A stretch of 64,000 bases of DNA, from positions 1 through 64,000 of the forward strand of contig JAKUUM010000001.1 in the NCBI GenBank assembly GCA_022447065.1, given 5' to 3'. The position numbers and the translations under genes were made by a program. Source of the stretch: SAR86 cluster bacterium. GTDB lineage: Bacteria; Pseudomonadota; Gammaproteobacteria; Magnimaribacterales; Magnimaribacteraceae. This document shows positions 1 to 64,000 of this stretch, one piece after another. The notes beneath the pieces were generated by a model. That model was not told where the DNA came from, searched no databases, and saw nothing but the letters and a program-made list of their open reading frames with translations. Numbering within the stretch: position 1 is the stretch's first letter; the number at the start of each line of letters is the position of its first letter.

Positions 1-2
1 TT

Positions 3-107
3 GTTGGTTTTTTGATCCTATGGACGAGCCTAGGAGTCGGAGAACTTTTTGATAAGGTAGAGTTAATGTTAAAAAGTTTTCCCTATCCAGATATTACTGG
101 AGTTTAG
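3..107 (+). CDS. C-terminal end of an unidentified protein (partial)
   Basis: An open frame enters from the left edge and stops with TAG at 105-107. The 34 visible residues begin with a hydrophobic stretch (GFLILWTSLGVG) and end in a short polar tail (PYPDITGV), so this could be the last membrane segment of a membrane protein. I do not recognise the family. The start lies outside the window, and with so little sequence the frame itself is only moderately supported. Bases 108-245 that follow are AT-rich and hold no gene that I can see. Confidence 0.4.
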   Translation, partial: VGFLILWTSLGVGELFDKVELMLKSFPYPDITGV

Positions 108-245
108 TTATTTTTAGTTTTATACCTTTTTCTACATAAAAGGAACTTTATTTTTAAAATGATAGTGCAATTGATGAGTGGTAATATTAACCGAGAATTT
201 TAAATAATGAGTGGCACGAATAGAGTTAATAGAACAGAGAATTAA

Positions 246-437
246 ATGGTAGAAAACACAATCACCATAAAAGATAACTCTGGTGAAGACTTTGAAATAA
301 AAGACATCAAATCATTTCATCAACACATACTTGAAAAGCATGCAACTGGCACATCTAAGCATTATGAAGATGGGCATTGGTTCACAGTGGATGATGAGTT
401 TAGAAAAATGATAACAAACTACACTAGCCAAACTTAA
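246..437 (+). CDS. Small hypothetical protein, 63 aa
   Basis: A soluble, charged 63-residue protein with no signal peptide or membrane segment. It contains a short region with several histidines (SFHQHILEKHATG) and ends DDEFRKMITNYT. The composition looks protein-like and the frame is free of an opposing ORF, which is why I keep it. I do not recognise a family. It sits alone 50 bp upstream of the crotonase gene on the same strand. An alternative is a chance ORF in an intergenic region, but the ATG start and even residue use argue for a real small gene. Confidence 0.5.
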   Translation: MVENTITIKDNSGEDFEIKDIKSFHQHILEKHATGTSKHYEDGHWFTVDDEFRKMITNYTSQT

Positions 438-488
438 TCAATCAATGTCGAGTAGGTTTAAGCATGGGATTTTTGATATATTAAACCC

Positions 489-1265
489 ATGAGAAAACTT
501 GTTATCTTGGAAAGGGAAGAAGAAGCTTCATTAATTAGTCTGAATGACGAAGGTTCCTTTAACTCGCTTTCAGAAGGTCTGCTGAAGGAGCTGTTTGCTG
601 CTTTAAAAGAAGCCGACGAAGATCATTCCACAAAGGTGTTAATACTTAGGGGGGTAGGAAGAGGATTCAGTGCTGGCCATAACTTGAAGGAAGTTCAAGG
701 AAATCAAGATGAATCCTTTTATAGAAATCTCATGGCATGTTCAAAAAAAGTGATGACAATCTTACCTAATCTAAATAAACCGGTAATAGCTGAGGTACAC
801 GGAGTGGCTACTGCAGCCGGATGTCAGTTAGTCGCTGCATGTGACCTGGCTTATGCTGATACTGAAACCAAGTTTGCAACTCCGGGAGTTAATATAGGTT
901 TATTCTGCCACACGCCTTTAGTTTCCGTGTCAAGGACGATAGCTAAAAAACACTCTATGGAAATGCTCCTCCTAGGAGAAATGGTAGAGGCAACTGAAGC
1001 CAAAAGATTTGGTTTAATAAATGATGTTTTTGAACCCGAAGAACTCCACGAAAGAGTTATGACCGTTGCTAAAACCATTTCTTCCAAATCTTCATACATC
1101 CTCAAACTAGGAAAAGAAACCTTCTATAAGCAACTAAATATGAGTCTTGAAGAGGCTTATGAATATGCCTCTGAAAGAATGATAAAAAATTTACGGGCTG
1201 AAGACGCAAAAGAGGGCATCGATGCTTTTTTAAACAAAAGAGACCCTAAATGGAAAAATTCATAA
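489..1265 (+). CDS. Enoyl-CoA hydratase/isomerase-family protein (ECHDC3-like)
   Basis: A crotonase-fold protein of normal family length (258 aa). The oxyanion-hole segment SAGHNL (residues 61-66) and the second glycine-rich segment GVATAAGCQL (105-114) are clear. The two catalytic glutamates of classical enoyl-CoA hydratase are not at their usual places: Gln follows the Cys of GCQL (113), and PGVN (132-135) stands where the second Glu is expected. This pattern is what I recall for ECHDC3-type members, so hydratase activity is doubtful and another acyl-CoA reaction or a binding role is possible. The acyl-CoA synthetase gene starts 15 bp downstream, suggesting one transcript for acyl-CoA metabolism. 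Confidence 0.85.
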   Translation: MRKLVILEREEEASLISLNDEGSFNSLSEGLLKELFAALKEADEDHSTKVLILRGVGRGFSAGHNLKEVQGNQDESFYRNLMACSKKVMTILPNLNKPVIAEVHGVATAAGCQLVAACDLAYADTETKFATPGVNIGLFCHTPLVSVSRTIAKKHSMEMLLLGEMVEATEAKRFGLINDVFEPEELHERVMTVAKTISSKSSYILKLGKETFYKQLNMSLEEAYEYASERMIKNLRAEDAKEGIDAFLNKRDPKWKNS

Positions 1266-1280
1266 GGCAATAAACACGCC

Positions 1281-2918
1281 ATGGCAGAACAACCTTCAAA
1301 AAATAAGTATGAGCATGGCCTAGGTAAAAATTCAGCAAATTTTACCCCCTTAACACCTTTGTCCTTTATTGAAAGAACAGCCCGAGTATTCCCTGATCGT
1401 ACAGCTGTAATCCACGGGGAAACGCAAAGAACCTGGGCAGATACTTATCAAAGGTGTATTAAGTTAGCAGCTGCCCTCAACAACAGGGGAATAAGAAAGG
1501 GCGATACGGTAGCCATGATGCTGCCCAATGTGCCAGCCGCCCTGGAAGCCCATTTTGGAGTTCCTATGTGCGGAGCAGTTTTGAACGCATTGAACATTCG
1601 GCTAGATGCGAAAACCATTGCTTTTATCTTGGATCATGGAGAAGCAGAAATTCTTCTCACGGATAAAGAATTTTCAGACACAATCAAAAAGGCTCTTTCA
1701 TTATGCAAATCAAAGCCACTAGTTATAGACGTGGAAGACGCTCTATTTCCTGACGGTGAATTGTTAGGCGAAATTGAATATGAAGCGTTCCTTGCTGAAG
1801 GAAATGCTAATTATGAATGGCAATACCCAGAAAATGAATGGGATGCAATATCATTAAATTACACTTCGGGAACCACCGGCAACCCAAAAGGAGTGGTTTT
1901 TCATCATCGCGGAGCAGCCCTTAACTCGCTAGGCAACATCATGGCTTGGACTATGCCTCAATTACCAACCTACCTTTGGACTCTTCCCATGTTCCATTGC
2001 AATGGTTGGTGCTTCCCTTGGACTGTAACTGCCTTGGCTGGGATTCATGTCTGTCTACGAAAAACAGAACCAGGACCTATTTATGATGCCATCATCAACC
2101 ACGAGGTTACGCACATGTGCGGAGCACCCATTGTGATGGGCATGTTGGTCAATGCCTCTTCTCAAGAAAAAAGAATTCTACCCCATTTGGTTAAAATGCT
2201 TACGGCAGGAGCTGCCCCTCCCGCTGCAATTCTTGAACAAATTGAACGGCTTAATTTTGACGTTACTCACGCCTATGGTCTTACTGAATGTTATGGTCCT
2301 GGAGTAGTTTGCGAGTGGCATCCTGAATGGGATGAATTACCCGCAACTGAAAAATTCGCCAAGAAAGCAAGACAGGGAGTTCCATACCTAGTAATGCAGG
2401 ATCTGGCAGTAATGGATCCTGAGACCATGCAGAAAACACCAGCAGATTCTGAGACCATGGGGGAGGTGTTTATGCGAGGAAATAATGTGATGAAGGGATA
2501 CCTTAAAAATGAAAAGGCTACGGTAGAAGCCTTTTTGGGAGGATGGTTTCACACAGGCGACTTAGGTGTTATGCACCCCGATGGCTATATTGAATTAAAA
2601 GACAGGTCAAAAGATATTATTATCTCCGGCGGCGAAAACATTTCTACCATCGAAATTGAAAGTGTTTTATACCAACATCCTGCAGTAGCTGAAGCGGCCA
2701 TAGTGGCAAAGCCTGATAAAAAATGGGGAGAAACACCCTGTGCCTTTGTTAGCCTAAAAGAAGAAGCTGAAGCCACCGAAGAAGAACTTATCCAGTTTTG
2801 TAGAGATAATCTGGCACATTTTAAATGTCCAAAGAAGGTTGTTTTTACTGAACTTCCGAAAACATCCACAGGTAAAATCCAGAAATTCATTCTAAGAGAA
2901 CAAGCCAAAACACTTTAA
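1281..2918 (+). CDS. Acyl-CoA synthetase (AMP-binding, ANL superfamily)
   Basis: ATP-dependent acid:CoA ligase that adenylates a carboxylic acid and then forms the CoA thioester in the cytoplasm. The phosphate-binding loop YTSGTTGNPKG is at residues 194-204, the adenylate motif YGLTECYG lies near 330, the hinge FHTGDLG near 424, and the C-terminal catalytic lysine (TGK, about 532) is present. Full length at 545 aa. The sequence most resembles medium-chain/short-chain acyl-CoA ligases of the AlkK/DmdB type; DmdB-like action on methylmercaptopropionate is possible in a marine organism but cannot be told from the sequence alone. Probably co-transcribed with the crotonase-like gene just upstream. 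Confidence 0.9.
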   Translation: MAEQPSKNKYEHGLGKNSANFTPLTPLSFIERTARVFPDRTAVIHGETQRTWADTYQRCIKLAAALNNRGIRKGDTVAMMLPNVPAALEAHFGVPMCGAVLNALNIRLDAKTIAFILDHGEAEILLTDKEFSDTIKKALSLCKSKPLVIDVEDALFPDGELLGEIEYEAFLAEGNANYEWQYPENEWDAISLNYTSGTTGNPKGVVFHHRGAALNSLGNIMAWTMPQLPTYLWTLPMFHCNGWCFPWTVTALAGIHVCLRKTEPGPIYDAIINHEVTHMCGAPIVMGMLVNASSQEKRILPHLVKMLTAGAAPPAAILEQIERLNFDVTHAYGLTECYGPGVVCEWHPEWDELPATEKFAKKARQGVPYLVMQDLAVMDPETMQKTPADSETMGEVFMRGNNVMKGYLKNEKATVEAFLGGWFHTGDLGVMHPDGYIELKDRSKDIIISGGENISTIEIESVLYQHPAVAEAAIVAKPDKKWGETPCAFVSLKEEAEATEEELIQFCRDNLAHFKCPKKVVFTELPKTSTGKIQKFILREQAKTL

Positions 2919-2988
2919 AAGTATCCAGCAAGGGTAATGAAGAAGATAATAAATGTGGTTCTAATGCTCTTTTTCAAATGGAGTAAAT

Positions 2989-3099
2989 GTGGATAAAGAT
3001 AAATATATCTACAACTGCGATCTTAAATACCCTTTAAGGATAATAGCTATCTCCATGGCAATTTTTATAATGTTCATTGCTGGAGAAAATCAAAGATAA
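2989..3099 (+). CDS. Possible tiny membrane protein (36 aa), weak
   Basis: In the 214-bp gap between the acyl-CoA synthetase and the alpha/beta hydrolase a GTG-started frame gives 36 residues with one hydrophobic segment (RIIAISMAIFIMFIAG). A 19-residue frame starting at 2937 ends just where this one starts, so a single small gene broken by a frameshift is also conceivable. No homologue is recognised. It may equally be a chance ORF; I list it because it is the only structure in this gap. Confidence 0.2.
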   Translation: MDKDKYIYNCDLKYPLRIIAISMAIFIMFIAGENQR

Positions 3100-3132
3100 G
3101 TCTGAAGAAGAAAACTCAGAACAGTTGATAAC

Positions 3133-3861
3133 TTGAAATATTTAAATGTCTTAGCAATTTTCATCGCCTCACTGGCTTATAGTGGGCAAAACGAAGATTA
3201 TCCCTGGTTAGAAAGCCTTGATCCAGAAGATGGATATAAGGAGTCTGGTGCAAGGCTTATAGAATTAAATCTAGGTCTTCACCCCCTGGAGGGTATCAGC
3301 GAAAAAGAAACCATTCTGTTGATTGCAGTACACGGTGGTAGAAGCCCTGGTTTTGAGTGGATATATCCGCTACAAACGCTAGACACCAAAGAAATATCAA
3401 CCTTCTTTTATCGATGGAATGACAAAGGGTGCTCCTTACCGGCAGCTGAATATTTGACCGTCCAAATAGCAGAAATAATCAAAACTTACCCTAAATTTGA
3501 GAAGATTATATTAATAGGTCACAGCTATGGAGGAGTCTTGGTATCCTCTTTAGTAGGGTCTTGGGAACACTCTTTGCCGGTAGAAATCCACTCAGTAGCA
3601 GGGCCACTGGGAGGATTTAAGCCCTTAAATACAAAGTGTAATTACAAACCTCCTGTATACATCGCCAAGAACGTGACATTTTATCAATGGAGAACTCAGC
3701 ATCACCTAGATGGCGCATTTAAAATGTTAAAAGAAGATCCTCAAATAATAAATCTCAAGGACAGCAAGGTAGTTAGGTTGCCGGGCACTTACAGGGGCAG
3801 AAGACTAGGGCATAATTGGTCCATAAGTTGGGTGGCAGACGAGTTAGGCCGGCAACGATAA
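3133..3861 (+). CDS. Exported alpha/beta hydrolase
   Basis: A serine hydrolase of the alpha/beta fold, 242 aa. The nucleophile elbow GHSYGG is at about residues 133-138, preceded by a strand ending LIG, and a histidine near the C-terminus (RLGHNW) may complete the triad. The TTG start gives a plausible signal peptide (KYLNVLAIFIASLAYSG), so the enzyme is probably periplasmic or released; this supports the TTG start over later ones. Substrate unknown. It stands between the acyl-CoA synthetase and rlmN without tight coupling to either. Confidence 0.75.
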   Translation: MKYLNVLAIFIASLAYSGQNEDYPWLESLDPEDGYKESGARLIELNLGLHPLEGISEKETILLIAVHGGRSPGFEWIYPLQTLDTKEISTFFYRWNDKGCSLPAAEYLTVQIAEIIKTYPKFEKIILIGHSYGGVLVSSLVGSWEHSLPVEIHSVAGPLGGFKPLNTKCNYKPPVYIAKNVTFYQWRTQHHLDGAFKMLKEDPQIINLKDSKVVRLPGTYRGRRLGHNWSISWVADELGRQR

Positions 3862-3884
3862 GCGATCTAAGGTTAATCTAAGAA

Positions 3885-5000
3885 ATGACAGCCCACACAA
3901 CCAATCTAATGGGCCTTGGCAAAAAGGAGCTTAAAGATTTTTTCTTGTCTATCGGAGAGAAAGAATATCGAGCTAGGCAGGTAATGAAATGGATTCATCA
4001 GAGGGGTGTTTCTGATATTTCTTTAATGACTAATCTATCAAAATCACTGAGACAAAAGCTATTGAAGACCTGTGAAATAAAACTTCCAGAAGTGATCTAC
4101 CAAAAAGACTCTAAAGATGGAACAAGAAAATGGGTAATAAGTGTCGGTGAGGGTGACTTAATAGAAATGGTATTAATTCCAGAACGAAAGAGAGCGACCC
4201 TCTGCATTTCTTCTCAAGTTGGTTGCGCAGTAAATTGCAGTTTCTGTGCTACAGGAAAGCAAGGATTTTCAAGAAACCTTGATTTAGAAGAAATAATAGG
4301 GCAACTGTGGGTGGCAGAAAACTCATTTGGCACTCCTCGGGAGAAAGGAAAAAGAAATATAACCAATGTAGTCATGATGGGAATGGGAGAGCCTCTGCTC
4401 AACTTTGATCCCGTAGTAAAAGCGATCGAGTTAATGTTGGATGATAATGCCTACAGATTATCAAAAAGAAAAGTTACTTTAAGTACTTCTGGTTTCGTTC
4501 CTCAAATAGATAAACTTTCAGAAGTTTCAGATGTTGCTTTAGCGATCTCCCTCCATGCCCCAAATGATGAATTAAGAAATCAATTGGTTCCAGTAAATAA
4601 GAAATACCCCATAGAAAAATTACTTGATGCTGTCAACAGATATGTTGAAAGTTGCCAAGACAGCAGAGTTACTACCATTGAATATATTTTAATAGACAAA
4701 ATAAATGACTCAATAGAACTGGCAGAAGAACTAGCAGAGCTTTTAAAAAAACTCCCCTGTAAGATAAATCTCATACCCTTCAATTCTATTAAAAACTCAG
4801 GCTACAAAAGACCTTCTGGAAATAGAGTAAAAAGGTTTCAGCAGTTCTTACAATCTAAGGGTTATGTCGTTACTATAAGATCAACACGAGGAGACGACAT
4901 TATGGCGGCTTGTGGCCAATTAGTAGGTCAGGTCAACGACAGGACAAGAAAAAAAGAAAGAAAAAAGAAAGAAGGCTACATCAAAACCGAATTAATTTAA
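3885..5000 (+). CDS. rlmN: 23S rRNA A2503 / tRNA A37 C2-methyltransferase RlmN
   Basis: Radical-SAM methyltransferase that adds a methyl group to C2 of A2503 in 23S rRNA and of A37 in some tRNAs. The [4Fe-4S] cluster cysteines C114, C118 and C121 (CAVNCSFC) are present, as is the methyl-carrying cysteine in the C-terminal MAACGQL motif. MGMGEPLLN, the SAM-contact segment, is intact. Length (371 aa) is normal. The C-terminus carries an unusually lysine/arginine-rich tail, which may help RNA contact. No neighbouring gene suggests an operon. Confidence 0.95.
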
Positions 5001-5074
5001 AAAAGGACTCAGTCAACAGATAGGCTAGACCAAAAGACAGGCGTCGAATAGACTTAAACATTAAGTTTATTTAA

Positions 5075-5389
5075 ATGAAAAAAATGAGTTACGCACAACA
5101 TAGAAAAATAATAGATGCTGATAGTCATGTTATAGAGCTAGACGATTTTCTTGAAAGGGCCGCAACTCCAGAAGATAAAAAGCTCTTGCCAAAAATGTCG
5201 GATCAAAAGGAATTACCAGTTATCCAAGCTGGCTTAGATCGGGGCAAGGAATTGTTTGATAAAAGAAAGAAAGACCCTGAAACTATGGCTAAATTTGAAG
5301 CACAGATGAAAAATTGCGATAAAGCCACAATGGAAGCCTTCTATCACGGCAACATGGAACAGCTGATGGGCATCACTCTGGGGAAATAG
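5075..5389 (+). CDS. Shortened amidohydrolase, probable internal-deletion remnant
   Basis: The N-terminus (KIIDADSHVIEL, residues 11-22) is the first metal-binding strand of amidohydrolase family 2 (COG2159), whose members are normally about 350-400 aa. Here the frame ends after 104 aa. The last 30 residues (FEAQMKNCD...AFYHGNMEQLMGI) resemble, from memory, the C-terminal end of the same family. The simplest reading is an in-frame loss of the central barrel joining the two ends. All other metal ligands are missing, so the product should be inactive as a hydrolase. It may be a decaying gene or a retained small protein. The flavin monooxygenase follows after 34 bp. Confidence 0.6.
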   Translation: MKKMSYAQHRKIIDADSHVIELDDFLERAATPEDKKLLPKMSDQKELPVIQAGLDRGKELFDKRKKDPETMAKFEAQMKNCDKATMEAFYHGNMEQLMGITLGK

Positions 5390-5423
5390 AGCTAAATTAT
5401 TGTAAAAATATTTCTTTGTTGAA

Positions 5424-6605
5424 GTGAAGAAGGTCGAGATTTCAAATGTTTCAATAGTAGGCGCAGGTATTTCTGGATTAACAGCAGGTTGTGCTTTATT
5501 AAGTCGTGGAATAGAAGCAAGCATCTATGAAAGGTCAGAATACATAGAAGAATTTGGAGCCGGAATAACACTTTCTGCTAACGCAACCAGACTTTTAGAG
5601 AGACTTGAAATACTGCCTGAGTTAACAAAAGTAAGCTATCTTCCAACAAAAATTATTATCAGAAATTATTCTTCTGGAGAGGAAATAGCCCGCATACCTA
5701 TTAATATAACAAAACCAAATGAGTTTATTACGACAGATAGAAGAGATCTAATTAATGTTTTACTTAGAAGATATAAAAGTTTAAATGGAAATGTAAACAC
5801 TGCTTGTGAAGTTTTAGAAATAGATTTTGATAAGAAAGAGCTAGTCTGCTCAAATGGGAAAAGACAGTCTTCGGAAGTTTTCTTAGGTTGTGACGGAGTA
5901 AGATCAAAAATTAGAGAGAAGTATTTTGACAACTCAAAGCCTATATACACAAATTTTTTAGCTTGGCGAGGCATTGCGGACATTACAAACCTTCCTAAAT
6001 TTAAAGACAGTGAAGAAATCAATTTATATTACGGTCCTAATGGTCACGTAGTTCATTACCCTATTGGGACGGAAGGCAAGATAAATTTTGTAGGAGTAAA
6101 AAATTCCCAGCATTGGACAAAAGAATCTTGGAAAGAAGAGGGCAGCAAAGAAGATTTATTGAAAGATTTTTCAACCTGGAACAATAGCCTTTTAAGCCTC
6201 ATGACTTCTCCAGAAAAAGTTTTTAAATGGGGAATTTTCGAAAGGCCTAAAATTCAATCTATACAAAAAAGAAATATAGCTCTTTTGGGGGATGCTGCGC
6301 ATCCCATGGTGCCTTTTTTAGGGCAAGGTGGGTGCATGGCTATTGAAGACGCCTATTGTTTTGGTTTGTTGTATTCAAAGCTTGAAAACTCAGATAAAGC
6401 ATTAAATCTTTATCAACAAATTAGGTTAAAAAGGGGAAACTGGGTGCAGAAAAGATCAAAATTACAAGCTAGATTTAATCATATCTCCAACCCCACCCTG
6501 GTAAAATTAAGAAACTTATTGGCAAAAAAGATATCCATCAACGCCGTAAGGTCAGTGCATTCTTATGATGCAGATAAGGAAAGTATTAAGAGAATAAAAA
6601 CTTAG
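5424..6605 (+). CDS. FAD-dependent monooxygenase (salicylate hydroxylase-like)
   Basis: Class A flavoprotein monooxygenase, 393 aa. The N-terminal FAD-binding fold VGAGISGLTAG (residues 11-21) ends in an acidic/basic pair (IYER), the middle motif LGCDGVRS (about 153-160) is the DG motif for FAD/NAD(P)H, and GDAAHPMVPFLGQGG (about 289-303) is the second FAD motif. These define the PHBH/UbiH/salicylate 1-hydroxylase group. The gene starts with GTG. The substrate, perhaps an aromatic acid or a quinone precursor, cannot be decided here. Its stop lies 2 nt from the stop of the convergent MazG-like gene. Confidence 0.85.
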   Translation: MKKVEISNVSIVGAGISGLTAGCALLSRGIEASIYERSEYIEEFGAGITLSANATRLLERLEILPELTKVSYLPTKIIIRNYSSGEEIARIPINITKPNEFITTDRRDLINVLLRRYKSLNGNVNTACEVLEIDFDKKELVCSNGKRQSSEVFLGCDGVRSKIREKYFDNSKPIYTNFLAWRGIADITNLPKFKDSEEINLYYGPNGHVVHYPIGTEGKINFVGVKNSQHWTKESWKEEGSKEDLLKDFSTWNNSLLSLMTSPEKVFKWGIFERPKIQSIQKRNIALLGDAAHPMVPFLGQGGCMAIEDAYCFGLLYSKLENSDKALNLYQQIRLKRGNWVQKRSKLQARFNHISNPTLVKLRNLLAKKISINAVRSVHSYDADKESIKRIKT

Positions 6606-6607
6606 TG

Positions 6608-7021
6608 CTATAAATCATCTTTCACCCTAACTTCACTTTGATCAATAGTAAATTGTTCTCCATATCTAGTTTCGAGCTTCTTTTGATTTTCTAAAATAAC
6701 TTCAACTGGGTCCAGGTCTAGTGCCATGCAGGCTGTTACCCAATACCACATGATATCGCCAAGTTCCCTTTTCATATGAAAAATATTGTCTTGATTGGCA
6801 GGCTTGCCCTGCAAAAACATTTTTTTAACTATCTCTACAAATTCTCCTCCTTCGCTACTGAGTCCTAGAGCAGCAGTCATTAACCTGGGAACATCAATAT
6901 CTGATTCTTCTTGAATAGACTCCAGCGAGGCTTTTAATGCCTCTATATCTAGACTTGGGTCACTGGTGACTTTGGTAACAAAATCACAATAAGTAGCAAA
7001 GAATTCTTTTGGATCTGGCAT
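6608..7021 (-). CDS. MazG-like nucleotide pyrophosphohydrolase
   Basis: All-alpha NTP pyrophosphohydrolase-type protein, 137 aa. The metal-binding pattern of the MazG superfamily is visible as EGGEFVE (about residues 56-62) and KRELGDIMWYW (about 84-94), giving the ExxE and ExxD acidic pairs. Such enzymes hydrolyse (d)NTPs to monophosphates and may clean the nucleotide pool. The exact substrate is unknown. The gene is divergent from uvrD across a 123-bp gap and convergent with the flavin monooxygenase. One possible -10 element for uvrD (TATAAA) sits in that gap; I see no LexA box. Confidence 0.8.
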   Translation of the reverse strand: MPDPKEFFATYCDFVTKVTSDPSLDIEALKASLESIQEESDIDVPRLMTAALGLSSEGGEFVEIVKKMFLQGKPANQDNIFHMKRELGDIMWYWVTACMALDLDPVEVILENQKKLETRYGEQFTIDQSEVRVKDDL

Positions 7022-7144
7022 TGCGTTTCCTTTGATTTATCTTAACTTAAGGAAGATCAATTCTCATTGACTTTTTTCAACTTTTTTAACTCAATAAGTG
7101 TTTTTTAAAAGCCTCTTTGAAGTTAAACCATATAAAATAACGTC

Positions 7145-9310
7145 GTGGACGTTTCTGATATATTTGACAACCTTAATGAAGCTCAAAGACAAGCAGTTAC
7201 CTCTGAATCCGCACACCTTCTTGTCTTAGCGGGAGCAGGATCCGGAAAGACTAGAGTCATAGCTCATAGAGTAGCTTGGCTGGTAAAGGCTTTAAAAAAC
7301 AGTCCCCATTCCCTCTTAACAGTAACCTTTACAAATAAAGCTGCCAATGAAATGAAAGGAAGGATTGAGTCTTTAATAGGACAAGATATGGCAGATTTTT
7401 GGTGTGGAACGTTTCATGGTATTGCTCATAGACTTTTGAGAAGACACTGGAAGGAGGCAAGCCTGAGAAAAGAGTTTGCTATTTTAGATAGCGAGGACCA
7501 GTACAGGGTTATAAAAAGAGTTTGTAAGTCTATGGGCCTAGATGAAACAAAGTGGCCTGCAAAGCAGATACAGTGGTATATAAACAAAGAAAAAGATGAA
7601 TGCAGAAGAGCTAATCAATCCGAAGCAGGAAATGATTATTTCATAGAACAAATGACAAAAGTTTATTTGGAATATGAGCAACTTTGTGAAAGGGAAAGTC
7701 TGGTTGACTTTGGAGAACTTTTGTTGAGGACCTTGATCCTTTTATCAACTAATCAAGACCTTCTTTCGCACTATCAAAAAAGATTCAAGCATATTCTGGT
7801 GGATGAATTTCAAGACACCAATGAAGTTCAGTACCAGTTATTATTTTTGCTTAAAGGGAAGGAAAGCAGTTATACGGCTGTAGGAGATGATGACCAATCA
7901 ATTTACGGATGGAGAGGAGCCAAGAGTGACAATATAAATAGATTCACTCAAGATTTTTCAGGGACTGATATTGTCCGTCTAGAACAAAATTATCGGTCGA
8001 CGCAGACCATTCTTGATGCCGCCAACTCAGTTATAAAAAATAACCAATCCAGAATGGGCAAAGAATTGTGGACTAATCAAAAGGAAGGAGAAAAGATTTC
8101 CATCTATTCAGCCTACAATGAGGACGACGAAGCAAGGTATGTTGTTGGTACCATTCAGTCCTGGGCAGATCAGGGCCGTGCCTTGGATGAGACGGCAATT
8201 CTTTATAGATCGAATGCTCAATCTAGGGCTTTAGAAGAGGTTATCTTAAGAGAAGGCCTTCCCTATAGAATCTATGGTGGTCAGCGTTTTTATGAGCGAG
8301 TTGAAATAAAGAATGCTATGGCCTACATTCGGTTGATTTATGGAAGAGAAGACGATGCTGCATTTGAGAGAGTCATAAATTTACCCCCTCGTGGCATCGG
8401 CACCAAGACACTAGACGTTATAAGAAAGAAAGCAAAAGAAGAAAACTACTCACTTTGGAAGGCTAGCTGTGATTTGATAAAAAATGATGGGCTGACTTCT
8501 AGGGCAAGAGGATCTCTATCAAGGTTTATGAAGGATTTAGAAAATCTACAAACAGAAATAGAAAATTTAGAACTGAAAAAAGTTGTAGACCATACCATTC
8601 AGAGAAGCGGGTTAATTGAGTATCATAAAAAAGAGGCAGGGGAGAAAGGTAGAACTAGGGTAGAGAATTTAGCTGAACTTGTTAGCGCTGCCGGAGATTT
8701 TGAGCCAGAACTTGAAGACGAGGAAACTCCAATTTTAAAGTCTTTTATTGATCACGCGGCCTTAGATGCAGGAGAAGAGCAAGCAGAAGAGCACGAGTCT
8801 GCAATACAACTTATGACGCTTCATTCTGCTAAGGGGCTAGAATTTCCTTTGGTTTTAATCACAGGCTTTGAAGAAAACCTTTTCCCTCATCGACTTTCCA
8901 TAGCAGAGCCTGGGCAGTTGGAAGAAGAAAGAAGGCTTTGTTATGTGGGTATGACGAGAGCAATGGAAAAACTTTGCATAATTCATGCAGAAATGAGGAA
9001 CCTTCACGGTATGGAGACATTTAATCCTCCTTCGCGTTTTCTAAGAGAAATCCCTCCAGAACTGACCGTGGAAATAAGAACTGGCGGGGCGGTAAGTAGG
9101 AAGTCTTTTGAGGCTAAAGGAATAATTGTTCAGGGAGAAATTCCTGAGACTGATTTAGTTTTGGGACAAAGAGTTGTCCACGAAGTTTTCGGCGAGGGGG
9201 TAATTCTTAACTATGAAGGACATGGCGCCAATGCTAGAGTAGAAGTTAATTTCGATTCAAGTGAAACTAAGTGGCTTATGGCCTCTTACGCAAAACTAAG
9301 GCCAATTTAA
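7145..9310 (+). CDS. uvrD: DNA helicase II UvrD
   Basis: Superfamily 1A 3'-5' helicase, 721 aa, acting in mismatch and nucleotide excision repair. Walker A AGAGSGKT is at about residues 29-36, the DExx box is VDEFQDTN (about 219-226), then GDDDQSIYGWRGA, and motifs V/VI appear as LMTLHSAKGLEF and VGMTRA. The C-terminal segment (GQRVVHEVFGEGVI...VNFDS) is the RNA polymerase/UvrB-interacting Tudor-like domain typical of UvrD and PcrA, which argues against Rep. GTG start. The TRAP binding-protein gene begins only 4 bp after the stop, which is unusually close for unrelated functions. Confidence 0.93.
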   Translation: MDVSDIFDNLNEAQRQAVTSESAHLLVLAGAGSGKTRVIAHRVAWLVKALKNSPHSLLTVTFTNKAANEMKGRIESLIGQDMADFWCGTFHGIAHRLLRRHWKEASLRKEFAILDSEDQYRVIKRVCKSMGLDETKWPAKQIQWYINKEKDECRRANQSEAGNDYFIEQMTKVYLEYEQLCERESLVDFGELLLRTLILLSTNQDLLSHYQKRFKHILVDEFQDTNEVQYQLLFLLKGKESSYTAVGDDDQSIYGWRGAKSDNINRFTQDFSGTDIVRLEQNYRSTQTILDAANSVIKNNQSRMGKELWTNQKEGEKISIYSAYNEDDEARYVVGTIQSWADQGRALDETAILYRSNAQSRALEEVILREGLPYRIYGGQRFYERVEIKNAMAYIRLIYGREDDAAFERVINLPPRGIGTKTLDVIRKKAKEENYSLWKASCDLIKNDGLTSRARGSLSRFMKDLENLQTEIENLELKKVVDHTIQRSGLIEYHKKEAGEKGRTRVENLAELVSAAGDFEPELEDEETPILKSFIDHAALDAGEEQAEEHESAIQLMTLHSAKGLEFPLVLITGFEENLFPHRLSIAEPGQLEEERRLCYVGMTRAMEKLCIIHAEMRNLHGMETFNPPSRFLREIPPELTVEIRTGGAVSRKSFEAKGIIVQGEIPETDLVLGQRVVHEVFGEGVILNYEGHGANARVEVNFDSSETKWLMASYAKLRPI

Positions 9311-9314
9311 ACAA

Positions 9315-10424
9315 ATGAAAGCCATAAATAAAAACCTTTTGTCTTTTTTAACTCTGATACTTTTGTTTGGTTGTTCTGAAGATTCTATAACACCAACACA
9401 AGAGCCTCAAAGCATAGATCCAAACAAAGTCTATAAATGGAATATGGTGACTACTTGGCCCAAAAACTATCCTGGCTTAGGAAGGGCTGCAGAAAATCTT
9501 TCTAAATATGTTGATGAAATGAGCAACGGAAGAATGAAAATAAAAGTTTACGGTGCCGGAGAATTAGTACCTGCTATGGGTGTTTTTGATGCAGTTTCTC
9601 AGGGTAGTGTTCAGCTCGGTCATGGCGCTTCATATTATTGGATAGGTAAAGTTAAGTCTTCTCAGTTTTTTACAGCTGTACCATTTGGTCTTACCGCTCA
9701 AGAAATGAATGCTTGGATTCACTGGGGAGGCGGTCAAGAGCTTTGGGAAGAAGCCTATGCTCCCTTTAATCTAATGCCAATGGCAGGAGGCAATACAGGC
9801 GTTCAAATGGCAGGCTGGTTTAATAAAGAAATTAACTCTATCGGAGACTTAAAGGGTTTAAAGATGAGAATTCCAGGTCTCGCAGGAGAGGTTTTTTCTA
9901 GAGCAGGAGTAGAAACAGTAGTACTTCCAGGCAGTGATATATTTTTAGCATTGCAGCAAGGAGTGATAGACGCCGCTGAGTGGGTAGGCCCCTACAATGA
10001 TTTAACGTTCGGATTTCACCAGGTAGCAAAATACTACTATTATCCTGGGTGGCACGAAGGAGGATCTACTTTAGAAATAATAATTAATAAAGATGCCTAT
10101 ATGTCTCTTCCAGATGATTTGAAGGCAATAGTGAAATATGCTTCCAGAGCAGTTAATCAGGAGATGCTGGATGAATATACCGCAAATAATAATAGAGCCT
10201 TAACAGAATTAGTTGAAAAACATGGAGTAGAATTAAGAAAATTACCTGATGATGTATTAATTGAGTTACGAAGACTTTCTAAAGAAGTAATGGAAGAATT
10301 CATTGCTGATGATGAAATGGCAAAGAAAATATATGATTCCTATCTCGTCTTTAAGGAAGACGTAATTCAGTACCACTCTATTTCTGAAAAAGCTTTTATT
10401 GAAATTAGGGATCTTGAACAATAA
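9315..10424 (+). CDS. TRAP transporter substrate-binding lipoprotein (DctP/TakP-like)
   Basis: Extracytoplasmic solute-binding protein of a TRAP transporter, 369 aa. The signal sequence ends in a lipobox (LLFGC, Cys20), so the mature protein should be a lipoprotein. The motifs MVTTWPKNYPGLG, YGAGELVPA, DLKGLKMRIPG with its ligand-binding arginine, and GVIDAAEWVGP place it with the alpha-keto acid/mannitol-chloroaromatic type (TakP-like), suggesting a 2-oxoacid or similar carboxylate. Its partners are most likely the dctM and dctQ genes at 12.0-13.9 kb, which lie on the opposite strand beyond lipB and lipA. That split is unusual for TRAP systems. Confidence 0.88.
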   Translation: MKAINKNLLSFLTLILLFGCSEDSITPTQEPQSIDPNKVYKWNMVTTWPKNYPGLGRAAENLSKYVDEMSNGRMKIKVYGAGELVPAMGVFDAVSQGSVQLGHGASYYWIGKVKSSQFFTAVPFGLTAQEMNAWIHWGGGQELWEEAYAPFNLMPMAGGNTGVQMAGWFNKEINSIGDLKGLKMRIPGLAGEVFSRAGVETVVLPGSDIFLALQQGVIDAAEWVGPYNDLTFGFHQVAKYYYYPGWHEGGSTLEIIINKDAYMSLPDDLKAIVKYASRAVNQEMLDEYTANNNRALTELVEKHGVELRKLPDDVLIELRRLSKEVMEEFIADDEMAKKIYDSYLVFKEDVIQYHSISEKAFIEIRDLEQ

Positions 10425-10452
10425 GCAAATCATAAGAAATAAAGCACAAAAA

Positions 10453-11070
10453 TTGAACCTGAAGCTTAGGAATTTAGGTTTACAGGATTACAACAAAACC
10501 TGGGCTTCAATGATAAATGTTATTCTCTCTAAGGGACAAGATGACCCTGATGAACTATGGTTGTTAGAACATCTGCCTGTCTACACTTTGGGATTTGGGG
10601 CTTCAAAAAATCATATCCTTTCAAGCGGAAACATACCTGTGATTAGATCAGACAGAGGAGGAGAGGTTACTTATCACGGCCCAGGACAGATAGTAGCCTA
10701 TTTCCTATTAAACTTACGACGCCTAGGATGGGGTCCTAAAAGACTCATAAATGAATTAGAGGCCTTGGTAATTGAATTTTTAAATCAGTATGAAATTCAT
10801 TCTTCAAGAAGGTCGGGGAATCCAGGGGTGTATATAGAGAATATGAAAATATCTTCTGTCGGTCTAAAAATAAAGCGTGGATATTCTTATCACGGTTTAA
10901 GCATTAATATTGATATGGATTTAGAACCTTTCCGGAATATCAATGTGTGTGGAAAAAAATCAACAGAGGTGACTCAGTTAAAAGAATTTGTAAATATTTC
11001 AATAGAAAAGGCAAAAAAAGACTTTGAAGAAATCGTAAAAACAGGGTTGACGGGAGGGAGTTTCTTTTGA
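10453..11070 (+). CDS. lipB: Octanoyltransferase LipB
   Basis: Transfers octanoate from acyl carrier protein to the lipoyl domains of proteins such as GcvH. The motif [12 protein letters not shown], the lysine in KISSVGLKI and the acyl-accepting cysteine in NVCGKKS are intact. I place the start at the TTG at 10453 because it puts LRNLGLQDY about five residues from the N-terminus, near its place in E. coli LipB. TTG codons at 10399 (overlapping the TRAP gene) and 10414 are possible. No start has a strong ribosome-binding site. The lipA start overlaps the stop codon, so the two are translationally coupled. Confidence 0.92.
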
Positions 11071-12026
11071 GTCAAGTCATACCCACAAAAACCATTAAAG
11101 AAGATGGAACAGTAGTCATCAAAAATGGGATTAAACCTAACAAATATAGAGCTGTTCCGCAGAGCAGAAAGCCAAGTTGGTTAAGGTTAAATAACTTTTC
11201 TTCGCCACGATACAAAGAAATAAAGAATATAGTTAACAAAGAGGGGCTTCACACAGTTTGCCAAGAGGCAATGTGTCCTAACATAGGAGAATGTTGGGGC
11301 CATGGAACTGCTACTTTTATGCTCTTAGGAGATGTCTGCACTAGGGCTTGTAAATTTTGCGCAGTAGACACAGGTAATCCAAAAGGGAAGTTAGATGAAC
11401 AAGAACCGATTAAAGTTGCCAAGGCTATAAAAAGAATGTCATTAAAATATGCCGTCTTAACTTCCGTTAATAGAGATGACTTAGATGATGGGGGAGCCCG
11501 ACATTACGCTAATACAGTGAGAGAAATTAAAAATCTTTGTCCAGAAGTTTTGGTAGAGACTTTAGCTCCAGATTTCGAAGGAAGTAAGTACTCAGTTACT
11601 CATCTGGTTAATTCAGGACTAGATGTGTTTGCACAAAATATTGAGACAGTTGAACGATTAACAGCAAGAGTTAGAGACCCAAGAGCAGGTTATAAACAGA
11701 CCTTGAATGTTCTTAGAATTGCAAAAGAGGTTAACTCAAAAGTTTTAACCAAAACCAGCTTGATGTTGGGTTTGGGTGAAACAGAGAAAGAGATTAAAAA
11801 TACACTAGTAGACGTCTTATCTTGTGGAGTAGAAGTTCTAACCTTAGGACAATATTTGAGGCCAACGCTTAACCATCTACCGGTGGAAAGATGGGTTGCA
11901 CCCGAAGAATTTTTATACTTTAAAAGTTTAGCTAAAGAAATAGGTTTTAAAGAAGTAGCTTCCGGACCTTTGGTTAGATCATCATACAGGGCTGATAAAG
12001 TAGCTCACTTATTACAAAACATTTAA
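11067..12026 (+). CDS. lipA: Lipoyl synthase LipA
   Basis: Radical-SAM enzyme that inserts two sulfurs into the octanoyl chain delivered by LipB. Both iron-sulfur clusters are marked: the auxiliary cluster C65, C70, C76 ([12 protein letters not shown]) and the SAM cluster C91, C95, C98 (CTRACKFC). The C-terminal RSSYRA serine, the auxiliary-cluster ligand, is also present. Length 319 aa is normal. TTG start inside the end of lipB. The final four bases TTAA (12023-12026) contain stop codons for both lipA and the convergent TRAP permease gene. GcvH at 42.6 kb is a likely client protein. Confidence 0.95.
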
Positions 12027-13396
12027 AGCCCATAAACAGCATTGGGCAGAGCTGTTACTAAGGAAGGGAAGGCAGCTAGGCAACATAACACAAGGATTTG
12101 AATAATTATAAATGGTATCACCCCTCTATAGATAGCTCCTGTTGGAACATGGTCAGGGGCTACTCCTCGTAAGTAAAACAAGGCAAAACCAAAAGGAGGA
12201 GTTAGAAAAGAAGTTTGTAAATTAATCGCAATCATAATTCCCAACCAAAGAGGATCTATCCCCATCGCTAGTAATACAGGTCCAACAATAGGAACTACTA
12301 CAAACGTAATTTGAATAAAATCTAAGATAAAGCCCAATAGGAAAATAATTATCATTACAATCAAGAGAGAACCAAAAACGCCTCCAGGCATTTGAGTAAA
12401 AATACTTGCTACCAAGTCATCCCCGCCAAAACCTCTAAAGACTAGAGAAAAAATTGAAGAACCCAGAAGAATCATAAAAACCATCGCAGTGATTTCAGTA
12501 GTGCTTTGTACAGCCGCAGTTAAGTTTTCTTTGTTTAAACTTCCCTTACTAAGAGCAAGACCCATTGCGCCTAAAGCGCCGACTCCTGCAGCTTCCGTAG
12601 GTGTTGCTATCCCCATTAATATTGAACCTAAAACAGCTGCTATTAATACTAGGGGTGGAAGTAAGGAAGTTAGGATTATTTTCCACTTATTATTTAAGGT
12701 ACCAACTTTTTGAGCAGGAGCAGTTGAGGGCTGAAAGTAGGCCTTTAATAAAACATATGCTCCGTAAGCCAGAACTAAAATAGCCCCAGGCACTATGGCA
12801 CCCATGAACAAATCTCCCACAGAAATAGTTCGGGCAGAAAAAATACCCAAACTAAGCTGCGACTGTTGATATGCTGCAGAAAGAACGTCCCCTAAAAGAA
12901 CCAAAGCTATGGAAGGAGGGATTATTTGTCCTAGGGTGCCGGTAGCACAAATGATCCCTGTTGCCAGACTTTGGTCATAATTTCTTTCCAGCATAAGGGG
13001 TAATGATATTAAACCCATGGCGATTACTGTGGCTCCAACTATTCCCGTGCTGGCGGCAATCATGGCTCCAACCAAAATTACACAGATACCTAGACTGCCC
13101 CTAAAACCGCCTAACACATCCGCCATATTGCTTAATAGGTCTTCAGCAAGGTTAGATTTTTCAAACAGGATCCCCATAAAAATAAACAAGGGTATTGCCA
13201 CAAGATTCGTATTGGTCATATCTCCATAAAGCCTAATTGGAATAGTCCTAAAAAGAGAAGAATCAAAGGTGCCGTAAACGCTGCCCAGAGCAGCAAAAAA
13301 AAGAGCAGTTCCTGCTAAAGAAAATGCTACAGGAAACCCCGCCAGAAGCACTAAGCAGATAACTGCAAACATCAACAAGGGTATAAACTCAACCAT
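12023..13396 (-). CDS. dctM: TRAP transporter large permease (DctM)
   Basis: Integral membrane transport subunit of the TRAP family, 457 aa, with about 12-13 hydrophobic segments and the DctM-type sequences [16 protein letters not shown]-like (about 262-277) and [13 protein letters not shown] (near 400). It moves the solute handed over by the DctP protein using a sodium gradient. The start overlaps the end of the small-subunit gene by 8 nt, so the two permeases are co-translated. The binding protein is not in this operon; the only candidate in the window is at 9315-10424 on the other strand. Confidence 0.9.
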
Positions 13397-13886
13397 TCTT
13401 TATCTTTAAAATGTTTTTTAAAATCTCAGAAAAACTCTGCAAAGAAAGAAATACACATAAAACTAACAAAAGACTTTTTTGCAGATAAACAAAAGGAAGT
13501 GCATCTGGCTCGGGAGAAACCTCCATGATTTTCCAAGAAAACTCCACGTATCCCCATGAAAAGAAAAAAATGGCCCAACAAACCGGTTGAAGAAATAGGC
13601 AATGCCCAAGGAGGTCTATAAGTGCTTTCTTCTTTTCTGAAAATTCTCTGTAAAAGATATCAACCCTGACGTGTGCATTTCTTTTTAGCGCGAAAGCTGA
13701 GCCCAAAAGAAAGAAAGCTCCGTGTAAATATAGAACTACGTCTTGAAGAAAAACAGAACCAAGATTTAATCCATATCTCATTATAATGACGATACAAGTG
13801 ATGAGAGTCATAATGACAACAAACCAGGAACAATAACGACCTGTTCTCTCAGAAAAGGAATCTAGAAAATGACTAATTTGATTCAT
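13389..13886 (-). CDS. dctQ: TRAP transporter small permease (DctQ)
   Basis: Small four-helix membrane subunit of a TRAP transporter, 165 aa. The hydrophobic segments lie near residues 17-36, 48-62, 90-108 and 132-154, and the family motif KRNAHVRVDIF (about 63-73) is clear. It complexes with DctM, encoded immediately downstream with an 8-nt overlap. The gene is divergent from the acyl-CoA dehydrogenase gene across 58 bp, which must hold promoters in both directions; no specific operator was recognised there. Confidence 0.88.
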   Translation of the reverse strand: MNQISHFLDSFSERTGRYCSWFVVIMTLITCIVIIMRYGLNLGSVFLQDVVLYLHGAFFLLGSAFALKRNAHVRVDIFYREFSEKKKALIDLLGHCLFLQPVCWAIFFFSWGYVEFSWKIMEVSPEPDALPFVYLQKSLLLVLCVFLSLQSFSEILKNILKIKNG

Positions 13887-13944
13887 GAGTTAACTTATTG
13901 CACTGAGTTCTTTCTAATTTATAATTAATAGGAGATTAATTTAT

Positions 13945-15159
13945 ATGGACTTGCAATTTACACAAGAAGAACTTGATTTTCAAAGTGAAGTTAGAGAATG
14001 GCTAAAACGAAACTATTCAGAAGATATAAGAAGAAGGTACGTTAATAGCCCCAATGGGCACCTAACCAGAGAAGATCATATGTCTTGGCAGCAGGCTCTT
14101 TATAAGCAAGGATGGGCGGGAATTAATTGGTCAAAGGAGTATGGAGGTGCAGAGTTTACCGCCGCTCAAAAGTATTTATTTAACAAAGAAATGTCAGCAG
14201 CTAACGCACCCTCAGTGGTAGCTTTCGGTGAAAAAATGGTAGCTCCTGTAATTATGGCCTTTGGGACAGACGAACAGAAAGAAAAATACTTGCCGGATAT
14301 CTTGTCTTCCAAGGTCTGGTGGTGCCAGGGGTATTCGGAACCAGGCTCAGGTTCTGATCTAGCTTCTCTTACAACAAAAGCTGAAGACAAAGGAGACCAT
14401 TATCTTGTGAATGGCTCAAAAACTTGGACAACAATGGCACAGTTTTCAGATATGATTTTCTGCTTAGTCAGGACAAGCCAAGAGGACATTAAACAAAAGG
14501 GTATATCTTTTCTGTTAATAGATATGCATTCACCAGGTATCGCCGTTCAACCCATTGTCACCTTAGATAAATCACCTGAGGGTCACCAAGAGGTAAACAC
14601 GGTCTTTTTTGAAGACGTTAAAGTCCCTAAAGAAAACCTTATTGGCCAGGAAGGAAAGGGCTGGACATACGCAAAATACCTATTGGAGTTTGAAAGAGGA
14701 AATGGTTATTCAGCTGAACTTTATTCTCAACTTGAAAAAATATTTAATGTGGCAAAAACCAAAGATGTTGGAAATAATACATTATTTGAAGACACAAATT
14801 TTATTGAGAAAGCAGCTGAGATAGAAATACAAATAAACGCTATGGAGGCTACCGAGTTAAGAATTTTGGGTAGTTTTTCTGCTGGACAAAATGTGGGACC
14901 TGAATCTTCTTTGTTGAAGACCAGAGGAACCGAGATAGGACAATTAATTACTGAGCTCGCTGTCGAAGTGGTTGATTATTATGCAATTCCTTTTAATAAT
15001 CCTGGGCCTGGTATAGGCCACAATGAACCGCCCATAGGCTCTGAGTTTGCTAATAATTCTGCCCCTAGGTATTTCAATTATCGAAAAGCAAGCATCTATG
15101 CGGGATCTAACGAAATACAAAGAAACATCATGGCTAAGTTAGTTCTGGGTCTTACATGA
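13945..15159 (+). CDS. Acyl-CoA dehydrogenase
   Basis: FAD-dependent acyl-CoA dehydrogenase, 404 aa, introducing a 2,3 double bond into an acyl-CoA. The flavin-binding segment YSEPGSGSDLASL (about 130-142), the substrate-contact stretch LVNGSKTWTT and the C-terminal YAGSNEIQRNIMAKLVLG are typical. At the place of the medium-chain enzyme's catalytic glutamate (YEGT) this protein has YAGS, as in many FadE-like paralogues, so the catalytic base, if any, must lie elsewhere. A ribosome-binding site AGGAG precedes the ATG. The yaaA start overlaps the stop by 4 nt. Confidence 0.9.
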   Translation: MDLQFTQEELDFQSEVREWLKRNYSEDIRRRYVNSPNGHLTREDHMSWQQALYKQGWAGINWSKEYGGAEFTAAQKYLFNKEMSAANAPSVVAFGEKMVAPVIMAFGTDEQKEKYLPDILSSKVWWCQGYSEPGSGSDLASLTTKAEDKGDHYLVNGSKTWTTMAQFSDMIFCLVRTSQEDIKQKGISFLLIDMHSPGIAVQPIVTLDKSPEGHQEVNTVFFEDVKVPKENLIGQEGKGWTYAKYLLEFERGNGYSAELYSQLEKIFNVAKTKDVGNNTLFEDTNFIEKAAEIEIQINAMEATELRILGSFSAGQNVGPESSLLKTRGTEIGQLITELAVEVVDYYAIPFNNPGPGIGHNEPPIGSEFANNSAPRYFNYRKASIYAGSNEIQRNIMAKLVLGLT

Positions 15160-15932
15160 TTTCGATAGTTTCTCCAGCCAAAACCCTGGACTATGAATCA
15201 ATACTACCTATTGTTGATTATTCATTATCAGAACACTTAACAGACAGTAAAGCTTTAATGAAAGATCTAAAACTTCTTGAAGCCGAAGATCTTTCTTCCC
15301 TTATGGGTTTAAGTACAAAGTTAGCAGCATTAAATTTCGAAAGAAATATGAATTGGAGCGCCGATAAAAAAATAGGAGAGGACTCAAGGCAAGCAATATA
15401 TGCTTTCAAAGGAGATGTTTATACAGGTCTTGATCCACATAGCTTAAATAATCAGCAGATTAAATTCTTAGATAGTCATTTAAGAATATTATCCGGACTT
15501 TATGGAATCTTAAGACCCCTAGATCTTATCGAACCGCACAGACTAGAGATGGGTACTAAGCTTAAGAACTCTAAAGGAAAAGATCTTTATGAATTCTGGG
15601 GTAAAAAAATTACCTCTTCTTTGAATCAAATACTTGAAGCCCATGAAAATAAAGCCGTTCTAAATTTGGCTTCGGTTGAATATTTTTCTTCGATTAAATT
15701 ACCCGAATTGAAGGCACCAGTTTTTAGCCCTGTTTTTAAAGACTATAAAAATGGAAAATACAAAATAATTAGTTTTTTCGCAAAAAAAGCTAGAGGTATG
15801 ATGGCTAGATACATCGCTCTTAAGGGAATAGACAGACCAGAAGACATTTCTGGTTTTAATTTAGAAGGATACAAGTACAGTAAAAAAGAATCTAGTCAAT
15901 TTTCCCCAGTATTTCTCCGAAAACTGAGCTAG
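15156..15932 (+). CDS. yaaA: Peroxide stress protein YaaA (DUF328)
   Basis: Full-length (258 aa) member of the YaaA family, which in E. coli lowers free intracellular iron and DNA damage during hydrogen peroxide stress and binds DNA. It starts with the typical SPAKTLDYE and contains the conserved YAFKGDVYTGL (about 87-97), LSGLYG and RPLD, plus FAKKARGMMARYI near 210. The ATG overlaps the acyl-CoA dehydrogenase stop (ATGA), implying translational coupling. Flavin dehydrogenases can produce peroxide, so a link is imaginable, but this is only inference. The stop CTAG is shared with the convergent crotonase gene. Confidence 0.92.
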   Translation: MISIVSPAKTLDYESILPIVDYSLSEHLTDSKALMKDLKLLEAEDLSSLMGLSTKLAALNFERNMNWSADKKIGEDSRQAIYAFKGDVYTGLDPHSLNNQQIKFLDSHLRILSGLYGILRPLDLIEPHRLEMGTKLKNSKGKDLYEFWGKKITSSLNQILEAHENKAVLNLASVEYFSSIKLPELKAPVFSPVFKDYKNGKYKIISFFAKKARGMMARYIALKGIDRPEDISGFNLEGYKYSKKESSQFSPVFLRKLS

Positions 15933-16774
15933 TCAGAGTCTTCCATATATTTTCTTCTAGGAAGAAGATCCTCAAAATCAGGATCCCTCTTTTCGGACTG
16001 CGCCTTGAAGGTTTCGGACATTTCATCACTAATGCCCATTGCATTATTCCAAAGAGCAACATAATTGAGAGAGTCTTCCATAGAGTGATCTCTGCCATAA
16101 TTTAAGATTTCTTTCGTAGAAGTAATTGCTAGAGGACCTTTTTTTGCTATCTCTTTAGCAACTTCCAACACTCCCTCAAGCATTTCTTTATGATTGTCGT
16201 AAACTGCATTAACAAGGCCAAACTTTAGTGCTTCTTCAGCGTCAAATCTTCTTCCCGTAAAAGCCAGCTCCCTCACCAAACCCTCGGGTATTAAATGGGG
16301 CAATCTCTGAAGTGTTCCAACGTCTGCTGCTATTCCAATGTTTATCTCTTGAATGCAGAAGAATGCATCTTTGGTGCAATAACGTACGTCTGCAGCAGTA
16401 GCAAGATCTACGCCACCGCCCACACAAGCTCCTTGTATCGCTGCAATCACAGGTACACGCGCTTTTTCTAAACAAGATATTGTATTCTGCAGGTCTAAAG
16501 TTCCCCTAAATGCAGATTCTTTTTTCGTACCTAAATGGGCTCTGGATGCCTTAGGGTTTGGAGCGAAATTAGCCAAATCCATTCCAGCACAAAAGTGTTT
16601 TCCTTGAGCTGAAAGAACTATCACTCTGGAGCTTGCCTCATTTGAAATTGTCTCAACTAAATCAGGCAATTCTGACCAAAAGGCCCTGTTCATAGAATTA
16701 AATTCATCGGGCCTGCACATTTGGATGTGCGCAATTTTATCTTTTATATCGTATTTAAAACAACTGTATGCCAT
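15929..16774 (-). CDS. Crotonase-family protein, delta3,5-delta2,4-dienoyl-CoA isomerase-like
   Basis: Crotonase-fold enzyme, 281 aa. Oxyanion-hole segment FCAGMDL (about 61-67). The three acidic residues of dienoyl-CoA isomerase (ECH1) can all be placed: Asp in GGGVDLATAADVRYC, Glu in IQEINIG, and Asp in AADVGTLQRLP. The last motif is very like ECH1. The likely role is isomerising 3,5-dienoyl-CoA during breakdown of unsaturated fatty acids with odd-numbered double bonds. A small hypothetical gene lies directly upstream with a 1-nt gap, probably in the same transcript. Confidence 0.87.
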   Translation of the reverse strand: MAYSCFKYDIKDKIAHIQMCRPDEFNSMNRAFWSELPDLVETISNEASSRVIVLSAQGKHFCAGMDLANFAPNPKASRAHLGTKKESAFRGTLDLQNTISCLEKARVPVIAAIQGACVGGGVDLATAADVRYCTKDAFFCIQEINIGIAADVGTLQRLPHLIPEGLVRELAFTGRRFDAEEALKFGLVNAVYDNHKEMLEGVLEVAKEIAKKGPLAITSTKEILNYGRDHSMEDSLNYVALWNNAMGISDEMSETFKAQSEKRDPDFEDLLPRRKYMEDSD

Positions 16775-16775
16775 G

Positions 16776-16964
16776 TCATTCTCCTTGTAATGAATCTTTT
16801 TCTTCTTTTAGAGCAGTAAGTATTTCCTCAATTTTAACTTCAAGCTCGTCAGTTAATTCAAAAGTTTTATGGTGAGAAAGTACCGTTTTCCTATTTCTGC
16901 CAAGCAAGTTAAGACCCTTTTTTAGAAATTGAGCATTTGTTAGTAATTTATCTTTATTAGTCAT
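16776..16964 (-). CDS. Small hypothetical protein, 62 aa
   Basis: Charged soluble 62-residue protein with an N-terminal basic half (KKGLNLLGRNRKTVLSHH) and a C-terminal acidic helix-like half (DELEVKIEEILTALKEEKDS). No family recognised. Its stop is 1 nt before the start of the dienoyl-CoA isomerase-like gene, and it faces cysQ across 74 bp. This tight coupling and the amphipathic pattern suggest a real gene, but no function can be given. Confidence 0.5.
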   Translation of the reverse strand: MTNKDKLLTNAQFLKKGLNLLGRNRKTVLSHHKTFELTDELEVKIEEILTALKEEKDSLQGE

Positions 16965-17038
16965 ATTACTTTTACAGTAGGTATTTGTCGGGTATTGTAA
17001 AAGAAAATTAGAAGGTCATAAATCAAAGATAGAGCTTT

Positions 17039-17845
17039 ATGGACAAACACAGCCTACTTGAACTTTCAGAAGAAATATCCCAAATAGCCCAAAAAGCTGC
17101 GGAAAGTGTTATGGATATTTATTTAAAACAAAAAATAACGCAAAAAACGAAAGTAGACGGATCCCCATTAACTGAAGCAGACCTTTCTTCTCATAGACTT
17201 ATAATTGAGCGATTAAATAAGATAAACCTAAACCTGCCTGTACTGTCAGAAGAAGGGAAAGCCGCTTTCAAAAAAGATATAAAAGCTTTTTGGTTGGTTG
17301 ACCCCCTGGACGGAACTAAGGAATTTTTAAATAAAAATGGTGATTTCACTATAAACATAGCGTTGATAGAAAATGGAGTTCCCTTATTAGGAGTTGTAAA
17401 TGCCCCTGCAAAAGACGAAATATTCACTGGGATATCGGGCGTGGGAGCTTACAAAATAGTTGAAGGCAGGCTTTTTGAAATAACTACAAAGAAAATTAAC
17501 ATCGAAAACCTTAGAGTAACTTTAAGCAGGAGCCATCAAACTGAGAAAGATGTTCGATTCTTGGAGGTTTTAACGGGAACTTTTAAAAAAGTAGAGGTAA
17601 TTGAGGCTGGAAGTTCATTAAAACTCTGTAGGGTAGCAGAAGGTCAATCAGATATTTATTGCAGAATGGGACCTACTTTCCAATGGGATATAGCTTCTGG
17701 TCAAGCTGTTTTAGAAGCTGCCGGAGGAGAGCTTAGAAACTTAAGGGGAGAGAGCTTTCAGTATAGTTTTAATTCTAAAAAAAAGAATCCTGAATTTTAC
17801 TCTGTTGGAGATCCAACTTACCCTTGGGCAAATCTGTTTTCTTAA
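17039..17845 (+). CDS. cysQ: 3'(2'),5'-bisphosphate nucleotidase CysQ
   Basis: Inositol-monophosphatase-fold phosphatase, 268 aa, that removes the 3' phosphate from adenosine 3',5'-bisphosphate (pAp), the by-product of sulfate assimilation. Metal-binding motifs are visible as DGSPLTEAD (40-48), SEEG (70-73) and DPLDGTKEF (88-96), with the C-terminal QWDIASGQAVLEAAGG. DPLDGTKEF is characteristic of CysQ rather than SuhB. An inositol- or fructose-phosphatase is less likely. Monocistronic appearance; rpoH follows after 56 bp. Confidence 0.9.
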   Translation: MDKHSLLELSEEISQIAQKAAESVMDIYLKQKITQKTKVDGSPLTEADLSSHRLIIERLNKINLNLPVLSEEGKAAFKKDIKAFWLVDPLDGTKEFLNKNGDFTINIALIENGVPLLGVVNAPAKDEIFTGISGVGAYKIVEGRLFEITTKKINIENLRVTLSRSHQTEKDVRFLEVLTGTFKKVEVIEAGSSLKLCRVAEGQSDIYCRMGPTFQWDIASGQAVLEAAGGELRNLRGESFQYSFNSKKKNPEFYSVGDPTYPWANLFS

Positions 17846-17901
17846 AGTTATGGTGGTAATTTGCATAGTTTGTTGTTAAAAATGTAGAATTCGGCGGATA
17901 A

Positions 17902-18792
17902 ATGGCTAAAAAAGAAAAAAAAGAGGACTTAAAACCTGGAACCTCCCTACAGGAGATAGATGTTTCTTCACCAGGAGGGAACCTGGCGTCTTATATAAAT
18001 TCTATTCATAGCATAGGAATTTTATCGTCTGAGGAGGAAAAAAAACTTGCTGAGGACCTTTACTATAGAAACGATCTTGACGCCGCTAGGAAGCTCGTTT
18101 TGGCCCATCTGAGATTTGTTGTACACATTGCCAAGACCTATTCTGGATACGGACTTTCAGAAGCAGACTTAATACAGGAAGGTAACGTCGGTCTAATGAA
18201 AGCAGTAAGGAGATTTAATCCAGAAATTGGTGTTAGGTTAATTTCTTTCGCAGTTCACTGGATCAAAGCAGAAATACATGAGTATGTCTTAAGGAATTGG
18301 AAAATAGTCAAGATCGCAACCACCAAAGCACAAAGAAAGCTTTTCTTCAATTTAAGAAGCAAGAAGAAGGGCTTGGGGTGGTTAAATGAAAACGAGATTA
18401 AATCTATATCTAAAGATCTTGGGGTAAAGCCTCATGAGGTAAGGGAAATGGAAAAGCGCCTTAGCGGGCTTGATATGTCATTCGACCCCCTAGAAGGTGG
18501 TGATAATGAAGAATCCAATTACGCCCCTGCAAACTATTTAGAAGATTCTTCAACCAATCCTTCTCAGATAATAGAAAAGGAAGACCTTACAAGTCTTAAC
18601 ACTTCTCAGTTGTACGAGGCTTTGAAGCTACTAGATGATAGAAGCAGAGATATCATCTACGACAGATGGCTTTCTGATGAAAAACATACCTTGCACGAAT
18701 TGGCAGAAAAATATGGTATATCAGCTGAGAGAGTTCGTCAGATAGAACAAAATGCCATGAAGAAAGTTAAACAGAATTTTCCTTTAGATTAA
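17902..18792 (+). CDS. rpoH: RNA polymerase sigma-32 factor RpoH
   Basis: Heat-shock sigma factor, 296 aa. Region 2 is clear (DLIQEGNVGLMKAVRRF, then SFAVHWIKAEIHEYVLRNW), followed by the RpoH box-like KIATTKAQRKLFFNLR (about 134-149) that distinguishes sigma-32 from other group 3 factors, and a region 4 helix-turn-helix (HTLHELAEKYGISAERVRQIEQNAMKK split across 275-291). In many gammaproteobacteria ftsYEX precede rpoH; here cysQ does instead. A TTGCAT (17861) and TAGAAT (17885) pair with an 18-bp spacer upstream is a weak promoter candidate. Confidence 0.95.
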   Translation: MAKKEKKEDLKPGTSLQEIDVSSPGGNLASYINSIHSIGILSSEEEKKLAEDLYYRNDLDAARKLVLAHLRFVVHIAKTYSGYGLSEADLIQEGNVGLMKAVRRFNPEIGVRLISFAVHWIKAEIHEYVLRNWKIVKIATTKAQRKLFFNLRSKKKGLGWLNENEIKSISKDLGVKPHEVREMEKRLSGLDMSFDPLEGGDNEESNYAPANYLEDSSTNPSQIIEKEDLTSLNTSQLYEALKLLDDRSRDIIYDRWLSDEKHTLHELAEKYGISAERVRQIEQNAMKKVKQNFPLD

Positions 18793-18812
18793 TTTTAACC
18801 AAAGTTAAAATT
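18791..18812 (+). terminator. AT-rich hairpin directly after rpoH
   Basis: A perfect 9-bp inverted repeat (AATTTTAAC and GTTAAAATT) with a 4-nt loop starts at the rpoH stop codon. It has no GC-rich stem and only two T after it, so it would be a weak terminator or an mRNA 3'-end stabiliser. It separates rpoH from the thiS-like scar and trmB. Confidence 0.3.
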
Positions 18813-18818
18813 CCCTGA

Positions 18819-18902
18819 ATGTTGTTAACAGTAAACGGGGAGTCTGTTGAGATTAAAACAGACGCCACAAGAAGGGAACATAGAATAACCAAATGTCTCT
18901 AA
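18819..18902 (+). pseudogene. Possible thiS remnant (sulfur carrier protein start)
   Basis: A 27-codon frame begins ATG TTG TTA and reads MLLTVNGESVEIKTDAT before losing similarity; this looks like the first beta-hairpin of ThiS, the thiamine sulfur-carrier protein (about 66 aa, ending Gly-Gly). In Pseudomonas thiS and thiG lie exactly between rpoH and trmB. Here the body and Gly-Gly tail of ThiS and all of ThiG are absent, and the frame ends inside the trmB start. The reading is a deletion scar. Alternative: a chance match in the trmB leader. A 7-bp inverted repeat (GTCTGTT/AACAGAC, 18842-18863) lies within it. Confidence 0.4.
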
Positions 18903-19591
18903 TTCAAAAAAATGATTATGACCCTCCCAAAAGCTATGTTCTAAGAAAGGGAAGAATTACTAAGGCTCAAAAAAGAGCTCTTACGAATCTTAAAAATCTG
19001 CATGTACTGCCCATAGAAACAAAAAAGATAGATTTCACAAAAGCCTTCACAACGTCCAATAAAACACTTGTAGCAGATGTAGGCTTCGGTTCTGGGGCAA
19101 GTCTTGTATACATGGCAGAAAACTACAGAAACACTAATTTTGTGGGTATAGAATTATATACCCCCGGTATAGGTTCTACTCTTAATCAAATCGAAAACAG
19201 AGGGTTAAACAACCTAAAAATAATAGAATCTGATATAAGAGAACTTTTACAAAATTATATAGAGAATGAAACATTTGATGTTATGGTTTTTTTATATCCA
19301 GATCCATGGCCTAAAAGGAAGCATCACAAGAGAAGACTGTTATCTGAAGACTTTTTGGAGCTTTTACATAAAAAGTTAGTTCCCGAAGGATTGATCTACT
19401 GCAAAACTGATTGGAAAGACTATTACTCTCAAATAAAGAAAGAGTTTTTTTTAAGTAAAGACTGGCAAAAAGAAAATTTAAGATCTCTGCCCTCAGTCCT
19501 TAAATCGTTACCTAAAACAAACTATGAAAAAAAAGCCGTTAGAGAAGGAAGAAAGCCCAGAGAGTTGTTTTATCGAAAGATCTCAATTTAA
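18893..19591 (+). CDS. trmB: tRNA (guanine-N7)-methyltransferase TrmB
   Basis: SAM-dependent enzyme methylating G46 of tRNA, 232 aa. The SAM-binding motif DVGFGSGASL (about 63-72), the NFVGIELY strand end, LYPDPWPKRKHHKRR (catalytic/RNA-binding stretch near 140-154) and the C-terminal TNYEKKAVREGRKPRELFY are diagnostic. Convergent with rdgB, overlapping it by 9 nt at the stops. It sits in the usual Pseudomonas-like order downstream of rpoH, with thiSG missing in between. Confidence 0.95.
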   Translation: MSLIQKNDYDPPKSYVLRKGRITKAQKRALTNLKNLHVLPIETKKIDFTKAFTTSNKTLVADVGFGSGASLVYMAENYRNTNFVGIELYTPGIGSTLNQIENRGLNNLKIIESDIRELLQNYIENETFDVMVFLYPDPWPKRKHHKRRLLSEDFLELLHKKLVPEGLIYCKTDWKDYYSQIKKEFFLSKDWQKENLRSLPSVLKSLPKTNYEKKAVREGRKPRELFYRKISI

Positions 19592-20164
19592 TTGATTCAA
19601 AAGAAGCTTAAATGCGTTAGCCCTATGGCTTATTAAGTTCTTTTGATGGTTCTCTAGCTCTGCCATATGGAGAGAAGACCCCTTAGGGATGAACACGGGG
19701 TCATAGCCAAAACCCATATTACCTTTTATTTCTTTACTTATCTTTCCCTCAAGTAAGCCCTCCGCAATTAAAGGAGGATTGTTTTTGTTTGTTATCAAGA
19801 CCAAGCAGCATTTAAATCTTGCTGTTCTATTTTTCTCTTTAACTTCCTCCATCTCCTTTAACAGCTTATTTATATTTGACGCATCCGTACTTTCTTTAGA
19901 AAATCTTGATGAATGTACCCCAAGTTTCCCCCTTAAGGCATCTACTTCAAGACCTGAATCATCTCCCATGGCAGCTTTTCCCGTTAAGGAGAAAGCATAA
20001 TTTGCTTTAATAAGAGCATTTTCGAAAAAACTTTTTCCTGTTTCTTCAGGAAAGATAACATTTCCATTTCTTGCAATGGGAATAAATTCCAGTCCACTCC
20101 CTTGAGCCAGAGCATTAAATTCTTTCAATTTTCCAGAATTTTGAGTCGCTAAAATTATTTTCAC
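19583..20164 (-). CDS. rdgB: dITP/XTP pyrophosphatase RdgB
   Basis: Ham1-family nucleotide pyrophosphatase (193 aa) that removes dITP and XTP from the nucleotide pool. It starts ATQNSGKLKEF, binding the phosphate chain, and has GDDSGLEVDALRGKLGVHSSRF (split motif, about 67-88), GFGYDPVFIPKG and SHRANAF, all standard. Two bases separate it from metW upstream, so it is the last gene of a metX-metW-rdgB transcript, an order also seen near metX in Pseudomonas. Confidence 0.95.
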   Translation of the reverse strand: MKIILATQNSGKLKEFNALAQGSGLEFIPIARNGNVIFPEETGKSFFENALIKANYAFSLTGKAAMGDDSGLEVDALRGKLGVHSSRFSKESTDASNINKLLKEMEEVKEKNRTARFKCCLVLITNKNNPPLIAEGLLEGKISKEIKGNMGFGYDPVFIPKGSSLHMAELENHQKNLISHRANAFKLLLNQLN

Positions 20165-20166
20165 TA

Positions 20167-20754
20167 TTACCTGGAAAGTCTATATATGACAGCATCTCCT
20201 AAAAGATTAGACCAAGCTGAAAAGAATGAACTTACCTTTCCTTTTGAATTAAGAATTCTTCTTTCTTCAATAACAATACCTAGCTCATCACAAAGAGATT
20301 CAAAGTCGGATATTGTACACAGATGAATATTTGCTGTGTCATACCACTTTTCGGGTAAAGATTCAGTAACTGGCATTCTTCCTTTTAAAAAAACTGTTAA
20401 CCTTGATTTCCAATGGCCAAAATTAGGAATAATAATTATGCAACGGTTACCAATTCTGGTTATTTCTTCAAGGGCTAATTTAGGATTTTTAAGGACCTGT
20501 ATTGTTTGACTTACTAAGACAGTATCAAAACTTTTGTCTGAAAAGTTAGACAATCCTTCATCGATATTCTGTTCGATTACTTCCAGACCTTTTTCTAAAC
20601 AAACCCTAATGTTATCTCTATCTATTTCTACTCCATACCCTTTTACAGATCTGTTCTCCTTGAGGCTTTCTAAGATAGAACCATCCCCGCACCCTAAATC
20701 TAAAAGACTAGAGCCATCCTTAATCCAATTTTCAATTACTAATCGAGTTTTCAT
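20167..20754 (-). CDS. metW: Methionine biosynthesis methyltransferase-like protein MetW
   Basis: SAM-binding class I methyltransferase-fold protein, 195 aa, with LLDLGCGDGSIL (about 17-28) and the family signature GYGVEID and IPNFGHWKSRL. MetW is genetically linked to MetX and is thought to be needed for, or to modulate, homoserine acylation; its own reaction is not settled. The gene starts 1 nt after the metX stop, so both would be governed by the SAM-II-like element upstream of metX. Confidence 0.92.
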   Translation of the reverse strand: MKTRLVIENWIKDGSSLLDLGCGDGSILESLKENRSVKGYGVEIDRDNIRVCLEKGLEVIEQNIDEGLSNFSDKSFDTVLVSQTIQVLKNPKLALEEITRIGNRCIIIIPNFGHWKSRLTVFLKGRMPVTESLPEKWYDTANIHLCTISDFESLCDELGIVIEERRILNSKGKVSSFFSAWSNLLGDAVIYRLSR

Positions 20755-20755
20755 A

Positions 20756-21877
20756 TTAACTGCCTAAAAAAGCTTTAAGGACTTCGACATATCTTTCTTC
20801 AGGAAATAAAAAGGAGTCGTGTCCTAAGGAAGATTCAATTTCTATGTGGCTTACTTTTTTCTTTGCCCCTATGAGAGCATTAGTTATTTCTCTAGATCTA
20901 GAAGGCGAAAACCTCCAATCAGTTGAGAAAGAGAGAACTAAAATTTGGGCAAGAATAGGATTGAAAGCTTCAACTAAATTATCATCAAATTTATCTGCTG
21001 GATCAAAGTAATCCAGAACTTTAGTCATCAAAAGATAGGTGTTAGCATCAAAAGTTTCTGAGAAAACATCTCCTTGGTGTCTCAGATAGCTTTCTACCTG
21101 AAACTCTGCATTAAAACCAAAACTTAATTTGTCTTCTTTTAATTCTCTTCCAAATTTACTCTTCATGGACTCATCTGAAAGATATGTAATGTGCCCAATC
21201 ATTCGAGCTAACCTTAAGCCTCTTTTGGGAACTCTTCCATGCTCCATATAGTTTCCTTCTTGGAAATCTGGGTCAGACGTTATTGCCTGTCTAGCAACTT
21301 CATTAAAAGCAATATTTTGAGCACTTAATTTTGGAGCTGCTGCTATGACACCAGCTTTTTTAACCCTGTCAGGGTAAGCTAAACTCCAATCCAATGCCTG
21401 CATACCACCTAGGCTGCCTCCAATCACGGCATGCCAGGTAGTTATGCCTAAATAGTCAGCAAGTAGTGCCTGGCTATTAGTCCAATCTCTTACAGTTAAA
21501 ACTGGGAAGTGAGGACCATAAATTCTACCCGTTTTCGGGTTGATAGATTTTGGTCCCGTAGTTCCATGACAACCCCCTAAGTTATTAGGGGATACAATAA
21601 AATATTTGTTAGTATTTATGGCTTTGTTAGGACCTATCAAGGAATTCCACCAACCGGGTTTCTCTCCTGAATCTTCATAATAGCCAGCTGCATGATGATT
21701 CCCACTTAAAGCGTGACAAACTAATACCGCATTTGATTTATCGGTATTGAGTTCACCATAAGTTTCGTAGACCATCTCAAAGCCTTTGAGCTGTTTGCCA
21801 CATTCTAGTAATAGAGAATTTTCAAACTTAACTGAGTTTGGTTTAACTATTCCTATCGACGAGTCATTATTTTTCAT
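20756..21877 (-). CDS. metX: Homoserine O-acyltransferase MetX
   Basis: Alpha/beta-hydrolase-fold enzyme (373 aa from the chosen start) that activates homoserine with acetyl-CoA or succinyl-CoA in the first committed step of methionine synthesis. The nucleophile elbow [12 protein letters not shown] and the C-terminal histidine in [11 protein letters not shown] are intact; [11 protein letters not shown] is a family motif. I prefer the ATG at 21877 over the TTG at 21883, which would lie next to the terminator T-run. Whether acetyl or succinyl is used cannot be read securely. The 5' leader carries a SAM-II-like aptamer and an intrinsic terminator, so SAM should repress expression. Confidence 0.93.
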
Positions 21878-21881
21878 AGCC

Positions 21882-21913
21882 AAAAAAAACCTGCCAGCAA
21901 AAGCTAAACAGGT
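21882..21913 (-). terminator. Intrinsic terminator/attenuator in the metX leader
   Basis: Read on the minus strand: ACCTGTTTAGC, loop TTTT, GCTGGCAGGT, then a run of T to 21882. The stem has about ten pairs including two G-U and one bulged U. It lies 11 nt after the SAM-II-like aptamer and only 4 nt before the metX ATG. The 3' arm also contains the only Shine-Dalgarno-like sequence (GGCAGG), so folding could both end transcription and hide the ribosome site. Confidence 0.7.
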
Positions 21914-21924
21914 CTTATTTTATA

Positions 21925-21977
21925 CCCTCTTTAGCCGCATTTATTTAGCACCCGCAAGCTGGTTCAAATCGGTGCTG
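21925..21977 (-). promoter_or_regulatory. SAM-II-type riboswitch aptamer upstream of metX
   Basis: On the minus strand a 6-bp P1 (AGCACC at 21976-21971 with GGTGCT at 21952-21947) encloses GATTTGAACC and AGCTTGC. After P1 come AAATAAATG and then GCGGCTAAAGAGGG. The order of these blocks matches what I recall of the SAM-II (metA motif) aptamer, including the Sargasso Sea metagenomic example. AGCTTGC (21960-21954) can pair with GCGGCT (21938-21933) as the pseudoknot helix, with one bulge. Ligand binding is expected to be S-adenosylmethionine. The placement just before metX is typical. Confidence 0.78.
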
Positions 21978-22043
21978 ACACAATTCTAAGTTATATTTTT
22001 AATAAATCAAATTTTGATCAGATTTCATTTAAAGACTTTGACT

Positions 22044-22619
22044 TTAAAGTCCTATGCTGAAATTCATAGGAAGTCCTGTTTCATAAGACAAGTTTATTAC
22101 CGCTATGTAGAGAAATTGAAGAATTAAAAAAGCAAGTATAGGAGAAAAATCCAACCCACCCATAGGCGGTAAGAAAACCCTAAAAGGTTTACAGATCTGA
22201 TCTGACATTTGTTGAAGCAATCTTATTGCGGGATGAGAATTCCTAGGGGCTACCCAGCTAGTAATAATTCCCAGTATAAGTGCCCACCAAGCAATTCTTA
22301 ATCCCAATAACATAACTGAAAACAATGACCAAGAAAACATAGTAACCAAACTAAATGTCACATTGCCACTTATGCTTATCACGTAAAAACTCAATGCCTG
22401 AAAGAGAATTACTATTATCAGACTAGCTAAATCTATTCCTAATACAGGCTTTACCAGCACCCTTAGCCGTGAGGTCACAATGTCTGCTATTTTTAAAATG
22501 CCCTGAACAATAGGGTTGTAGTAGTCAACTTTTAAAAGCCGAAAGAAAAAAGTAATGAAGACTGCTACAGAAACAATATCTAGAATAGCTTTAAGTAGAA
22601 AGAGAGAAGCTTCAGTCAA
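22044..22619 (-). CDS. yggT: YggT-family membrane protein
   Basis: Integral membrane protein of 191 aa with two YGGT repeats: each has a pair of hydrophobic segments and the sequence around R-Ls-R...KP (residues about 45-60 RLRVLVKPVLG, and about 130-150 QICKPFRVFLPPMGG). The family is conserved next to proC and yggS in many bacteria; its role is unclear, with links to cell shape, osmotic behaviour or cofactor insertion proposed in other organisms. Located 2 nt after proC in a yggS-proC-yggT transcript and upstream of the metX leader. Confidence 0.92.
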   Translation of the reverse strand: MTEASLFLLKAILDIVSVAVFITFFFRLLKVDYYNPIVQGILKIADIVTSRLRVLVKPVLGIDLASLIIVILFQALSFYVISISGNVTFSLVTMFSWSLFSVMLLGLRIAWWALILGIITSWVAPRNSHPAIRLLQQMSDQICKPFRVFLPPMGGLDFSPILAFLILQFLYIAVINLSYETGLPMNFSIGL

Positions 22620-22621
22620 TT

Positions 22622-23440
22622 TTAACTCCTACCCAAAGACTTAGACTTAGTAGTGGCTTCCAATATGGCTTCTACAACAGACCTATTCACTTTCCTTTTG
22701 TTTAATATTTCTAACGCCTTCTCTGTCACCCCACCGGGGGAGGTTACCTTCTCTCTTAACAAAGAAGGACTATCTGAACTTTCTCCTGCTAAAGTAGCAG
22801 AACCCTTGATCATTTCAACAATAAGCTGTTTGGTTAAGTCGGGCTCTAGGTTTAGTCCTTTAGCAACTTCTTGTAAAGCTTCAATCAGATAAAAAATGTA
22901 TGCCGGTCCCGATGATATTAAGGCAGTAAATAAATCAAATGAACTTTCTTCTAACCAACAAGTAACCCCAACTGAATCAAATATAGAAGTAGCAACTTGT
23001 TTATCTTCTTCTTTTATTTGATCATTATTGGTTAAGGCACTTACACCCAGTCCTATGCTGGCAGGGGTATTGGGCATTGCTCTAATTATTTTTATTTTAG
23101 ATTTTAATTTAGATTCAACTGAACTTATCTTAAAGCCTGCCACTATAGAGATTAGTAGGGGTTTTTGTTCAGATATGAGATTAGATAATTCTTCAAGAAC
23201 AGCTTCCACGACATTGGGCTTAACTGCAAGAACAAGGGTAGAAACAGAATTGAGGATATCTTCATTTTTTTTACTTACATTTACGGAGAAATCATTACTT
23301 AACCTTTTTAAATGATCATCTTCAGGAGAGCTGGCGTAAATTTGAGAATTTTTATATCCAGCATTAAGCAAGCCAGAAATAATTGCAGAAGCCATATTTC
23401 CCGCTCCTATGAAGCCTATATTTTTCTCGGTTGGCTTCAT
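22622..23440 (-). CDS. proC: Pyrroline-5-carboxylate reductase ProC
   Basis: Last enzyme of proline synthesis, reducing pyrroline-5-carboxylate with NAD(P)H; 272 aa. N-terminal Rossmann motif IGFIGAGNMASAI (about 8-20), MPNTPASIGLG (about 122-132) and the C-terminal ALISSGPAYIFYLIEAL with GVTEKALE are standard for ProC. The start overlaps the end of yggS by 4 nt. The proC-yggS-yggT grouping is widely conserved. Confidence 0.95.
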   Translation of the reverse strand: MKPTEKNIGFIGAGNMASAIISGLLNAGYKNSQIYASSPEDDHLKRLSNDFSVNVSKKNEDILNSVSTLVLAVKPNVVEAVLEELSNLISEQKPLLISIVAGFKISSVESKLKSKIKIIRAMPNTPASIGLGVSALTNNDQIKEEDKQVATSIFDSVGVTCWLEESSFDLFTALISSGPAYIFYLIEALQEVAKGLNLEPDLTKQLIVEMIKGSATLAGESSDSPSLLREKVTSPGGVTEKALEILNKRKVNRSVVEAILEATTKSKSLGRS

Positions 23441-24114
23441 TTTCTTTGCCCAAAAATACTGGTGCCGATTCTTATCATTGTAGAACCCTCTAAAATTGCT
23501 GCTTTATAATCTCCGGACATGCCCATGGAAAGAGTATCTAATTCAGGGTAACTATCCTTTAAGTTCTCAAAACAGGAGCGAATTTTACCAAACACTCTTC
23601 TTTGTTGTCTGAAATTATTAGTGGCTTTTGGAATAGACATTATTCCTCTTACTTTAAGTTGATCTAGTTTGAGTAGTTCAGATAGAAATCCTTCACAATC
23701 AGAAAGAGGAATCCCAGATTTATTTTTCTCATTATCTGGATTCACTTGAATACAGACGTTTAATTTACCCATATATTGGGGTCTATTTTCATTAAGTTTT
23801 TTCGCAACTTTTAGTCTGTCTAGCGTCTGTACCCACTGAAAGAGAGATGATATTTTCTTTGCCTTTCTACTTTGTACTGAACCTATAAAATGCCAAGTAG
23901 GCGAGGCCTTTAAGCCTTTTATTTTATGTTCAGATTCTTGTAGAAAGTTTTCACCAAAATGCTTTATTCCTAAATTAAATGCTGATTCTATTGAATTAAT
24001 GTCTTGGCTTTTACTGGCCCCTAAAATAATTATATCTTCTGGATTTTTTCCTATTTCGAAACAGGTTTGGCTGAATTCTTTTAGAAAAGATATTGCTTTT
24101 TCCTCTTCAGCCAT
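23437..24114 (-). CDS. yggS: PLP homeostasis protein YggS (PROSC family)
   Basis: Pyridoxal-phosphate-binding single-domain protein of the YggS/PLPBP family, 225 aa. The PLP lysine is in ILGASKSQ (about 31-38), followed by HFGENFLQE, WHFIGSVQSRK and the C-terminal LSMGMSGDYKAAI and RIGTSIFG phosphate-binding segments. These proteins buffer free PLP and influence amino-acid metabolism rather than catalysing a known reaction. It overlaps proC by 4 nt and follows argS after 8 nt. Confidence 0.94.
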   Translation of the reverse strand: MAEEEKAISFLKEFSQTCFEIGKNPEDIIILGASKSQDINSIESAFNLGIKHFGENFLQESEHKIKGLKASPTWHFIGSVQSRKAKKISSLFQWVQTLDRLKVAKKLNENRPQYMGKLNVCIQVNPDNEKNKSGIPLSDCEGFLSELLKLDQLKVRGIMSIPKATNNFRQQRRVFGKIRSCFENLKDSYPELDTLSMGMSGDYKAAILEGSTMIRIGTSIFGQRK

Positions 24115-24122
24115 AAAAATTA

Positions 24123-25880
24123 TTACATGGACTTAGGGGCGCTAATACCCAGTATCTTTAAACCATTAAATATTACTTGTCTTACAGCAGAAAGCATAAG
24201 TAACTTTGCCTGAAGTTCGCTTTCTTCTTCTACCAGAATTTTTTCGCTGTTGTAATAGCTATGAAAAACACCAGCTAGCATTCTAAGGTAGTAACAAACT
24301 AAGTGTGGTTCAAAGTTTTTTTCAGAACGTGCTATCACTTCTGGAAATTGTGATAGCAATCGCTGTATCTCTACCTCTTTTTCTCCTTTAAGAGATTCAA
24401 GGGATTTAACTGCAATAGATTCTTTATACGATCGTTTGCTTTCTTTTAATTTTTGAAAAACACTGCAAATTCTTGCATGTGCATACTGAACATAATAAAG
24501 GGGGTTATCTTTGCTTTCTTCTTTTGCTAAATCTAGATCAAAATCTAAATGTTGGTTTCCCTTCCTATTAATGTAGAAAAATCTAGCTGCCTCTGATGTT
24601 ACTTCTTCAATTAATTCATTCAAGGAAATGAAATCACCACCACGAGTAGACATTGAAACCTTTTTTCCTCCTCTTATCAGATTGGCAAATTGTATAAAAA
24701 CAACTTCAAATTTATTGGTGTCTTCCCCCAAGGCAGCCATTGCTGCTCTTACTCTAGGAAGATATCCATGATGGTCAGCTCCCCAAATATTTATTATTTT
24801 AGTGTAGCCGCGCTTATATTTATTAGCATGGTAAGCAATGTCAGAAGCAAAATAAGTAGTTAATCCATTCTCTCTTTTTACAACTCTATCTTTCTCGTCA
24901 TCAAAGTCAGTTGATCTAAACCAAAGGGCTCCATCCTTTTTATAAATATAATTATTTTTATTTAAAATGCTTATGGCTTCTTCAATTTGAGAAGCTTCAT
25001 TTTTTGAACTGGCGAACATTGATGACTCTTTAAACCAATTAATATGTGCTACACCAAAATCTTTTAAGTCATCTTTTATTGTTTTTAAAATATTATTAAG
25101 TGCGAAAGACTTAATCGTCTCAAATCTCTCGTTTAATACTTCCTTGGATTTAATGATTAGTTTATCAAGATCTTCTTCCTCCAAATCCAGGGAAAGACTA
25201 TTCAAGAGTTCTGTTTCTTCAGCTTTTGAGGGTTTAAAGTCATCCTCTAAGGTCTTGGCCAAAAGCTTAATGTACTTACCTTTGTAACATTTATTTGGGA
25301 AAGTAATTTTATTATTAAATTTTTGTAAATATCGAAACCATACGCTTAAAGCAAGAATATCTACCTGCCTTCCCTGATCATTTACATAGTATTCTTCATC
25401 AACCTCATGCCCGTTTGCCCTGAAAATGTTCGAGAGTGTTGATCCAAAAGCGGCTCCTCTTCCATGGCCAACGTGTAGAGGACCAGTTGGATTGCTGGAA
25501 ACATATTCTATTAATATTTTTTCCTTTTTTAAATTTTTCCCTACTTTAAAACCAAACCTATTCTTTTCTTTACTGATAGTCTCAAGTATTTCTGTTCGCG
25601 AAGCTTGGGAAAGAAAAATATTAATAAATCCCGGTCCTGCAACATCTATCCTTTCAATAAAATCCTGCTTAACTAATTCTTCTAATAGCTTTTCTGCTAT
25701 TTTTTTTGGATCTACTGAAAGTTGCTTAGAGGCAACTAAAGCTAAATTAGAAGAGTAATCACCAAAAGATTTCTCTTTATTCTCTGTTAAATCTATTTTC
25801 AAGCTGGAGAGATCAGTTCTGTATTTTTTTTCTAACCCTTTTAAGCCTTCATTTAAAGCTTTTATTAGTTGTTCTTTCAT
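24123..25880 (-). CDS. argS: Arginyl-tRNA synthetase
   Basis: Class I aminoacyl-tRNA synthetase, 585 aa, charging tRNA-Arg. It shows the N-terminal additional domain, the signature SSNPTGPLHVGHGRGAAFG (HIGH-like, about 130-148), YYVNDQGRQ, the MSTRGGDF segment near 413 in place of a KMSKS motif, and a C-terminal DALR anticodon-binding domain with YAHARICSVF. In Pseudomonas pilT follows yggS at this place; here the synthetase does. efp lies 9 nt upstream. Confidence 0.96.
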   Translation of the reverse strand: MKEQLIKALNEGLKGLEKKYRTDLSSLKIDLTENKEKSFGDYSSNLALVASKQLSVDPKKIAEKLLEELVKQDFIERIDVAGPGFINIFLSQASRTEILETISKEKNRFGFKVGKNLKKEKILIEYVSSNPTGPLHVGHGRGAAFGSTLSNIFRANGHEVDEEYYVNDQGRQVDILALSVWFRYLQKFNNKITFPNKCYKGKYIKLLAKTLEDDFKPSKAEETELLNSLSLDLEEEDLDKLIIKSKEVLNERFETIKSFALNNILKTIKDDLKDFGVAHINWFKESSMFASSKNEASQIEEAISILNKNNYIYKKDGALWFRSTDFDDEKDRVVKRENGLTTYFASDIAYHANKYKRGYTKIINIWGADHHGYLPRVRAAMAALGEDTNKFEVVFIQFANLIRGGKKVSMSTRGGDFISLNELIEEVTSEAARFFYINRKGNQHLDFDLDLAKEESKDNPLYYVQYAHARICSVFQKLKESKRSYKESIAVKSLESLKGEKEVEIQRLLSQFPEVIARSEKNFEPHLVCYYLRMLAGVFHSYYNSEKILVEEESELQAKLLMLSAVRQVIFNGLKILGISAPKSM

Positions 25881-25889
25881 TCGACTAAG

Positions 25890-26453
25890 CTATCTTCTTC
25901 CTTGGTATTCACCATTCCTGGTGTCAACCGTAACAACATCACCTTCAGAAAGAAATAAAGGCACTTTTATATTGGCCCCTGTCTGAAGAGTAGCGGTCTT
26001 GCTTCCTCCTGAGGCAGTGTTTCCCTTTACGCCGGGATCAGTTTGAGTAATTTTTAAATCAACAAAGGTAGGAGGAACAACAGATATGGGGAAATTGTTC
26101 CACAGCAGAACTTTACAGACGTCTTCTTCACTAAGCCAATTCCTGTTTTCACCTATCATATTTTCTGTTATCAACACCTGGTCAAATGTTTCCAGGTCCA
26201 TGAAATACCAATCAGAACCCTCAGTATAAAGATATTGCATTTCGAGCTCATTAACATCTGCAGACTCTAATGATTCGCCTACTTTGCAAGTTTTTTCTCC
26301 AACCCTACCTGAAACAAGATTTCTAAATTTAACTTTACTGAAAGCCTGACCTTTTCCAGGTTTTATAAATTCTTCTTCAATAATTTCACAAGGATCAGAA
26401 TCTATCATTATCTTTAATCCGGGCTTAAAATCGCTAGTTGAATAAGAGACCAA
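25890..26453 (-). CDS. efp: Translation elongation factor P
   Basis: EF-P, 187 aa, which relieves ribosome stalling at consecutive prolines. The modified lysine sits at position 34 in IKPGKGQAF, the form that EpmA/EpmB lysylate in gammaproteobacteria. The KOW-like N-terminal domain and two OB domains are complete, ending DVVTVDTRNGEYQGR. The modification genes epmA and epmB are not in this window. It lies 10 nt downstream of the DUF1295-PSD fusion gene and just upstream of argS, all on the minus strand. Confidence 0.95.
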   Translation of the reverse strand: MVSYSTSDFKPGLKIMIDSDPCEIIEEEFIKPGKGQAFSKVKFRNLVSGRVGEKTCKVGESLESADVNELEMQYLYTEGSDWYFMDLETFDQVLITENMIGENRNWLSEEDVCKVLLWNNFPISVVPPTFVDLKITQTDPGVKGNTASGGSKTATLQTGANIKVPLFLSEGDVVTVDTRNGEYQGRR

Positions 26454-26463
26454 TTATTACCTT

Positions 26464-28119
26464 TTAATTACTTAGTTTTGACAAATCTAATAATTCTTCT
26501 CCAAATTTTACAGGCTTCGACTCATACAAGAAATTATTATCTAAGGAAACATTTTTTGGAAATAACAAGATAACAGTAGACCCCAATTGAAAATAGCCTA
26601 GTTCCTGACCTTTCTTTATTACAGCTAATTCTGGATTGGGTCCTTCATTCCACGAATCAACAATCTTTTGCTTCTTAGAATTAATACCTTCATACCAAAA
26701 TGGGACAATACTTCCTACCAAAGTGGCTCCAACACTCACTAAACCATAACTTATGAGTTCAGATTGTATAAACGTCAAAGTTCTTTCATTTTTACTATAG
26801 AGAGACCTAATCTTTTGAGAAGACTTTTGATTAACGCTATATAAATTCCCCTTAAGGTACTTAGTCTTTTTAATAATCCCATTCAGAGGGAAATGAATTC
26901 TGTGATAATTAGAGGGAGCCAGATAAATGGTGACATACCAACCATTCTTGAAATATTTTTCCAGACTTTTGTCTTCTAAAAGCTCATGAAGGCCGTAACG
27001 AATTTTTTTGGCTTGAACCAAAGTTTCCTTTTTTATTTGACCTAAACTAACAATTGTTCCATCTACAGGTGAAATAACCTTATGCTTAGAGGGACTAATC
27101 TTCCTTGCTGAAGGCTTTAATTTTCTAGTAAAAAAATCATTGAAATTTGAAAAATCTTTAATCTCTTGATGGGTTGACTCCTCCAAATCCGGCTCATAAA
27201 AGAAGGAAAAAGAACGAATAAGGAAATTTTTTAATAGTCTATTTTCTGATTTAGAAATTAAGCCCGCAAAAGAAGTTATTTGTTTGTGTGGAGTCAAGAA
27301 AAGAACTAAATCCGAAAACCTATTGGAATTTTGTAGAAAGTCAGGTATTAGCTTATTAGTAGTGTTGATGTACCTTTCATAATCTCGGAATTCAGCCAGC
27401 ATAGTTTTTTCAATATTTTTTATAGGCGCCCGAAGAATAAACAAGGACATGACAAGGGGACCATAAAAACTCCATACTCCTACAACGGAATTACAAGCTA
27501 TTATGTAGAGAGCCCACCACTGCAAGATATGACCAAAATAGTTTGGGTGCCTGGTGTAACTCCATAATCCAGAATTTAAGACATTAGCTTTAGAGGGGCC
27601 ATCTAATCTAAAATTTAATAAATCCTTGTCCGATTTAGTTTCTACATAAAATCCAAGAAAAAAGAGTATAAAACCAAAGGCATCTAAAGGATTTAGACTA
27701 CTTGGACCCGGAAGGTAATTTAGTGATAGCAAGGGAGCTATGGCTATAATTTGGATCAAACCCATTGTAAGGAAGATTCTTTGGTAATTTTTTAGACCCT
27801 CTCCACTTCCACTCTTTACTTCAATATGCAGATAAACAGAACCTTTTACGTTTTCTTTCTTTCTCTTATAGAAGTACCAAGAAAGTTTTATTCCCCAAAG
27901 TAATACAAGTGCATTTACTAAAACTTGCCTTAAATTGAAACTAGGATCTTCAAGTAATGCTTCTATCAGCATGGCACACAATGCCAAGAATGGAATTCCC
28001 ATGACCCAGTACATTTCTACTAAAAATAAACGTTCATCATTTTTAACTACAAAGTACAGACAGCTAACTATTGACCAATTGATAAAAGCAAGATAGAAAA
28101 AAAGCTCCAGGATAGACAT
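26464..28119 (-). CDS. Fusion of DUF1295 membrane domain with phosphatidylserine decarboxylase
   Basis: One uninterrupted 551-aa frame. Residues 1-262 are a polytopic membrane domain of the DUF1295 family (steroid-reductase/isoprenylcysteine methyltransferase-like fold) with the signature LWSYTRHPNYFG (185-196). Residues about 275-551 are a phosphatidylserine decarboxylase: NDFFTRKLKP (327-336), SPVDG (350-354), NYHRIHFP (404-411) and the self-cleavage motif LGST (512-515), where Ser514 should become the pyruvoyl group. The PSD half makes phosphatidylethanolamine in the membrane. No separate psd gene is seen. The N-terminal half might act on a lipid, possibly its product; this is inference. 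It starts the efp-argS-yggS-proC-yggT strand run. Confidence 0.88.
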   Translation of the reverse strand: MSILELFFYLAFINWSIVSCLYFVVKNDERLFLVEMYWVMGIPFLALCAMLIEALLEDPSFNLRQVLVNALVLLWGIKLSWYFYKRKKENVKGSVYLHIEVKSGSGEGLKNYQRIFLTMGLIQIIAIAPLLSLNYLPGPSSLNPLDAFGFILFFLGFYVETKSDKDLLNFRLDGPSKANVLNSGLWSYTRHPNYFGHILQWWALYIIACNSVVGVWSFYGPLVMSLFILRAPIKNIEKTMLAEFRDYERYINTTNKLIPDFLQNSNRFSDLVLFLTPHKQITSFAGLISKSENRLLKNFLIRSFSFFYEPDLEESTHQEIKDFSNFNDFFTRKLKPSARKISPSKHKVISPVDGTIVSLGQIKKETLVQAKKIRYGLHELLEDKSLEKYFKNGWYVTIYLAPSNYHRIHFPLNGIIKKTKYLKGNLYSVNQKSSQKIRSLYSKNERTLTFIQSELISYGLVSVGATLVGSIVPFWYEGINSKKQKIVDSWNEGPNPELAVIKKGQELGYFQLGSTVILLFPKNVSLDNNFLYESKPVKFGEELLDLSKLSN

Positions 28120-28263
28120 TCTATCGTTGCGTTGTTAAATAATTCCCATTATCATCTAGCATCCTAGATTTGGGGTCGTGGGCCTTATTTGGGACAGTTA
28201 TCATATTAGTTAACGATATTCGCATAAGATAGATTACAAAAACATTTTTTAAGGAGAATCTCG

Positions 28264-29031
28264 ATGAGGCGTTTTTTTATTACTTTAACATTTCTAGTAC
28301 CAACCCTGCTAGGCTCGGCACTGGTATTAAGTGACCAAATACAACCTTTACTTGACGTAGCAGAAGAACGTGCAGACCAAGAACAAGTATCTCAAACAAA
28401 AATTGATTCCATGGATGATGACACTTCATTGATAGTCAACGAGTACATAACAGTCAGCAAGCAAATAGAAGGGTTGAGGGTATATAACGCTCAAATGAGA
28501 AAGCAAATTGACCGACAAGAAGAAAGGTTAAAAGAGATAGATAAAACCATGAAAGAAGCCCAGGTTATGCAAAGGCAAATACCTCCTTTTACTAGACGTA
28601 TGCTAGCAGGAATTGAGAAATCTATAGAACTGGACATGCCCTTTCACCTGGCTGAAAGAAAAGAAAGGATTGCTTTTGCTAAAGCAGCAATAGACAACCC
28701 AACAGTTTCAAGTGCCGAAGGCCTAAGGCAAGTTTTAGAGACTTTTAATGTAGAAATGGAATACGGAAGAAAGTTAGATAATTACAAAGATACTATTGAC
28801 ATTGAAGGTCAACCAAGAGAAGTAAACGTACTTAGGGTTGGAAGGCTTTCTTTAGTTTATCAATCTTCTGACGGATCTCTGACGGGAGCTTGGGACAATA
28901 AGGAGCGTGAATGGGTAGAGCTAGACAATAGTTACAGGAACCCAACCAAAAAAGGCTTGAGAATTGCAAACAGGCTGGCAACAGTAAGTATGCTCGAACT
29001 GCCAATACCTAATCCAGAGGCAGTGAAATGA
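28264..29031 (+). CDS. Exported DUF3450 coiled-coil protein of TonB system
   Basis: DUF3450-family protein, 255 aa, with an N-terminal signal peptide (FFITLTFLVPTLLGSAL, cleaved before residue about 25) and a long coiled coil (residues about 55-105, rich in Q, R, K and E). Members are encoded at the head of TonB2-type clusters with two ExbB-like proteins; a periplasmic structural or regulatory role in the energy-transducing complex is inferred. A strong AAGGAG ribosome site precedes the ATG. It overlaps the next gene by 4 nt. Confidence 0.82.
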   Translation: MRRFFITLTFLVPTLLGSALVLSDQIQPLLDVAEERADQEQVSQTKIDSMDDDTSLIVNEYITVSKQIEGLRVYNAQMRKQIDRQEERLKEIDKTMKEAQVMQRQIPPFTRRMLAGIEKSIELDMPFHLAERKERIAFAKAAIDNPTVSSAEGLRQVLETFNVEMEYGRKLDNYKDTIDIEGQPREVNVLRVGRLSLVYQSSDGSLTGAWDNKEREWVELDNSYRNPTKKGLRIANRLATVSMLELPIPNPEAVK

Positions 29032-30422
29032 AGAAAATAATCTATAATTTTTTGCCTCTGATACTAGTTTCTTTGTTTATTTTTCCTCTTGTTGCTCAAG
29101 AGGCAACTGAAGATGACACGAATGATCCTTCTAATCCCCAAGAGTTATTAGAGATAGTGAAACAGGGACAGTTTGCTGACACACAAGCTCAAAGAGACAG
29201 GGAAAGAAAATTCAGAAATGAAAAAAACAAGCAGGCTAAATTATTAGCAGATGCCAAAGCAGAAAGAGCAAGGCTCGAAAGAGAGGCTGCTCGATTGGAA
29301 GTGAGATTTGAAGCCAACGAGGCACTCTTGGTAGTTGCGGAGGCTCAATTGAAAGAAAGACTTGGTTCTTTGAATGAGATCTTTGGACACTTAGCAGGAT
29401 TAGCAACAGAATCTAGAAACATATTTGAGCAATCTATTAGTTCAGCTCAATTTGGTAAAGAAAGGGAAGAGTTCCTAACAAAATTAGCTGTAAAAATGGG
29501 TCGAGGGGTTACGCTGGCTTCCATACCAGAATTAGAAAGACTTTGGTATGAGCTTCAAAGGGAAATTAATGCCACCGGAGAAGTAGTTAAATTCACTACG
29601 GATGTTATTGCATTAGATGGTACGGTTGAATCTAGAGAGGTGGTAAGAGTAGGAGTTTTTAATGCTGTTTCTGACGGCAATTACCTAACTTATGCTTCAA
29701 CAAGAGGAATGTATGAGGAATTACCTTCTCAACCGGCAAGACGTTACACCTCTACAACTTCTGATGTGTTAGATGCAGAGGCATTCCCGGTGCAATTTGC
29801 TGTTGATCCAACAGGACCACAGGGTGGTTCCTATCTTGCGAGTTTAATATCCATGCCGGGGTGGGGGGAAAGAACCCAACAGGGAGGAATTGTTGGTTAC
29901 ATCATACTGTATATTTTAGGATTGGGAGGATTGGGTTTGTTTGTTTGGAGATTATATTCTCTCATAGGTATAAGGTCTTTAGTAGACTCTCAACTTGCCG
30001 CCTCTACGCTTAGCACAGACAACCCTCTAGGCAGGGTGCTTAAAGTAGCTGAAGACAACCCGAAAGCTGATACTGAAACCATAGAACTTAAAATGGCGGA
30101 ACAAATTCTTAATGAGAGACCGTCCATTGTAAAACTTAACTGGCTGATAAAGCTAATTTCGATTGTTTCCCCTCTGATGGGTCTTTTCGGAACCATAATT
30201 GGTATGATCATAACTTTTCAAATGATTACTTTGTTTGGAACTGGGGATCCAAAGACTATGGCTGAAGGAATATCTATTGCTCTTGTTACTACTTGGCTTG
30301 GGTTAGCAGTAGCTATTCCAATGACATTCATGTCCGCCATTGTCTCTAATTTCTCAAAAGGAATTTTGGAAACAATTGAAGAACAGGCTATTGGAATGGC
30401 AGCGGAAAGGTCAGAAAAGTAA
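29028..30422 (+). CDS. Large TolQ/ExbB-family proton channel protein with periplasmic coiled coil
   Basis: MotA/TolQ/ExbB-type protein, 464 aa, much longer than classical ExbB (about 240). A signal peptide (to about residue 24) is followed by a coiled coil (about 55-115), a globular periplasmic part, a transmembrane helix (VGYIILYILGLGGLGLFVW) and the C-terminal channel domain with LMGLFGTIIGMI and an AIPMTF helix. It matches the long ExbB of TonB2-type clusters. Together with the shorter ExbB and ExbD it should harvest the proton motive force for TonB. Confidence 0.88.
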   Translation: MKKIIYNFLPLILVSLFIFPLVAQEATEDDTNDPSNPQELLEIVKQGQFADTQAQRDRERKFRNEKNKQAKLLADAKAERARLEREAARLEVRFEANEALLVVAEAQLKERLGSLNEIFGHLAGLATESRNIFEQSISSAQFGKEREEFLTKLAVKMGRGVTLASIPELERLWYELQREINATGEVVKFTTDVIALDGTVESREVVRVGVFNAVSDGNYLTYASTRGMYEELPSQPARRYTSTTSDVLDAEAFPVQFAVDPTGPQGGSYLASLISMPGWGERTQQGGIVGYIILYILGLGGLGLFVWRLYSLIGIRSLVDSQLAASTLSTDNPLGRVLKVAEDNPKADTETIELKMAEQILNERPSIVKLNWLIKLISIVSPLMGLFGTIIGMIITFQMITLFGTGDPKTMAEGISIALVTTWLGLAVAIPMTFMSAIVSNFSKGILETIEEQAIGMAAERSEK

Positions 30423-30447
30423 TTTCTACTAGGAAAAGTAAAGGGTT

Positions 30448-30972
30448 ATGTTTTTCTTCTACGATGCTGCAGACGCTCTTTTTGAGTTTATGCAAAAAGG
30501 GGGAGACGTACTTTACTTGATAGGCTTATTGGCCTTCTTGATGTGGTTTCTAATTTTCGAAAGGCTTTGGTATTTTAACTTTAATCATCAATCGACTATT
30601 GATGTAGTGGTCCAGGATTGGTCCAAGAGATCAGACAAAAAATCCTGGAATTCGAAAGCCATTAGGGAGATGTTAATTTCTCAGACTTCATCGAAAATTA
30701 ACCTGAACCTGACTTTGATAAAGTTGTGCGTTGGAGTCGCTCCGCTTTTAGGACTGTTTGGAACAATAACTGGAATGATGGAGGTCTTTCATCTATTAGC
30801 CATTACTGGAGGGGGAGATGCTAAAGCAATGGCGGGAGGAGTTTCCAGATCAACAATACCTGCGATGGCGGGACTTTCTGTAGCCATTACGGGAACATTT
30901 GCTAGTACGTTTCTTAGAAATAAATCTAATAGAGAAGTGGAGCTCTTGTCAGAACACTTAGTTTCTGAATAA
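30448..30972 (+). CDS. exbB: ExbB-like biopolymer transport protein
   Basis: Short MotA/TolQ/ExbB-family membrane protein, 174 aa. Helix 1 is LYLIGLLAFLMWFLIFERLWYF (two parts, about 21-43), and the conserved channel segment is VAPLLGLFGTITGMMEVF (about 111-128) followed by SRSTIPAMAGLSVAITGTF. It is the second ExbB-type subunit of this operon, as expected for the TonB2-type arrangement. exbD follows after 14 bp with an AAGGGAG ribosome site. Confidence 0.9.
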   Translation: MFFFYDAADALFEFMQKGGDVLYLIGLLAFLMWFLIFERLWYFNFNHQSTIDVVVQDWSKRSDKKSWNSKAIREMLISQTSSKINLNLTLIKLCVGVAPLLGLFGTITGMMEVFHLLAITGGGDAKAMAGGVSRSTIPAMAGLSVAITGTFASTFLRNKSNREVELLSEHLVSE

Positions 30973-30986
30973 TAAGGGAGATAAAC

Positions 30987-31397
30987 ATGAGAAGATCACC
31001 AATCAGTCAAGCCGCAGACGCGGAAGAAGAAATAAGCTTAACACCAATGCTAGATGTTGTTTTTATCCTTTTAATATTCTTTATTGTTACTGCGAATTTT
31101 ATTAAAGAACCAGGACTCGAAGTAAACCGCCCTGATGCTGAGACAGCAACTATTCAAGACAACGCAGCTATCCTCATCGCGATCGGAGGAAATGACGATA
31201 TATGGATAGACGGTCGAAGAATAGATGTAAGGCAGGTAAAAGCAAATGTAACAAAATTATTAGCAGAGAACCCCCAAGGCTCGGTTGTAATTCAGGCGGA
31301 TGAGCGAGCCACTGCCGATGCCATTATTAAGGTAATGGATCAATCAAGGGAAGCAGGAGTGTTTGCTATCTCTTTAGCTTCTGAACCTAAGTTCTAG
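30987..31397 (+). CDS. exbD: ExbD-like biopolymer transport protein
   Basis: ExbD/TolR-family protein, 136 aa, with one N-terminal transmembrane helix (LDVVFILLIFFIVTANFI, about 23-40) that carries the conserved proton-accepting aspartate at its start (MLDVVFILL), and a periplasmic domain ending DQSREAGVFAISLAS. It pairs with ExbB to drive TonB. The gene lies between exbB and tonB in the same orientation. Confidence 0.92.
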   Translation: MRRSPISQAADAEEEISLTPMLDVVFILLIFFIVTANFIKEPGLEVNRPDAETATIQDNAAILIAIGGNDDIWIDGRRIDVRQVKANVTKLLAENPQGSVVIQADERATADAIIKVMDQSREAGVFAISLASEPKF

Positions 31398-31403
31398 ATC
31401 TTT

Positions 31404-32045
31404 GTGAATTTTTTAGCTGAACAGAATTTAAAAAAGTTTTCGGCTGTTTTTGTGGGATCGGCTTTATTGACTCTTGTTATTTTTTACTTAATGCAAGCTT
31501 TAATTGCTGTTGGTGACGTAGAGTTGAAAGATAAAGGCATAAGGATTGCAGACGTAACGATGCCTGATAGAGATCTAGAGTTATTGCAAGACATTGAAAG
31601 GCCCGAAGAAGAAGAGCCGCCTCCGGAAACCATGCCACCCGAATTTGATATGACTCCTCCTGCTGATTTGGATAACGTAGCTCCACGTCCGAAGTTTGAT
31701 TTCAAAGGGAGGAAGGCAGGTGTATTTGCAGATGGTTCTTACGTACCAATTTTTAAAGTTCCTCCCATTTATCCTAGAAGGGCACAAGAAAGAGGTATTG
31801 AAGGATGCGTAATGTTGCAGTTTACTGTTACCAAAATTGGAGCTGTTAAAGATGCTGTGATCCTGTGGTCTCTACCAAGTGGTATTTTTGATAGGGCTGC
31901 CATACGTTCTGCAATGAAATTTAAATACAAACCCCAAATAAGAGATGGTGAAGCGATTGAGGTCAAAGGAATCTTAAATCAGATTACCTTTATCATAGAA
32001 GACCCTAAAAAAACTTCAGAATATACACCTGAGGGTTGTGCCTAA
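31404..32045 (+). CDS. tonB: TonB energy transducer
   Basis: TonB protein, 213 aa, GTG start. One N-terminal membrane anchor (FVGSALLTLVIFYLMQALIAVG in two parts, about 16-38), a short acidic/proline-rich spacer (residues about 68-95, PEEEEPPPETMPPEF) and a C-terminal TonB domain with VPPIYPRRAQERGIEGCV and FKYKPQIRDG. The spacer is short compared with E. coli TonB, fitting the TonB2 type. It passes energy to outer-membrane TonB-dependent receptors, none of which is encoded in this window, so the substrate is unknown. Confidence 0.92.
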   Translation: MNFLAEQNLKKFSAVFVGSALLTLVIFYLMQALIAVGDVELKDKGIRIADVTMPDRDLELLQDIERPEEEEPPPETMPPEFDMTPPADLDNVAPRPKFDFKGRKAGVFADGSYVPIFKVPPIYPRRAQERGIEGCVMLQFTVTKIGAVKDAVILWSLPSGIFDRAAIRSAMKFKYKPQIRDGEAIEVKGILNQITFIIEDPKKTSEYTPEGCA

Positions 32046-32049
32046 ATAG

Positions 32050-33507
32050 ATGTTTCGGTATAAATACACTGTGAATCTTTTAACTAAAGTCTTAGTTGTG
32101 GGTGTGGTGTTAAGTTTAATGCCCACCATCTCTTCTGTAGTGGTTCCAGAGTATGAAGGATTTAATCTTGAAGCTGCAGATGATAAAAAAAAGAGAACCA
32201 GAAAAAGAGTAAAGCTTCCCAGTAAGAAAGCTCAAAAGATCTTACAAGCAGTACAACCTTTTATGGAGGAAGAGCAGTGGCCTGAAGCCATTGAGATACT
32301 TTTAGTAATTGAAACCGATCCTAAATTTACCGAAACTGATAGGGCGAGCATGCTCTTCTATTTTGGTTACATTTACTTCGCCCAGGAAAAATATGATCAA
32401 GCTATAAACGCATACAAGCGGCTTGTAATATCTGAAGGTGCTGATTGGAAAATGAAAAATCAAGCCAGATTCTCCTTGGCCCAATTATTTTTCATTAACG
32501 AGGATTATAGAGGCGCCGTTAAGTACCTACTTGAATGGATAGGGGAAGAAGAAGAACCAAGTTCGCAAGGATACTCTCTGCTTGCAACAGCCTATTTTCA
32601 GTTAGAAGAATTTAAAAGGGCAAAAACTTATATTGAAACTGCCATCCAGATCGCAGAAAGCCGGGACATACCAATAACGATCCTGAACGAAGAAGGTGAA
32701 GAGGTAGAAACCGGAGAAACAAAAAAGGGGATTGCGAGAGAAAATGACTACCTATTAAAGATGGCCGTCTACACTGAGTTAAAGGAAGACTTAGACGTTT
32801 TGCCTATCTATATGACTCTCGCTACGCATTATTCTAAAAAAAGATATTGGGTTGGTTTATCTAGCTTGTATGGACAAAGAGATCGAATGTTAGATCAATT
32901 AGGAGCTCTGGAGGCAGCTCATGAAGACAGATTGCTGGACAAACAGAGAGAATATGTTGCTCTGGGTCAGTTGCTCTTTATGCATCAAAACCCCCATAAG
33001 GCAGCCCATGTTATGGCTTATGGGTTTAAAAATGGATTTATAAAAGAAGAAGAAAAAACACTAAAAGCCTTGGCCCAGTATTGGCATGCTGCAAAAGAAT
33101 TAAAAAAAGCTAAACCCGCTTATGCTAAAGCAGCAAAATTATCTAAAGAAGGGGAGCTTTATATCTTTCTTGGACAGGTGTATTTCGGACTAGACGAATA
33201 TGCTGAATCTGAAAAAGCGATTAGAGCCGGTATTAAGAAAGGAAAATTAAAAGACGGAGCTAACGCTCACATGCTTTTGGGCCAAGTATTATTTGAATAC
33301 CAAAAATGGGATGAAGCAATAAAATCCTTCAGAAAATGTATAGATGTAGCTGAAAAGCAGTGGGACGATAAGAAAGAAGCACAGAAGAAAAAGAAGAAGA
33401 AAATCCAAGACCAAGCCAGAAAATGGATTACTTATACCGAGGGTGAAGAAGAAAGAGTTCTGGCACTAGAACTCAAGAGGAAATCTTTAGGACTTGGTTC
33501 CTCTTAA
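32050..33507 (+). CDS. Exported TPR protein of TonB cluster
   Basis: Tetratricopeptide-repeat protein, 485 aa. An N-terminal hydrophobic segment (LLTKVLVVGVVLSLMPTISSVVV in two parts, 10-32) suggests export or membrane anchoring. Repeats are seen at about 95-130 (YFGYIYFAQEKYDQAINAYKRL in two parts), 145-200, 345-390 and 395-440; the middle is less regular. A very basic stretch (KKEAQKKKKKKIQDQ) lies near residue 450. Such proteins close TonB2-type clusters and probably support complex assembly. Its stop shares TTAA with folA on the other strand. Confidence 0.85.
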   Translation: MFRYKYTVNLLTKVLVVGVVLSLMPTISSVVVPEYEGFNLEAADDKKKRTRKRVKLPSKKAQKILQAVQPFMEEEQWPEAIEILLVIETDPKFTETDRASMLFYFGYIYFAQEKYDQAINAYKRLVISEGADWKMKNQARFSLAQLFFINEDYRGAVKYLLEWIGEEEEPSSQGYSLLATAYFQLEEFKRAKTYIETAIQIAESRDIPITILNEEGEEVETGETKKGIARENDYLLKMAVYTELKEDLDVLPIYMTLATHYSKKRYWVGLSSLYGQRDRMLDQLGALEAAHEDRLLDKQREYVALGQLLFMHQNPHKAAHVMAYGFKNGFIKEEEKTLKALAQYWHAAKELKKAKPAYAKAAKLSKEGELYIFLGQVYFGLDEYAESEKAIRAGIKKGKLKDGANAHMLLGQVLFEYQKWDEAIKSFRKCIDVAEKQWDDKKEAQKKKKKKIQDQARKWITYTEGEEERVLALELKRKSLGLGSS

Positions 33508-33992
33508 GTCATTTTTTTACGATACTCTAAAAAACTGTACTCAATTTTTTGACTGGGATCTCTGCTGTTTCTTCTGGAGATTTCATCCCACTCACGTTTA
33601 TCCCATTCTGGAAAAAACGCATCTCCCTTTACTTTGAGTTTAACTTTAGTCAGATACATAGTGGTAGCCAATGGGAAGAACTCTTTGTAAATATTTTCTC
33701 CTCCTATAATGAAGACCTCCTTAGAGAAATTTGAGGCTATTTCTAGGGCACTTTCTTTATTAGTTACTTCTCTAACTCCATTAAATCCCTTGGGATTTCT
33801 AGTCAAAACTATATTCAATCTATTTGGTAGGGGTCGGCCTATTGATTCGTAAGTCTTTCTGCCCATAATGATGGCAGAACCATCAGTTATTTGCCTAAAA
33901 TGCTCTAAGTCTTCGTTGATTGACCAAGGTATAGACCCCTTATTTCCAATAACTCTACCAGCATCAAAAGCTGCAATTAAGGATATTTTCAT
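33504..33992 (-). CDS. folA: Dihydrofolate reductase
   Basis: Reduces dihydrofolate with NADPH; 162 aa, the usual bacterial length. It shows AAFDAGRVIGNKGSIPW (about 8-24), the acidic catalytic residue in NEDLEHF, MGRKTYESIGRPLPNR (about 43-58) and EVFIIGGENIYKEF (about 93-106). It lies 1 nt downstream of thyA, whose reaction makes dihydrofolate, so the pair recycles folate for dTMP synthesis. Confidence 0.96.
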   Translation of the reverse strand: MKISLIAAFDAGRVIGNKGSIPWSINEDLEHFRQITDGSAIIMGRKTYESIGRPLPNRLNIVLTRNPKGFNGVREVTNKESALEIASNFSKEVFIIGGENIYKEFFPLATTMYLTKVKLKVKGDAFFPEWDKREWDEISRRNSRDPSQKIEYSFLEYRKKMT

Positions 33993-33993
33993 T

Positions 33994-34788
33994 TTAGACA
34001 GCTACTGGGGCTGGTATGTGAGGGTGGGAGTCGTAATTTTCTAAAGAAAAATCTTCATACTCAAGTTCTAAAATATCAGTTATTTCTTTTTTAATATTCA
34101 TTGTGGGAAGAGCAAAGGGTGTTCTTTTTAGTTGTTCATCTACTTGACCAAGATGGTTTAAGTAAAGATGCGCATCACCTAGGGTGTGGACGAAATCACC
34201 AGCTTTTAAACCCGTAGCCTTTGCAATCATTAAAACCAGTAGAGCATAAGATGCAATATTAAAAGGAACTCCTATGAAAATATCTGCACTTCTCTGGTAT
34301 AGCTGACAGGATAACCTGCCTTCAGCTACGTAAAATTGAAATAGGGTATGACAAGGTGGAAGGGCCATTTTTTCTATTTGCGAAACATTCCAGGCGCTGA
34401 CAATCAGCCTTCTTGAGTCAGGATCTGACTTAATTTGATGAATAACGTCAGATATTTGATCTATAGAGTTTCCATCTTTTGTGGGCCAAGATCTCCACTG
34501 AGCCCCATACACTGGTCCAAGCTCACCTCTTTCATCTGCCCATTCATCCCAGATACTTACACCATGCTCTTTTAGGTAATCTATGTTTGTAGATCCCTTA
34601 ATAATCCACAGAAGCTCATAAATAATAGATTTAAGATGAACTTTCTTGGTTGTAATCAAAGGAAAGCCTTCTTCAAGATTAAATCGCATTTGGTATCCAA
34701 AAACACTCAAAGTTCCTGTCCCAGTCCTGTCTTGTTTCTTGGTGCCTGATTCGCGCACATACTTCATTAAATCAAGATATTGTTGCAT
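33994..34788 (-). CDS. thyA: Thymidylate synthase ThyA
   Basis: Converts dUMP to dTMP using methylene-tetrahydrofolate. I use the ATG at 34788 ([11 protein letters not shown]), which gives 264 aa, the same as E. coli ThyA; the frame stays open upstream to 34842 but those residues are atypical. The catalytic cysteine is in [11 protein letters not shown], with [12 protein letters not shown] and GDAHLYLNH downstream and a terminal [10 protein letters not shown]. The start overlaps the end of lgt by 17 nt, in the conserved lgt-thyA-folA order. Confidence 0.96.
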
Positions 34789-35563
34789 CTTTTTTTGAGT
34801 AATTTCTGTAAGAATAAAATAATAACACGACGCCAATAACAATCATTGGTACTGAAAGCAATTGACCCCTTGAAATAGAATCAAATAAATCAAAACCAAT
34901 ATGTGCATCAGGTTCTCTAAAGATCTCAGTAAAACATCTAACAACGCCATAACCTACCAAAAACATGGCAGAGACGGCCATGTGAGGCTTTGGTTTCCTT
35001 GAGTACCACAACATAAATAACAACAAGATAATACCCTCACCAACAGCTTGATAAATTTGCGAAGCATGCCTTACCAGGCCTTCGGGATCAGATGGGAAAA
35101 CAACACCCCAAGGCAATTCAGTTGGTCTTCCTAACAATTCAGAGTTTAAGAAGTTGCCTAGTCGCACAGTTCCAAATCCTATTGGTACGTAAGGCGCTAT
35201 AAAGTCCATAACTTCAAAAAATCTAAAATTCCAGCGTTTACCCAGCAAGTAGCTAGCTAGAAGGACTCCAAGAAAACCTCCATGAAAAGACATCCCTCCC
35301 TGCCAAAAGTAAACAAGTGATAGCGGATCTGAAACCAACCCTCCCAAATCATAAAACAATTTATAACCCAGGCGCCCCCCAAGAGCTGCTCCCAGGAGGC
35401 CATAAAACATTAAATCACCAAGTTGATCTTTGGAGAACTTGGCTAAGTTCTTTCTAGCTAGCCAGTAAATAAGCCCAAAAGCAATCACCCAAGTAATCCC
35501 ATACCACCTTATAGCTAAGGGGCCTAACTGAAAGGCAATTGGATCAATTTCTGGAAGGATCAT
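34772..35563 (-). CDS. lgt: Prolipoprotein diacylglyceryl transferase Lgt
   Basis: Seven-helix inner-membrane enzyme, 263 aa, that attaches diacylglycerol to the lipobox cysteine of prolipoproteins, for example the TRAP binding protein of this window. The motif SFHGGFLG and the signature [18 protein letters not shown] (two parts, about 130-150), with the essential Arg and Asn residues, are intact. Its start codon shares one base with the stop of the symporter gene upstream. Confidence 0.95.
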
Positions 35564-37311
35564 TACGGCCGCCTTATCCGTTCAACCATCTCACCAACCT
35601 CTTTAGGGGGAGGTGCGGTCAAGGAAGAAACAATTAAAGCAACCACAACATTTAAAATCATACCAACAAAACCGATGCCTTCTGGAGAAATGGACAAAAA
35701 CCAGTTGTCTGGCGTATTGAGCTCAGGAGCCATAAATTTGAAATAAATGATATAGCTTGATGTAAATACAAGGCCAACCAGCATGCCTGCAATTGCCCCT
35801 TCTTTATTAAGTCTTTTAGAAAAGATACCTAACAATAATACTGGGAATAATGTAGAAGCCGCTAAACCAAAAGCAAAGGCCACCACTTGGGCAACAAAAG
35901 CAGGCGGATAAATTCCAAATAAACCAGCAACTCCAATAGCAAAGGCTGTTGCAAGTCTACTATAGAATAACTCTTGTTTTTCACTAATCTCTGGCATGAT
36001 GGTTTTTTTAAGTAAGTCATGTGAAATAGCTGAAGAAATAGCTATAAGTAACCCTGCAGCTGTTGAAAGAGCTGCTGCCACTCCACCGGCTGCTACAAGA
36101 GCAACTACCCAAAAAGGAAGGTTTGCTATCTCAGGATTCGCCAAAACAATAATATCTGTATCTATGTAAACCTCATTTTCATTAGAAAGGTCAGGTAGAT
36201 TTTTGACGGTCCTTTCTCCTGAATTTCCTCTTTCTTCAGAGTAGATAGGTTTTACATCCTCAAGAGCATTACCTGCAGAGTATCTTATTAGACCGTCAGA
36301 GTTTTTGTCTTTCCAGGCTATCAGTCCAATATCTTCCCAATTTCTAAACCACTGAGGAGATTCTGAATATTCTTTATCTTGAATTGAGTCTATCAGGTTC
36401 ATCCTAGCGAAAGCAGATACAGCTGGAGCAGTGGTATAGAGAAGAGCAATGAAGATTAATGCGTAACCCGCTGATTTTCTTGCCGCGTTAAAACTGGGGA
36501 CAGTAAAAAATCTTACTATAACGTGCGGAAGCCCAGCTGTTCCTGCCATAAGAGCAGCAGTTATACAAAAAATGTCTATTTTACTCTTGGCATTTTCTGT
36601 GTAAGGGGTAAACCCTAGGTCTGAAGTAACTTTATCAAGCTTATCTAATAAGAACTCAGGGCTATTGGACAATGTACTCCCAAAGCCTAATTGAGGTATT
36701 GGGTTGTTGGTCATAATTATGGAGATGTAAACAGCCGGAACAAGATAGGCAAAGATTAAGACAGTGTATTGTGCAACCTGCGTGTAAGTTATGCCCTTCA
36801 TACCCCCCCAGACCGCGTAAACAAAAACAATTCCCATGCCTATCACTACTCCCAATTTTATGTCTACCTCAAGGAATCTAGAAAAAACAATTCCTACCCC
36901 CCTCATTTGTCCCGCTATATAGGTGAAGGAGATAAAGATTAAGCAAACCACTGCTACTACTCTCGCTGTATTGGAGTAGTACCTCTCTCCAATAAAGTCA
37001 GGCACGGTAAATTGTCCGAACTTTCTGAGATAAGGAGCTAGAAGTAGGGCAAGTAATACGTAACCACCAGTCCACCCCATTAGATAAACTGACCCGTCTT
37101 TTCCTAAGAAAGCGATTAATCCAGCCATTGATAAGAATGAAGCTGCAGACATCCAGTCAGCCGCAGTAGCCATGCCATTCACAATGGGGTTCACGCTTTT
37201 ACCAGCTACGTAAAAGTCTGAAGTTGTTTTCGCCCTAGATTTAAAAGCTATAAGAATATAAAGAGCAAAGGAGACCCCTACCATTACAAAAGTCCATTCT
37301 TGCACCGACAT
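35563..37311 (-). CDS. Sodium:solute symporter large subunit (VC_2705 subfamily)
   Basis: Solute:sodium symporter family permease, 582 aa, with about 13 membrane helices. SWMSAASFLSMAG-like residues (about 54-66) mark the Na+-site helix, and GGMKGITYTQVAQY is typical. A hydrophilic loop of roughly 90 residues (about 318-405, containing many charged residues) precedes the last group of helices. With the DUF4212 small subunit directly upstream (one shared base) it forms the two-part symporter that TIGRFAM calls Na_symport_lg/sm. Acetate or another short carboxylate is a guess from ActP similarity only. Inserted between TSUP and lgt genes. Confidence 0.88.
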   Translation of the reverse strand: MSVQEWTFVMVGVSFALYILIAFKSRAKTTSDFYVAGKSVNPIVNGMATAADWMSAASFLSMAGLIAFLGKDGSVYLMGWTGGYVLLALLLAPYLRKFGQFTVPDFIGERYYSNTARVVAVVCLIFISFTYIAGQMRGVGIVFSRFLEVDIKLGVVIGMGIVFVYAVWGGMKGITYTQVAQYTVLIFAYLVPAVYISIIMTNNPIPQLGFGSTLSNSPEFLLDKLDKVTSDLGFTPYTENAKSKIDIFCITAALMAGTAGLPHVIVRFFTVPSFNAARKSAGYALIFIALLYTTAPAVSAFARMNLIDSIQDKEYSESPQWFRNWEDIGLIAWKDKNSDGLIRYSAGNALEDVKPIYSEERGNSGERTVKNLPDLSNENEVYIDTDIIVLANPEIANLPFWVVALVAAGGVAAALSTAAGLLIAISSAISHDLLKKTIMPEISEKQELFYSRLATAFAIGVAGLFGIYPPAFVAQVVAFAFGLAASTLFPVLLLGIFSKRLNKEGAIAGMLVGLVFTSSYIIYFKFMAPELNTPDNWFLSISPEGIGFVGMILNVVVALIVSSLTAPPPKEVGEMVERIRRP

Positions 37312-37568
37312 TAGGCACCTTTTTCTTTTTCATCTTTGGAGACCTTTTTATCTAATCTCTCCATTAGATAAACGTATGTAAAAATAAGAATTATGAAGAC
37401 GTAAATGCTTCCTTGTTGTGCGAACCAGAAGCCTAGTTTAAAGCCACCAATCTTAAACTGATCTAGCCAATCCGACAGGAGTATTCCAAAGCCAAAAGAC
37501 ACTAGAAACCAAATTATTAAAAGGCATATTAGTATTTTAAGGTTGGTTTTCCAGTAGTAATCCATCAA
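37311..37568 (-). CDS. Sodium/substrate symporter small subunit (DUF4212)
   Basis: 85-aa membrane protein with two helices (ICLLIIWFLVSFGFGILL and the segment around residues 52-68, IYVFIILIFTYVYLME) and the family signature KIGGFKLGFWFAQQGSIYVF. DUF4212 proteins occur with the large VC_2705-type symporter, and here the two genes share one base at the junction. It probably stabilises or modulates the symporter. Confidence 0.88.
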   Translation of the reverse strand: MMDYYWKTNLKILICLLIIWFLVSFGFGILLSDWLDQFKIGGFKLGFWFAQQGSIYVFIILIFTYVYLMERLDKKVSKDEKEKGA

Positions 37569-37577
37569 AAAAGAATT

Positions 37578-38369
37578 TTATCTTAGAAGCAGGTTTAGTC
37601 CCATAAGCATTAACAGTAAAGCAAATGCTTTACGAAGTTTCTTTTGTTTTATTCTATGTGCTGCCTTAACTCCTACGGAGGCACTCAAAGCACTTGCCAA
37701 ACCTACTATAATTGCTCCTGGTAAGTAAACATAACCTACCGAATACTCAGGTAAGTTAGGAAGACCTGAACCCACAAACATATAAGAAATTGATCCCGAG
37801 ATAGCTATAGGGATCCCGCAAGCGGCAGAAGATCCTATTGCCTGGGTCATTTGCAGACCTCTGTGGTAAAAGTAGGGGACAGAAAAAATGCCCCCTCCAA
37901 TCCCAAAAATTCCCGAAAACCAGCCTATGCCGCTTCCTATTATGATTGGACCTACATAGCTTGTTTTTGGATTTTGCATTGGAGGAGGAAACTGGAAAGC
38001 CATCTGAATGGATACAGCAATGAGAAAAATGGCCACCAGGCCTTGTAAAGTAGAACTGGGTATGTAGCTGGCGGTGAACGCTCCCAGAGCTGTACCAAGA
38101 CAGATACTAGGGGCAATTATTTTTAAAAGATCCCAAATAACAGCCTTTTTTTTATGATGTGAATATGCTGAAGCCATAGAGCTAAACACAATGACCCCCA
38201 AAGAAGTTCCTAATACAATATGGGCAAGCACTTCTTCTGGAACTCCTACTATATATGTGAATATGTAGAAAAAAACAGGAATAATAATGATCCCTCCTCC
38301 AATACCAAAGAGTCCCGCTAAATAACCGGAAAAGGTTCCCAGTAAAAGGTATAAAAAAAGTTCTAACAC
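37578..38369 (-). CDS. TSUP-family permease (TauE/SafE)
   Basis: Membrane protein of 263 aa with about eight helices and two internal repeats, each opening with the family motif: GLFGIGGGIIIIP (about 20-32) and GIFGIGGGIFSVP (about 156-168). TSUP proteins export or import sulfur-containing or small organic anions such as sulfite or sulfoacetate; the substrate here is unknown. In Pseudomonas a TSUP gene also lies next to lgt. The 122-bp gap to rppH on its upstream side holds nothing recognisable, and the ptsP gene often found there is missing. Confidence 0.9.
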   Translation of the reverse strand: MLELFLYLLLGTFSGYLAGLFGIGGGIIIIPVFFYIFTYIVGVPEEVLAHIVLGTSLGVIVFSSMASAYSHHKKKAVIWDLLKIIAPSICLGTALGAFTASYIPSSTLQGLVAIFLIAVSIQMAFQFPPPMQNPKTSYVGPIIIGSGIGWFSGIFGIGGGIFSVPYFYHRGLQMTQAIGSSAACGIPIAISGSISYMFVGSGLPNLPEYSVGYVYLPGAIIVGLASALSASVGVKAAHRIKQKKLRKAFALLLMLMGLNLLLR

Positions 38370-38491
38370 GAAAGAAATGCCATTATCGCTTATAGCTAAG
38401 ATAATAAGAACTACAAATTAACCCAAATAATAAAAATTCTGTTAATCGAGTGAGCTTAATTACTTTTTCTTTTAATGCTAATATTTTGAAT

Positions 38492-38995
38492 TTAAACCTT
38501 TGCAATTATTTTGTTGTACTCAGGCAGCATTTCGATTAATGCCTGCCTGTAAGTCTCCCTTTTAAAAGCAACTACTGTTTCTAAAGGATGCCAATAAGTT
38601 GACCATATCCACTTATCAAATTCTGCCGGAATGCTAGCCTTTAAGTTAATTCTAGTATCATCAGTTAGGAGTTTTGCAAGAAACCATTTTTGTTTCTGAC
38701 CTAAAAAATTACCACTTCTAAAATATTTTCTTCTTCTTTCTTGAGGTACGTCATATTTGAACCAATCCTTTGTTTCATAAATAATCTCAATATCACTAGA
38801 GTCCAAGCCCACTTCTTCTTTAACTTCTCTTAAAGCCGCTTCCTCCGGAGTCTCGCCTTTATCAATGCCCCCTTGGGGAAATTGCCATCCATCGTGTTCA
38901 ATTCTTTGACACCATAAGACTTTGCCAAGTTTGTTTATAACTATTACAGCCACATTAGGTCTATATTTATTTTGAAAAAACAATCCCTCTCCCAA
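38492..38995 (-). CDS. rppH: RNA pyrophosphohydrolase RppH
   Basis: Nudix hydrolase, 167 aa, that removes pyrophosphate from the 5' end of mRNAs and so starts decay. The Nudix box GGIDKGETPEEAALREVKEEVG is at about residues 42-63, preceded by QFPQ, and the RppH-specific tail KRETYRQALIEMLPEY is present. Divergent from the HAD phosphatase gene across 51 bp, as in Pseudomonas (PA0335/PA0336 by memory). Confidence 0.94.
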   Translation of the reverse strand: MGEGLFFQNKYRPNVAVIVINKLGKVLWCQRIEHDGWQFPQGGIDKGETPEEAALREVKEEVGLDSSDIEIIYETKDWFKYDVPQERRRKYFRSGNFLGQKQKWFLAKLLTDDTRINLKASIPAEFDKWIWSTYWHPLETVVAFKRETYRQALIEMLPEYNKIIAKV

Positions 38996-39046
38996 CCTTA
39001 TTTAAGTGTTAACCTTTATAATAAAGTACCTTACTGAATTTACTAG

Positions 39047-39697
39047 ATGGCACTAGTTTTATTTGACCTAGATAACACTCTTTTGACTGGAGATTCTGTA
39101 GAAGCTTGGACCGAGTATATAAAAGAGCAGGGTTTAGTCGGTAAAGAATTTTTCACAAAAAAAATCCAATTTGACAAAGACTACCGATTAGGCAGGTTTG
39201 ATTCTTTGGCATACTCGATATTTCTTTTAGAGCCCTTGGCAGGAAAGAAGATGCAAGAGGTAGATAATTTAGCTAAACCTTTTGCCTTAAAAGTAGTAGA
39301 GAAATTTAGTGATTCCTTAACTCAAAGATTAATTCAAGATCATTATTCCGATGAGTGCCTATTAGTTTCTGCTACTTTATCCTTCATTGTTAGAGAGATC
39401 TCTAGTCTATTAGGCCTTAAAACCTTCTTTGGTACTGATGCAGAAGTTAAGGATGGAGTCTACACCGGAGCTTTAAAGGGAATACCCAACTTCTCTGAAG
39501 AGAAAGTCAGAAGGGTAAGAGAATGGACTCTTTTAAAAGGTATTTCCGCAGAGGATAAAGTCTATGCGTACTCTGATTCTATTTACGATCTTCCAATGCT
39601 TGAATTTGCTGACTATCCAATAGTTGTAGACCCGGATGACAAACTTAAAAAAATTTCTGAGGAAAGGGGATGGAAGATGATAGATAGAACTACTTAA
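39047..39697 (+). CDS. HAD-IB family phosphatase (SerB-like)
   Basis: Haloacid-dehalogenase-fold phosphatase, 216 aa. The nucleophile motif is [11 protein letters not shown] (residues 6-16), motif II is the serine/threonine in [11 protein letters not shown] and motif [19 protein letters not shown] (about 178-191). It belongs to the SerB-related subfamily IB (TIGR01490 type), with substrates such as phosphoserine or other phosphomonoesters not decided. The stop overlaps gcvP's end by 8 nt on the opposite strand. Confidence 0.85.
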
Positions 39698-42545
39698 ATT
39701 CTTCCATGGAAGGACAACTGCAAACTAAGTTCCTGTCTCCATAAGCATTATCCACTCTACTGACAGGACACCAGTATTTGTTATTACGTAGACCTTCAAC
39801 AGGGTATGCTGCTTCAGATCTAGAATAAGAATGTTCCCAATTATCAATAGAAACTTGTTCAGCCGTATGAGGTGCATTTTTTAGCATGTTGTCCTCTTGG
39901 TCTAGTTCTCCAGACTCTATTCTTCTTACTTCTTCTCTTATTTGTATCATAGCTTCACAAAATCTATCTAACTCTTCTTTTGATTCACTCTCAGTAGGTT
40001 CAATCATTAAAGTGCCTGCTACTGGCCATGACATGGTTGGGGCATGAAAACCGTAATCTATGAGCCTTTTAGCTATATCCTCTACTTCTATGTTGGCACT
40101 TTCCTTTAAATCTCTTACATCAATAATACATTCGTGAGCAACTAGACCATTCTTTCCTTTATAAAGCACTGTGTAATAGTCTTTCAACTGATTGGCAATA
40201 TAGTTAGCATTTAAAATAGCTGCTTCAGTAGCCTTTCTTAGACCTGAGGCTCCCATCATCTTGATGTACATCCAGCTAATAGGAAGAATACTTGCGCTTC
40301 CCCATTGTGTTGCAGAAACTGGTCCTACGTTAGAGTTTTCAGAATGATACCCTGGAAGAAAATGCTTCAAGTGATTTGCAACTCCTATAGGACCCACACC
40401 AGGACCACCACCTCCATGAGGAATACAGAAAGTTTTATGTAAGTTTAAATGGGAAACGTCACCTCCAAATTCTCCTGGGTAACATAAACCGACCATAGCA
40501 TTCAGATTGGCTCCATCAATATAAACTTGACCACCATATTTGTGGACAATGCCGCAAACTTCTTTAACAGTGGTCTCAAACACACCATGAGTCGAAGGGT
40601 ATGTAATCATTATCGATGCAAGCTTGTCTGAGTATTTTTTGGCCTTTTGTTCTAAATCACTTAAGTCGATATTTCCTTCTTCATCGCAATCAACAGCAAC
40701 CACTTGCATTCCAGCCATTTGTGCTGAAGCAGGGTTGGTTCCGTGTGCAGACGTAGGTATTAAACATATATTCCTGTCTTTATCACCTCTACTTTGATGG
40801 TAAGCTCTAATGGCTAGAAGACCGGCATATTCACCTTGAGACCCTGCATTTGGCTGAAGAGAAATTTTTGAATAACCAGTAATTACTGCTAACTGATTCT
40901 CTAAATCTTGAATTAATTTTTTGTAACCCAGCGCTTGATCTTCTGGAACGAATGGATGGATAGAAGAAAATTCTGGCCAGCTAACAGGTAGCATTTCAGA
41001 AGCAGAGTTAAGTTTCATAGTACAGGATCCAAGAGGAATCATTCCTCTATCCAAAGCGATATCTTTCTCGTAAAGTCTTTTTATATACCTCATCATCTCT
41101 GTTTCTGAGTGATATTTATTAAAAACAGGATGTTGTAGATATTGACTTGTTCTAGTTAAGTTTTCAGGTATAGATTTTACCTCCCCCTTTACCTTTACTG
41201 GACTTTCAATTGAGAAGATAGACAAAATATCTTCAAAAATTACTTTATTTACAGTTTCGTCCAGCGATATGCCGATGTGGTCATTATTTAACTTTCTTAG
41301 ATTTATTTTTTTCTTTAAAGCTTTCTCCAACAACTCTTTAGTCTCCTTGCCTGATTCTATTACTATCGTGTCAAAGAAGAATTCTGACTTTAGTTTATAA
41401 CCCTTGTCTTTTAGTAAGTAAGCCAGTCTTGTAGTTTTTTTGTTAACTTCTTGAGCTATTTTTTTTAAGCCCTCAGGTCCGTGATAAACACCATAAAACC
41501 CAGCCATAATTGCCAGAAGAGCCTGTGCTGTGCAGATATTACTGGTAGCCTTCTCTCTTCTTATGTGTTGCTCTCTAGTTTGCAAGGCTAGTCTATAAGC
41601 AAGCTTGCCATGTTGATCTAATGAAGCTCCGACAAGCCTACCGGGTAAGAATCTTTTAAATTTTTCTTTCACAGACATAAAAGCAGCATGGGGACCGCCA
41701 TATCCAACAGGAACTCCAAATCTCTGGGATGAACCAACAGCTATATCAGCGCCCAACTCTCCAGGTGACTTAATTAAACTTAAAGCCAGAAGGTCAGTTG
41801 CCATAATAACTAGCGCTTTTTGTTTTTCTGAGTGTTTGATTTCTTTTGAGAAATTATGGATGGCACCTTCAGAGTTAGGGTACTGATATATTGCTCCAAA
41901 ATAATCTTCATTCTCACAAGAAGGCGTAGGTCCAACTATTACATTTATATCTAGAGGTTTAGCCCTAGTTTGAATAACCTTTATAGTTTGGGAAAAACAT
42001 TGTTCATCCACAAAAAAATTCTCAGACCTAGATTTAGATACTCGCTTAGCCAAAGTCATAGCTTCGGCAGCAGCACTCGCTTCGTCCAATAAAGAAGCAT
42101 TAGATATATCTAAACCAGTAAGGTCGCTAACCATGGTTTGATAATTTATAAGTGCCTCTAATCTCCCTTGAGATATTTCGGGCTGATAGGGAGTATAAGA
42201 AGTGTACCAGCCAGGATTCTCAAAAACATTTCTCAAAATTACTGCTGGGGTAAAGGAGTTGTAATAACCTTGTCCTATAAAGGAAAGGTATAACTTGTTA
42301 TCAGATGCCAAAATTTTAAGTTTTTCCAAGGCTTGTTCTTCAGATATCTCTTCTTCTAATTTTAGAGAAGCATCGTTAAGAATGTCATTTGGTATTAAGT
42401 CTTTAATAAAAGTATCAAAGTCTGAATAACCAAGACCATTCAACATTTCATTCTTTTCTTTCTCGTCTAAACCAATGTGCCTTGAAGAAAAAGACCTTAA
42501 GATGGGTTGAGGTGTTGAAGAGTCAGGTTGGTTAGTTGCTGTCAT
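39690..42545 (-). CDS. gcvP: Glycine dehydrogenase (decarboxylating), P protein
   Basis: PLP-dependent P protein of the glycine cleavage system in the single-chain form, 951 aa. The PLP lysine lies in [16 protein letters not shown] near residue 700, and the N-terminal half has [11 protein letters not shown] and [19 protein letters not shown] (two parts). It decarboxylates glycine and passes the aminomethyl group to the lipoyl arm of GcvH. Order gcvT-gcvH-gcvP with gaps of about 10 nt indicates one transcript from upstream of gcvT. Confidence 0.96.
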
Positions 42546-42555
42546 TTAATTAATC

Positions 42556-42936
42556 TTAACAAAGCTCACTGTACTCTTCAGGTGAAAGTAGGTTGTCAAA
42601 CTCAGCAATATCAACTGGTTTTAACTTGAAAAACCAGCCCTCTTGATAAGGTGAAGAATTTATTATTTCAGGTGATTCTTCTAGGATAGTATTGACCTCA
42701 ACTACCTTACCACCCATAGGAGAGTAAACTTCAGACGCAGCTTTCACAGACTCGATAACCGCAGCCTCATCTTCTTGGTTAAATTCAGAATTCAATTCAG
42801 GTAGTTCAACAAATACAATATCTCCAAGTTGTTCTTGAGCATAATCACTAATACCGACAGTCACACTTCCATCTTCTTCCAATTTAGCCCATTCATGACT
42901 GGCCAAAAATTTATAATTACCTGATATACCATTCAT
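42556..42936 (-). CDS. gcvH: Glycine cleavage system H protein
   Basis: Lipoyl-carrier protein, 126 aa. The lipoylated lysine is K65 in ESVKAASEVYSP. N-terminal HEWAKLEEDGSVTVGISDYAQ and C-terminal DNLLSPEEYSELC are usual. It is the probable substrate of LipB and LipA encoded at 10.4-12.0 kb. Located between gcvT and gcvP in the operon. Confidence 0.96.
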   Translation of the reverse strand: MNGISGNYKFLASHEWAKLEEDGSVTVGISDYAQEQLGDIVFVELPELNSEFNQEDEAAVIESVKAASEVYSPMGGKVVEVNTILEESPEIINSSPYQEGWFFKLKPVDIAEFDNLLSPEEYSELC

Positions 42937-42948
42937 AAATATTTATCC

Positions 42949-44034
42949 TTAAAAAATTATCTTTCCTTCTCTGACAAATTTGGGCTCTCCAATGGAAGCC
43001 TTATTTATCTTGCCCCTTACCTCTGTCATACAAGTTTCTGTGTGGGAAGGAGTTATTCTAGCTAAAGCTATAGATTTTTTCAGTGTCGGAGAATAGCTCC
43101 CACTAGTAACAACTCCCTTTACTTCTTTAGATTCATCAAAATAAATTACTTGATTTGATCTAACTATAGATCTGTCTTTGAAAAGAAGACCCTTAAGTAC
43201 ATGAAAATCCCCCTCTTCCTTTTTTCTTTTGAAAGATTCTTTTCCAATAAAATCTCTGCTCTCATCTTCTAAGGAGACTGTCCAAGCCATATTGCATTCT
43301 AGAGGAGAAATGTTTTCATCCATCTCAGAACCATAAAGATTCATACCAGCTTCCAGTCTAAGCGTATCTCTGGCTCCCAAACCAATAGGTTTTGCTCCAG
43401 ACAATAGAGCTTGTTTCCAAACAGCTTTTGCCCTCTCACCATCTATCATTAATTCAACACCTATCTCTCCGGTGTAACCGGTAGTGGTTATTAAAGTTTC
43501 TCCTTCTTGCAACCCCTGAAAAGGTCTTTTCTTACTCAAGTCACTGTAAACATTCGAAGAGAAGCAATTAGATAAGGTATCAAATGTATGGGGGCCTTGA
43601 ATGGCTATCATAGATAAGTCATCTCTTTCAGAGACGGTTACTTCCATGCTCCCTTTGTGGGAATCTATCCATTCTATATCAGACTCTCTGGTTGCACAGT
43701 TAACAACTAATCTATAACCAGAAGGCAGTTTATAAGCAATTAAGTCATCAATAACGCCTCCAGATTCATTTAGCAAAGCTGAGTACATACCATCAAAATC
43801 CTGGTTTAATAAACCTATATCATTTGCTAGCAAGAACCTAAGGAATCCCTTGGCATCCTTTCCTTCTATATCAACTATGGTCATATGAGACACATCAAAT
43901 ATCCCGCAAGACTCTCGAACAAACTCATGCTCTTTTAGTTGGGAACCATAGTGAATGGGCATTTCCCAGCCATTAAAATCCACCATTTTTGCAGAAGACT
44001 CCAAATGTAATTCGTGTAAGGCTGTTTTTTTCAA
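42949..44034 (-). CDS. gcvT: Glycine cleavage system T protein (aminomethyltransferase)
   Basis: Tetrahydrofolate-dependent aminomethyltransferase, 361 aa, releasing ammonia and forming methylene-tetrahydrofolate, which thyA can use. CGIFDVSHMTIVDIEGKDA (about 42-60) and TGYTGEIGVELMI with GLGARDTLRLEAGMNLYG (two parts) are standard. First gene of the gcvTHP operon, TTG start. I checked the 168-bp leader for a glycine riboswitch and saw none; it does contain a pair of DnaA-box-like sequences. Confidence 0.95.
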   Translation of the reverse strand: MKKTALHELHLESSAKMVDFNGWEMPIHYGSQLKEHEFVRESCGIFDVSHMTIVDIEGKDAKGFLRFLLANDIGLLNQDFDGMYSALLNESGGVIDDLIAYKLPSGYRLVVNCATRESDIEWIDSHKGSMEVTVSERDDLSMIAIQGPHTFDTLSNCFSSNVYSDLSKKRPFQGLQEGETLITTTGYTGEIGVELMIDGERAKAVWKQALLSGAKPIGLGARDTLRLEAGMNLYGSEMDENISPLECNMAWTVSLEDESRDFIGKESFKRKKEEGDFHVLKGLLFKDRSIVRSNQVIYFDESKEVKGVVTSGSYSPTLKKSIALARITPSHTETCMTEVRGKINKASIGEPKFVREGKIIF

Positions 44035-44087
44035 GGTTGCTTTTTAGAAAGAAGTATTTTACTGATAATTTTCACTTTTGTTATCTC

Positions 44088-44110
44088 TTATCCACTCTAA
44101 CTGTGGATAA
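44088..44110. promoter_or_regulatory. Inverted pair of DnaA-box-like sequences
   Basis: TTATCCAC at 44088-44095 and its reverse complement GTGGATAA at 44103-44110, separated by 7 nt. Read outward, the minus-strand copy is a perfect DnaA box (TTATCCACA, 44110-44102) and the plus-strand copy has one mismatch. It lies in the 219-bp region between divergent gcvT and the aminotransferase start. It could be a DnaA-controlled promoter element or a stem-loop; function unknown. Confidence 0.4.
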
Positions 44111-44253
44111 CTCTGTGAAGTTCTTAACCAGAACCATGCATGAAAGCCTTATTCAGAATTGATTAAAAGTTAAGCAGTTTTTTCATTACTGTATAGAAGT
44201 GATTGGCAATGATATTATTCATTGAAGGTAAATACCCTTACCACATTCAGAGA

Positions 44254-45480
44254 ATGAACCAAGATTTAACTTTTCAAGAGGCTGAAGAACTTTACCAAAT
44301 GCTTAAATCTAAGGGCTTTCAGTTAGATTTAACCAGAGGAAAGCCCTCAAGTGATCAATTGGATCTTTCAAGTGATTTAGATACTGCTTTGTCTGGGGAG
44401 TACATTCACGAAGGAATTGACACAAGAAACTACGGTGAACTATTAGGGTTGGACAGTATTAGGCAGCTCGGAGCTGAGATTTTAGCCTGTCGGAAAGAAA
44501 TGGTAATAGCTGGAGGCAATAGTAGCCTTACTTTGATGGCACATTATCTGTCTAGTTTACATTTTCAAGGGAGCGGGAAAGGTCCATGGTCAATGCATGA
44601 AAGGAATTCTTTTCTATGCCCAGTTCCTGGGTTTGAAAGGCATTTCAAATTATGTGAACAGTTTTCAATAAACATGATTCCTGCGGCACTTAATGGTAAA
44701 GGGCCTGACATAGAACAAATAAAGTCTATTATTGAAAGCGATTCTTCAGTCAGGGGAATTTGGTGTGTTCCTAAACATTCAAATCCAACAGGAGAGACTT
44801 ACAACACTGAATGTATAGAAGGCTTGCTGGAAATAGCTGGATCAAAAGAAGAATTTAGGATTCTTTGGGACAACGCATACGCAGTTCATGATTTTATGGA
44901 TTCTGAAGAATTACCAAATATCTTTTCTTTTGCTGAAAAGAAAGGGTTATTGGATTCTGTCATTGCTTTTGCTTCTACATCAAAAATTACTTATGCCGGA
45001 TCAGGGATAGGGTTTATAGCGATGAGTGAAAATAACTTAAATCGGTTTATAGAGCACTATTCCTCAGTAACAATAAATCCTGATAAAGTGAATCAAGCTA
45101 GACATATGAATTTTTTGCAAGACTTTCAAGGTTTAAAGTCTCATATGAAAAAACACGCAGATATCGTAAGACCTAAGTTTCAGATAGTGCAAAAATGGCT
45201 TTCCAAACAAAATTACGGATCTTGGACCAGTCCTACAGGAGGTTATTTCGTTTCTTTTAACTGCGAACCTGGTTTAGCAAAAGAAATAGTGGGTTTAGCA
45301 AATTTAGCTGGCTTAAAATTAACTCCTGCAGGTTCAACATTTCCTTATGGCGTTGACCCAAATGACGAAAATATAAGATTAGCACCGACAGCTTGTACTA
45401 ATGACGAGCTAGAGCAAGCAATGGAGTTGTTTAATATCTGTGTGACTTTTGCCACTTTAAAAAAAAGAGCTAGTTCTTAG
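44254..45480 (+). CDS. Aminotransferase class I (PF12897-type)
   Basis: PLP-dependent aminotransferase, 408 aa from the start chosen. LDLTRGKPSSDQLDLS near the N-terminus is typical of the group annotated as aspartate aminotransferase-like PF12897. Further motifs are VPKHSNPTGETY, LWDNAYAVHDF and the PLP lysine in ASTSKITYAGSG. The frame is open back to a TTG at 44203 and an ATG at 44209, but I prefer the ATG at 44254, which leaves the expected spacing to DLTRG. The donor and acceptor are not known. Its end overlaps hspQ by 11 nt. Confidence 0.85.
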   Translation: MNQDLTFQEAEELYQMLKSKGFQLDLTRGKPSSDQLDLSSDLDTALSGEYIHEGIDTRNYGELLGLDSIRQLGAEILACRKEMVIAGGNSSLTLMAHYLSSLHFQGSGKGPWSMHERNSFLCPVPGFERHFKLCEQFSINMIPAALNGKGPDIEQIKSIIESDSSVRGIWCVPKHSNPTGETYNTECIEGLLEIAGSKEEFRILWDNAYAVHDFMDSEELPNIFSFAEKKGLLDSVIAFASTSKITYAGSGIGFIAMSENNLNRFIEHYSSVTINPDKVNQARHMNFLQDFQGLKSHMKKHADIVRPKFQIVQKWLSKQNYGSWTSPTGGYFVSFNCEPGLAKEIVGLANLAGLKLTPAGSTFPYGVDPNDENIRLAPTACTNDELEQAMELFNICVTFATLKKRASS

Positions 45481-45802
45481 TTGCTTCTAAAATACTGTAA
45501 GACCGACCATTGAATTCTCCAAAGAAAATTGGAACGTCAGGGTGTTCAATTGGTACTTGGCTATCATCAATCAGTAAATTCTGTTGTGAAACGTAAGCAG
45601 AATAAAAGACCTGATCATTCTCAGCAAAAACATGATAGAAGGGCTGTTCTTTTTTGGGTCTGATTTCTGATGGTATGGATTGATACCACTCTTCAGTATT
45701 ATTAAATTCTGGATCTACGTCGTAAATAACACCCCTAAAATCTAGGTATTTGTGCTTTACAACTTCTCCTATTGAGTATTCAGTTTCAACTATTTCTTTC
45801 AT
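45470..45802 (-). CDS. hspQ: Heat shock protein HspQ (hemimethylated-DNA-binding YccV-like)
   Basis: 110-aa protein of the HspQ/YccV family. YSIGEVVKHKYLDFRGVIYDVDPEF (two parts, about 9-33), the PFYHVFAE segment and YVSQQNLL are diagnostic. In E. coli HspQ is a heat-shock protein that acts as a specificity factor for Lon protease and affects DnaA levels, consistent with RpoH in the window. The start overlaps the end of the flavoprotein gene upstream by 4 nt. Confidence 0.9.
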   Translation of the reverse strand: MKEIVETEYSIGEVVKHKYLDFRGVIYDVDPEFNNTEEWYQSIPSEIRPKKEQPFYHVFAENDQVFYSAYVSQQNLLIDDSQVPIEHPDVPIFFGEFNGRSYSILEATKN

Positions 45803-47013
45803 TTAACTAGGTCTTTAAGGTCAACTGATTGGTCGCAAAGGACATCTGAACTTATTTTTAACTTATTTGCAACCAGCTTTTTGGAAATTAAAAATTCTCT
45901 TGAATTATTGACTGAAGCTACGGCAATAAGTTCTCTTTTTTTGAAGTAAAAAAGCATAAAACTTCCTTCTGCTATAGAGCCTCTAGTTACAACTTCATCA
46001 TGATCTCCCGACAGTCCCACTATTTGTAACCTTTCATCATATTGGTCAGACCAAAACCATGGCACCTGATCATATTTCTCCGGTTTGCCAACTAACGAAA
46101 GGGCAACTGTTTTAGCCTGTTCTAATGCGTTATGTACAGATTCAAGTCTAAGGTTTTTATTTAAAGAAGGATTGGGATGATTGGTACAGTCTCCACAAGC
46201 AAATATGGAGGGGTCTTCTGTTCTTCCATATTCATCAACCAGTATGCCATTGTTACACTTTAATCCGGCTGACTTTGCAATTTCCTGATTTGGCAATATT
46301 CCAACTCCAATAATTACTCCATCAGCTTCAAGAACTTTTCCATTGGTGCAAATTATTCTTTCTACTTTGTTGTTTCCTTCAAATTTTTCTAAGGCTGCTT
46401 CCAAAATTATTTCAACACCCTTACGACGGTGCAAGGAATCAAAATACTTGGAAATAATCGGATCTACTGTCCTGTTCATAACGCGATCTCCCATTTCTAC
46501 TACAGCAACACTAAGGCCTTTTTTTATAGCTGTGGCAGCAACTTCAAGGCCTATATATCCAGCCCCAATAACTACAAGTTTTTTCCCAAATTTGAAATAT
46601 TCCTTAAGCTTGTTAGCTTCTTCTATGGTTCTTAGGTAGCTGATATTACTTAGATGAGAACCTTCTACATCTAATTTTCTAACTCTACTGCCGGTGGCAA
46701 GGACTAATTTTTCATAAGAAAGATTCCCTCCACGAGACAAATCAAGACTTTTCTTATTTCTGTCAATCGAAATTACTTGGGTGGAAGAAATTATTTTCAC
46801 ATCGTTTTGGTCAAAAAATTCTTTGGTTTTCATGTAGACCCTTTTAAGGGTAACTTCATCAGATAGATATTCTTTTGACAGAGGGGGGCGTTGGTAAGGA
46901 AGGTGCTTCTCTGCACCAACTAAAGTAATTTGGCCTTTAAATTTATTTCTGATTAAAGTTAATACACACTGAGCTGCAGATTGGCCTGTACCTACGATAA
47001 CTAAATTTTTCAT
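45799..47013 (-). CDS. Ferredoxin reductase-like FAD/NAD(P)-binding oxidoreductase
   Basis: Flavoprotein of the putidaredoxin/rubredoxin reductase family, 404 aa. VIVGTGQSAAQCVLTL (about 5-20) binds FAD, YQRPPLSKEYL is the family signature, VVIGAGYIGLEVAATA (about 147-162) binds NAD(P)H, and FACGDCTNH (about 273-281) is the second FAD contact. A C-terminal reductase domain follows (VPWFWSDQYDERLQIVG). It should pass electrons from NADH to a [2Fe-2S] ferredoxin of an oxygenase, but no ferredoxin or oxygenase gene adjoins it. Confidence 0.9.
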   Translation of the reverse strand: MKNLVIVGTGQSAAQCVLTLIRNKFKGQITLVGAEKHLPYQRPPLSKEYLSDEVTLKRVYMKTKEFFDQNDVKIISSTQVISIDRNKKSLDLSRGGNLSYEKLVLATGSRVRKLDVEGSHLSNISYLRTIEEANKLKEYFKFGKKLVVIGAGYIGLEVAATAIKKGLSVAVVEMGDRVMNRTVDPIISKYFDSLHRRKGVEIILEAALEKFEGNNKVERIICTNGKVLEADGVIIGVGILPNQEIAKSAGLKCNNGILVDEYGRTEDPSIFACGDCTNHPNPSLNKNLRLESVHNALEQAKTVALSLVGKPEKYDQVPWFWSDQYDERLQIVGLSGDHDEVVTRGSIAEGSFMLFYFKKRELIAVASVNNSREFLISKKLVANKLKISSDVLCDQSVDLKDLVK

Positions 47014-47088
47014 TATCAGAAAATTACTCGATTATTCCCCTAAATAGAAATAAAGTTTACATTTAAAATTAAATAAGTGAGGACTTAA

Positions 47089-47373
47089 ATGATAGGAATA
47101 ATTGCAACAATGAAAATTAAGGCAGGAACCAATGATAAATTTGAAGAAGTTGCTTCAAGATTGCAGAGTGCAGTTACTGAGAATGAGGCTGGTGTGGTTT
47201 ACTACGATTGGTACAAAGGCAAGGATGATACTACTTACGTTGTTCTAGAACGGTACGAATCTCAAGATGCATTAGATGCTCATGGGCAAACTGAACACAT
47301 GAAGACCATTGGCGGAGAAATGGGTCAGTACATGGCAGGTCGCCCAGAAGTTAGTATTCTTAAAAGTATTTGA
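47089..47373 (+). CDS. Putative quinol monooxygenase (ABM domain)
   Basis: 94-aa ferredoxin-like-fold protein with an antibiotic-biosynthesis-monooxygenase (ABM/YgiN) domain: IGIIATMKIKAGTNDKFEE at the start and YDWYKGKDDTTYVVLERYES (about 42-60, split) followed by HGQTEHMK. Such proteins can oxidise quinols without cofactor, but many have no known reaction. Single gene divergent from the flavoprotein; 2 nt separate its stop from that of the GFA-like gene. Confidence 0.85.
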   Translation: MIGIIATMKIKAGTNDKFEEVASRLQSAVTENEAGVVYYDWYKGKDDTTYVVLERYESQDALDAHGQTEHMKTIGGEMGQYMAGRPEVSILKSI

Positions 47374-47375
47374 AT

Positions 47376-47795
47376 TTAAGATTCTGGATTTTGGCTAAAG
47401 CTATGTAAACTTTCGTCGATTGGAGACCAATCTCTTGCCGTAGAACTCCAAAAATTTGAGGAAATCTTTAGCCAAGAAGAATCGTCTAAACTTCCAGCTT
47501 TAATAAACTTAACTCCTTGCATCTCCTCCACGAAGCTAATTAGTGGAGAGCCGCAAGATTCACAAAACCCTCTAGTCACGTGACCGCCATCGGTTCCTGT
47601 TACAGTAAAGAATTTAATATTTCCCACTATTTCCAACGCTTCTTCAGGCACTATGACAATTGTTGCTTTGCCTGATCCAGTAGATTTTTGACAATCTTTA
47701 CAATGACAGTGATGTGCTGAAATAACTGATGATTCATTAAAGTTATAATTGACAGCACCACAAAGACAACCACCTGTTTTTTTGTTTTCACTCAT
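47376..47795 (-). CDS. GFA-family (DUF636) zinc-binding protein
   Basis: 139-aa Mss4-like-fold protein related to glutathione-dependent formaldehyde-activating enzyme. Zinc ligands appear as GGCLCGAV (residues 8-15), HCHCKDC (about 29-35) and FCESCGSPL (about 77-85). Glutathione-linked or other small-molecule binding is possible; most members have no assigned reaction. It is 10 nt downstream of the stand-alone DUF1295 gene, probably in the same transcript. Confidence 0.88.
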   Translation of the reverse strand: MSENKKTGGCLCGAVNYNFNESSVISAHHCHCKDCQKSTGSGKATIVIVPEEALEIVGNIKFFTVTGTDGGHVTRGFCESCGSPLISFVEEMQGVKFIKAGSLDDSSWLKISSNFWSSTARDWSPIDESLHSFSQNPES

Positions 47796-47805
47796 TTTTT
47801 GTTCC

Positions 47806-48678
47806 TTAATTTTTTCGTTTAAACATCGGAATTAAAGCCGGTGTGATTTCCTTGTAAAGCTGATATTCAGGGTCTTCACCCCATTTTTTATCAGCTCTTG
47901 CTTCCAACATAGCTATTCCACTTATTTTAGTTAAGAGAATATAAACAAAAACTGGAGAAATCAAAGTAACTAACTGCCATCCTTCTAAAACTGGAAAAGC
48001 AATAATGGCTATTCCCAACCATAATGTGATTTCTCCAAAATAATTTGGATGTCTTGACAAAGACCATAGGCCCTCATTTATGAACTTATGTTGCTTCTCC
48101 TCTTTTAATTTAAATCTACTTTTCTGATTGTCAGCCACAACCTCAATAATGAATCCCTCCAACCATAAGCTAACTCCAATTATGGCAAACCACCCAAGAG
48201 GAACTATTTTAGCTGAAGTAATAGCGGCCAAGGCTGCAGCCACAGTAATAAAAACCCATAAGCCTCCGATGGTCCAAGTAAATAAAAACCACCAAAATTT
48301 AGTTTTCATAACAGTGAACCTATTATCTTTTCCCTCTCTTTTAACTCTCAGAAAAAGAAAAGAGCCAAGTCTTATTGCCCAAATAATTATAAGAATGCCA
48401 ATCAGTAGAGATCTGCTGTCTAAATCACTAAGTGCAAAGAAGGTAAAGAGTACTATAACAATGTAAGAAATAGAGCCGGTTAAATCAAAAAAGTGTTCGG
48501 TCTGATAAAAAAATGAAGGTATAAAAACGAACCAGTGCAAAATGAAACCTATCAAAGCGCAAATTGCAAAAAGAGGGTAACCGTTAAAGGATACAGAACC
48601 TGAGGAGCCTGCTAACGCTATGGCAGCTCCTAGAAGTAATGATATTAGGATAGATATTACTGATGCCGCATTACTCAC
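47806..48678 (-). CDS. DUF1295 membrane protein (stand-alone)
   Basis: Polytopic membrane protein, 290 aa, of the DUF1295 family. The signature LWSLSRHPNYFGEI is at about 205-218, with AIRLGSFLFLRVKREGKD near 100-117. It is the same family as the N-terminal half of the phosphatidylserine decarboxylase fusion at 26.5-28.1 kb, but lacks any decarboxylase part. The fold is shared with steroid 5-alpha-reductase and lipid/protein methyltransferases. Substrate unknown. It lies between an NAD-binding oxidoreductase gene (12 nt) and the GFA-like gene. Confidence 0.88.
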   Translation of the reverse strand: MSNAASVISILISLLLGAAIALAGSSGSVSFNGYPLFAICALIGFILHWFVFIPSFFYQTEHFFDLTGSISYIVIVLFTFFALSDLDSRSLLIGILIIIWAIRLGSFLFLRVKREGKDNRFTVMKTKFWWFLFTWTIGGLWVFITVAAALAAITSAKIVPLGWFAIIGVSLWLEGFIIEVVADNQKSRFKLKEEKQHKFINEGLWSLSRHPNYFGEITLWLGIAIIAFPVLEGWQLVTLISPVFVYILLTKISGIAMLEARADKKWGEDPEYQLYKEITPALIPMFKRKN

Positions 48679-48690
48679 ATAAGATCCCTC

Positions 48691-49509
48691 TTAATTTAAA
48701 ATTTTCTTTATAACGTTTTCTACAATAACTTTTTCTTCAGAGTCTTTGAAATCAGCCATTCTTTTATAAATTTCCGAAGAAGCCCTATGAAAGCCTTCAG
48801 GAAGCTCAGCATCTAGAAAAGTTTTAGCTATTTCTAACATCTCTCCTTCAAACCTCCAAGCCTTACTAGCGGTTCCACTAGCAGTAGATTCACTTCTTTC
48901 TTTAAGTCCAGGTTGTGAAATTTCCCATTCTTCCATCAGCGATTCTTCAATACCATATTTTTTGGCCAAGGCTCGAATGGACAGAATTAGTGCAGAGGAT
49001 CCTTTAGTGTAAGCCGCATAGCTCATCTTTAATGCTGAAGCTGAATTCTTCATACTTCTTGCATCTACTAACGAGTCTTTGAACCAACTTACAACCTCTT
49101 CAGAGCATTTTCCAGAAAGATATAACCTAGTAGACCCCTTTTCCCAAGCTGGAGGTCCAATTATGCCGCCATCCACAAACCTCGGCCCTACTATCTCTTG
49201 TATTTTTGACGCTGTACTAGGAGCAATGGCGTTTGCGTCAATGTAAATACCTTTAAACCCCATCTCTTTAACTGAAAGAGCAACTTCAATTGCTACTGTT
49301 GGTGGGCAAATTGTAATTACATGATCGCAGTAAGTAACTGCTTTTTTTAAACTGAGCTTATCTACAAATTTATTTCCAGTAGCCCTATTTTTGGTGTCTT
49401 TACTTCGGTTTTGACTTACCCACACTACTTCATGTTTATTTGATACTAAGGCTGACCCAATAGAAGCACCCATTTCCCCTGGGTGAAGAAGCAAAACTTT
49501 TTGAATCAT
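48691..49509 (-). CDS. NAD(P)-binding dehydrogenase of 6-phosphogluconate/DUF1932 type
   Basis: Beta-hydroxyacid dehydrogenase-like protein, 272 aa. The N-terminal Rossmann domain has an unusual loop (LLHPGEMGASIGSAL, about 7-21, with HPGEMG in place of GxGxMG), then DANAIAP and DGGIIGPPAW, and a C-terminal DUF1932 domain with the catalytic-type lysine in ALKMSYAAYTKGSSAL. The reaction is unknown. Divergent from apt, whose chosen start is 62 nt away. Confidence 0.85.
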   Translation of the reverse strand: MIQKVLLLHPGEMGASIGSALVSNKHEVVWVSQNRSKDTKNRATGNKFVDKLSLKKAVTYCDHVITICPPTVAIEVALSVKEMGFKGIYIDANAIAPSTASKIQEIVGPRFVDGGIIGPPAWEKGSTRLYLSGKCSEEVVSWFKDSLVDARSMKNSASALKMSYAAYTKGSSALILSIRALAKKYGIEESLMEEWEISQPGLKERSESTASGTASKAWRFEGEMLEIAKTFLDAELPEGFHRASSEIYKRMADFKDSEEKVIVENVIKKILN

Positions 49510-49571
49510 GTTTGATAGTATTATTTATTCAAAAACAATTGTCGTGCACAAATGTAAGGATTTACACACTA

Positions 49572-50087
49572 ATGAACCTGAAAGATTATATACATTCAAT
49601 ACAAGATTGGCCTAGTAAGGGAGTTAACTATAAGGACATAACCCCCTTACTATCTAATCCCCAAGCTTTTCAACTAAGTATAAAAGGGATGGTGGATTTA
49701 ATAGAGAGCAAAACAGCAATGGTAGCTGGAATTGATGCAAGAGGATTTATATTTGCTTCTGCAATTGCACAAAAACTAGGGTTAGGAATGCTTCTATTAA
49801 GAAAGTCTGGAAAACTTCCTCCTCCCAAAATAACTTTTAAGTATGAACTTGAGTACGGTTCTGATGAGTTAGAAATCAAGCAAGTTCAAAAGAAAGATAC
49901 AGAAATTATTTTAGTGGACGACATTGTGGCAACTGGGGGAACAATATCTGCAGCTTGTGATTTGTGCATAAAAGCAGGTTACTCAGTTAAACAGGCAATA
50001 GTTTTAATAGATTTAGTGAAAATACACGCGGAGAACTTTGTTCTTTCCAACGGTATAAAAATAGACAGCTTGATTAAGCTAGATTAA
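49572..50087 (+). CDS. apt: Adenine phosphoribosyltransferase
   Basis: Makes AMP from adenine and PRPP; 171 aa from the ATG at 49572. The start is chosen because MNLKDYIHSIQDWPSKGV matches the family N-terminus; the open frame upstream to 49512 adds atypical residues. The PRPP motif is ILVDDIVATGGT (about 115-126) and the flexible-loop region is LPPPKITFKYELEYGSD (about 76-92). It is convergent with, and overlaps by 9 nt, an MTA/SAH nucleosidase gene that would release adenine. Confidence 0.95.
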   Translation: MNLKDYIHSIQDWPSKGVNYKDITPLLSNPQAFQLSIKGMVDLIESKTAMVAGIDARGFIFASAIAQKLGLGMLLLRKSGKLPPPKITFKYELEYGSDELEIKQVQKKDTEIILVDDIVATGGTISAACDLCIKAGYSVKQAIVLIDLVKIHAENFVLSNGIKIDSLIKLD

Positions 50088-50642
50088 ATTATTTTTTAGA
50101 TATCCAGAAAATGTCTTGCCCGCTTCTTTGACTTTTTCACTAAAATTTACAGCTGCTCCATCATCAGCGAAATCAGAAATATATTTAAAACAAGCAAAGG
50201 GAATGGATTCCAAGTAACAGACTTTAGCTATGGCATAGGCTTCCATGTCGACTACATCTGCTTTCAAGCCAATCTCAGATTCAACAAAAGAATCACCTGT
50301 GGCACAGGTTAAATTCATATTGATGGTGTTTATAGGGTGATCAGGTATTTCAATTATTTTAGGAGGGTCATTTTCATATGGAGTTTGTCCCAAGTCCGTT
50401 CCCAGAGGTCTAGAATCCATATCACGCTGAATAAAATATTTACAGTCAATCAAACCGGAAATGTTCTTTTTTAAGGAACCAGCAGTACCGAAATTGATAA
50501 TTAGATCTGGTTTTTTATCCCTGATTGTTTTTAAAGCTGATAAAGCTGCATTTATCTTACCTACTCCCGTTAGGATAATTTCATACTTTGTGTCCAATGA
50601 ATGAGTTTCTGGCTCAATTGCAGACAAGATTATCGCTTTCAT
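50079..50642 (-). CDS. MTA/SAH nucleosidase-like protein
   Basis: Purine-nucleoside-phosphorylase/nucleosidase-fold protein, 187 aa from the ATG at 50642 (MKAIILSAIEPE; an upstream ATG at 50660 is also open). INFGTAGSL (about 50-58), the substrate motif DVVDMEAYAIAK and the catalytic aspartate in KYISDFADDGA are in place. It is shorter than E. coli Pfs (232 aa), as in several compact nucleosidases. Likely releases adenine from methylthioadenosine and/or S-adenosylhomocysteine, feeding Apt and the SAM cycle of which metX is part. Confidence 0.85.
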   Translation of the reverse strand: MKAIILSAIEPETHSLDTKYEIILTGVGKINAALSALKTIRDKKPDLIINFGTAGSLKKNISGLIDCKYFIQRDMDSRPLGTDLGQTPYENDPPKIIEIPDHPINTINMNLTCATGDSFVESEIGLKADVVDMEAYAIAKVCYLESIPFACFKYISDFADDGAAVNFSEKVKEAGKTFSGYLKNNLI

Positions 50643-50722
50643 TAAAAGGTTTTGGAGCAACGAAGTACAATGGCTTGATTATACAAGGAAGCTTCAATTT
50701 GTTGCCAAAAAGGGGGTTAATT

Positions 50723-50986
50723 ATGCTTGAGTTCAATTTATTTAATGTAGCGCAATTTTTAGATCAGGGACTAGCAATTTTAGGAACATTTTTGCTAACA
50801 AGTTTGAGTGCAAGAACAAGAATGTATGGTTTTATAGTTTTCTTGTTGTTAAATATACCCAGCGTTTATCTGTTAGTGGTAACAGAACTGTGGTGGATAT
50901 TGGTTGTTACACCTGTTTGGTTATACCTTAACTACAGGGGTTGGATAAATAATTATCGAGAGTCCAAAAGACTAGCTCAAATTTAG
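50723..50986 (+). CDS. Small membrane protein, 87 aa
   Basis: Starting at the ATG at 50723, which has an AGGGGG ribosome site 7 nt upstream, the product has three hydrophobic stretches (around residues 13-28, 35-54 and 57-72) and ends [14 protein letters not shown]. The frame is open further upstream, but that part overlaps the nucleosidase start and looks non-coding. A resemblance to part of PnuC-type transporters was considered but is too weak. Unknown function. Its stop shares TTAG with the FadB-like gene. Confidence 0.65.
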   Translation: MLEFNLFNVAQFLDQGLAILGTFLLTSLSARTRMYGFIVFLLLNIPSVYLLVVTELWWILVVTPVWLYLNYRGWINNYRESKRLAQI

Positions 50987-53058
50987 ACGAAAATATTAAT
51001 ATTTTCATTTACTACCTTCTCTAAATAAGAAGATGGCTTGAATTCTGACCCCAATTCTTGCTCCATCTTTTTTAACCAGTCTAGGATCTTATCAAAACCA
51101 ACCAAGCTGCCGTAGAACATGGGTCCACCCTCATAGGCAGGCCATCCGTAACCATTTATCCAAACAATATCAATATCGCTTGCCCTAATAGCCATGCCTT
51201 CTTCTAAAATTTTAAAACCTTCATTAATCATTGGGTATAAGCATCTTTCTAGTATTTCTTCTTTACTGATGTCTCTGAGTCTAATTTGTTTTGCTTCAGC
51301 AAATTTTCTAATAATGGCCTCAACTTCAGGGTCGGGAGATTTATTTCTATTTTCATCATAAAGATAGAAACCTTTTCCAGATTTTTGGCCTAAACGACCA
51401 GACTCGCAAAGAATGTCTCTTAAAGTTTCTCCTTTAGAAGTTTCTTTATTCCATCCTATATCCAGACCCGCAAGATCAGACATAGCAAAAGGACCCATGG
51501 GAAACCCAAAATTGAATAAGGCATCATCAATATCCCAAGGCAGGGCTCCCTCTAGAATTAATTTGTTAGCTTCTCTTTGTCTCTGACCCAGAATTCTATT
51601 TCCCACAAATCCTGGACAAACACCTACTACGGCAGCTATCTTGCCAATTTTTTTGGCTATAGCCATTGAGCTGGCTACTATCGATTTAGAAGTTTTTTCT
51701 CCTCTAACAATCTCTAACAGCTTCATTACATTGGCTGGACTAAAAAAATGAAGACCTATAACATCTTCAGGTCTTTTCGTCTCAGCGGCTATCTCATTTA
51801 CATTAAGAGCAGAAGTATTGGAAGCAAGGATTGTTCCCGCCTTAGAAATGCCGTCGAGCTTTCGAAATATCTCTTTTTTCAAAGCCATGTTTTCAAAAAC
51901 AGCCTCAATAATCAGGTCCTGAGAATTCAATGTATCAAGAGATAGTTCGCCGGTAATCAAAGCCATCCTGGTTTCAACATCTTCCATGGAGATTCTTCCT
52001 TTATTAGCAGTGTTCTCATAATTCTTTTTTATGATCGCTAAGCCCCTATCCAAACGTTCTTGGTTTTGTTCAATGATGGTTACCGGTATGCCGACATTGG
52101 CAAAGTTCATGGATATTCCTCCGCCCATGGTACCTGCTCCTATTACACCAACTGAGTTAACTTCAATTAATTCGGTTTCAGATGGAATGTCAGGAATTTT
52201 ATTGACCAGTCTCTCGGCAAAAAATACGTACCTCTGAGCCGCTGACTGGCTGCCGGTTACAAGTTTAGTAAAAAGTTCTCTCTCAACTTTTATTCCTTCT
52301 TCGAAGGGTTTATTAACTGCAGCTTCAATACATTGGATATTGTATTCTGGAGCTAAAAACCCCCTGGTTCTTCTAGCTATGGATTTTCTAAAATCTGCGA
52401 ACAAAGCATGATTACCCTTGTCTGCTTTGATGTTTTCTTCGTTTTCTTTAACTTTAACTAGGGGCCTATTCTCTTTTACTATGGTTGAAGCAAATTTAAT
52501 TGCGTCTTCCAATAAACTATCCTCGTTGGCCATTTCATCAATTAAACCCATTTCAAGACATTCTTTAGCTGGCACGTGTTCTCCAGAAGTAACCATTTGA
52601 AGGGCCTTTTGAGCTCCCACTACTCTAGGAAGCCTTTGGGTTCCTCCTGCACCAGGAAGTAGCCCGAGTTTAACTTCAGGAAGACCACATTTCGCTGATG
52701 GTATTGCAATTCGGTAATGACAGGTAAGAGCTACTTCCAATCCTCCACCCAGAGCAGTTCCATGTATGGCGGATATGATTGGTTTGGAAGAATTTTCTAT
52801 CATGTCCAGAACTTCAAAAAGGGATGGACCTTTAGGTGCTTGTCCAAATTCAGTAATGTCCGCTCCAGCGATAAAGGTCCTGCCTTCACATATCAACACA
52901 ACTGCTTTGACGTTATCATCTTCCGTCGTTTGTTTTACGCCTACATGCAATCCTTCTCTAACTTTAGCTGAAAGGGCATTAACAGGAGGAGAATTTAAGG
53001 TTAAGACAGCTATGTTGGAATTAACTTCTAAATTGGTAACTTCATTAATAGCAGGCAT
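50983..53058 (-). CDS. FadB/EHHADH-like enoyl-CoA hydratase/3-hydroxyacyl-CoA dehydrogenase
   Basis: Bifunctional beta-oxidation enzyme, 691 aa. The N-terminal crotonase domain has [10 protein letters not shown] (oxyanion hole, about 61-70) and both catalytic glutamates (GGGLEVAL and GLPEVKLG). The middle Rossmann domain is [18 protein letters not shown] (about 301-318), with [17 protein letters not shown] and the C-terminal 3HCDH domains ([20 protein letters not shown]). It is shorter than E. coli FadB and closer to the peroxisomal bifunctional type. No thiolase gene adjoins. It hydrates enoyl-CoA and oxidises 3-hydroxyacyl-CoA. Confidence 0.92.
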
Positions 53059-53340
53059 ATTTGCTCCGTTTATCTTGTAAAGAAAACATACTCTAGCCTA
53101 TGATGCTTCTAAATTAAATATGCATATAAAGAATTCTACTTCTATTGAAAAACTTGTCCCCGAAGATGAGCGGGTGAACAGCTGGTGGTATAAACCTTGG
53201 ATTAGATACCCACATGCCTAAGACCTATCTAGGACCAATGATAAAGCCCTTTAAGTAGAGTTAAAGTAGCCTTAAAAAAGTACATAGCCACTTAAGAAGC
53301 GGTCAGGTACTATTCTCTATGCAAACATCTGGAAATATTC
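53059..53340. other. Longest gene-poor stretch (282 bp)
   Basis: Between the divergent FadB-like and CPBP protease genes. It must hold their promoters. The one small plus-strand frame (53120-53221) is listed separately. It also holds a 13-base match to the conserved 16S rRNA segment GGATTAGATACCC at 53199-53211, judged accidental. No terminator, repeat or operator was recognised. Confidence 0.5.
53120..53221 (+). CDS. Possible 33-aa peptide, weak
   Basis: ATG-started frame in the gap upstream of the CPBP protease gene: it begins MHIKNSTSIEKLVPEDE and ends in an aromatic-rich tail (SWWYKPWIRYPHA). The tail looks protein-like, but there is no good ribosome site and no known family. It may be a remnant of a lost gene or a chance frame. 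Confidence 0.22.
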   Translation: MHIKNSTSIEKLVPEDERVNSWWYKPWIRYPHA

Positions 53341-54057
53341 ATGGACGTACAATCCGACTCAAAGCCCTTTAATCCTTGGTGGGCTATCATTTTGGTTTTA
53401 TTGGCATTTAATGTTCTGCCTGTTCCTTTTTACCTTATTCTTCAATCGATAGGCGGTGATTGGCTCATGCAAAATCCCGTAGAGGTGGAAGTACTTTCTT
53501 TTTCTACACCAATGTATCCCGTGTTGGATAATCTCAATTCGGTAATAGCAGCACCCTTGATCGTTTGGTTCTTGTACTGGCGTATGCAAAAGCGTAATTT
53601 GAACCTTTCTAGAGAATTAGGGCTTCAATCAGTCACGGCTCAAATCGCAGGCTTGTCTGTAATACTATATGGAATCTTTGCAGTAATAGAGCATTTCTAC
53701 GGGACTTACTTTGACGTTCAAATGCCGGAAGCATTCATTCAATTTATTCTGTCTACTCCTACATGGTTGGCTCTGCTAAGTCTGGTGGTTGCGGCACCGA
53801 TAATGGAGGAATTTATTTTTAGAGGCTTTCTTTTTTCGCAATTAAGGAATACAAGACTTGGAGGATGGGGCGCAATAATCACAACCAGTTTTCTTTGGAC
53901 AGTAATTCATATTCAGTACGAACCAATGATCCTTTACTTACTGTTTATTTTCGGCATCTTGTTGGGCTACTTAAGATACAAATACAATTCTTTATATCTG
54001 GTGATTGGCATTCATGCTCTGAATAATACGATCCCATTCATCTTCGGTTTCGAGTAA
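53341..54057 (+). CDS. CPBP-family intramembrane glutamic protease
   Basis: Integral membrane protein, 238 aa, with the CPBP (Abi/Rce1-like) motifs: EEFIFRG (residues 156-162, the EExxxR motif), the histidine in FLWTVIHIQYEP (H190) and HALNN near 226. It could cleave membrane-bound peptides or prenylated/bacteriocin-like substrates; the target is unknown. No ABC transporter or peptide gene adjoins it. Stand-alone, 105 bp before the GNAT pair. Confidence 0.88.
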   Translation: MDVQSDSKPFNPWWAIILVLLAFNVLPVPFYLILQSIGGDWLMQNPVEVEVLSFSTPMYPVLDNLNSVIAAPLIVWFLYWRMQKRNLNLSRELGLQSVTAQIAGLSVILYGIFAVIEHFYGTYFDVQMPEAFIQFILSTPTWLALLSLVVAAPIMEEFIFRGFLFSQLRNTRLGGWGAIITTSFLWTVIHIQYEPMILYLLFIFGILLGYLRYKYNSLYLVIGIHALNNTIPFIFGFE

Positions 54058-54161
54058 AAACAACTTCAATCAGCGGGCAACTGGGCTACGATTTATTCAG
54101 CTTTTTGTAAGGAATAGACCTACTCAAGAGCTCATTCAAGGTCTTTTATTTCTTGGAGGCC

Positions 54162-55154
54162 ATGACACTTGATAGCTTTAAAGTGTATTATTTCCATGTG
54201 TTAGATATTATAAGTTTCAATAGTTCTGAAGAGCATTTTGCCTTGTTAGTCAGTTTACAAGATGCTCTCTGGCCTGACCCCTGGAAGAATTGGGAGTCTG
54301 TTGAGATGTGCCGCTACCATGCGGAATTAATACCGGCTAAATGTAAAGCTCATCTGGATTTTATTAGACACGAAGGAAATGTAATTGGTTGGGGAGCAAC
54401 TCATCACGACCCATGGGCCTTTGATCCAAATCTTTTAGATTCCACTCTAACAATACCTCAAGAAGATAAATACTTAGACTGTGCTCAGCAGTATCTGGAA
54501 CTTCAGATTGAAACGGCAAGAAAGATGAAAGCTAAGGTTTTCCGTGCTTGGTCAGATTCAGGCAGTAATTGGTTTAAAAACTTTTATACCAAGAATGGAT
54601 TTGAAATATCCCTTATAGAATATATATCTGAACTTAATTTAGACAAGTTCTTTATTGATGCCTTTGAATCCTCAGTATCCAGATTTGAAAAAAACGCTTA
54701 TGTTATTTCAAGCCTTCAAGAGCTAAAAAAATTAAATGCTGACTGGGAAACAAAGATGTTCGATCTTTGGAAAAGGATTGAACAAGATGTTCCAAGTGAT
54801 CTAGTTTTAGATCTTGATTTTGATTTATGGAAATCCAGTATATTTTGTCCTTGGTTTAAAGAAGAGGATGTTTACATTGTTGTGGATGGTGACAAATGGG
54901 TGGCACTATCTACTTATGCAAGATCGCTTCGGTCTAACGATAAAATTTCTACAGATCTTACTGGTGTATTACCGGAATACCGGCGTCAAGGCATTTGCAG
55001 TGCGGTAAAGATCCATGCTCTGAAAGACCTTAAAAAGAAAGGGTTTAAAGCGGTACTTACAGGAAATGAAGAGAACAACCCCATGTTTCAAATTAATTTG
55101 ATGTTAGGCTTTAAAAAAGTTGGTGAAGAATTCGGTTGTAAACTCACCTTGTGA
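54162..55154 (+). CDS. GNAT-type acetyltransferase, two-domain
   Basis: 330 aa from the ATG at 54162; a TTG at 54153 is also possible. The C-terminal half has a clear GNAT acetyl-CoA motif (TDLTGVLPEYRRQGICSAVK, about 266-285) and the NPMFQINLMLGFKKVG ending. The N-terminal half (about 30-165) looks like a diverged second GNAT copy, with WGATHHDPW and NWFKNFYTKNGFE. Acceptor unknown; such tandem GNATs often modify small molecules or antibiotics. The next GNAT gene starts inside its stop codon. Confidence 0.8.
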   Translation: MTLDSFKVYYFHVLDIISFNSSEEHFALLVSLQDALWPDPWKNWESVEMCRYHAELIPAKCKAHLDFIRHEGNVIGWGATHHDPWAFDPNLLDSTLTIPQEDKYLDCAQQYLELQIETARKMKAKVFRAWSDSGSNWFKNFYTKNGFEISLIEYISELNLDKFFIDAFESSVSRFEKNAYVISSLQELKKLNADWETKMFDLWKRIEQDVPSDLVLDLDFDLWKSSIFCPWFKEEDVYIVVDGDKWVALSTYARSLRSNDKISTDLTGVLPEYRRQGICSAVKIHALKDLKKKGFKAVLTGNEENNPMFQINLMLGFKKVGEEFGCKLTL

Positions 55155-55636
55155 AAATGAGTGATAATTTTGTTTTCGTAGGTTACGAGAGAGAATTTAG
55201 TAATGAAATTCTTAGGTTATGGCGAGAATCATTCCATCGTGCTATCGGTATGGAAGAGGATACAAAACAGGAAGTGGTAAGGGAGCACCTCGAAGTTCTT
55301 CAATCTCTCAATCCTGACTTCATAAGAGTCGCTCTTGAAGGAAATACCAGTAAGATTATTGGTTTTATGAGAATGGAAGAAAATATAATAAATGATCTTT
55401 TTATTCATGTAGATTATCAACGACAAGGATTAGGTTCTCGATTCATTCAACAAGCAAAGGAAGAAAAAGAATTTCTTTCCTTAAGTACTTTCGAGTTAAA
55501 TAAAGGTGCGCAAAAGTTTTACGAGCATCATGGCTTTGTAATATCTAGACGTGGTTTTGCTAGTTTTGAAGAAAACCCCTGGGCAACCAACCAAGAACAA
55601 CTTGCGGATATTACCTATGAGTGGAGTCGAGAGTAA
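55151..55636 (+). CDS. GNAT-family N-acetyltransferase
   Basis: 161-aa single-domain GNAT protein with IIGFMRMEENIINDLFIHVDYQRQGLGSRF (split motif, about 68-97) containing the Q-x-x-G-x-G acetyl-CoA loop, and KFYEHHGFVISRRG near 119-132. The GTG at 55151 overlaps the previous stop (GTGA); an ATG at 55157 is an alternative. Co-translated with the two-domain GNAT upstream, so the pair may act on related acceptors. Not coupled to the tRNA gene on the other strand. Confidence 0.85.
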   Translation: MKMSDNFVFVGYEREFSNEILRLWRESFHRAIGMEEDTKQEVVREHLEVLQSLNPDFIRVALEGNTSKIIGFMRMEENIINDLFIHVDYQRQGLGSRFIQQAKEEKEFLSLSTFELNKGAQKFYEHHGFVISRRGFASFEENPWATNQEQLADITYEWSRE

Positions 55637-55698
55637 AAACTCATGCATGGTTATATTGTGATAAAAGTTTTTTAGATTTTTTTGAGATGCTTAAAGAA

Positions 55699-55774
<76 letters not shown>

Positions 55775-55820
55775 AAGTGTGGAGCAGATTGTATACAAAT
55801 ATCCATGCTTAAAGAAGATG

Positions 55821-56093
55821 CTATCCCTCTGGAGGAGTGTAGCCTGTAGGTCTAGCGTAATCTTCCCCCGAAAGAAACAAATCCATTTGATTGTTTAACC
55901 ATTTCCTTGAATCTCTGTCTGTAAGGTTAATTTGACCTTCATTGATAAGCATTTTTTGATGATCTAACCATTCTTCCCAAGCTTGCTTTGAAACATTCTC
56001 ATATATTTCTTGCCCCCTAGGCCCGGGGTAAGGTGGTTGATCTAAACCAGGTAGCTCTTTTTTGTATTTTTTGCAATTAACGGTTCTGGTCAT
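55821..56093 (-). CDS. yggX: Fe(II)-trafficking/oxidative damage protein YggX
   Basis: 90-aa member of the YggX family, typical in length. TVNCKKYKKELPGLDQPPYPG at the N-terminus (with the conserved Cys7), AWEEWLDHQKMLINE and the terminal ARPTGYTPPEG are characteristic. In Salmonella and E. coli it protects iron-sulfur clusters from oxidants. Its start overlaps the mutY stop by 4 nt, so they share a transcript; MutY itself carries an iron-sulfur cluster. Confidence 0.95.
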   Translation of the reverse strand: MTRTVNCKKYKKELPGLDQPPYPGPRGQEIYENVSKQAWEEWLDHQKMLINEGQINLTDRDSRKWLNNQMDLFLSGEDYARPTGYTPPEG

Positions 56094-57124
56094 GAGGTTG
56101 TGATTTGTTCGATGGTTCTTTTAATTGGTGTTGGAAGTCCTAAAGATTCTACATTTTTTGGATTAACCCAGACAGAGTTTTTATATTTCTTCTGAGTCTT
56201 TAGTTCCGCAAGATATGGAATGGCCTCCAGTTTGTAATGGCTAAAATTATGTTTGACCTTATTAAGTCTTTTTAAATTTAAATATTTTGTCTTAAACCTG
56301 GAATGAAATTCATCTTCTAGGGCTTCTTTCTCTTCACTTTCTATAAAGGACCAAAGACCGCCCCATAACCCCTTTTTGTTTCTTTTCTCCAATAATAAAT
56401 CTCCTTCAGGACCCTGGGGTATAAGCCAAAACACTTTTTTAATCGGCTTGGGTTTGGACTTGCTTTTTGTTGGCAACGTTTCCACCAAACCTTGTGTCAA
56501 TGCCAGACAATCTTGGTTAACGGGACAATGTTCGCAAGTTGGGTTTGATTTAGTACACACGGTAGCTCCCAGATCCATTATGGATTGGGTGTAAACATCG
56601 ATCTGGTCATTGGGTAGTAATTTCTCAGATATTTGCCATAGATTTTTAGTAGTGGATGGCAAAGACAGCTCTCCTTCTATTTTACGATGTCTGGCCAATA
56701 CTCGTTTTACGTTACCGTCCAATATGGCTGCTTTCTTTTTATAACCGAGCGCAAGGATTGCTCCCGCAGTCGATTTACCTATGCCGGGCAAAGATATTAA
56801 TTCCTCCAAAGAGTTGGGAACTTTACCTTTATGCTTTGAACTAATTATTTTGGCTGCTTCGTAGATGTTTCTTGCTCTCGCGTAATAACCTAGGCCTGAC
56901 CAATGACTCAAGACATGATCTAAGTTGGTTTCAGCAAGTTTTTTGACGTTAGGAAATTCTTTAATAAATCTTTTAAAGTAGGGGGTTGCTGTAGAAACTT
57001 GTGTTTGTTGTAGCATAATTTCAGAAATCCAAACTTTATAAGGAGTTCTTTTTTTCTGCCAAGGCAAATCCTTCCTGCCATTGGTTTTATGCCACCGGAT
57101 TAATCTGGTACTAAATTTACTCAT
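56090..57124 (-). CDS. mutY: A/G-specific adenine glycosylase MutY
   Basis: Removes adenine mispaired with 8-oxoguanine; 344 aa. The helix-hairpin-helix LPGIGKSTAGAILALGY (about 113-129) with the catalytic aspartate in ILDGNVKRVLARH, the [4Fe-4S] loop C-X6-C-X2-C-X5-C (CTKSNPTCEHCPVNQDC, about 191-207) and a C-terminal Nudix-like 8-oxoG recognition domain (LLEKRNKKGLWGGLWSF) are all present. First gene of the mutY-yggX pair. Confidence 0.95.
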   Translation of the reverse strand: MSKFSTRLIRWHKTNGRKDLPWQKKRTPYKVWISEIMLQQTQVSTATPYFKRFIKEFPNVKKLAETNLDHVLSHWSGLGYYARARNIYEAAKIISSKHKGKVPNSLEELISLPGIGKSTAGAILALGYKKKAAILDGNVKRVLARHRKIEGELSLPSTTKNLWQISEKLLPNDQIDVYTQSIMDLGATVCTKSNPTCEHCPVNQDCLALTQGLVETLPTKSKSKPKPIKKVFWLIPQGPEGDLLLEKRNKKGLWGGLWSFIESEEKEALEDEFHSRFKTKYLNLKRLNKVKHNFSHYKLEAIPYLAELKTQKKYKNSVWVNPKNVESLGLPTPIKRTIEQITTS

Positions 57125-57194
57125 TCCACACTGATTGTATATTCAGAGAAGCAAAAGGTAGATTTAAATTATTTAGTATTTGGTTCAGGTTGAT

Positions 57195-57812
57195 TTAATT
57201 TTCCAATAAGATTTTGTTTTGAACCTTGCCCTGGCTACTTATTTGATAACAAATTGGCAGTCCAGTTGGTATTTCTAATCTAACCACTTCATCGGGACTA
57301 AGATGGTCTAAGTGCATGACTAAAGCACGAAGTGAATTTCCATGGGCAACTACAATAATTTCTTGGTTTTTTTTGACTAGGGGCATTATGTTTTCTCTAA
57401 AGTAGGGGAGTACTCTTTCTGCAGTATTCTTTAGACTTTCGCCGCCAGGAGGAGGGGTGTCAAAAGACCTTCTCCAAGCTTGGACTTGGTCTTTTCCCCA
57501 TTTTTCTCTAGCTTCATCCTTATTTAAACCAGATAGGTCACCATAATCTCTTTCATTTAAAGCTTGGTTTTCTATAGTTTTTAAATCCTTTTGATCTATT
57601 TGTTCAAGTATCAATTTTACAGTTCTTTTTGCCCTCAACAGGACTGAGGTAAACATTAAATCAAATTTATAACCGTATTTTTTTAGTGTTATTCCAGCTT
57701 CTACAGCTTCTTTTTCCCCTAGCTCAGTGAGATCAGGATCTTTCCAACCGGTAAAAATATTTTTCTCATTCCATTGGCTTTGTCCGTGTCTGATTAAAAC
57801 TAAGGAAGCCAT
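57195..57812 (-). CDS. gpmA: 2,3-bisphosphoglycerate-dependent phosphoglycerate mutase
   Basis: dPGM of 205 aa, interconverting 3- and 2-phosphoglycerate. The phosphohistidine motif LIRHGQSQWNEKNIFTGW is at residues 6-23, followed by LTELGEKEA, NERDYGDLSGLNK and VAHGNSLRALVMH. This is the short bacterial form, lacking some C-terminal residues of E. coli GpmA. In Pseudomonas the unrelated cofactor-independent GpmI occupies this place beside the rhodanese gene, so a replacement is inferred. Divergent from the rhodanese across 79 bp. Confidence 0.93.
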   Translation of the reverse strand: MASLVLIRHGQSQWNEKNIFTGWKDPDLTELGEKEAVEAGITLKKYGYKFDLMFTSVLLRAKRTVKLILEQIDQKDLKTIENQALNERDYGDLSGLNKDEAREKWGKDQVQAWRRSFDTPPPGGESLKNTAERVLPYFRENIMPLVKKNQEIIVVAHGNSLRALVMHLDHLSPDEVVRLEIPTGLPICYQISSQGKVQNKILLEN

Positions 57813-57891
57813 AGATTAATTCTTAAGTTTGAAAAATTATTATTAGAATGAAACTATTCTAACTCACGAACCTATATAATCACGATCCAAA

Positions 57892-58305
57892 ATGGACACA
57901 TTCTTTCTTTTTATTTCACAAAATCTGATCGCAGTAGCGTTGCTACTGTTTACCATTGTGGCTCTAATTATTTACGAAGGGAGAAAAGGAGGAACGAAGT
58001 TAGATCCCACTCAAGCTACCAGAATGATGAATAAGGAAGGAGCTCTAGTTGTAGATCTTAGGCCTTTAACTGAGTTTTCTTCTGGCCATATTGCAGGCTC
58101 CATAAACGTTCAACCTGATAAAGTCGAACAGCATTTAGTTTCTATAAAACACTCCAAAGAAACCCCAGTAATTCTAGTTTGTAAAACGGGTAGTAACTCA
58201 AAAGGTACTGGTGGTTCCCTTGTAAAGGCTGGTTATTTAAAAGTTAATGTTATTAATGGAGGGATGATGACTTGGGAAAGCAATGGAATGCCTCTTTCTA
58301 AATAA
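57892..58305 (+). CDS. Membrane-anchored rhodanese-domain protein (YibN-like)
   Basis: 137 aa with one N-terminal membrane helix (about 9-27, LIAVALLLFTIVALIIYEG) and a rhodanese domain: VVDLRPLTEFSSGHIAGSINV (two parts, about 53-73), and the active-site cysteine in LVCKTGSNSKG. Like E. coli YibN, which lies near gpmM, grxC and secB. Here grxC and secB do not follow; ntrC, converging from the other strand, is 5 nt away. Confidence 0.9.
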   Translation: MDTFFLFISQNLIAVALLLFTIVALIIYEGRKGGTKLDPTQATRMMNKEGALVVDLRPLTEFSSGHIAGSINVQPDKVEQHLVSIKHSKETPVILVCKTGSNSKGTGGSLVKAGYLKVNVINGGMMTWESNGMPLSK

Positions 58306-58310
58306 GATCA

Positions 58311-59696
58311 TTAATTCATACCAAGCTCTTTAATTTTCCTAGTTAGGGTATTTCTTCCCCAGCCTAAAAGTTTTGCGGCCCCATTTTTTTTCCCCAGCGT
58401 TTTATTAAGAGCAGCCTCTATCATAGTTTTTTCAAATTCAGGCAGAGCCAGGTCCAGGAGCTCTGTTTCTCCTTTTGCTAAAGAATCCTCTGCCCAAGAT
58501 TTTAATTTTTCTGTCCACTCAGTTTTAGATCCAGTGCTTTCTCTCTTAAGGTCAGTTGGTAAATCTTCTAATCTGATTTGCCGGGAAGGTGCCATTACCG
58601 TTAACCATCTACATGTATTTTCTAATTGCCTTACATTTCCAGGCCAAGCTAGCTTAGATAAGTAGTCTTCTACTTCTTCAGACAAATATTTAGTTTCTTC
58701 TTTTAATTCTAAGGCGGTAAGTCTTAGAAAATGTTTACAAAGAGCCGGAATGTCATCTCTTCTTTCATTAAGGTTAGGTAAAGATATCTTTATTACGTTT
58801 AGCCTATGAAAAAGGTCTTCTCTAAAAACTCCCTTTTCTACCTGCTCTTCCAAACATTGGTGGGTAGCTGCAATTATTCTTACATCTACGGTTATAGGTT
58901 TTCTTCCTCCTACCCTATAGAACTCTTTATTAGAAAGAACTCTTAGTAATCTTGTTTGAGTTTCAAGAGGCATGTCTCCAATTTCATCTAAAAAAAGAGT
59001 TCCTTCATGTGCTAGTTCAAATCTTCCTGTTCTCTTCTCATCAGCACCAGTAAATGCACCTTTTTCATGACCAAATAATTCGGCTTCTAATAATTCTTTT
59101 GGAATGTCGGCCATGTTAAGAGCTATAAAAGACTTTTCTTTCCTAGGACTATGTTGAAATAAAGCGTTGGCAACAAGCTCTTTACCAGTCCCAGATTGTC
59201 CAACCAACAAGACAGTTGAGTTGGAATTAGATAATTTACCTATAGCCCTAAAAACTTCTTGCATAGCGGAAGCTTCGCCTATTATCTCTGCTTTAGGCAG
59301 GCTTTCTAAATGATCTTCAGTTGCATCATCAGAGGACATAGCTCTTTTTACCATTTGAATGGCATCCTCCATATCAAAAGGTTTGGGTAAGTATTCCCAA
59401 GCTCCATGTTCATAAGATTCTACTGCGCTCTCTAAGTCAGAATGGGCTGTCATTATTATGATTGGTATATCAGGACGTTCTTCTTTTACTTGGTCTAACA
59501 GAACTAAACCACTTGTTCCAGGCATTTTTATGTCAGTTAATATAACCCCGGGTGTTTCTTGATCTAACTTCTTTAAAACTTGAAGTGCAGACTCAAAAGT
59601 TTCGACTTTTAAACCTTTCTCAGACAGTCCTTTTTCTAGAACCCATCTTACGGATTCGTCATCATCAACTATCCAAACAGTGTTCTTTTTAGGCAT
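58311..59696 (-). CDS. ntrC: Nitrogen regulation response regulator NtrC
   Basis: Sigma-54-dependent activator, 461 aa. Receiver domain with D55 (TDIKMPG), AAA+ domain with Walker A GQSGTGKE (166-173) and the sigma-54-contacting GAFTGA (213-218), then a Fis-type DNA-binding end (KKNGAAKLLGWGRNTLTRKIKELG). Phosphorylated by NtrB under nitrogen limitation. Its start overlaps the end of ntrB by 8 nt. Likely target: the sites upstream of the glutamine synthetase gene. Confidence 0.95.
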   Translation of the reverse strand: MPKKNTVWIVDDDESVRWVLEKGLSEKGLKVETFESALQVLKKLDQETPGVILTDIKMPGTSGLVLLDQVKEERPDIPIIIMTAHSDLESAVESYEHGAWEYLPKPFDMEDAIQMVKRAMSSDDATEDHLESLPKAEIIGEASAMQEVFRAIGKLSNSNSTVLLVGQSGTGKELVANALFQHSPRKEKSFIALNMADIPKELLEAELFGHEKGAFTGADEKRTGRFELAHEGTLFLDEIGDMPLETQTRLLRVLSNKEFYRVGGRKPITVDVRIIAATHQCLEEQVEKGVFREDLFHRLNVIKISLPNLNERRDDIPALCKHFLRLTALELKEETKYLSEEVEDYLSKLAWPGNVRQLENTCRWLTVMAPSRQIRLEDLPTDLKRESTGSKTEWTEKLKSWAEDSLAKGETELLDLALPEFEKTMIEAALNKTLGKKNGAAKLLGWGRNTLTRKIKELGMN

Positions 59697-60786
59697 GAAT
59701 TCTCTTCGACTCCTTTTGGCGAACAGCCTTTTCTACTGGAATTAAAATAGAGAATATTGTTTTTCCTGGTTCGCTATTACATCTAACAGTTCCATTGTGC
59801 TGAGAAATAATTCCTTGAGTGATAGAAAGACCAAGCCCCGAACCTTTGACTTTAGTAGATATCATTGGGAAAAAAATTGATTCTTTGATGTCATTCGGTA
59901 CTCCTGGTCCATTATCAAATACAGAAATCTTACATAGGGTTTTATGTTGGGTTTCTCCTAAAAATTCTTGATGGATCCTTGTACTAACTTGTATCTTCGG
60001 TGAAAGAATATCCGACTCAACAAGTGCTTCTTTTGCATTATTTATCAGATTAAGAATACCCTGCTCGAGCAAGTAACTATCAATGTATATATCCGGAATG
60101 CTTGGGTCATAATCTTCAACTAAAGTTATGCCTTTCTCCTGTAAATCTTGATGGACTAAAGTTATCACGTTCTCTAAAACCGTGTGAACATTCTGAACTT
60201 CAAAAGAAGGTTTTCTATTGGGGCCTAAAATACTATCCACCAAAGAAGTTAACCTATCAGTTTGATTAATGATAATTTCTGTATATTCGTTGAGATGCGG
60301 CTCAGGAAGTTTTTGACTTAATAACTGAGCAGCCCCCCTTATGCCACTTAAAGGGTTTTTAATCTCATGTGCAAGACCCTTTATAAAGGCTGAAGTTACT
60401 TCTTGATTAGTCTTAGATCTAAGTCTCTCGCGAATCTCATGAGCATATTCTTTATTGGTTATTTCAACAATAAGTCCTTCTCCAAGAGAATCATTTGAGA
60501 AGGGCTGGACATGATAATCACATAATAATCTTTTTCCTCCTTTTACAAAAAGAAGTGCATCTACCTTAGCAAAGTTACTCTTGTCATTTAAACAGCCTTT
60601 AAATTTTTGATTGCTGTCCGGCTCTTCGTAAAATAGTTCTTTTAATTCTCTTTTTCTTGAAGCATTCAAACTTGTATCCAACATAGATTGAGCTGAAGTA
60701 TTTAAAAACTGAATTCTTAGAGATTCATCTAAAACAAGAATTCCTGTATTAAGCTCGGAAATGTAGTTCCATACTGGATTATTCAT
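59689..60786 (-). CDS. ntrB: Nitrogen regulation sensor kinase NtrB
   Basis: Cytoplasmic histidine kinase/phosphatase, 365 aa, with no membrane segment. An N-terminal PAS-like domain (about 5-110) is followed by the H-box GLAHEIKNPLSGIRGAAQLL (H140) and ATPase motifs NLINNAKEAL, DNGPGVP and GSGLGLSITQGI. In other bacteria PII (GlnB) controls its phosphatase activity. It is separated from the glutamine synthetase gene by 90 bp with a hairpin. Confidence 0.94.
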   Translation of the reverse strand: MNNPVWNYISELNTGILVLDESLRIQFLNTSAQSMLDTSLNASRKRELKELFYEEPDSNQKFKGCLNDKSNFAKVDALLFVKGGKRLLCDYHVQPFSNDSLGEGLIVEITNKEYAHEIRERLRSKTNQEVTSAFIKGLAHEIKNPLSGIRGAAQLLSQKLPEPHLNEYTEIIINQTDRLTSLVDSILGPNRKPSFEVQNVHTVLENVITLVHQDLQEKGITLVEDYDPSIPDIYIDSYLLEQGILNLINNAKEALVESDILSPKIQVSTRIHQEFLGETQHKTLCKISVFDNGPGVPNDIKESIFFPMISTKVKGSGLGLSITQGIISQHNGTVRCNSEPGKTIFSILIPVEKAVRQKESKRIHA

Positions 60787-60804
60787 GGGTTCTTTATTTG
60801 AAAG

Positions 60805-60823
60805 AAAGGGGGTCTGCCCCTTT
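60805..60823 (-). terminator. Hairpin between glnA and ntrB
   Basis: A perfect 7-bp stem (AAAGGGG/CCCCTTT) with a 5-nt loop sits between the glutamine synthetase stop (60877) and the ntrB start (60786). On the minus strand it is followed by a T-rich but interrupted stretch, so it could be a partial terminator lowering ntrBC expression relative to glnA, as known for E. coli glnALG. It would also work on the plus strand, where TTTTT follows, but no plus-strand gene needs it. Confidence 0.5.
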
Positions 60824-60876
60824 TTCTATTCTCTAAATAAACAATTCAAATTAAATTTTTGCTTGCCAGTGCGCAT

Positions 60877-61854
60877 TTAAGATAAAGTTCCTACAATGTG
60901 AGATATGATTTTGTACGGATCTGCATTTGAAGCAGGACGCCTGTCTTCCAGATAACCATTCCAGTCATGCTCAATGGTATATATGGGAATCCGAATGCTT
61001 GCTCCACGATCGAAAATGGCATAAGAAAACTGATCAATACTTTGAGTCTCATGAAGACCAGTAAGTCTCATGTCATTGTCAGATCCATAAGACTCAATGC
61101 CCTCTTTATGAACATCTTTAAGCTTTTCACAAATTGAATAGAAAAGTTTTTCAGATCCTTTGGTTCTCATTTCTTCATTTGAAAAGTTTGCGTGCATGCC
61201 CGAACCATTCCAGTCTCCTTCTTTAGGTTTCGGGTGAAGATTCACACCCACTCCAAATTCCTCTGCCACTTTGTGAAGCAAGTATCTACTTACCCACAAA
61301 TCGTCTCCAGCTTTTATGCCTTTACCGAAACATTGATATTCCCACTGTCCTAAAGCTACTTCAGCATTGGTACCAGAAAGTTCAATACCAGCTTCGAGAC
61401 AAGCCTCTAAATGGGCTTCAGATATTTCCCTTCCAGCAACGTTGTCTGCTCCAACTCCGCAGTAATAGTCACCTTGTGGTCTCGGGGTTCCGTCTTCCCA
61501 TCCTAGTGGATCACCATTTTTACCCGTAAAGAAAAACTCTTGTTCAAATCCGAACCACCATTCATCAGTAACTACTTCTGAAGCGGCAACTCTTGTATTT
61601 GAAGGGTGGGTTTCATGCTCTCCTGTTTCAACTTGGCACATAACTAAGTAATCTGCAAACAAAGGATTATCGTATGTCTGAACTGGAAGTAACAAACAGT
61701 CAGATTTTCCTCCTTCTGCTTGTTGAGTTGAAGAGCCGTCAAATGCCCATGCAGGAGGTGAGTCATCCTCTGTTGTTTTAATTTTACTTCTAAGAGAAGG
61801 TTCTGGCTGATATCCATCTAGCCAAATGTATTCATATATTTTCATTTCTGACAT
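60877..61854 (-). CDS. Type II (eukaryotic-type) glutamine synthetase
   Basis: GSII, 325 aa, making glutamine from glutamate and ammonia. It is not a shortened GSI: the motifs are those of GSII, with WAFDGSSTQQAEGGKSDCLL (two parts, about 36-55), FGFEQEFFF (about 101-109), DWNGSGMHANFS (about 222-233) and FDRGASIRIP near 284. GSII decamers lack the adenylylated tyrosine of GSI, so control should be transcriptional. It occupies the position of the GSI glnA next to ntrBC. Upstream lie a terminator and palindromes that may bind NtrC. AAGGAGAA ribosome site. Confidence 0.93.
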   Translation of the reverse strand: MSEMKIYEYIWLDGYQPEPSLRSKIKTTEDDSPPAWAFDGSSTQQAEGGKSDCLLLPVQTYDNPLFADYLVMCQVETGEHETHPSNTRVAASEVVTDEWWFGFEQEFFFTGKNGDPLGWEDGTPRPQGDYYCGVGADNVAGREISEAHLEACLEAGIELSGTNAEVALGQWEYQCFGKGIKAGDDLWVSRYLLHKVAEEFGVGVNLHPKPKEGDWNGSGMHANFSNEEMRTKGSEKLFYSICEKLKDVHKEGIESYGSDNDMRLTGLHETQSIDQFSYAIFDRGASIRIPIYTIEHDWNGYLEDRRPASNADPYKIISHIVGTLS

Positions 61855-61898
61855 TTTAGTATTCTCCTTGCTAAATAATTGAATTTGAATAATAGCAT

Positions 61899-61921
61899 AA
61901 AAAAAGCCCTAGTTGAGGGCT
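61899..61921 (-). terminator. Intrinsic terminator upstream of glutamine synthetase
   Basis: Minus strand: AGCCCT, loop CAACT, AGGGCT, then TTTTTT. It lies between the end of the DUF1249 gene (61970) and the glutamine synthetase start (61854). It would stop the upstream run of genes and isolate the glutamine synthetase. If the promoter is upstream of it, it would instead act in the leader. Confidence 0.75.
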
Positions 61922-61927
61922 AATTAA

Positions 61928-61983
61928 TGTCACTTTTAGTGCAAAATGCACTAAATAAAAGCAAAAGCACTATAAAAGTGCAT
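61928..61983 (-). promoter_or_regulatory. Palindrome cluster, possible NtrC sites
   Basis: Two palindromes: a perfect 21-bp one at 61935-61955 (9-bp arms TTTAGTGCA/TGCACTAAA, AAA centre), and AGCACTATAAAAGTGCA at 61966-61982, which agrees at 13 of 17 positions with the NtrC site TGCACTATATTGGTGCA as I remember it. A further CACT/AGTG pair at 61931-61941 overlaps the first. The cluster is 75-130 bp upstream of the glutamine synthetase start and overlaps the DUF1249 stop. I did not find a convincing sigma-54 promoter (GG-N10-GC). Confidence 0.5.
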
Positions 61984-62449
61984 GAAGTTTTATCAATTGA
62001 TCTGATAAACCTTCTTTCTTTGAAAATATTAACCATTCAGATAAGAATTTATTCCATTGAAACTTTTCATCTTTATGAAACATATTTTTATTGGGGTATT
62101 TATTCTTCATCCAGAAAAGATATTTACCGTTGAATGTTATAACTTCTGCCATCCTAAGATCATGATAAATTGCTACATTAATTCTTGTGTTGATTAAATT
62201 GCTATTCAAAATTTCTGACTGATTAATTAAAAGAGTAGAAGTATATTTTGAGTCTTTAATAAATTTTAAAGTAACTTTTGAACTACTATTTCCTTCTGGT
62301 AACAAATAAGACATATTTATATTATTTTCAAAGCTAGGAATAATTTTTTTTAATTTTAAAAAGTTCTTTTCATACAAAATTAAGAGACCCCTGAGATTAG
62401 TCCTTGGCTTTTTTCTTAAAGTTATTCCTGTATATTCAATTTTAGTCAT
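61970..62449 (-). CDS. DUF1249 protein (YqiB-like)
   Basis: 159-aa soluble protein matching E. coli YqiB-type DUF1249: NVAIYHDLRMAEVITF (about 91-106), YPNKNMFHKDEKFQWNKFLSEWL (two parts, about 117-139). The N-terminus MTKIEYTGITLRKKPR is longer than in YqiB. The family is largely gammaproteobacterial and has no established function. Its start overlaps the end of the AlkA-like gene by 8 nt, so they are co-transcribed. The stop overlaps one of the putative NtrC sites. Confidence 0.8.
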   Translation of the reverse strand: MTKIEYTGITLRKKPRTNLRGLLILYEKNFLKLKKIIPSFENNINMSYLLPEGNSSSKVTLKFIKDSKYTSTLLINQSEILNSNLINTRINVAIYHDLRMAEVITFNGKYLFWMKNKYPNKNMFHKDEKFQWNKFLSEWLIFSKKEGLSDQLIKLHALL

Positions 62450-63071
62450 ATGAAGACCATAATATTAACGCAGCAACAGACCTAAAAGGTTTCCAAGGGT
62501 CAGCTATTTCTTCAATTGTCAACCTTTTTGGCTTTTTTTCTAAACCTTTAATCTTTTGAATTGCAACTTGTAAGCCTAGATCAGATGCAGGCCAAGCATC
62601 TAGTCTAGACATACAACCTAGAAGGTAGCATTGGGCTGTCCATTCTCCTATTCCTTTAAACTTAACCAGTTTTTTAACAACATTTTCATTTGACATTCTC
62701 TCAAGCGCATTATAATTAATTTCCCTTGACAGAGATGCTTCTGCAATTCCTAGGCAATAATTAATCTTTTGAGAGCTTAATCCTGCAGATTTAAAGACTT
62801 TGTTATCAGTTATCAGAAACTGCTTAGCAGAGAAAGGAACAATAGACGCTTTTAATCTTCCAAAAATAGCTTTTGCTGAAGCTACTGAGAGTTGTTGTTC
62901 GACGATTAAATTTATGAGACCTGTAAATCCTGAAGGTCTCTTAAACAAATCAATTTGTTTTCCTCTCCTATTAACTATTTGCTCTAAATCAGAATCTTTT
63001 TTACAAAGAACCTCAATAGCCTTTTTAAGAGACTTGGCGTTTAATTTTTGATTTGTCTGAGTACATTCCAT
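62442..63071 (-). CDS. DNA-3-methyladenine glycosylase II-like (AlkA/HhH-GPD)
   Basis: HhH-GPD DNA glycosylase, 209 aa, excising alkylated bases. IVEQQLSVASAKAIFGRL (two parts, about 57-74), the helix-hairpin-helix FKGIGEWTAQCYLLG (about 141-155) and the catalytic aspartate in WPASDLGLQ are conserved, then WKPFRSVAALILW. It lacks the Ada-like and beta-sheet N-terminal domains of E. coli AlkA, being the compact form. It overlaps the N-acyltransferase gene by 47 nt and DUF1249 by 8 nt. Confidence 0.88.
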   Translation of the reverse strand: MECTQTNQKLNAKSLKKAIEVLCKKDSDLEQIVNRRGKQIDLFKRPSGFTGLINLIVEQQLSVASAKAIFGRLKASIVPFSAKQFLITDNKVFKSAGLSSQKINYCLGIAEASLSREINYNALERMSNENVVKKLVKFKGIGEWTAQCYLLGCMSRLDAWPASDLGLQVAIQKIKGLEKKPKRLTIEEIADPWKPFRSVAALILWSSYD

Positions 63072-64000
63072 TAGTTACTGAATTCTTGAAGGGTAGAAGG
63101 GATTTACATCTTTCGGTGTAATCTAATATATGCATTCTTTCCCTTACAAGAAAATCCTCTATTGCTTTTTTAAAACGATCATCTTTAATCCAGTGAGCTG
63201 AATAAGTCTCAACAGGAAGAAACCCTCTTTTAATTTTGTGTTCTCCTTGTACGCCTGGGTCAAACCTTTTTAGTTTATTTTCTATGCAGTGTTCTATGCC
63301 TTGATAGTAGCAACTTTCAAAATGGAGAGAGTCGTATTCTTCAAGACAGCCCCAGTACCTACCATAAAGATTATTAGAATCTTGGAAATTCAAAGCTCCA
63401 GCTAAAGGTTTTTTTCCGAGGTAGTCTCTAGCCATAACCAAGACTAGGGTATCCGGAATTTTTTTTGCAATTTGAAGAAAAAAATCAAGGTTTAGATAAG
63501 CTTTCATACCTCTCTTAAGATAAGTAAGTTGGTAAAACTTAAAAAAGATTTCCCAAATTTCTTCTGAGATATCTTTTCCAGGTATTCTTTCTAAAAAGAT
63601 ATTTTGATCCAATATTTTAGACCTTTCCTTTTTCATGTTTTTTCTTTGTCTTGAGGTTAAATCATTAAGAAAGTCTTCGAAATCATTATAGTTATTATTG
63701 AACCAGTGAAAGGAGTAGCTAGTTCTTAAATTAAACCCTGAGTCTGTATACGGGTTAAGCTCTTTTTCTTCAGGGAAGAGGATATGTGCACTAGATAATT
63801 TCAGCTTACTGGAGATTTCTTCAATTCCTTCTTTAATAAGGGCACTAATCTCAACTCTTTTACTTTCATCCAGGATGCAAAGTCTAGGTCCTGTGGCAGG
63901 AGTAAAGGGGATTGCACTTACCAATTTAGGATAGTAGTCCAAGCCATTTCTATAATAAGCATCTGCCCAGGACCAATCAAAAATAAATTCTCCATGAGAA
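63025..64000 (-). CDS. Predicted N-acyltransferase (COG3146/PF04339), 5' end outside window
   Basis: GNAT-like FemAB-related protein; 325 residues are visible. The frame continues upstream of the TTG at 63942 to the window edge, and these extra residues (SHGEFIFDWSWADAYYRNG) are the family signature, so the real start lies beyond 64000. Further motifs are YYPKLVSAIPFTPATGPRL, then a C-terminal FDPGVQGEHKIKRGFLPVET (two parts) where LYGRYWGC precedes. Such proteins are predicted to acylate amino groups, possibly on cell-envelope components. First visible gene of the acyltransferase-AlkA-DUF1249 transcript. Confidence 0.88.
   Translation of the reverse strand, partial: SHGEFIFDWSWADAYYRNGLDYYPKLVSAIPFTPATGPRLCILDESKRVEISALIKEGIEEISSKLKLSSAHILFPEEKELNPYTDSGFNLRTSYSFHWFNNNYNDFEDFLNDLTSRQRKNMKKERSKILDQNIFLERIPGKDISEEIWEIFFKFYQLTYLKRGMKAYLNLDFFLQIAKKIPDTLVLVMARDYLGKKPLAGALNFQDSNNLYGRYWGCLEEYDSLHFESCYYQGIEHCIENKLKRFDPGVQGEHKIKRGFLPVETYSAHWIKDDRFKKAIEDFLVRERMHILDYTERCKSLLPFKNSVTNGMYSDKSKIKRQVS

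Follow-up and report, generated by a model that had tools for sequence, protein, structure and literature searches.

Organization of the D-psd locus

The window analysed here is a stretch of 64,000 nucleotides from the SAR86 contig JAKUUM010000001.1. Its minus strand includes a single stop-free frame of 551 codons (28119..26464) corresponding to a fused gene, in which a DUF1295-type membrane domain is followed by a phosphatidylserine decarboxylase (PSD). The predicted product, P0001 (551 aa; 26464..28119, minus strand), has homologous fused frames in four other genomes. The continuous frame described in the original prediction was therefore confirmed, with its orientation now given. Throughout this work, D denotes the PSD-linked DUF1295-type gene or domain. 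An EF-P-like gene (25890..26453, minus strand) lies directly downstream of psd in every family locus compared. On its 5′ side, the D-psd operon is bounded by a divergent neighbour (28264..29031, plus strand), the first gene of a DUF3450/ExbB/ExbD/TonB-like cluster, named by sequence appearance. A longer stretch was compared for 16 family genomes, and in all of them the locus is fixed as D-psd-efp-argS plus further genes, divergent from the DUF3450/ExbB/TonB-like cluster.

The second half of P0001 (aa 264-551; 26464..27330, minus strand) corresponds to a complete PSD. It matches Pfam PS_Dcarbxylase (PF02666) at aa 326-544 with 201.9 bits (cut-off 22), covering profile positions 1-197 of 198, and the NCBIfam PSD equivalog TIGR00163 with a score of 195 (cut-off 111.75). 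A phmmer comparison with E. coli PSD (6l06) aligned aa 266-513 with an E-value of 1.6e-44. This half is full length, starts at aa ~265 and retains the complete N-terminal helical region of the E. coli enzyme. In structural comparisons with E. coli Psd (6l06, 7cnw/7cnx), Foldseek gave a TMt of 0.81-0.83 to 7cnx, with 33% identity in the structure alignment. Based on the family alignment, the counterparts of the E. coli Asp/His/Ser residues are D353, H406/H409 and S514. The LGST autocleavage site is located at aa 512-515 (26575..26586, minus strand); cleavage there would release an alpha chain of aa 514-551 and leave the DUF1295 domain on the beta chain. Domain matches and catalytic residues thus agree with the earlier description of a full PSD with LGST at 512-515. 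The PSD itself appears ordinary, and the difference from E. coli Psd, which has no DUF1295 domain, is the seven-TM domain placed ahead of it on the same chain.

The DUF1295-derived domain (aa 1-262; 27334..28119, minus strand) has seven predicted TM helices and matches Pfam DUF1295 (PF06966) at aa 30-254 with 136 bits (cut-off 20.4). Modelled alone with AlphaFold, it reached a pLDDT of 88.9; the model of the whole protein had a pLDDT of 83 and a pTM of 0.59, with the orientation of the two domains uncertain. The SYTRHPNYFG signature is present as predicted, although it spans aa 187-196 rather than 188-196. Its RHPNYFG motif (aa 190-196; 27532..27552, minus strand) is followed by H197, a position occupied by E or D in 52 of 53 ordinary DUF1295 proteins.

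Conservation and origin of the fusion in SAR86 family f1

Our sample of family f1 consisted of the window assembly and 34 other genomes. Thirty-four of these genomes have psd, the exception being a genome that is 50% complete (G034). In all 34 psd-bearing genomes, D is either fused with psd or located directly upstream of it. The check for the fusion in relatives proposed with the original prediction showed it in every one of the four g1 genomes, that of the window among them, and in one genome (G004) of the sister genus g2, with fused frames of 551, 547, 541, 541 and 531 aa. The fusion is thus not missing from close relatives, and the frame is not broken in them; an assembly or frame artefact was ruled out by these uninterrupted frames in five separate genomes. 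In the other 29 genomes, D and psd are separate genes, with junctions ranging from an overlap of a few bases (ATGA-type) to a gap of ~40 bases in one genome. An in-frame start is lacking near the D-PSD junction of L004, a g1 gene, which means that its PSD has to be translated within the fusion; possible ATG, GTG or TTG starts occur at the junctions of other fused genes. Among named genomes, the nearest relative is the SAR86 metagenome-assembled genome REDSEA-S09_B4, with 51% identity.

The PSD-linked D sequences form one clade with support of 100/100. In a tree of 14 neighbouring genes, genus g5, in which the genes are split, groups with the fused g1 (support 100), and the fused g2 is placed outside (94). 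This topology is explained equally well by two fusion events and by a single fusion combined with a fission. The D clade sits on a long branch, and the tree did not show from which part of DUF1295 it arose. At the same efp/DUF3450 junction, SAR86 families f2 and f4 carry an ordinary DUF1295 gene in the opposite orientation and with psd absent (L140:6962-7807, L141:4864-5760 and L142:7716-8666); these genes are a candidate source of D.

Occurrence outside family f1

Across 274 class genomes and 299 phylum genomes, a whole-protein search gave no match spanning both halves outside family f1. No DUF1295 gene adjoining psd was found among the class matches listed, nor at 19 psd loci of the class. 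A profile built from PSD-linked D gave at least 133 bits for the main f1 matches and 98 bits for one extra fragment, compared with a best score of 99 in other SAR86 genomes. The best score elsewhere in the class was 135, for an ordinary DUF1295 protein with no psd within 3 kb; the profile thus mostly separates f1 members from other DUF1295 proteins. The f1-type psd is absent from other SAR86 families, some of which carry a shorter psd adjacent to a pssA-like gene. In an order-level sample covering families f2-f4, 40 SAR86 genomes were of good quality, and only 14 of these had a recognisable PSD; the PSD bearers of f2 and f3 had the shorter PSD beside the pssA-like gene, and no recognisable PSD was found in the f4 genomes among those listed. 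In the open-access literature, we found no description of the DUF1295-PSD fusion or of a repurposed DUF1295 clade; the one paper that mentions both terms is unrelated.

Similarity of the first domain to known membrane enzymes

Beyond DUF1295, the first domain has weaker matches to related membrane enzymes. P0001 scores 39.8 bits against Steroid_dh (PF02544; cut-off 22.6), with NYFGH where an acid is expected, and 27.2 bits against ICMT (PF04140; cut-off 24). Against PEMT (PF04191), the whole protein scores 22.2 bits, below the cut-off of 25 and only the fifth-best Pfam match, and a region-wise search gave 27.1. The modelled fold aligns with ICMT 5vg9 (TM 0.44) and with the steroid 5-alpha reductase PbSRD5A 7c83 (TM 0.46-0.48). 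The likeness to steroid 5-alpha reductases (SRD5A2 7bw1, PbSRD5A 7c83) comprises the fold and a weak sequence match in the cofactor half, but the TM-score is only 0.44-0.48, the identity is 14-16% and the acid of NYFGE is replaced. With ICMT (5vg9, 4a2n) and PEMT, P0001 has in common the RHPxY motif and the membrane fold, but the use of SAM is only a candidate property. As modelled, the fold resembles both ICMT and steroid 5-alpha reductase without favouring either cofactor.

The window genome also encodes a phosphatidylcholine-synthase-like protein (G000:C4:44461-44853; L147:1249-1962), with E-values of ~1e-60 to the NCBIfam Pcs models and scores below their equivalog cut-offs. It also carries a pssA that exceeds its NCBIfam cut-off. 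The Pcs-like protein suggests that phosphatidylcholine may be made from choline by a route that bypasses the methylation of phosphatidylethanolamine (PE). Based on the sub-threshold PEMT match, the higher ICMT and Steroid_dh scores, the loss of conserved positions described below and the Pcs-like gene, N-methylation of PE by the first domain seems unlikely. Another protein of the same clan, with SRD5A-like motifs (PNYLGEMIEWLGW, FPDYPSDRKAIIPYLL), is encoded in the window genome (G000:C15:14244-14516; L148:1447-2193). It may relate to the steroid metabolism that has reportedly been described for SAR86.

Erosion of the DUF1295 core in the PSD-linked clade

By alignment with 53 ordinary DUF1295 proteins, we defined 23 near-invariant columns, of which the ordinary proteins keep 98% on average and 83% at minimum. 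A stand-alone ordinary DUF1295 gene of the window (P0002; 47806..48678, minus strand), cited in the original prediction as a comparison, proved to be real and keeps 23 of 23 positions. P0001 resembles such proteins in sequence, predicted fold, seven TM helices and, as in the rest of g1, the RHPNYFG motif. The PSD-linked clade differs from them in its tie to psd, in conserved residues of its own and in the loss of at least five of the 23 positions. P0001 keeps 18 of 23, having lost D35, R78, D93, R95 and Q166. The fraction kept varies among genera, from 0.74 in g1 and 0.65 in g2 to 0.57 in g4, 0.42 in g6, 0.39 in g5, 0.34 in g3 and 0.17 in g7. The acid after NYFG is replaced (by H, T, Q, I, L, M or N) in all PSD-linked D sequences but one. 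Some members have a Pfam DUF1295 match of only 31-33 bits. In g7 (G009) the RHPNYFG segment is deleted, leaving a D of 207 aa without a Pfam DUF1295 match, with the gene still in place. Genus g1, including P0001, retains GLW-RHPNYFG, W201, the acid at 237 and the C-terminal Y..Y..T..P. Across the four g1 genomes, RHPNYFGH-LQWW is unchanged despite a D identity of ~50%, and the equivalent of D164 is N in the three genomes other than that of the window.

Selection and clade-specific residues

Of 18 pairs, 17 gave dN/dS values for D (NG86) of 0.13-0.28, motif-less pairs among them; the exceptional value of 1.38 rests on a dS of only 0.012. Judged by these ratios, the D clade is under purifying selection and is not decaying. 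Frameshifts near homopolymers occur in D of two g6 genomes, G015 (L029) and G029 (L031/L104), and may reflect either misassembly or genuine loss.

A consensus particular to PSD-linked D, R64-Q65, S132-x-N/H134-x-L/M136-x-G138 and D146, spans seven genera. Of the R64-Q65 pair (27925..27930, minus strand), R is present in 29 of 29 and Q in 28 of 29 PSD-linked D sequences; R64 is found too in part of the ordinary DUF1295 family. In the loop S132-x-N-x-L-x-G138 ... D146 (27682..27726, minus strand), S132 and D146 are present in 29 of 29 sequences, S132 being specific to PSD-linked D and D146 occurring also in 16 of 53 ordinary proteins. These conserved residues are located at helix ends and in loops with little positive charge; the positive loops of D are those at 29-31, 89-105 and 174-191 and the C-terminus. 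Following the positive-inside rule, the clade-specific residues, including those of the S132-D146 loop, are predicted to face the periplasm, and the C-terminus of D, at which PSD starts, to be cytosolic.

D as a proposed membrane partner of PSD

We propose that D is a repurposed, probably non-catalytic membrane partner dedicated to PSD and hard-wired to it by fusion, a reading to which we assign a probability of roughly 0.6 and in which the PSD half is probably a working decarboxylase. It is favoured by features read directly in the sequences: the linkage in 34 of 34 genomes, the core erosion, the dN/dS values, the new conserved residues, the single clade and the L004 junction. In an ancestor of the SAR86 family, a DUF1295 paralogue would have become the first gene of a psd operon, after which D would have lost core positions stepwise and acquired a conserved set of its own facing the periplasm. 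As a physical partner, D may place the enzyme in the membrane, deliver phosphatidylserine to it or receive PE from it. In g1 and g2, loss of the stop codon between D and psd would have produced a single chain in which the predicted cytosolic C-terminus of D runs into PSD. The PSD would cleave itself at G513-S514, with the membrane domain staying on the beta chain. The mostly intact C-terminal half of the g1 domain, where a cofactor could still bind, the g6 frameshifts and the intact membrane helices of PSD argue against a non-catalytic partner.

The original prediction had the fusion point to a next step by the first domain on the PE formed, such as N-methylation, or to anchoring of the decarboxylase. 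A functional tie between the halves is supported by our analysis. A next lipid step by the first domain is not, given that core positions are lost in every genus and that RHPNYFG is deleted in g7 with purifying selection persisting. It is possible, but rather unlikely, that the first domain of g1 is still an active lipid reductase or methyltransferase with PE or a similar lipid as its substrate, with activity lost only in the other genera. The 18 of 23 positions kept by P0001 include nearly all of those on the C-terminal cofactor side, the invariant RHPNYFGH-LQWW stands out against the divergence of g1, the Steroid_dh and ICMT scores exceed their cut-offs and the fold matches 5vg9 and 7c83. 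However, P0001 has lost D35, R78, D93 and R95 (the ED-x-R loop) as well as the acid at 197, the three other g1 genomes have N in place of D164, and the sister genera retain the D gene without the motif; for a methyltransferase in particular, the whole-protein PEMT score and the Pcs-like gene are further counterevidence.

A reading of D as a neutral remnant, in which a decaying paralogue was carried along by its operon position and by stop-codon loss, would agree with the strong erosion of family positions, with the frameshifts in G015 and G029 and with Pfam matches that are weak in some members and absent in g7. It is nevertheless improbable in view of the low dN/dS in 17 of 18 pairs, the retention of D beside psd in all 34 genomes despite their small size and the clade-specific residues conserved in seven genera. 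A merely passive anchor, compatible with seven N-terminal TM helices, a predicted cytosolic C-terminus and eroded family positions, is very improbable. Simple anchoring is not obviously needed by a PSD that keeps its own complete N-terminal helices; in 29 of the 34 genomes, D is a separate protein that could not anchor PSD without binding it specifically; and the conserved residues are predicted on the membrane face opposite PSD.

In the main bacterial pathway of PE synthesis, PSD catalyses the final step. SAR86 is among the most abundant bacterial groups of the ocean. To our knowledge, little has been established about how PSD is organized with other membrane proteins. A natural fusion, together with a nearly contact-spaced two-gene version throughout the family, points to a specific partner of PSD. 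In addition, the series from g1 to g7, in which the motif goes from mostly intact to deleted, would provide a natural case of a membrane enzyme becoming a non-catalytic subunit. A more speculative role for D, to which we give very little weight, would be that of a lipid-conducting subunit passing new PE from the cytosolic face to the periplasmic leaflet by means of the clade-specific loops, which, if true, would couple PE synthesis and trans-bilayer movement in one protein. As for the ordinary DUF1295 proteins, one of them (L136:3046-3837) is located in an apparent cyclopropane-fatty-acid-synthase/DUF1365/FAD oxidoreductase/lipocalin operon, named by sequence appearance, a context hinting at a lipid role.
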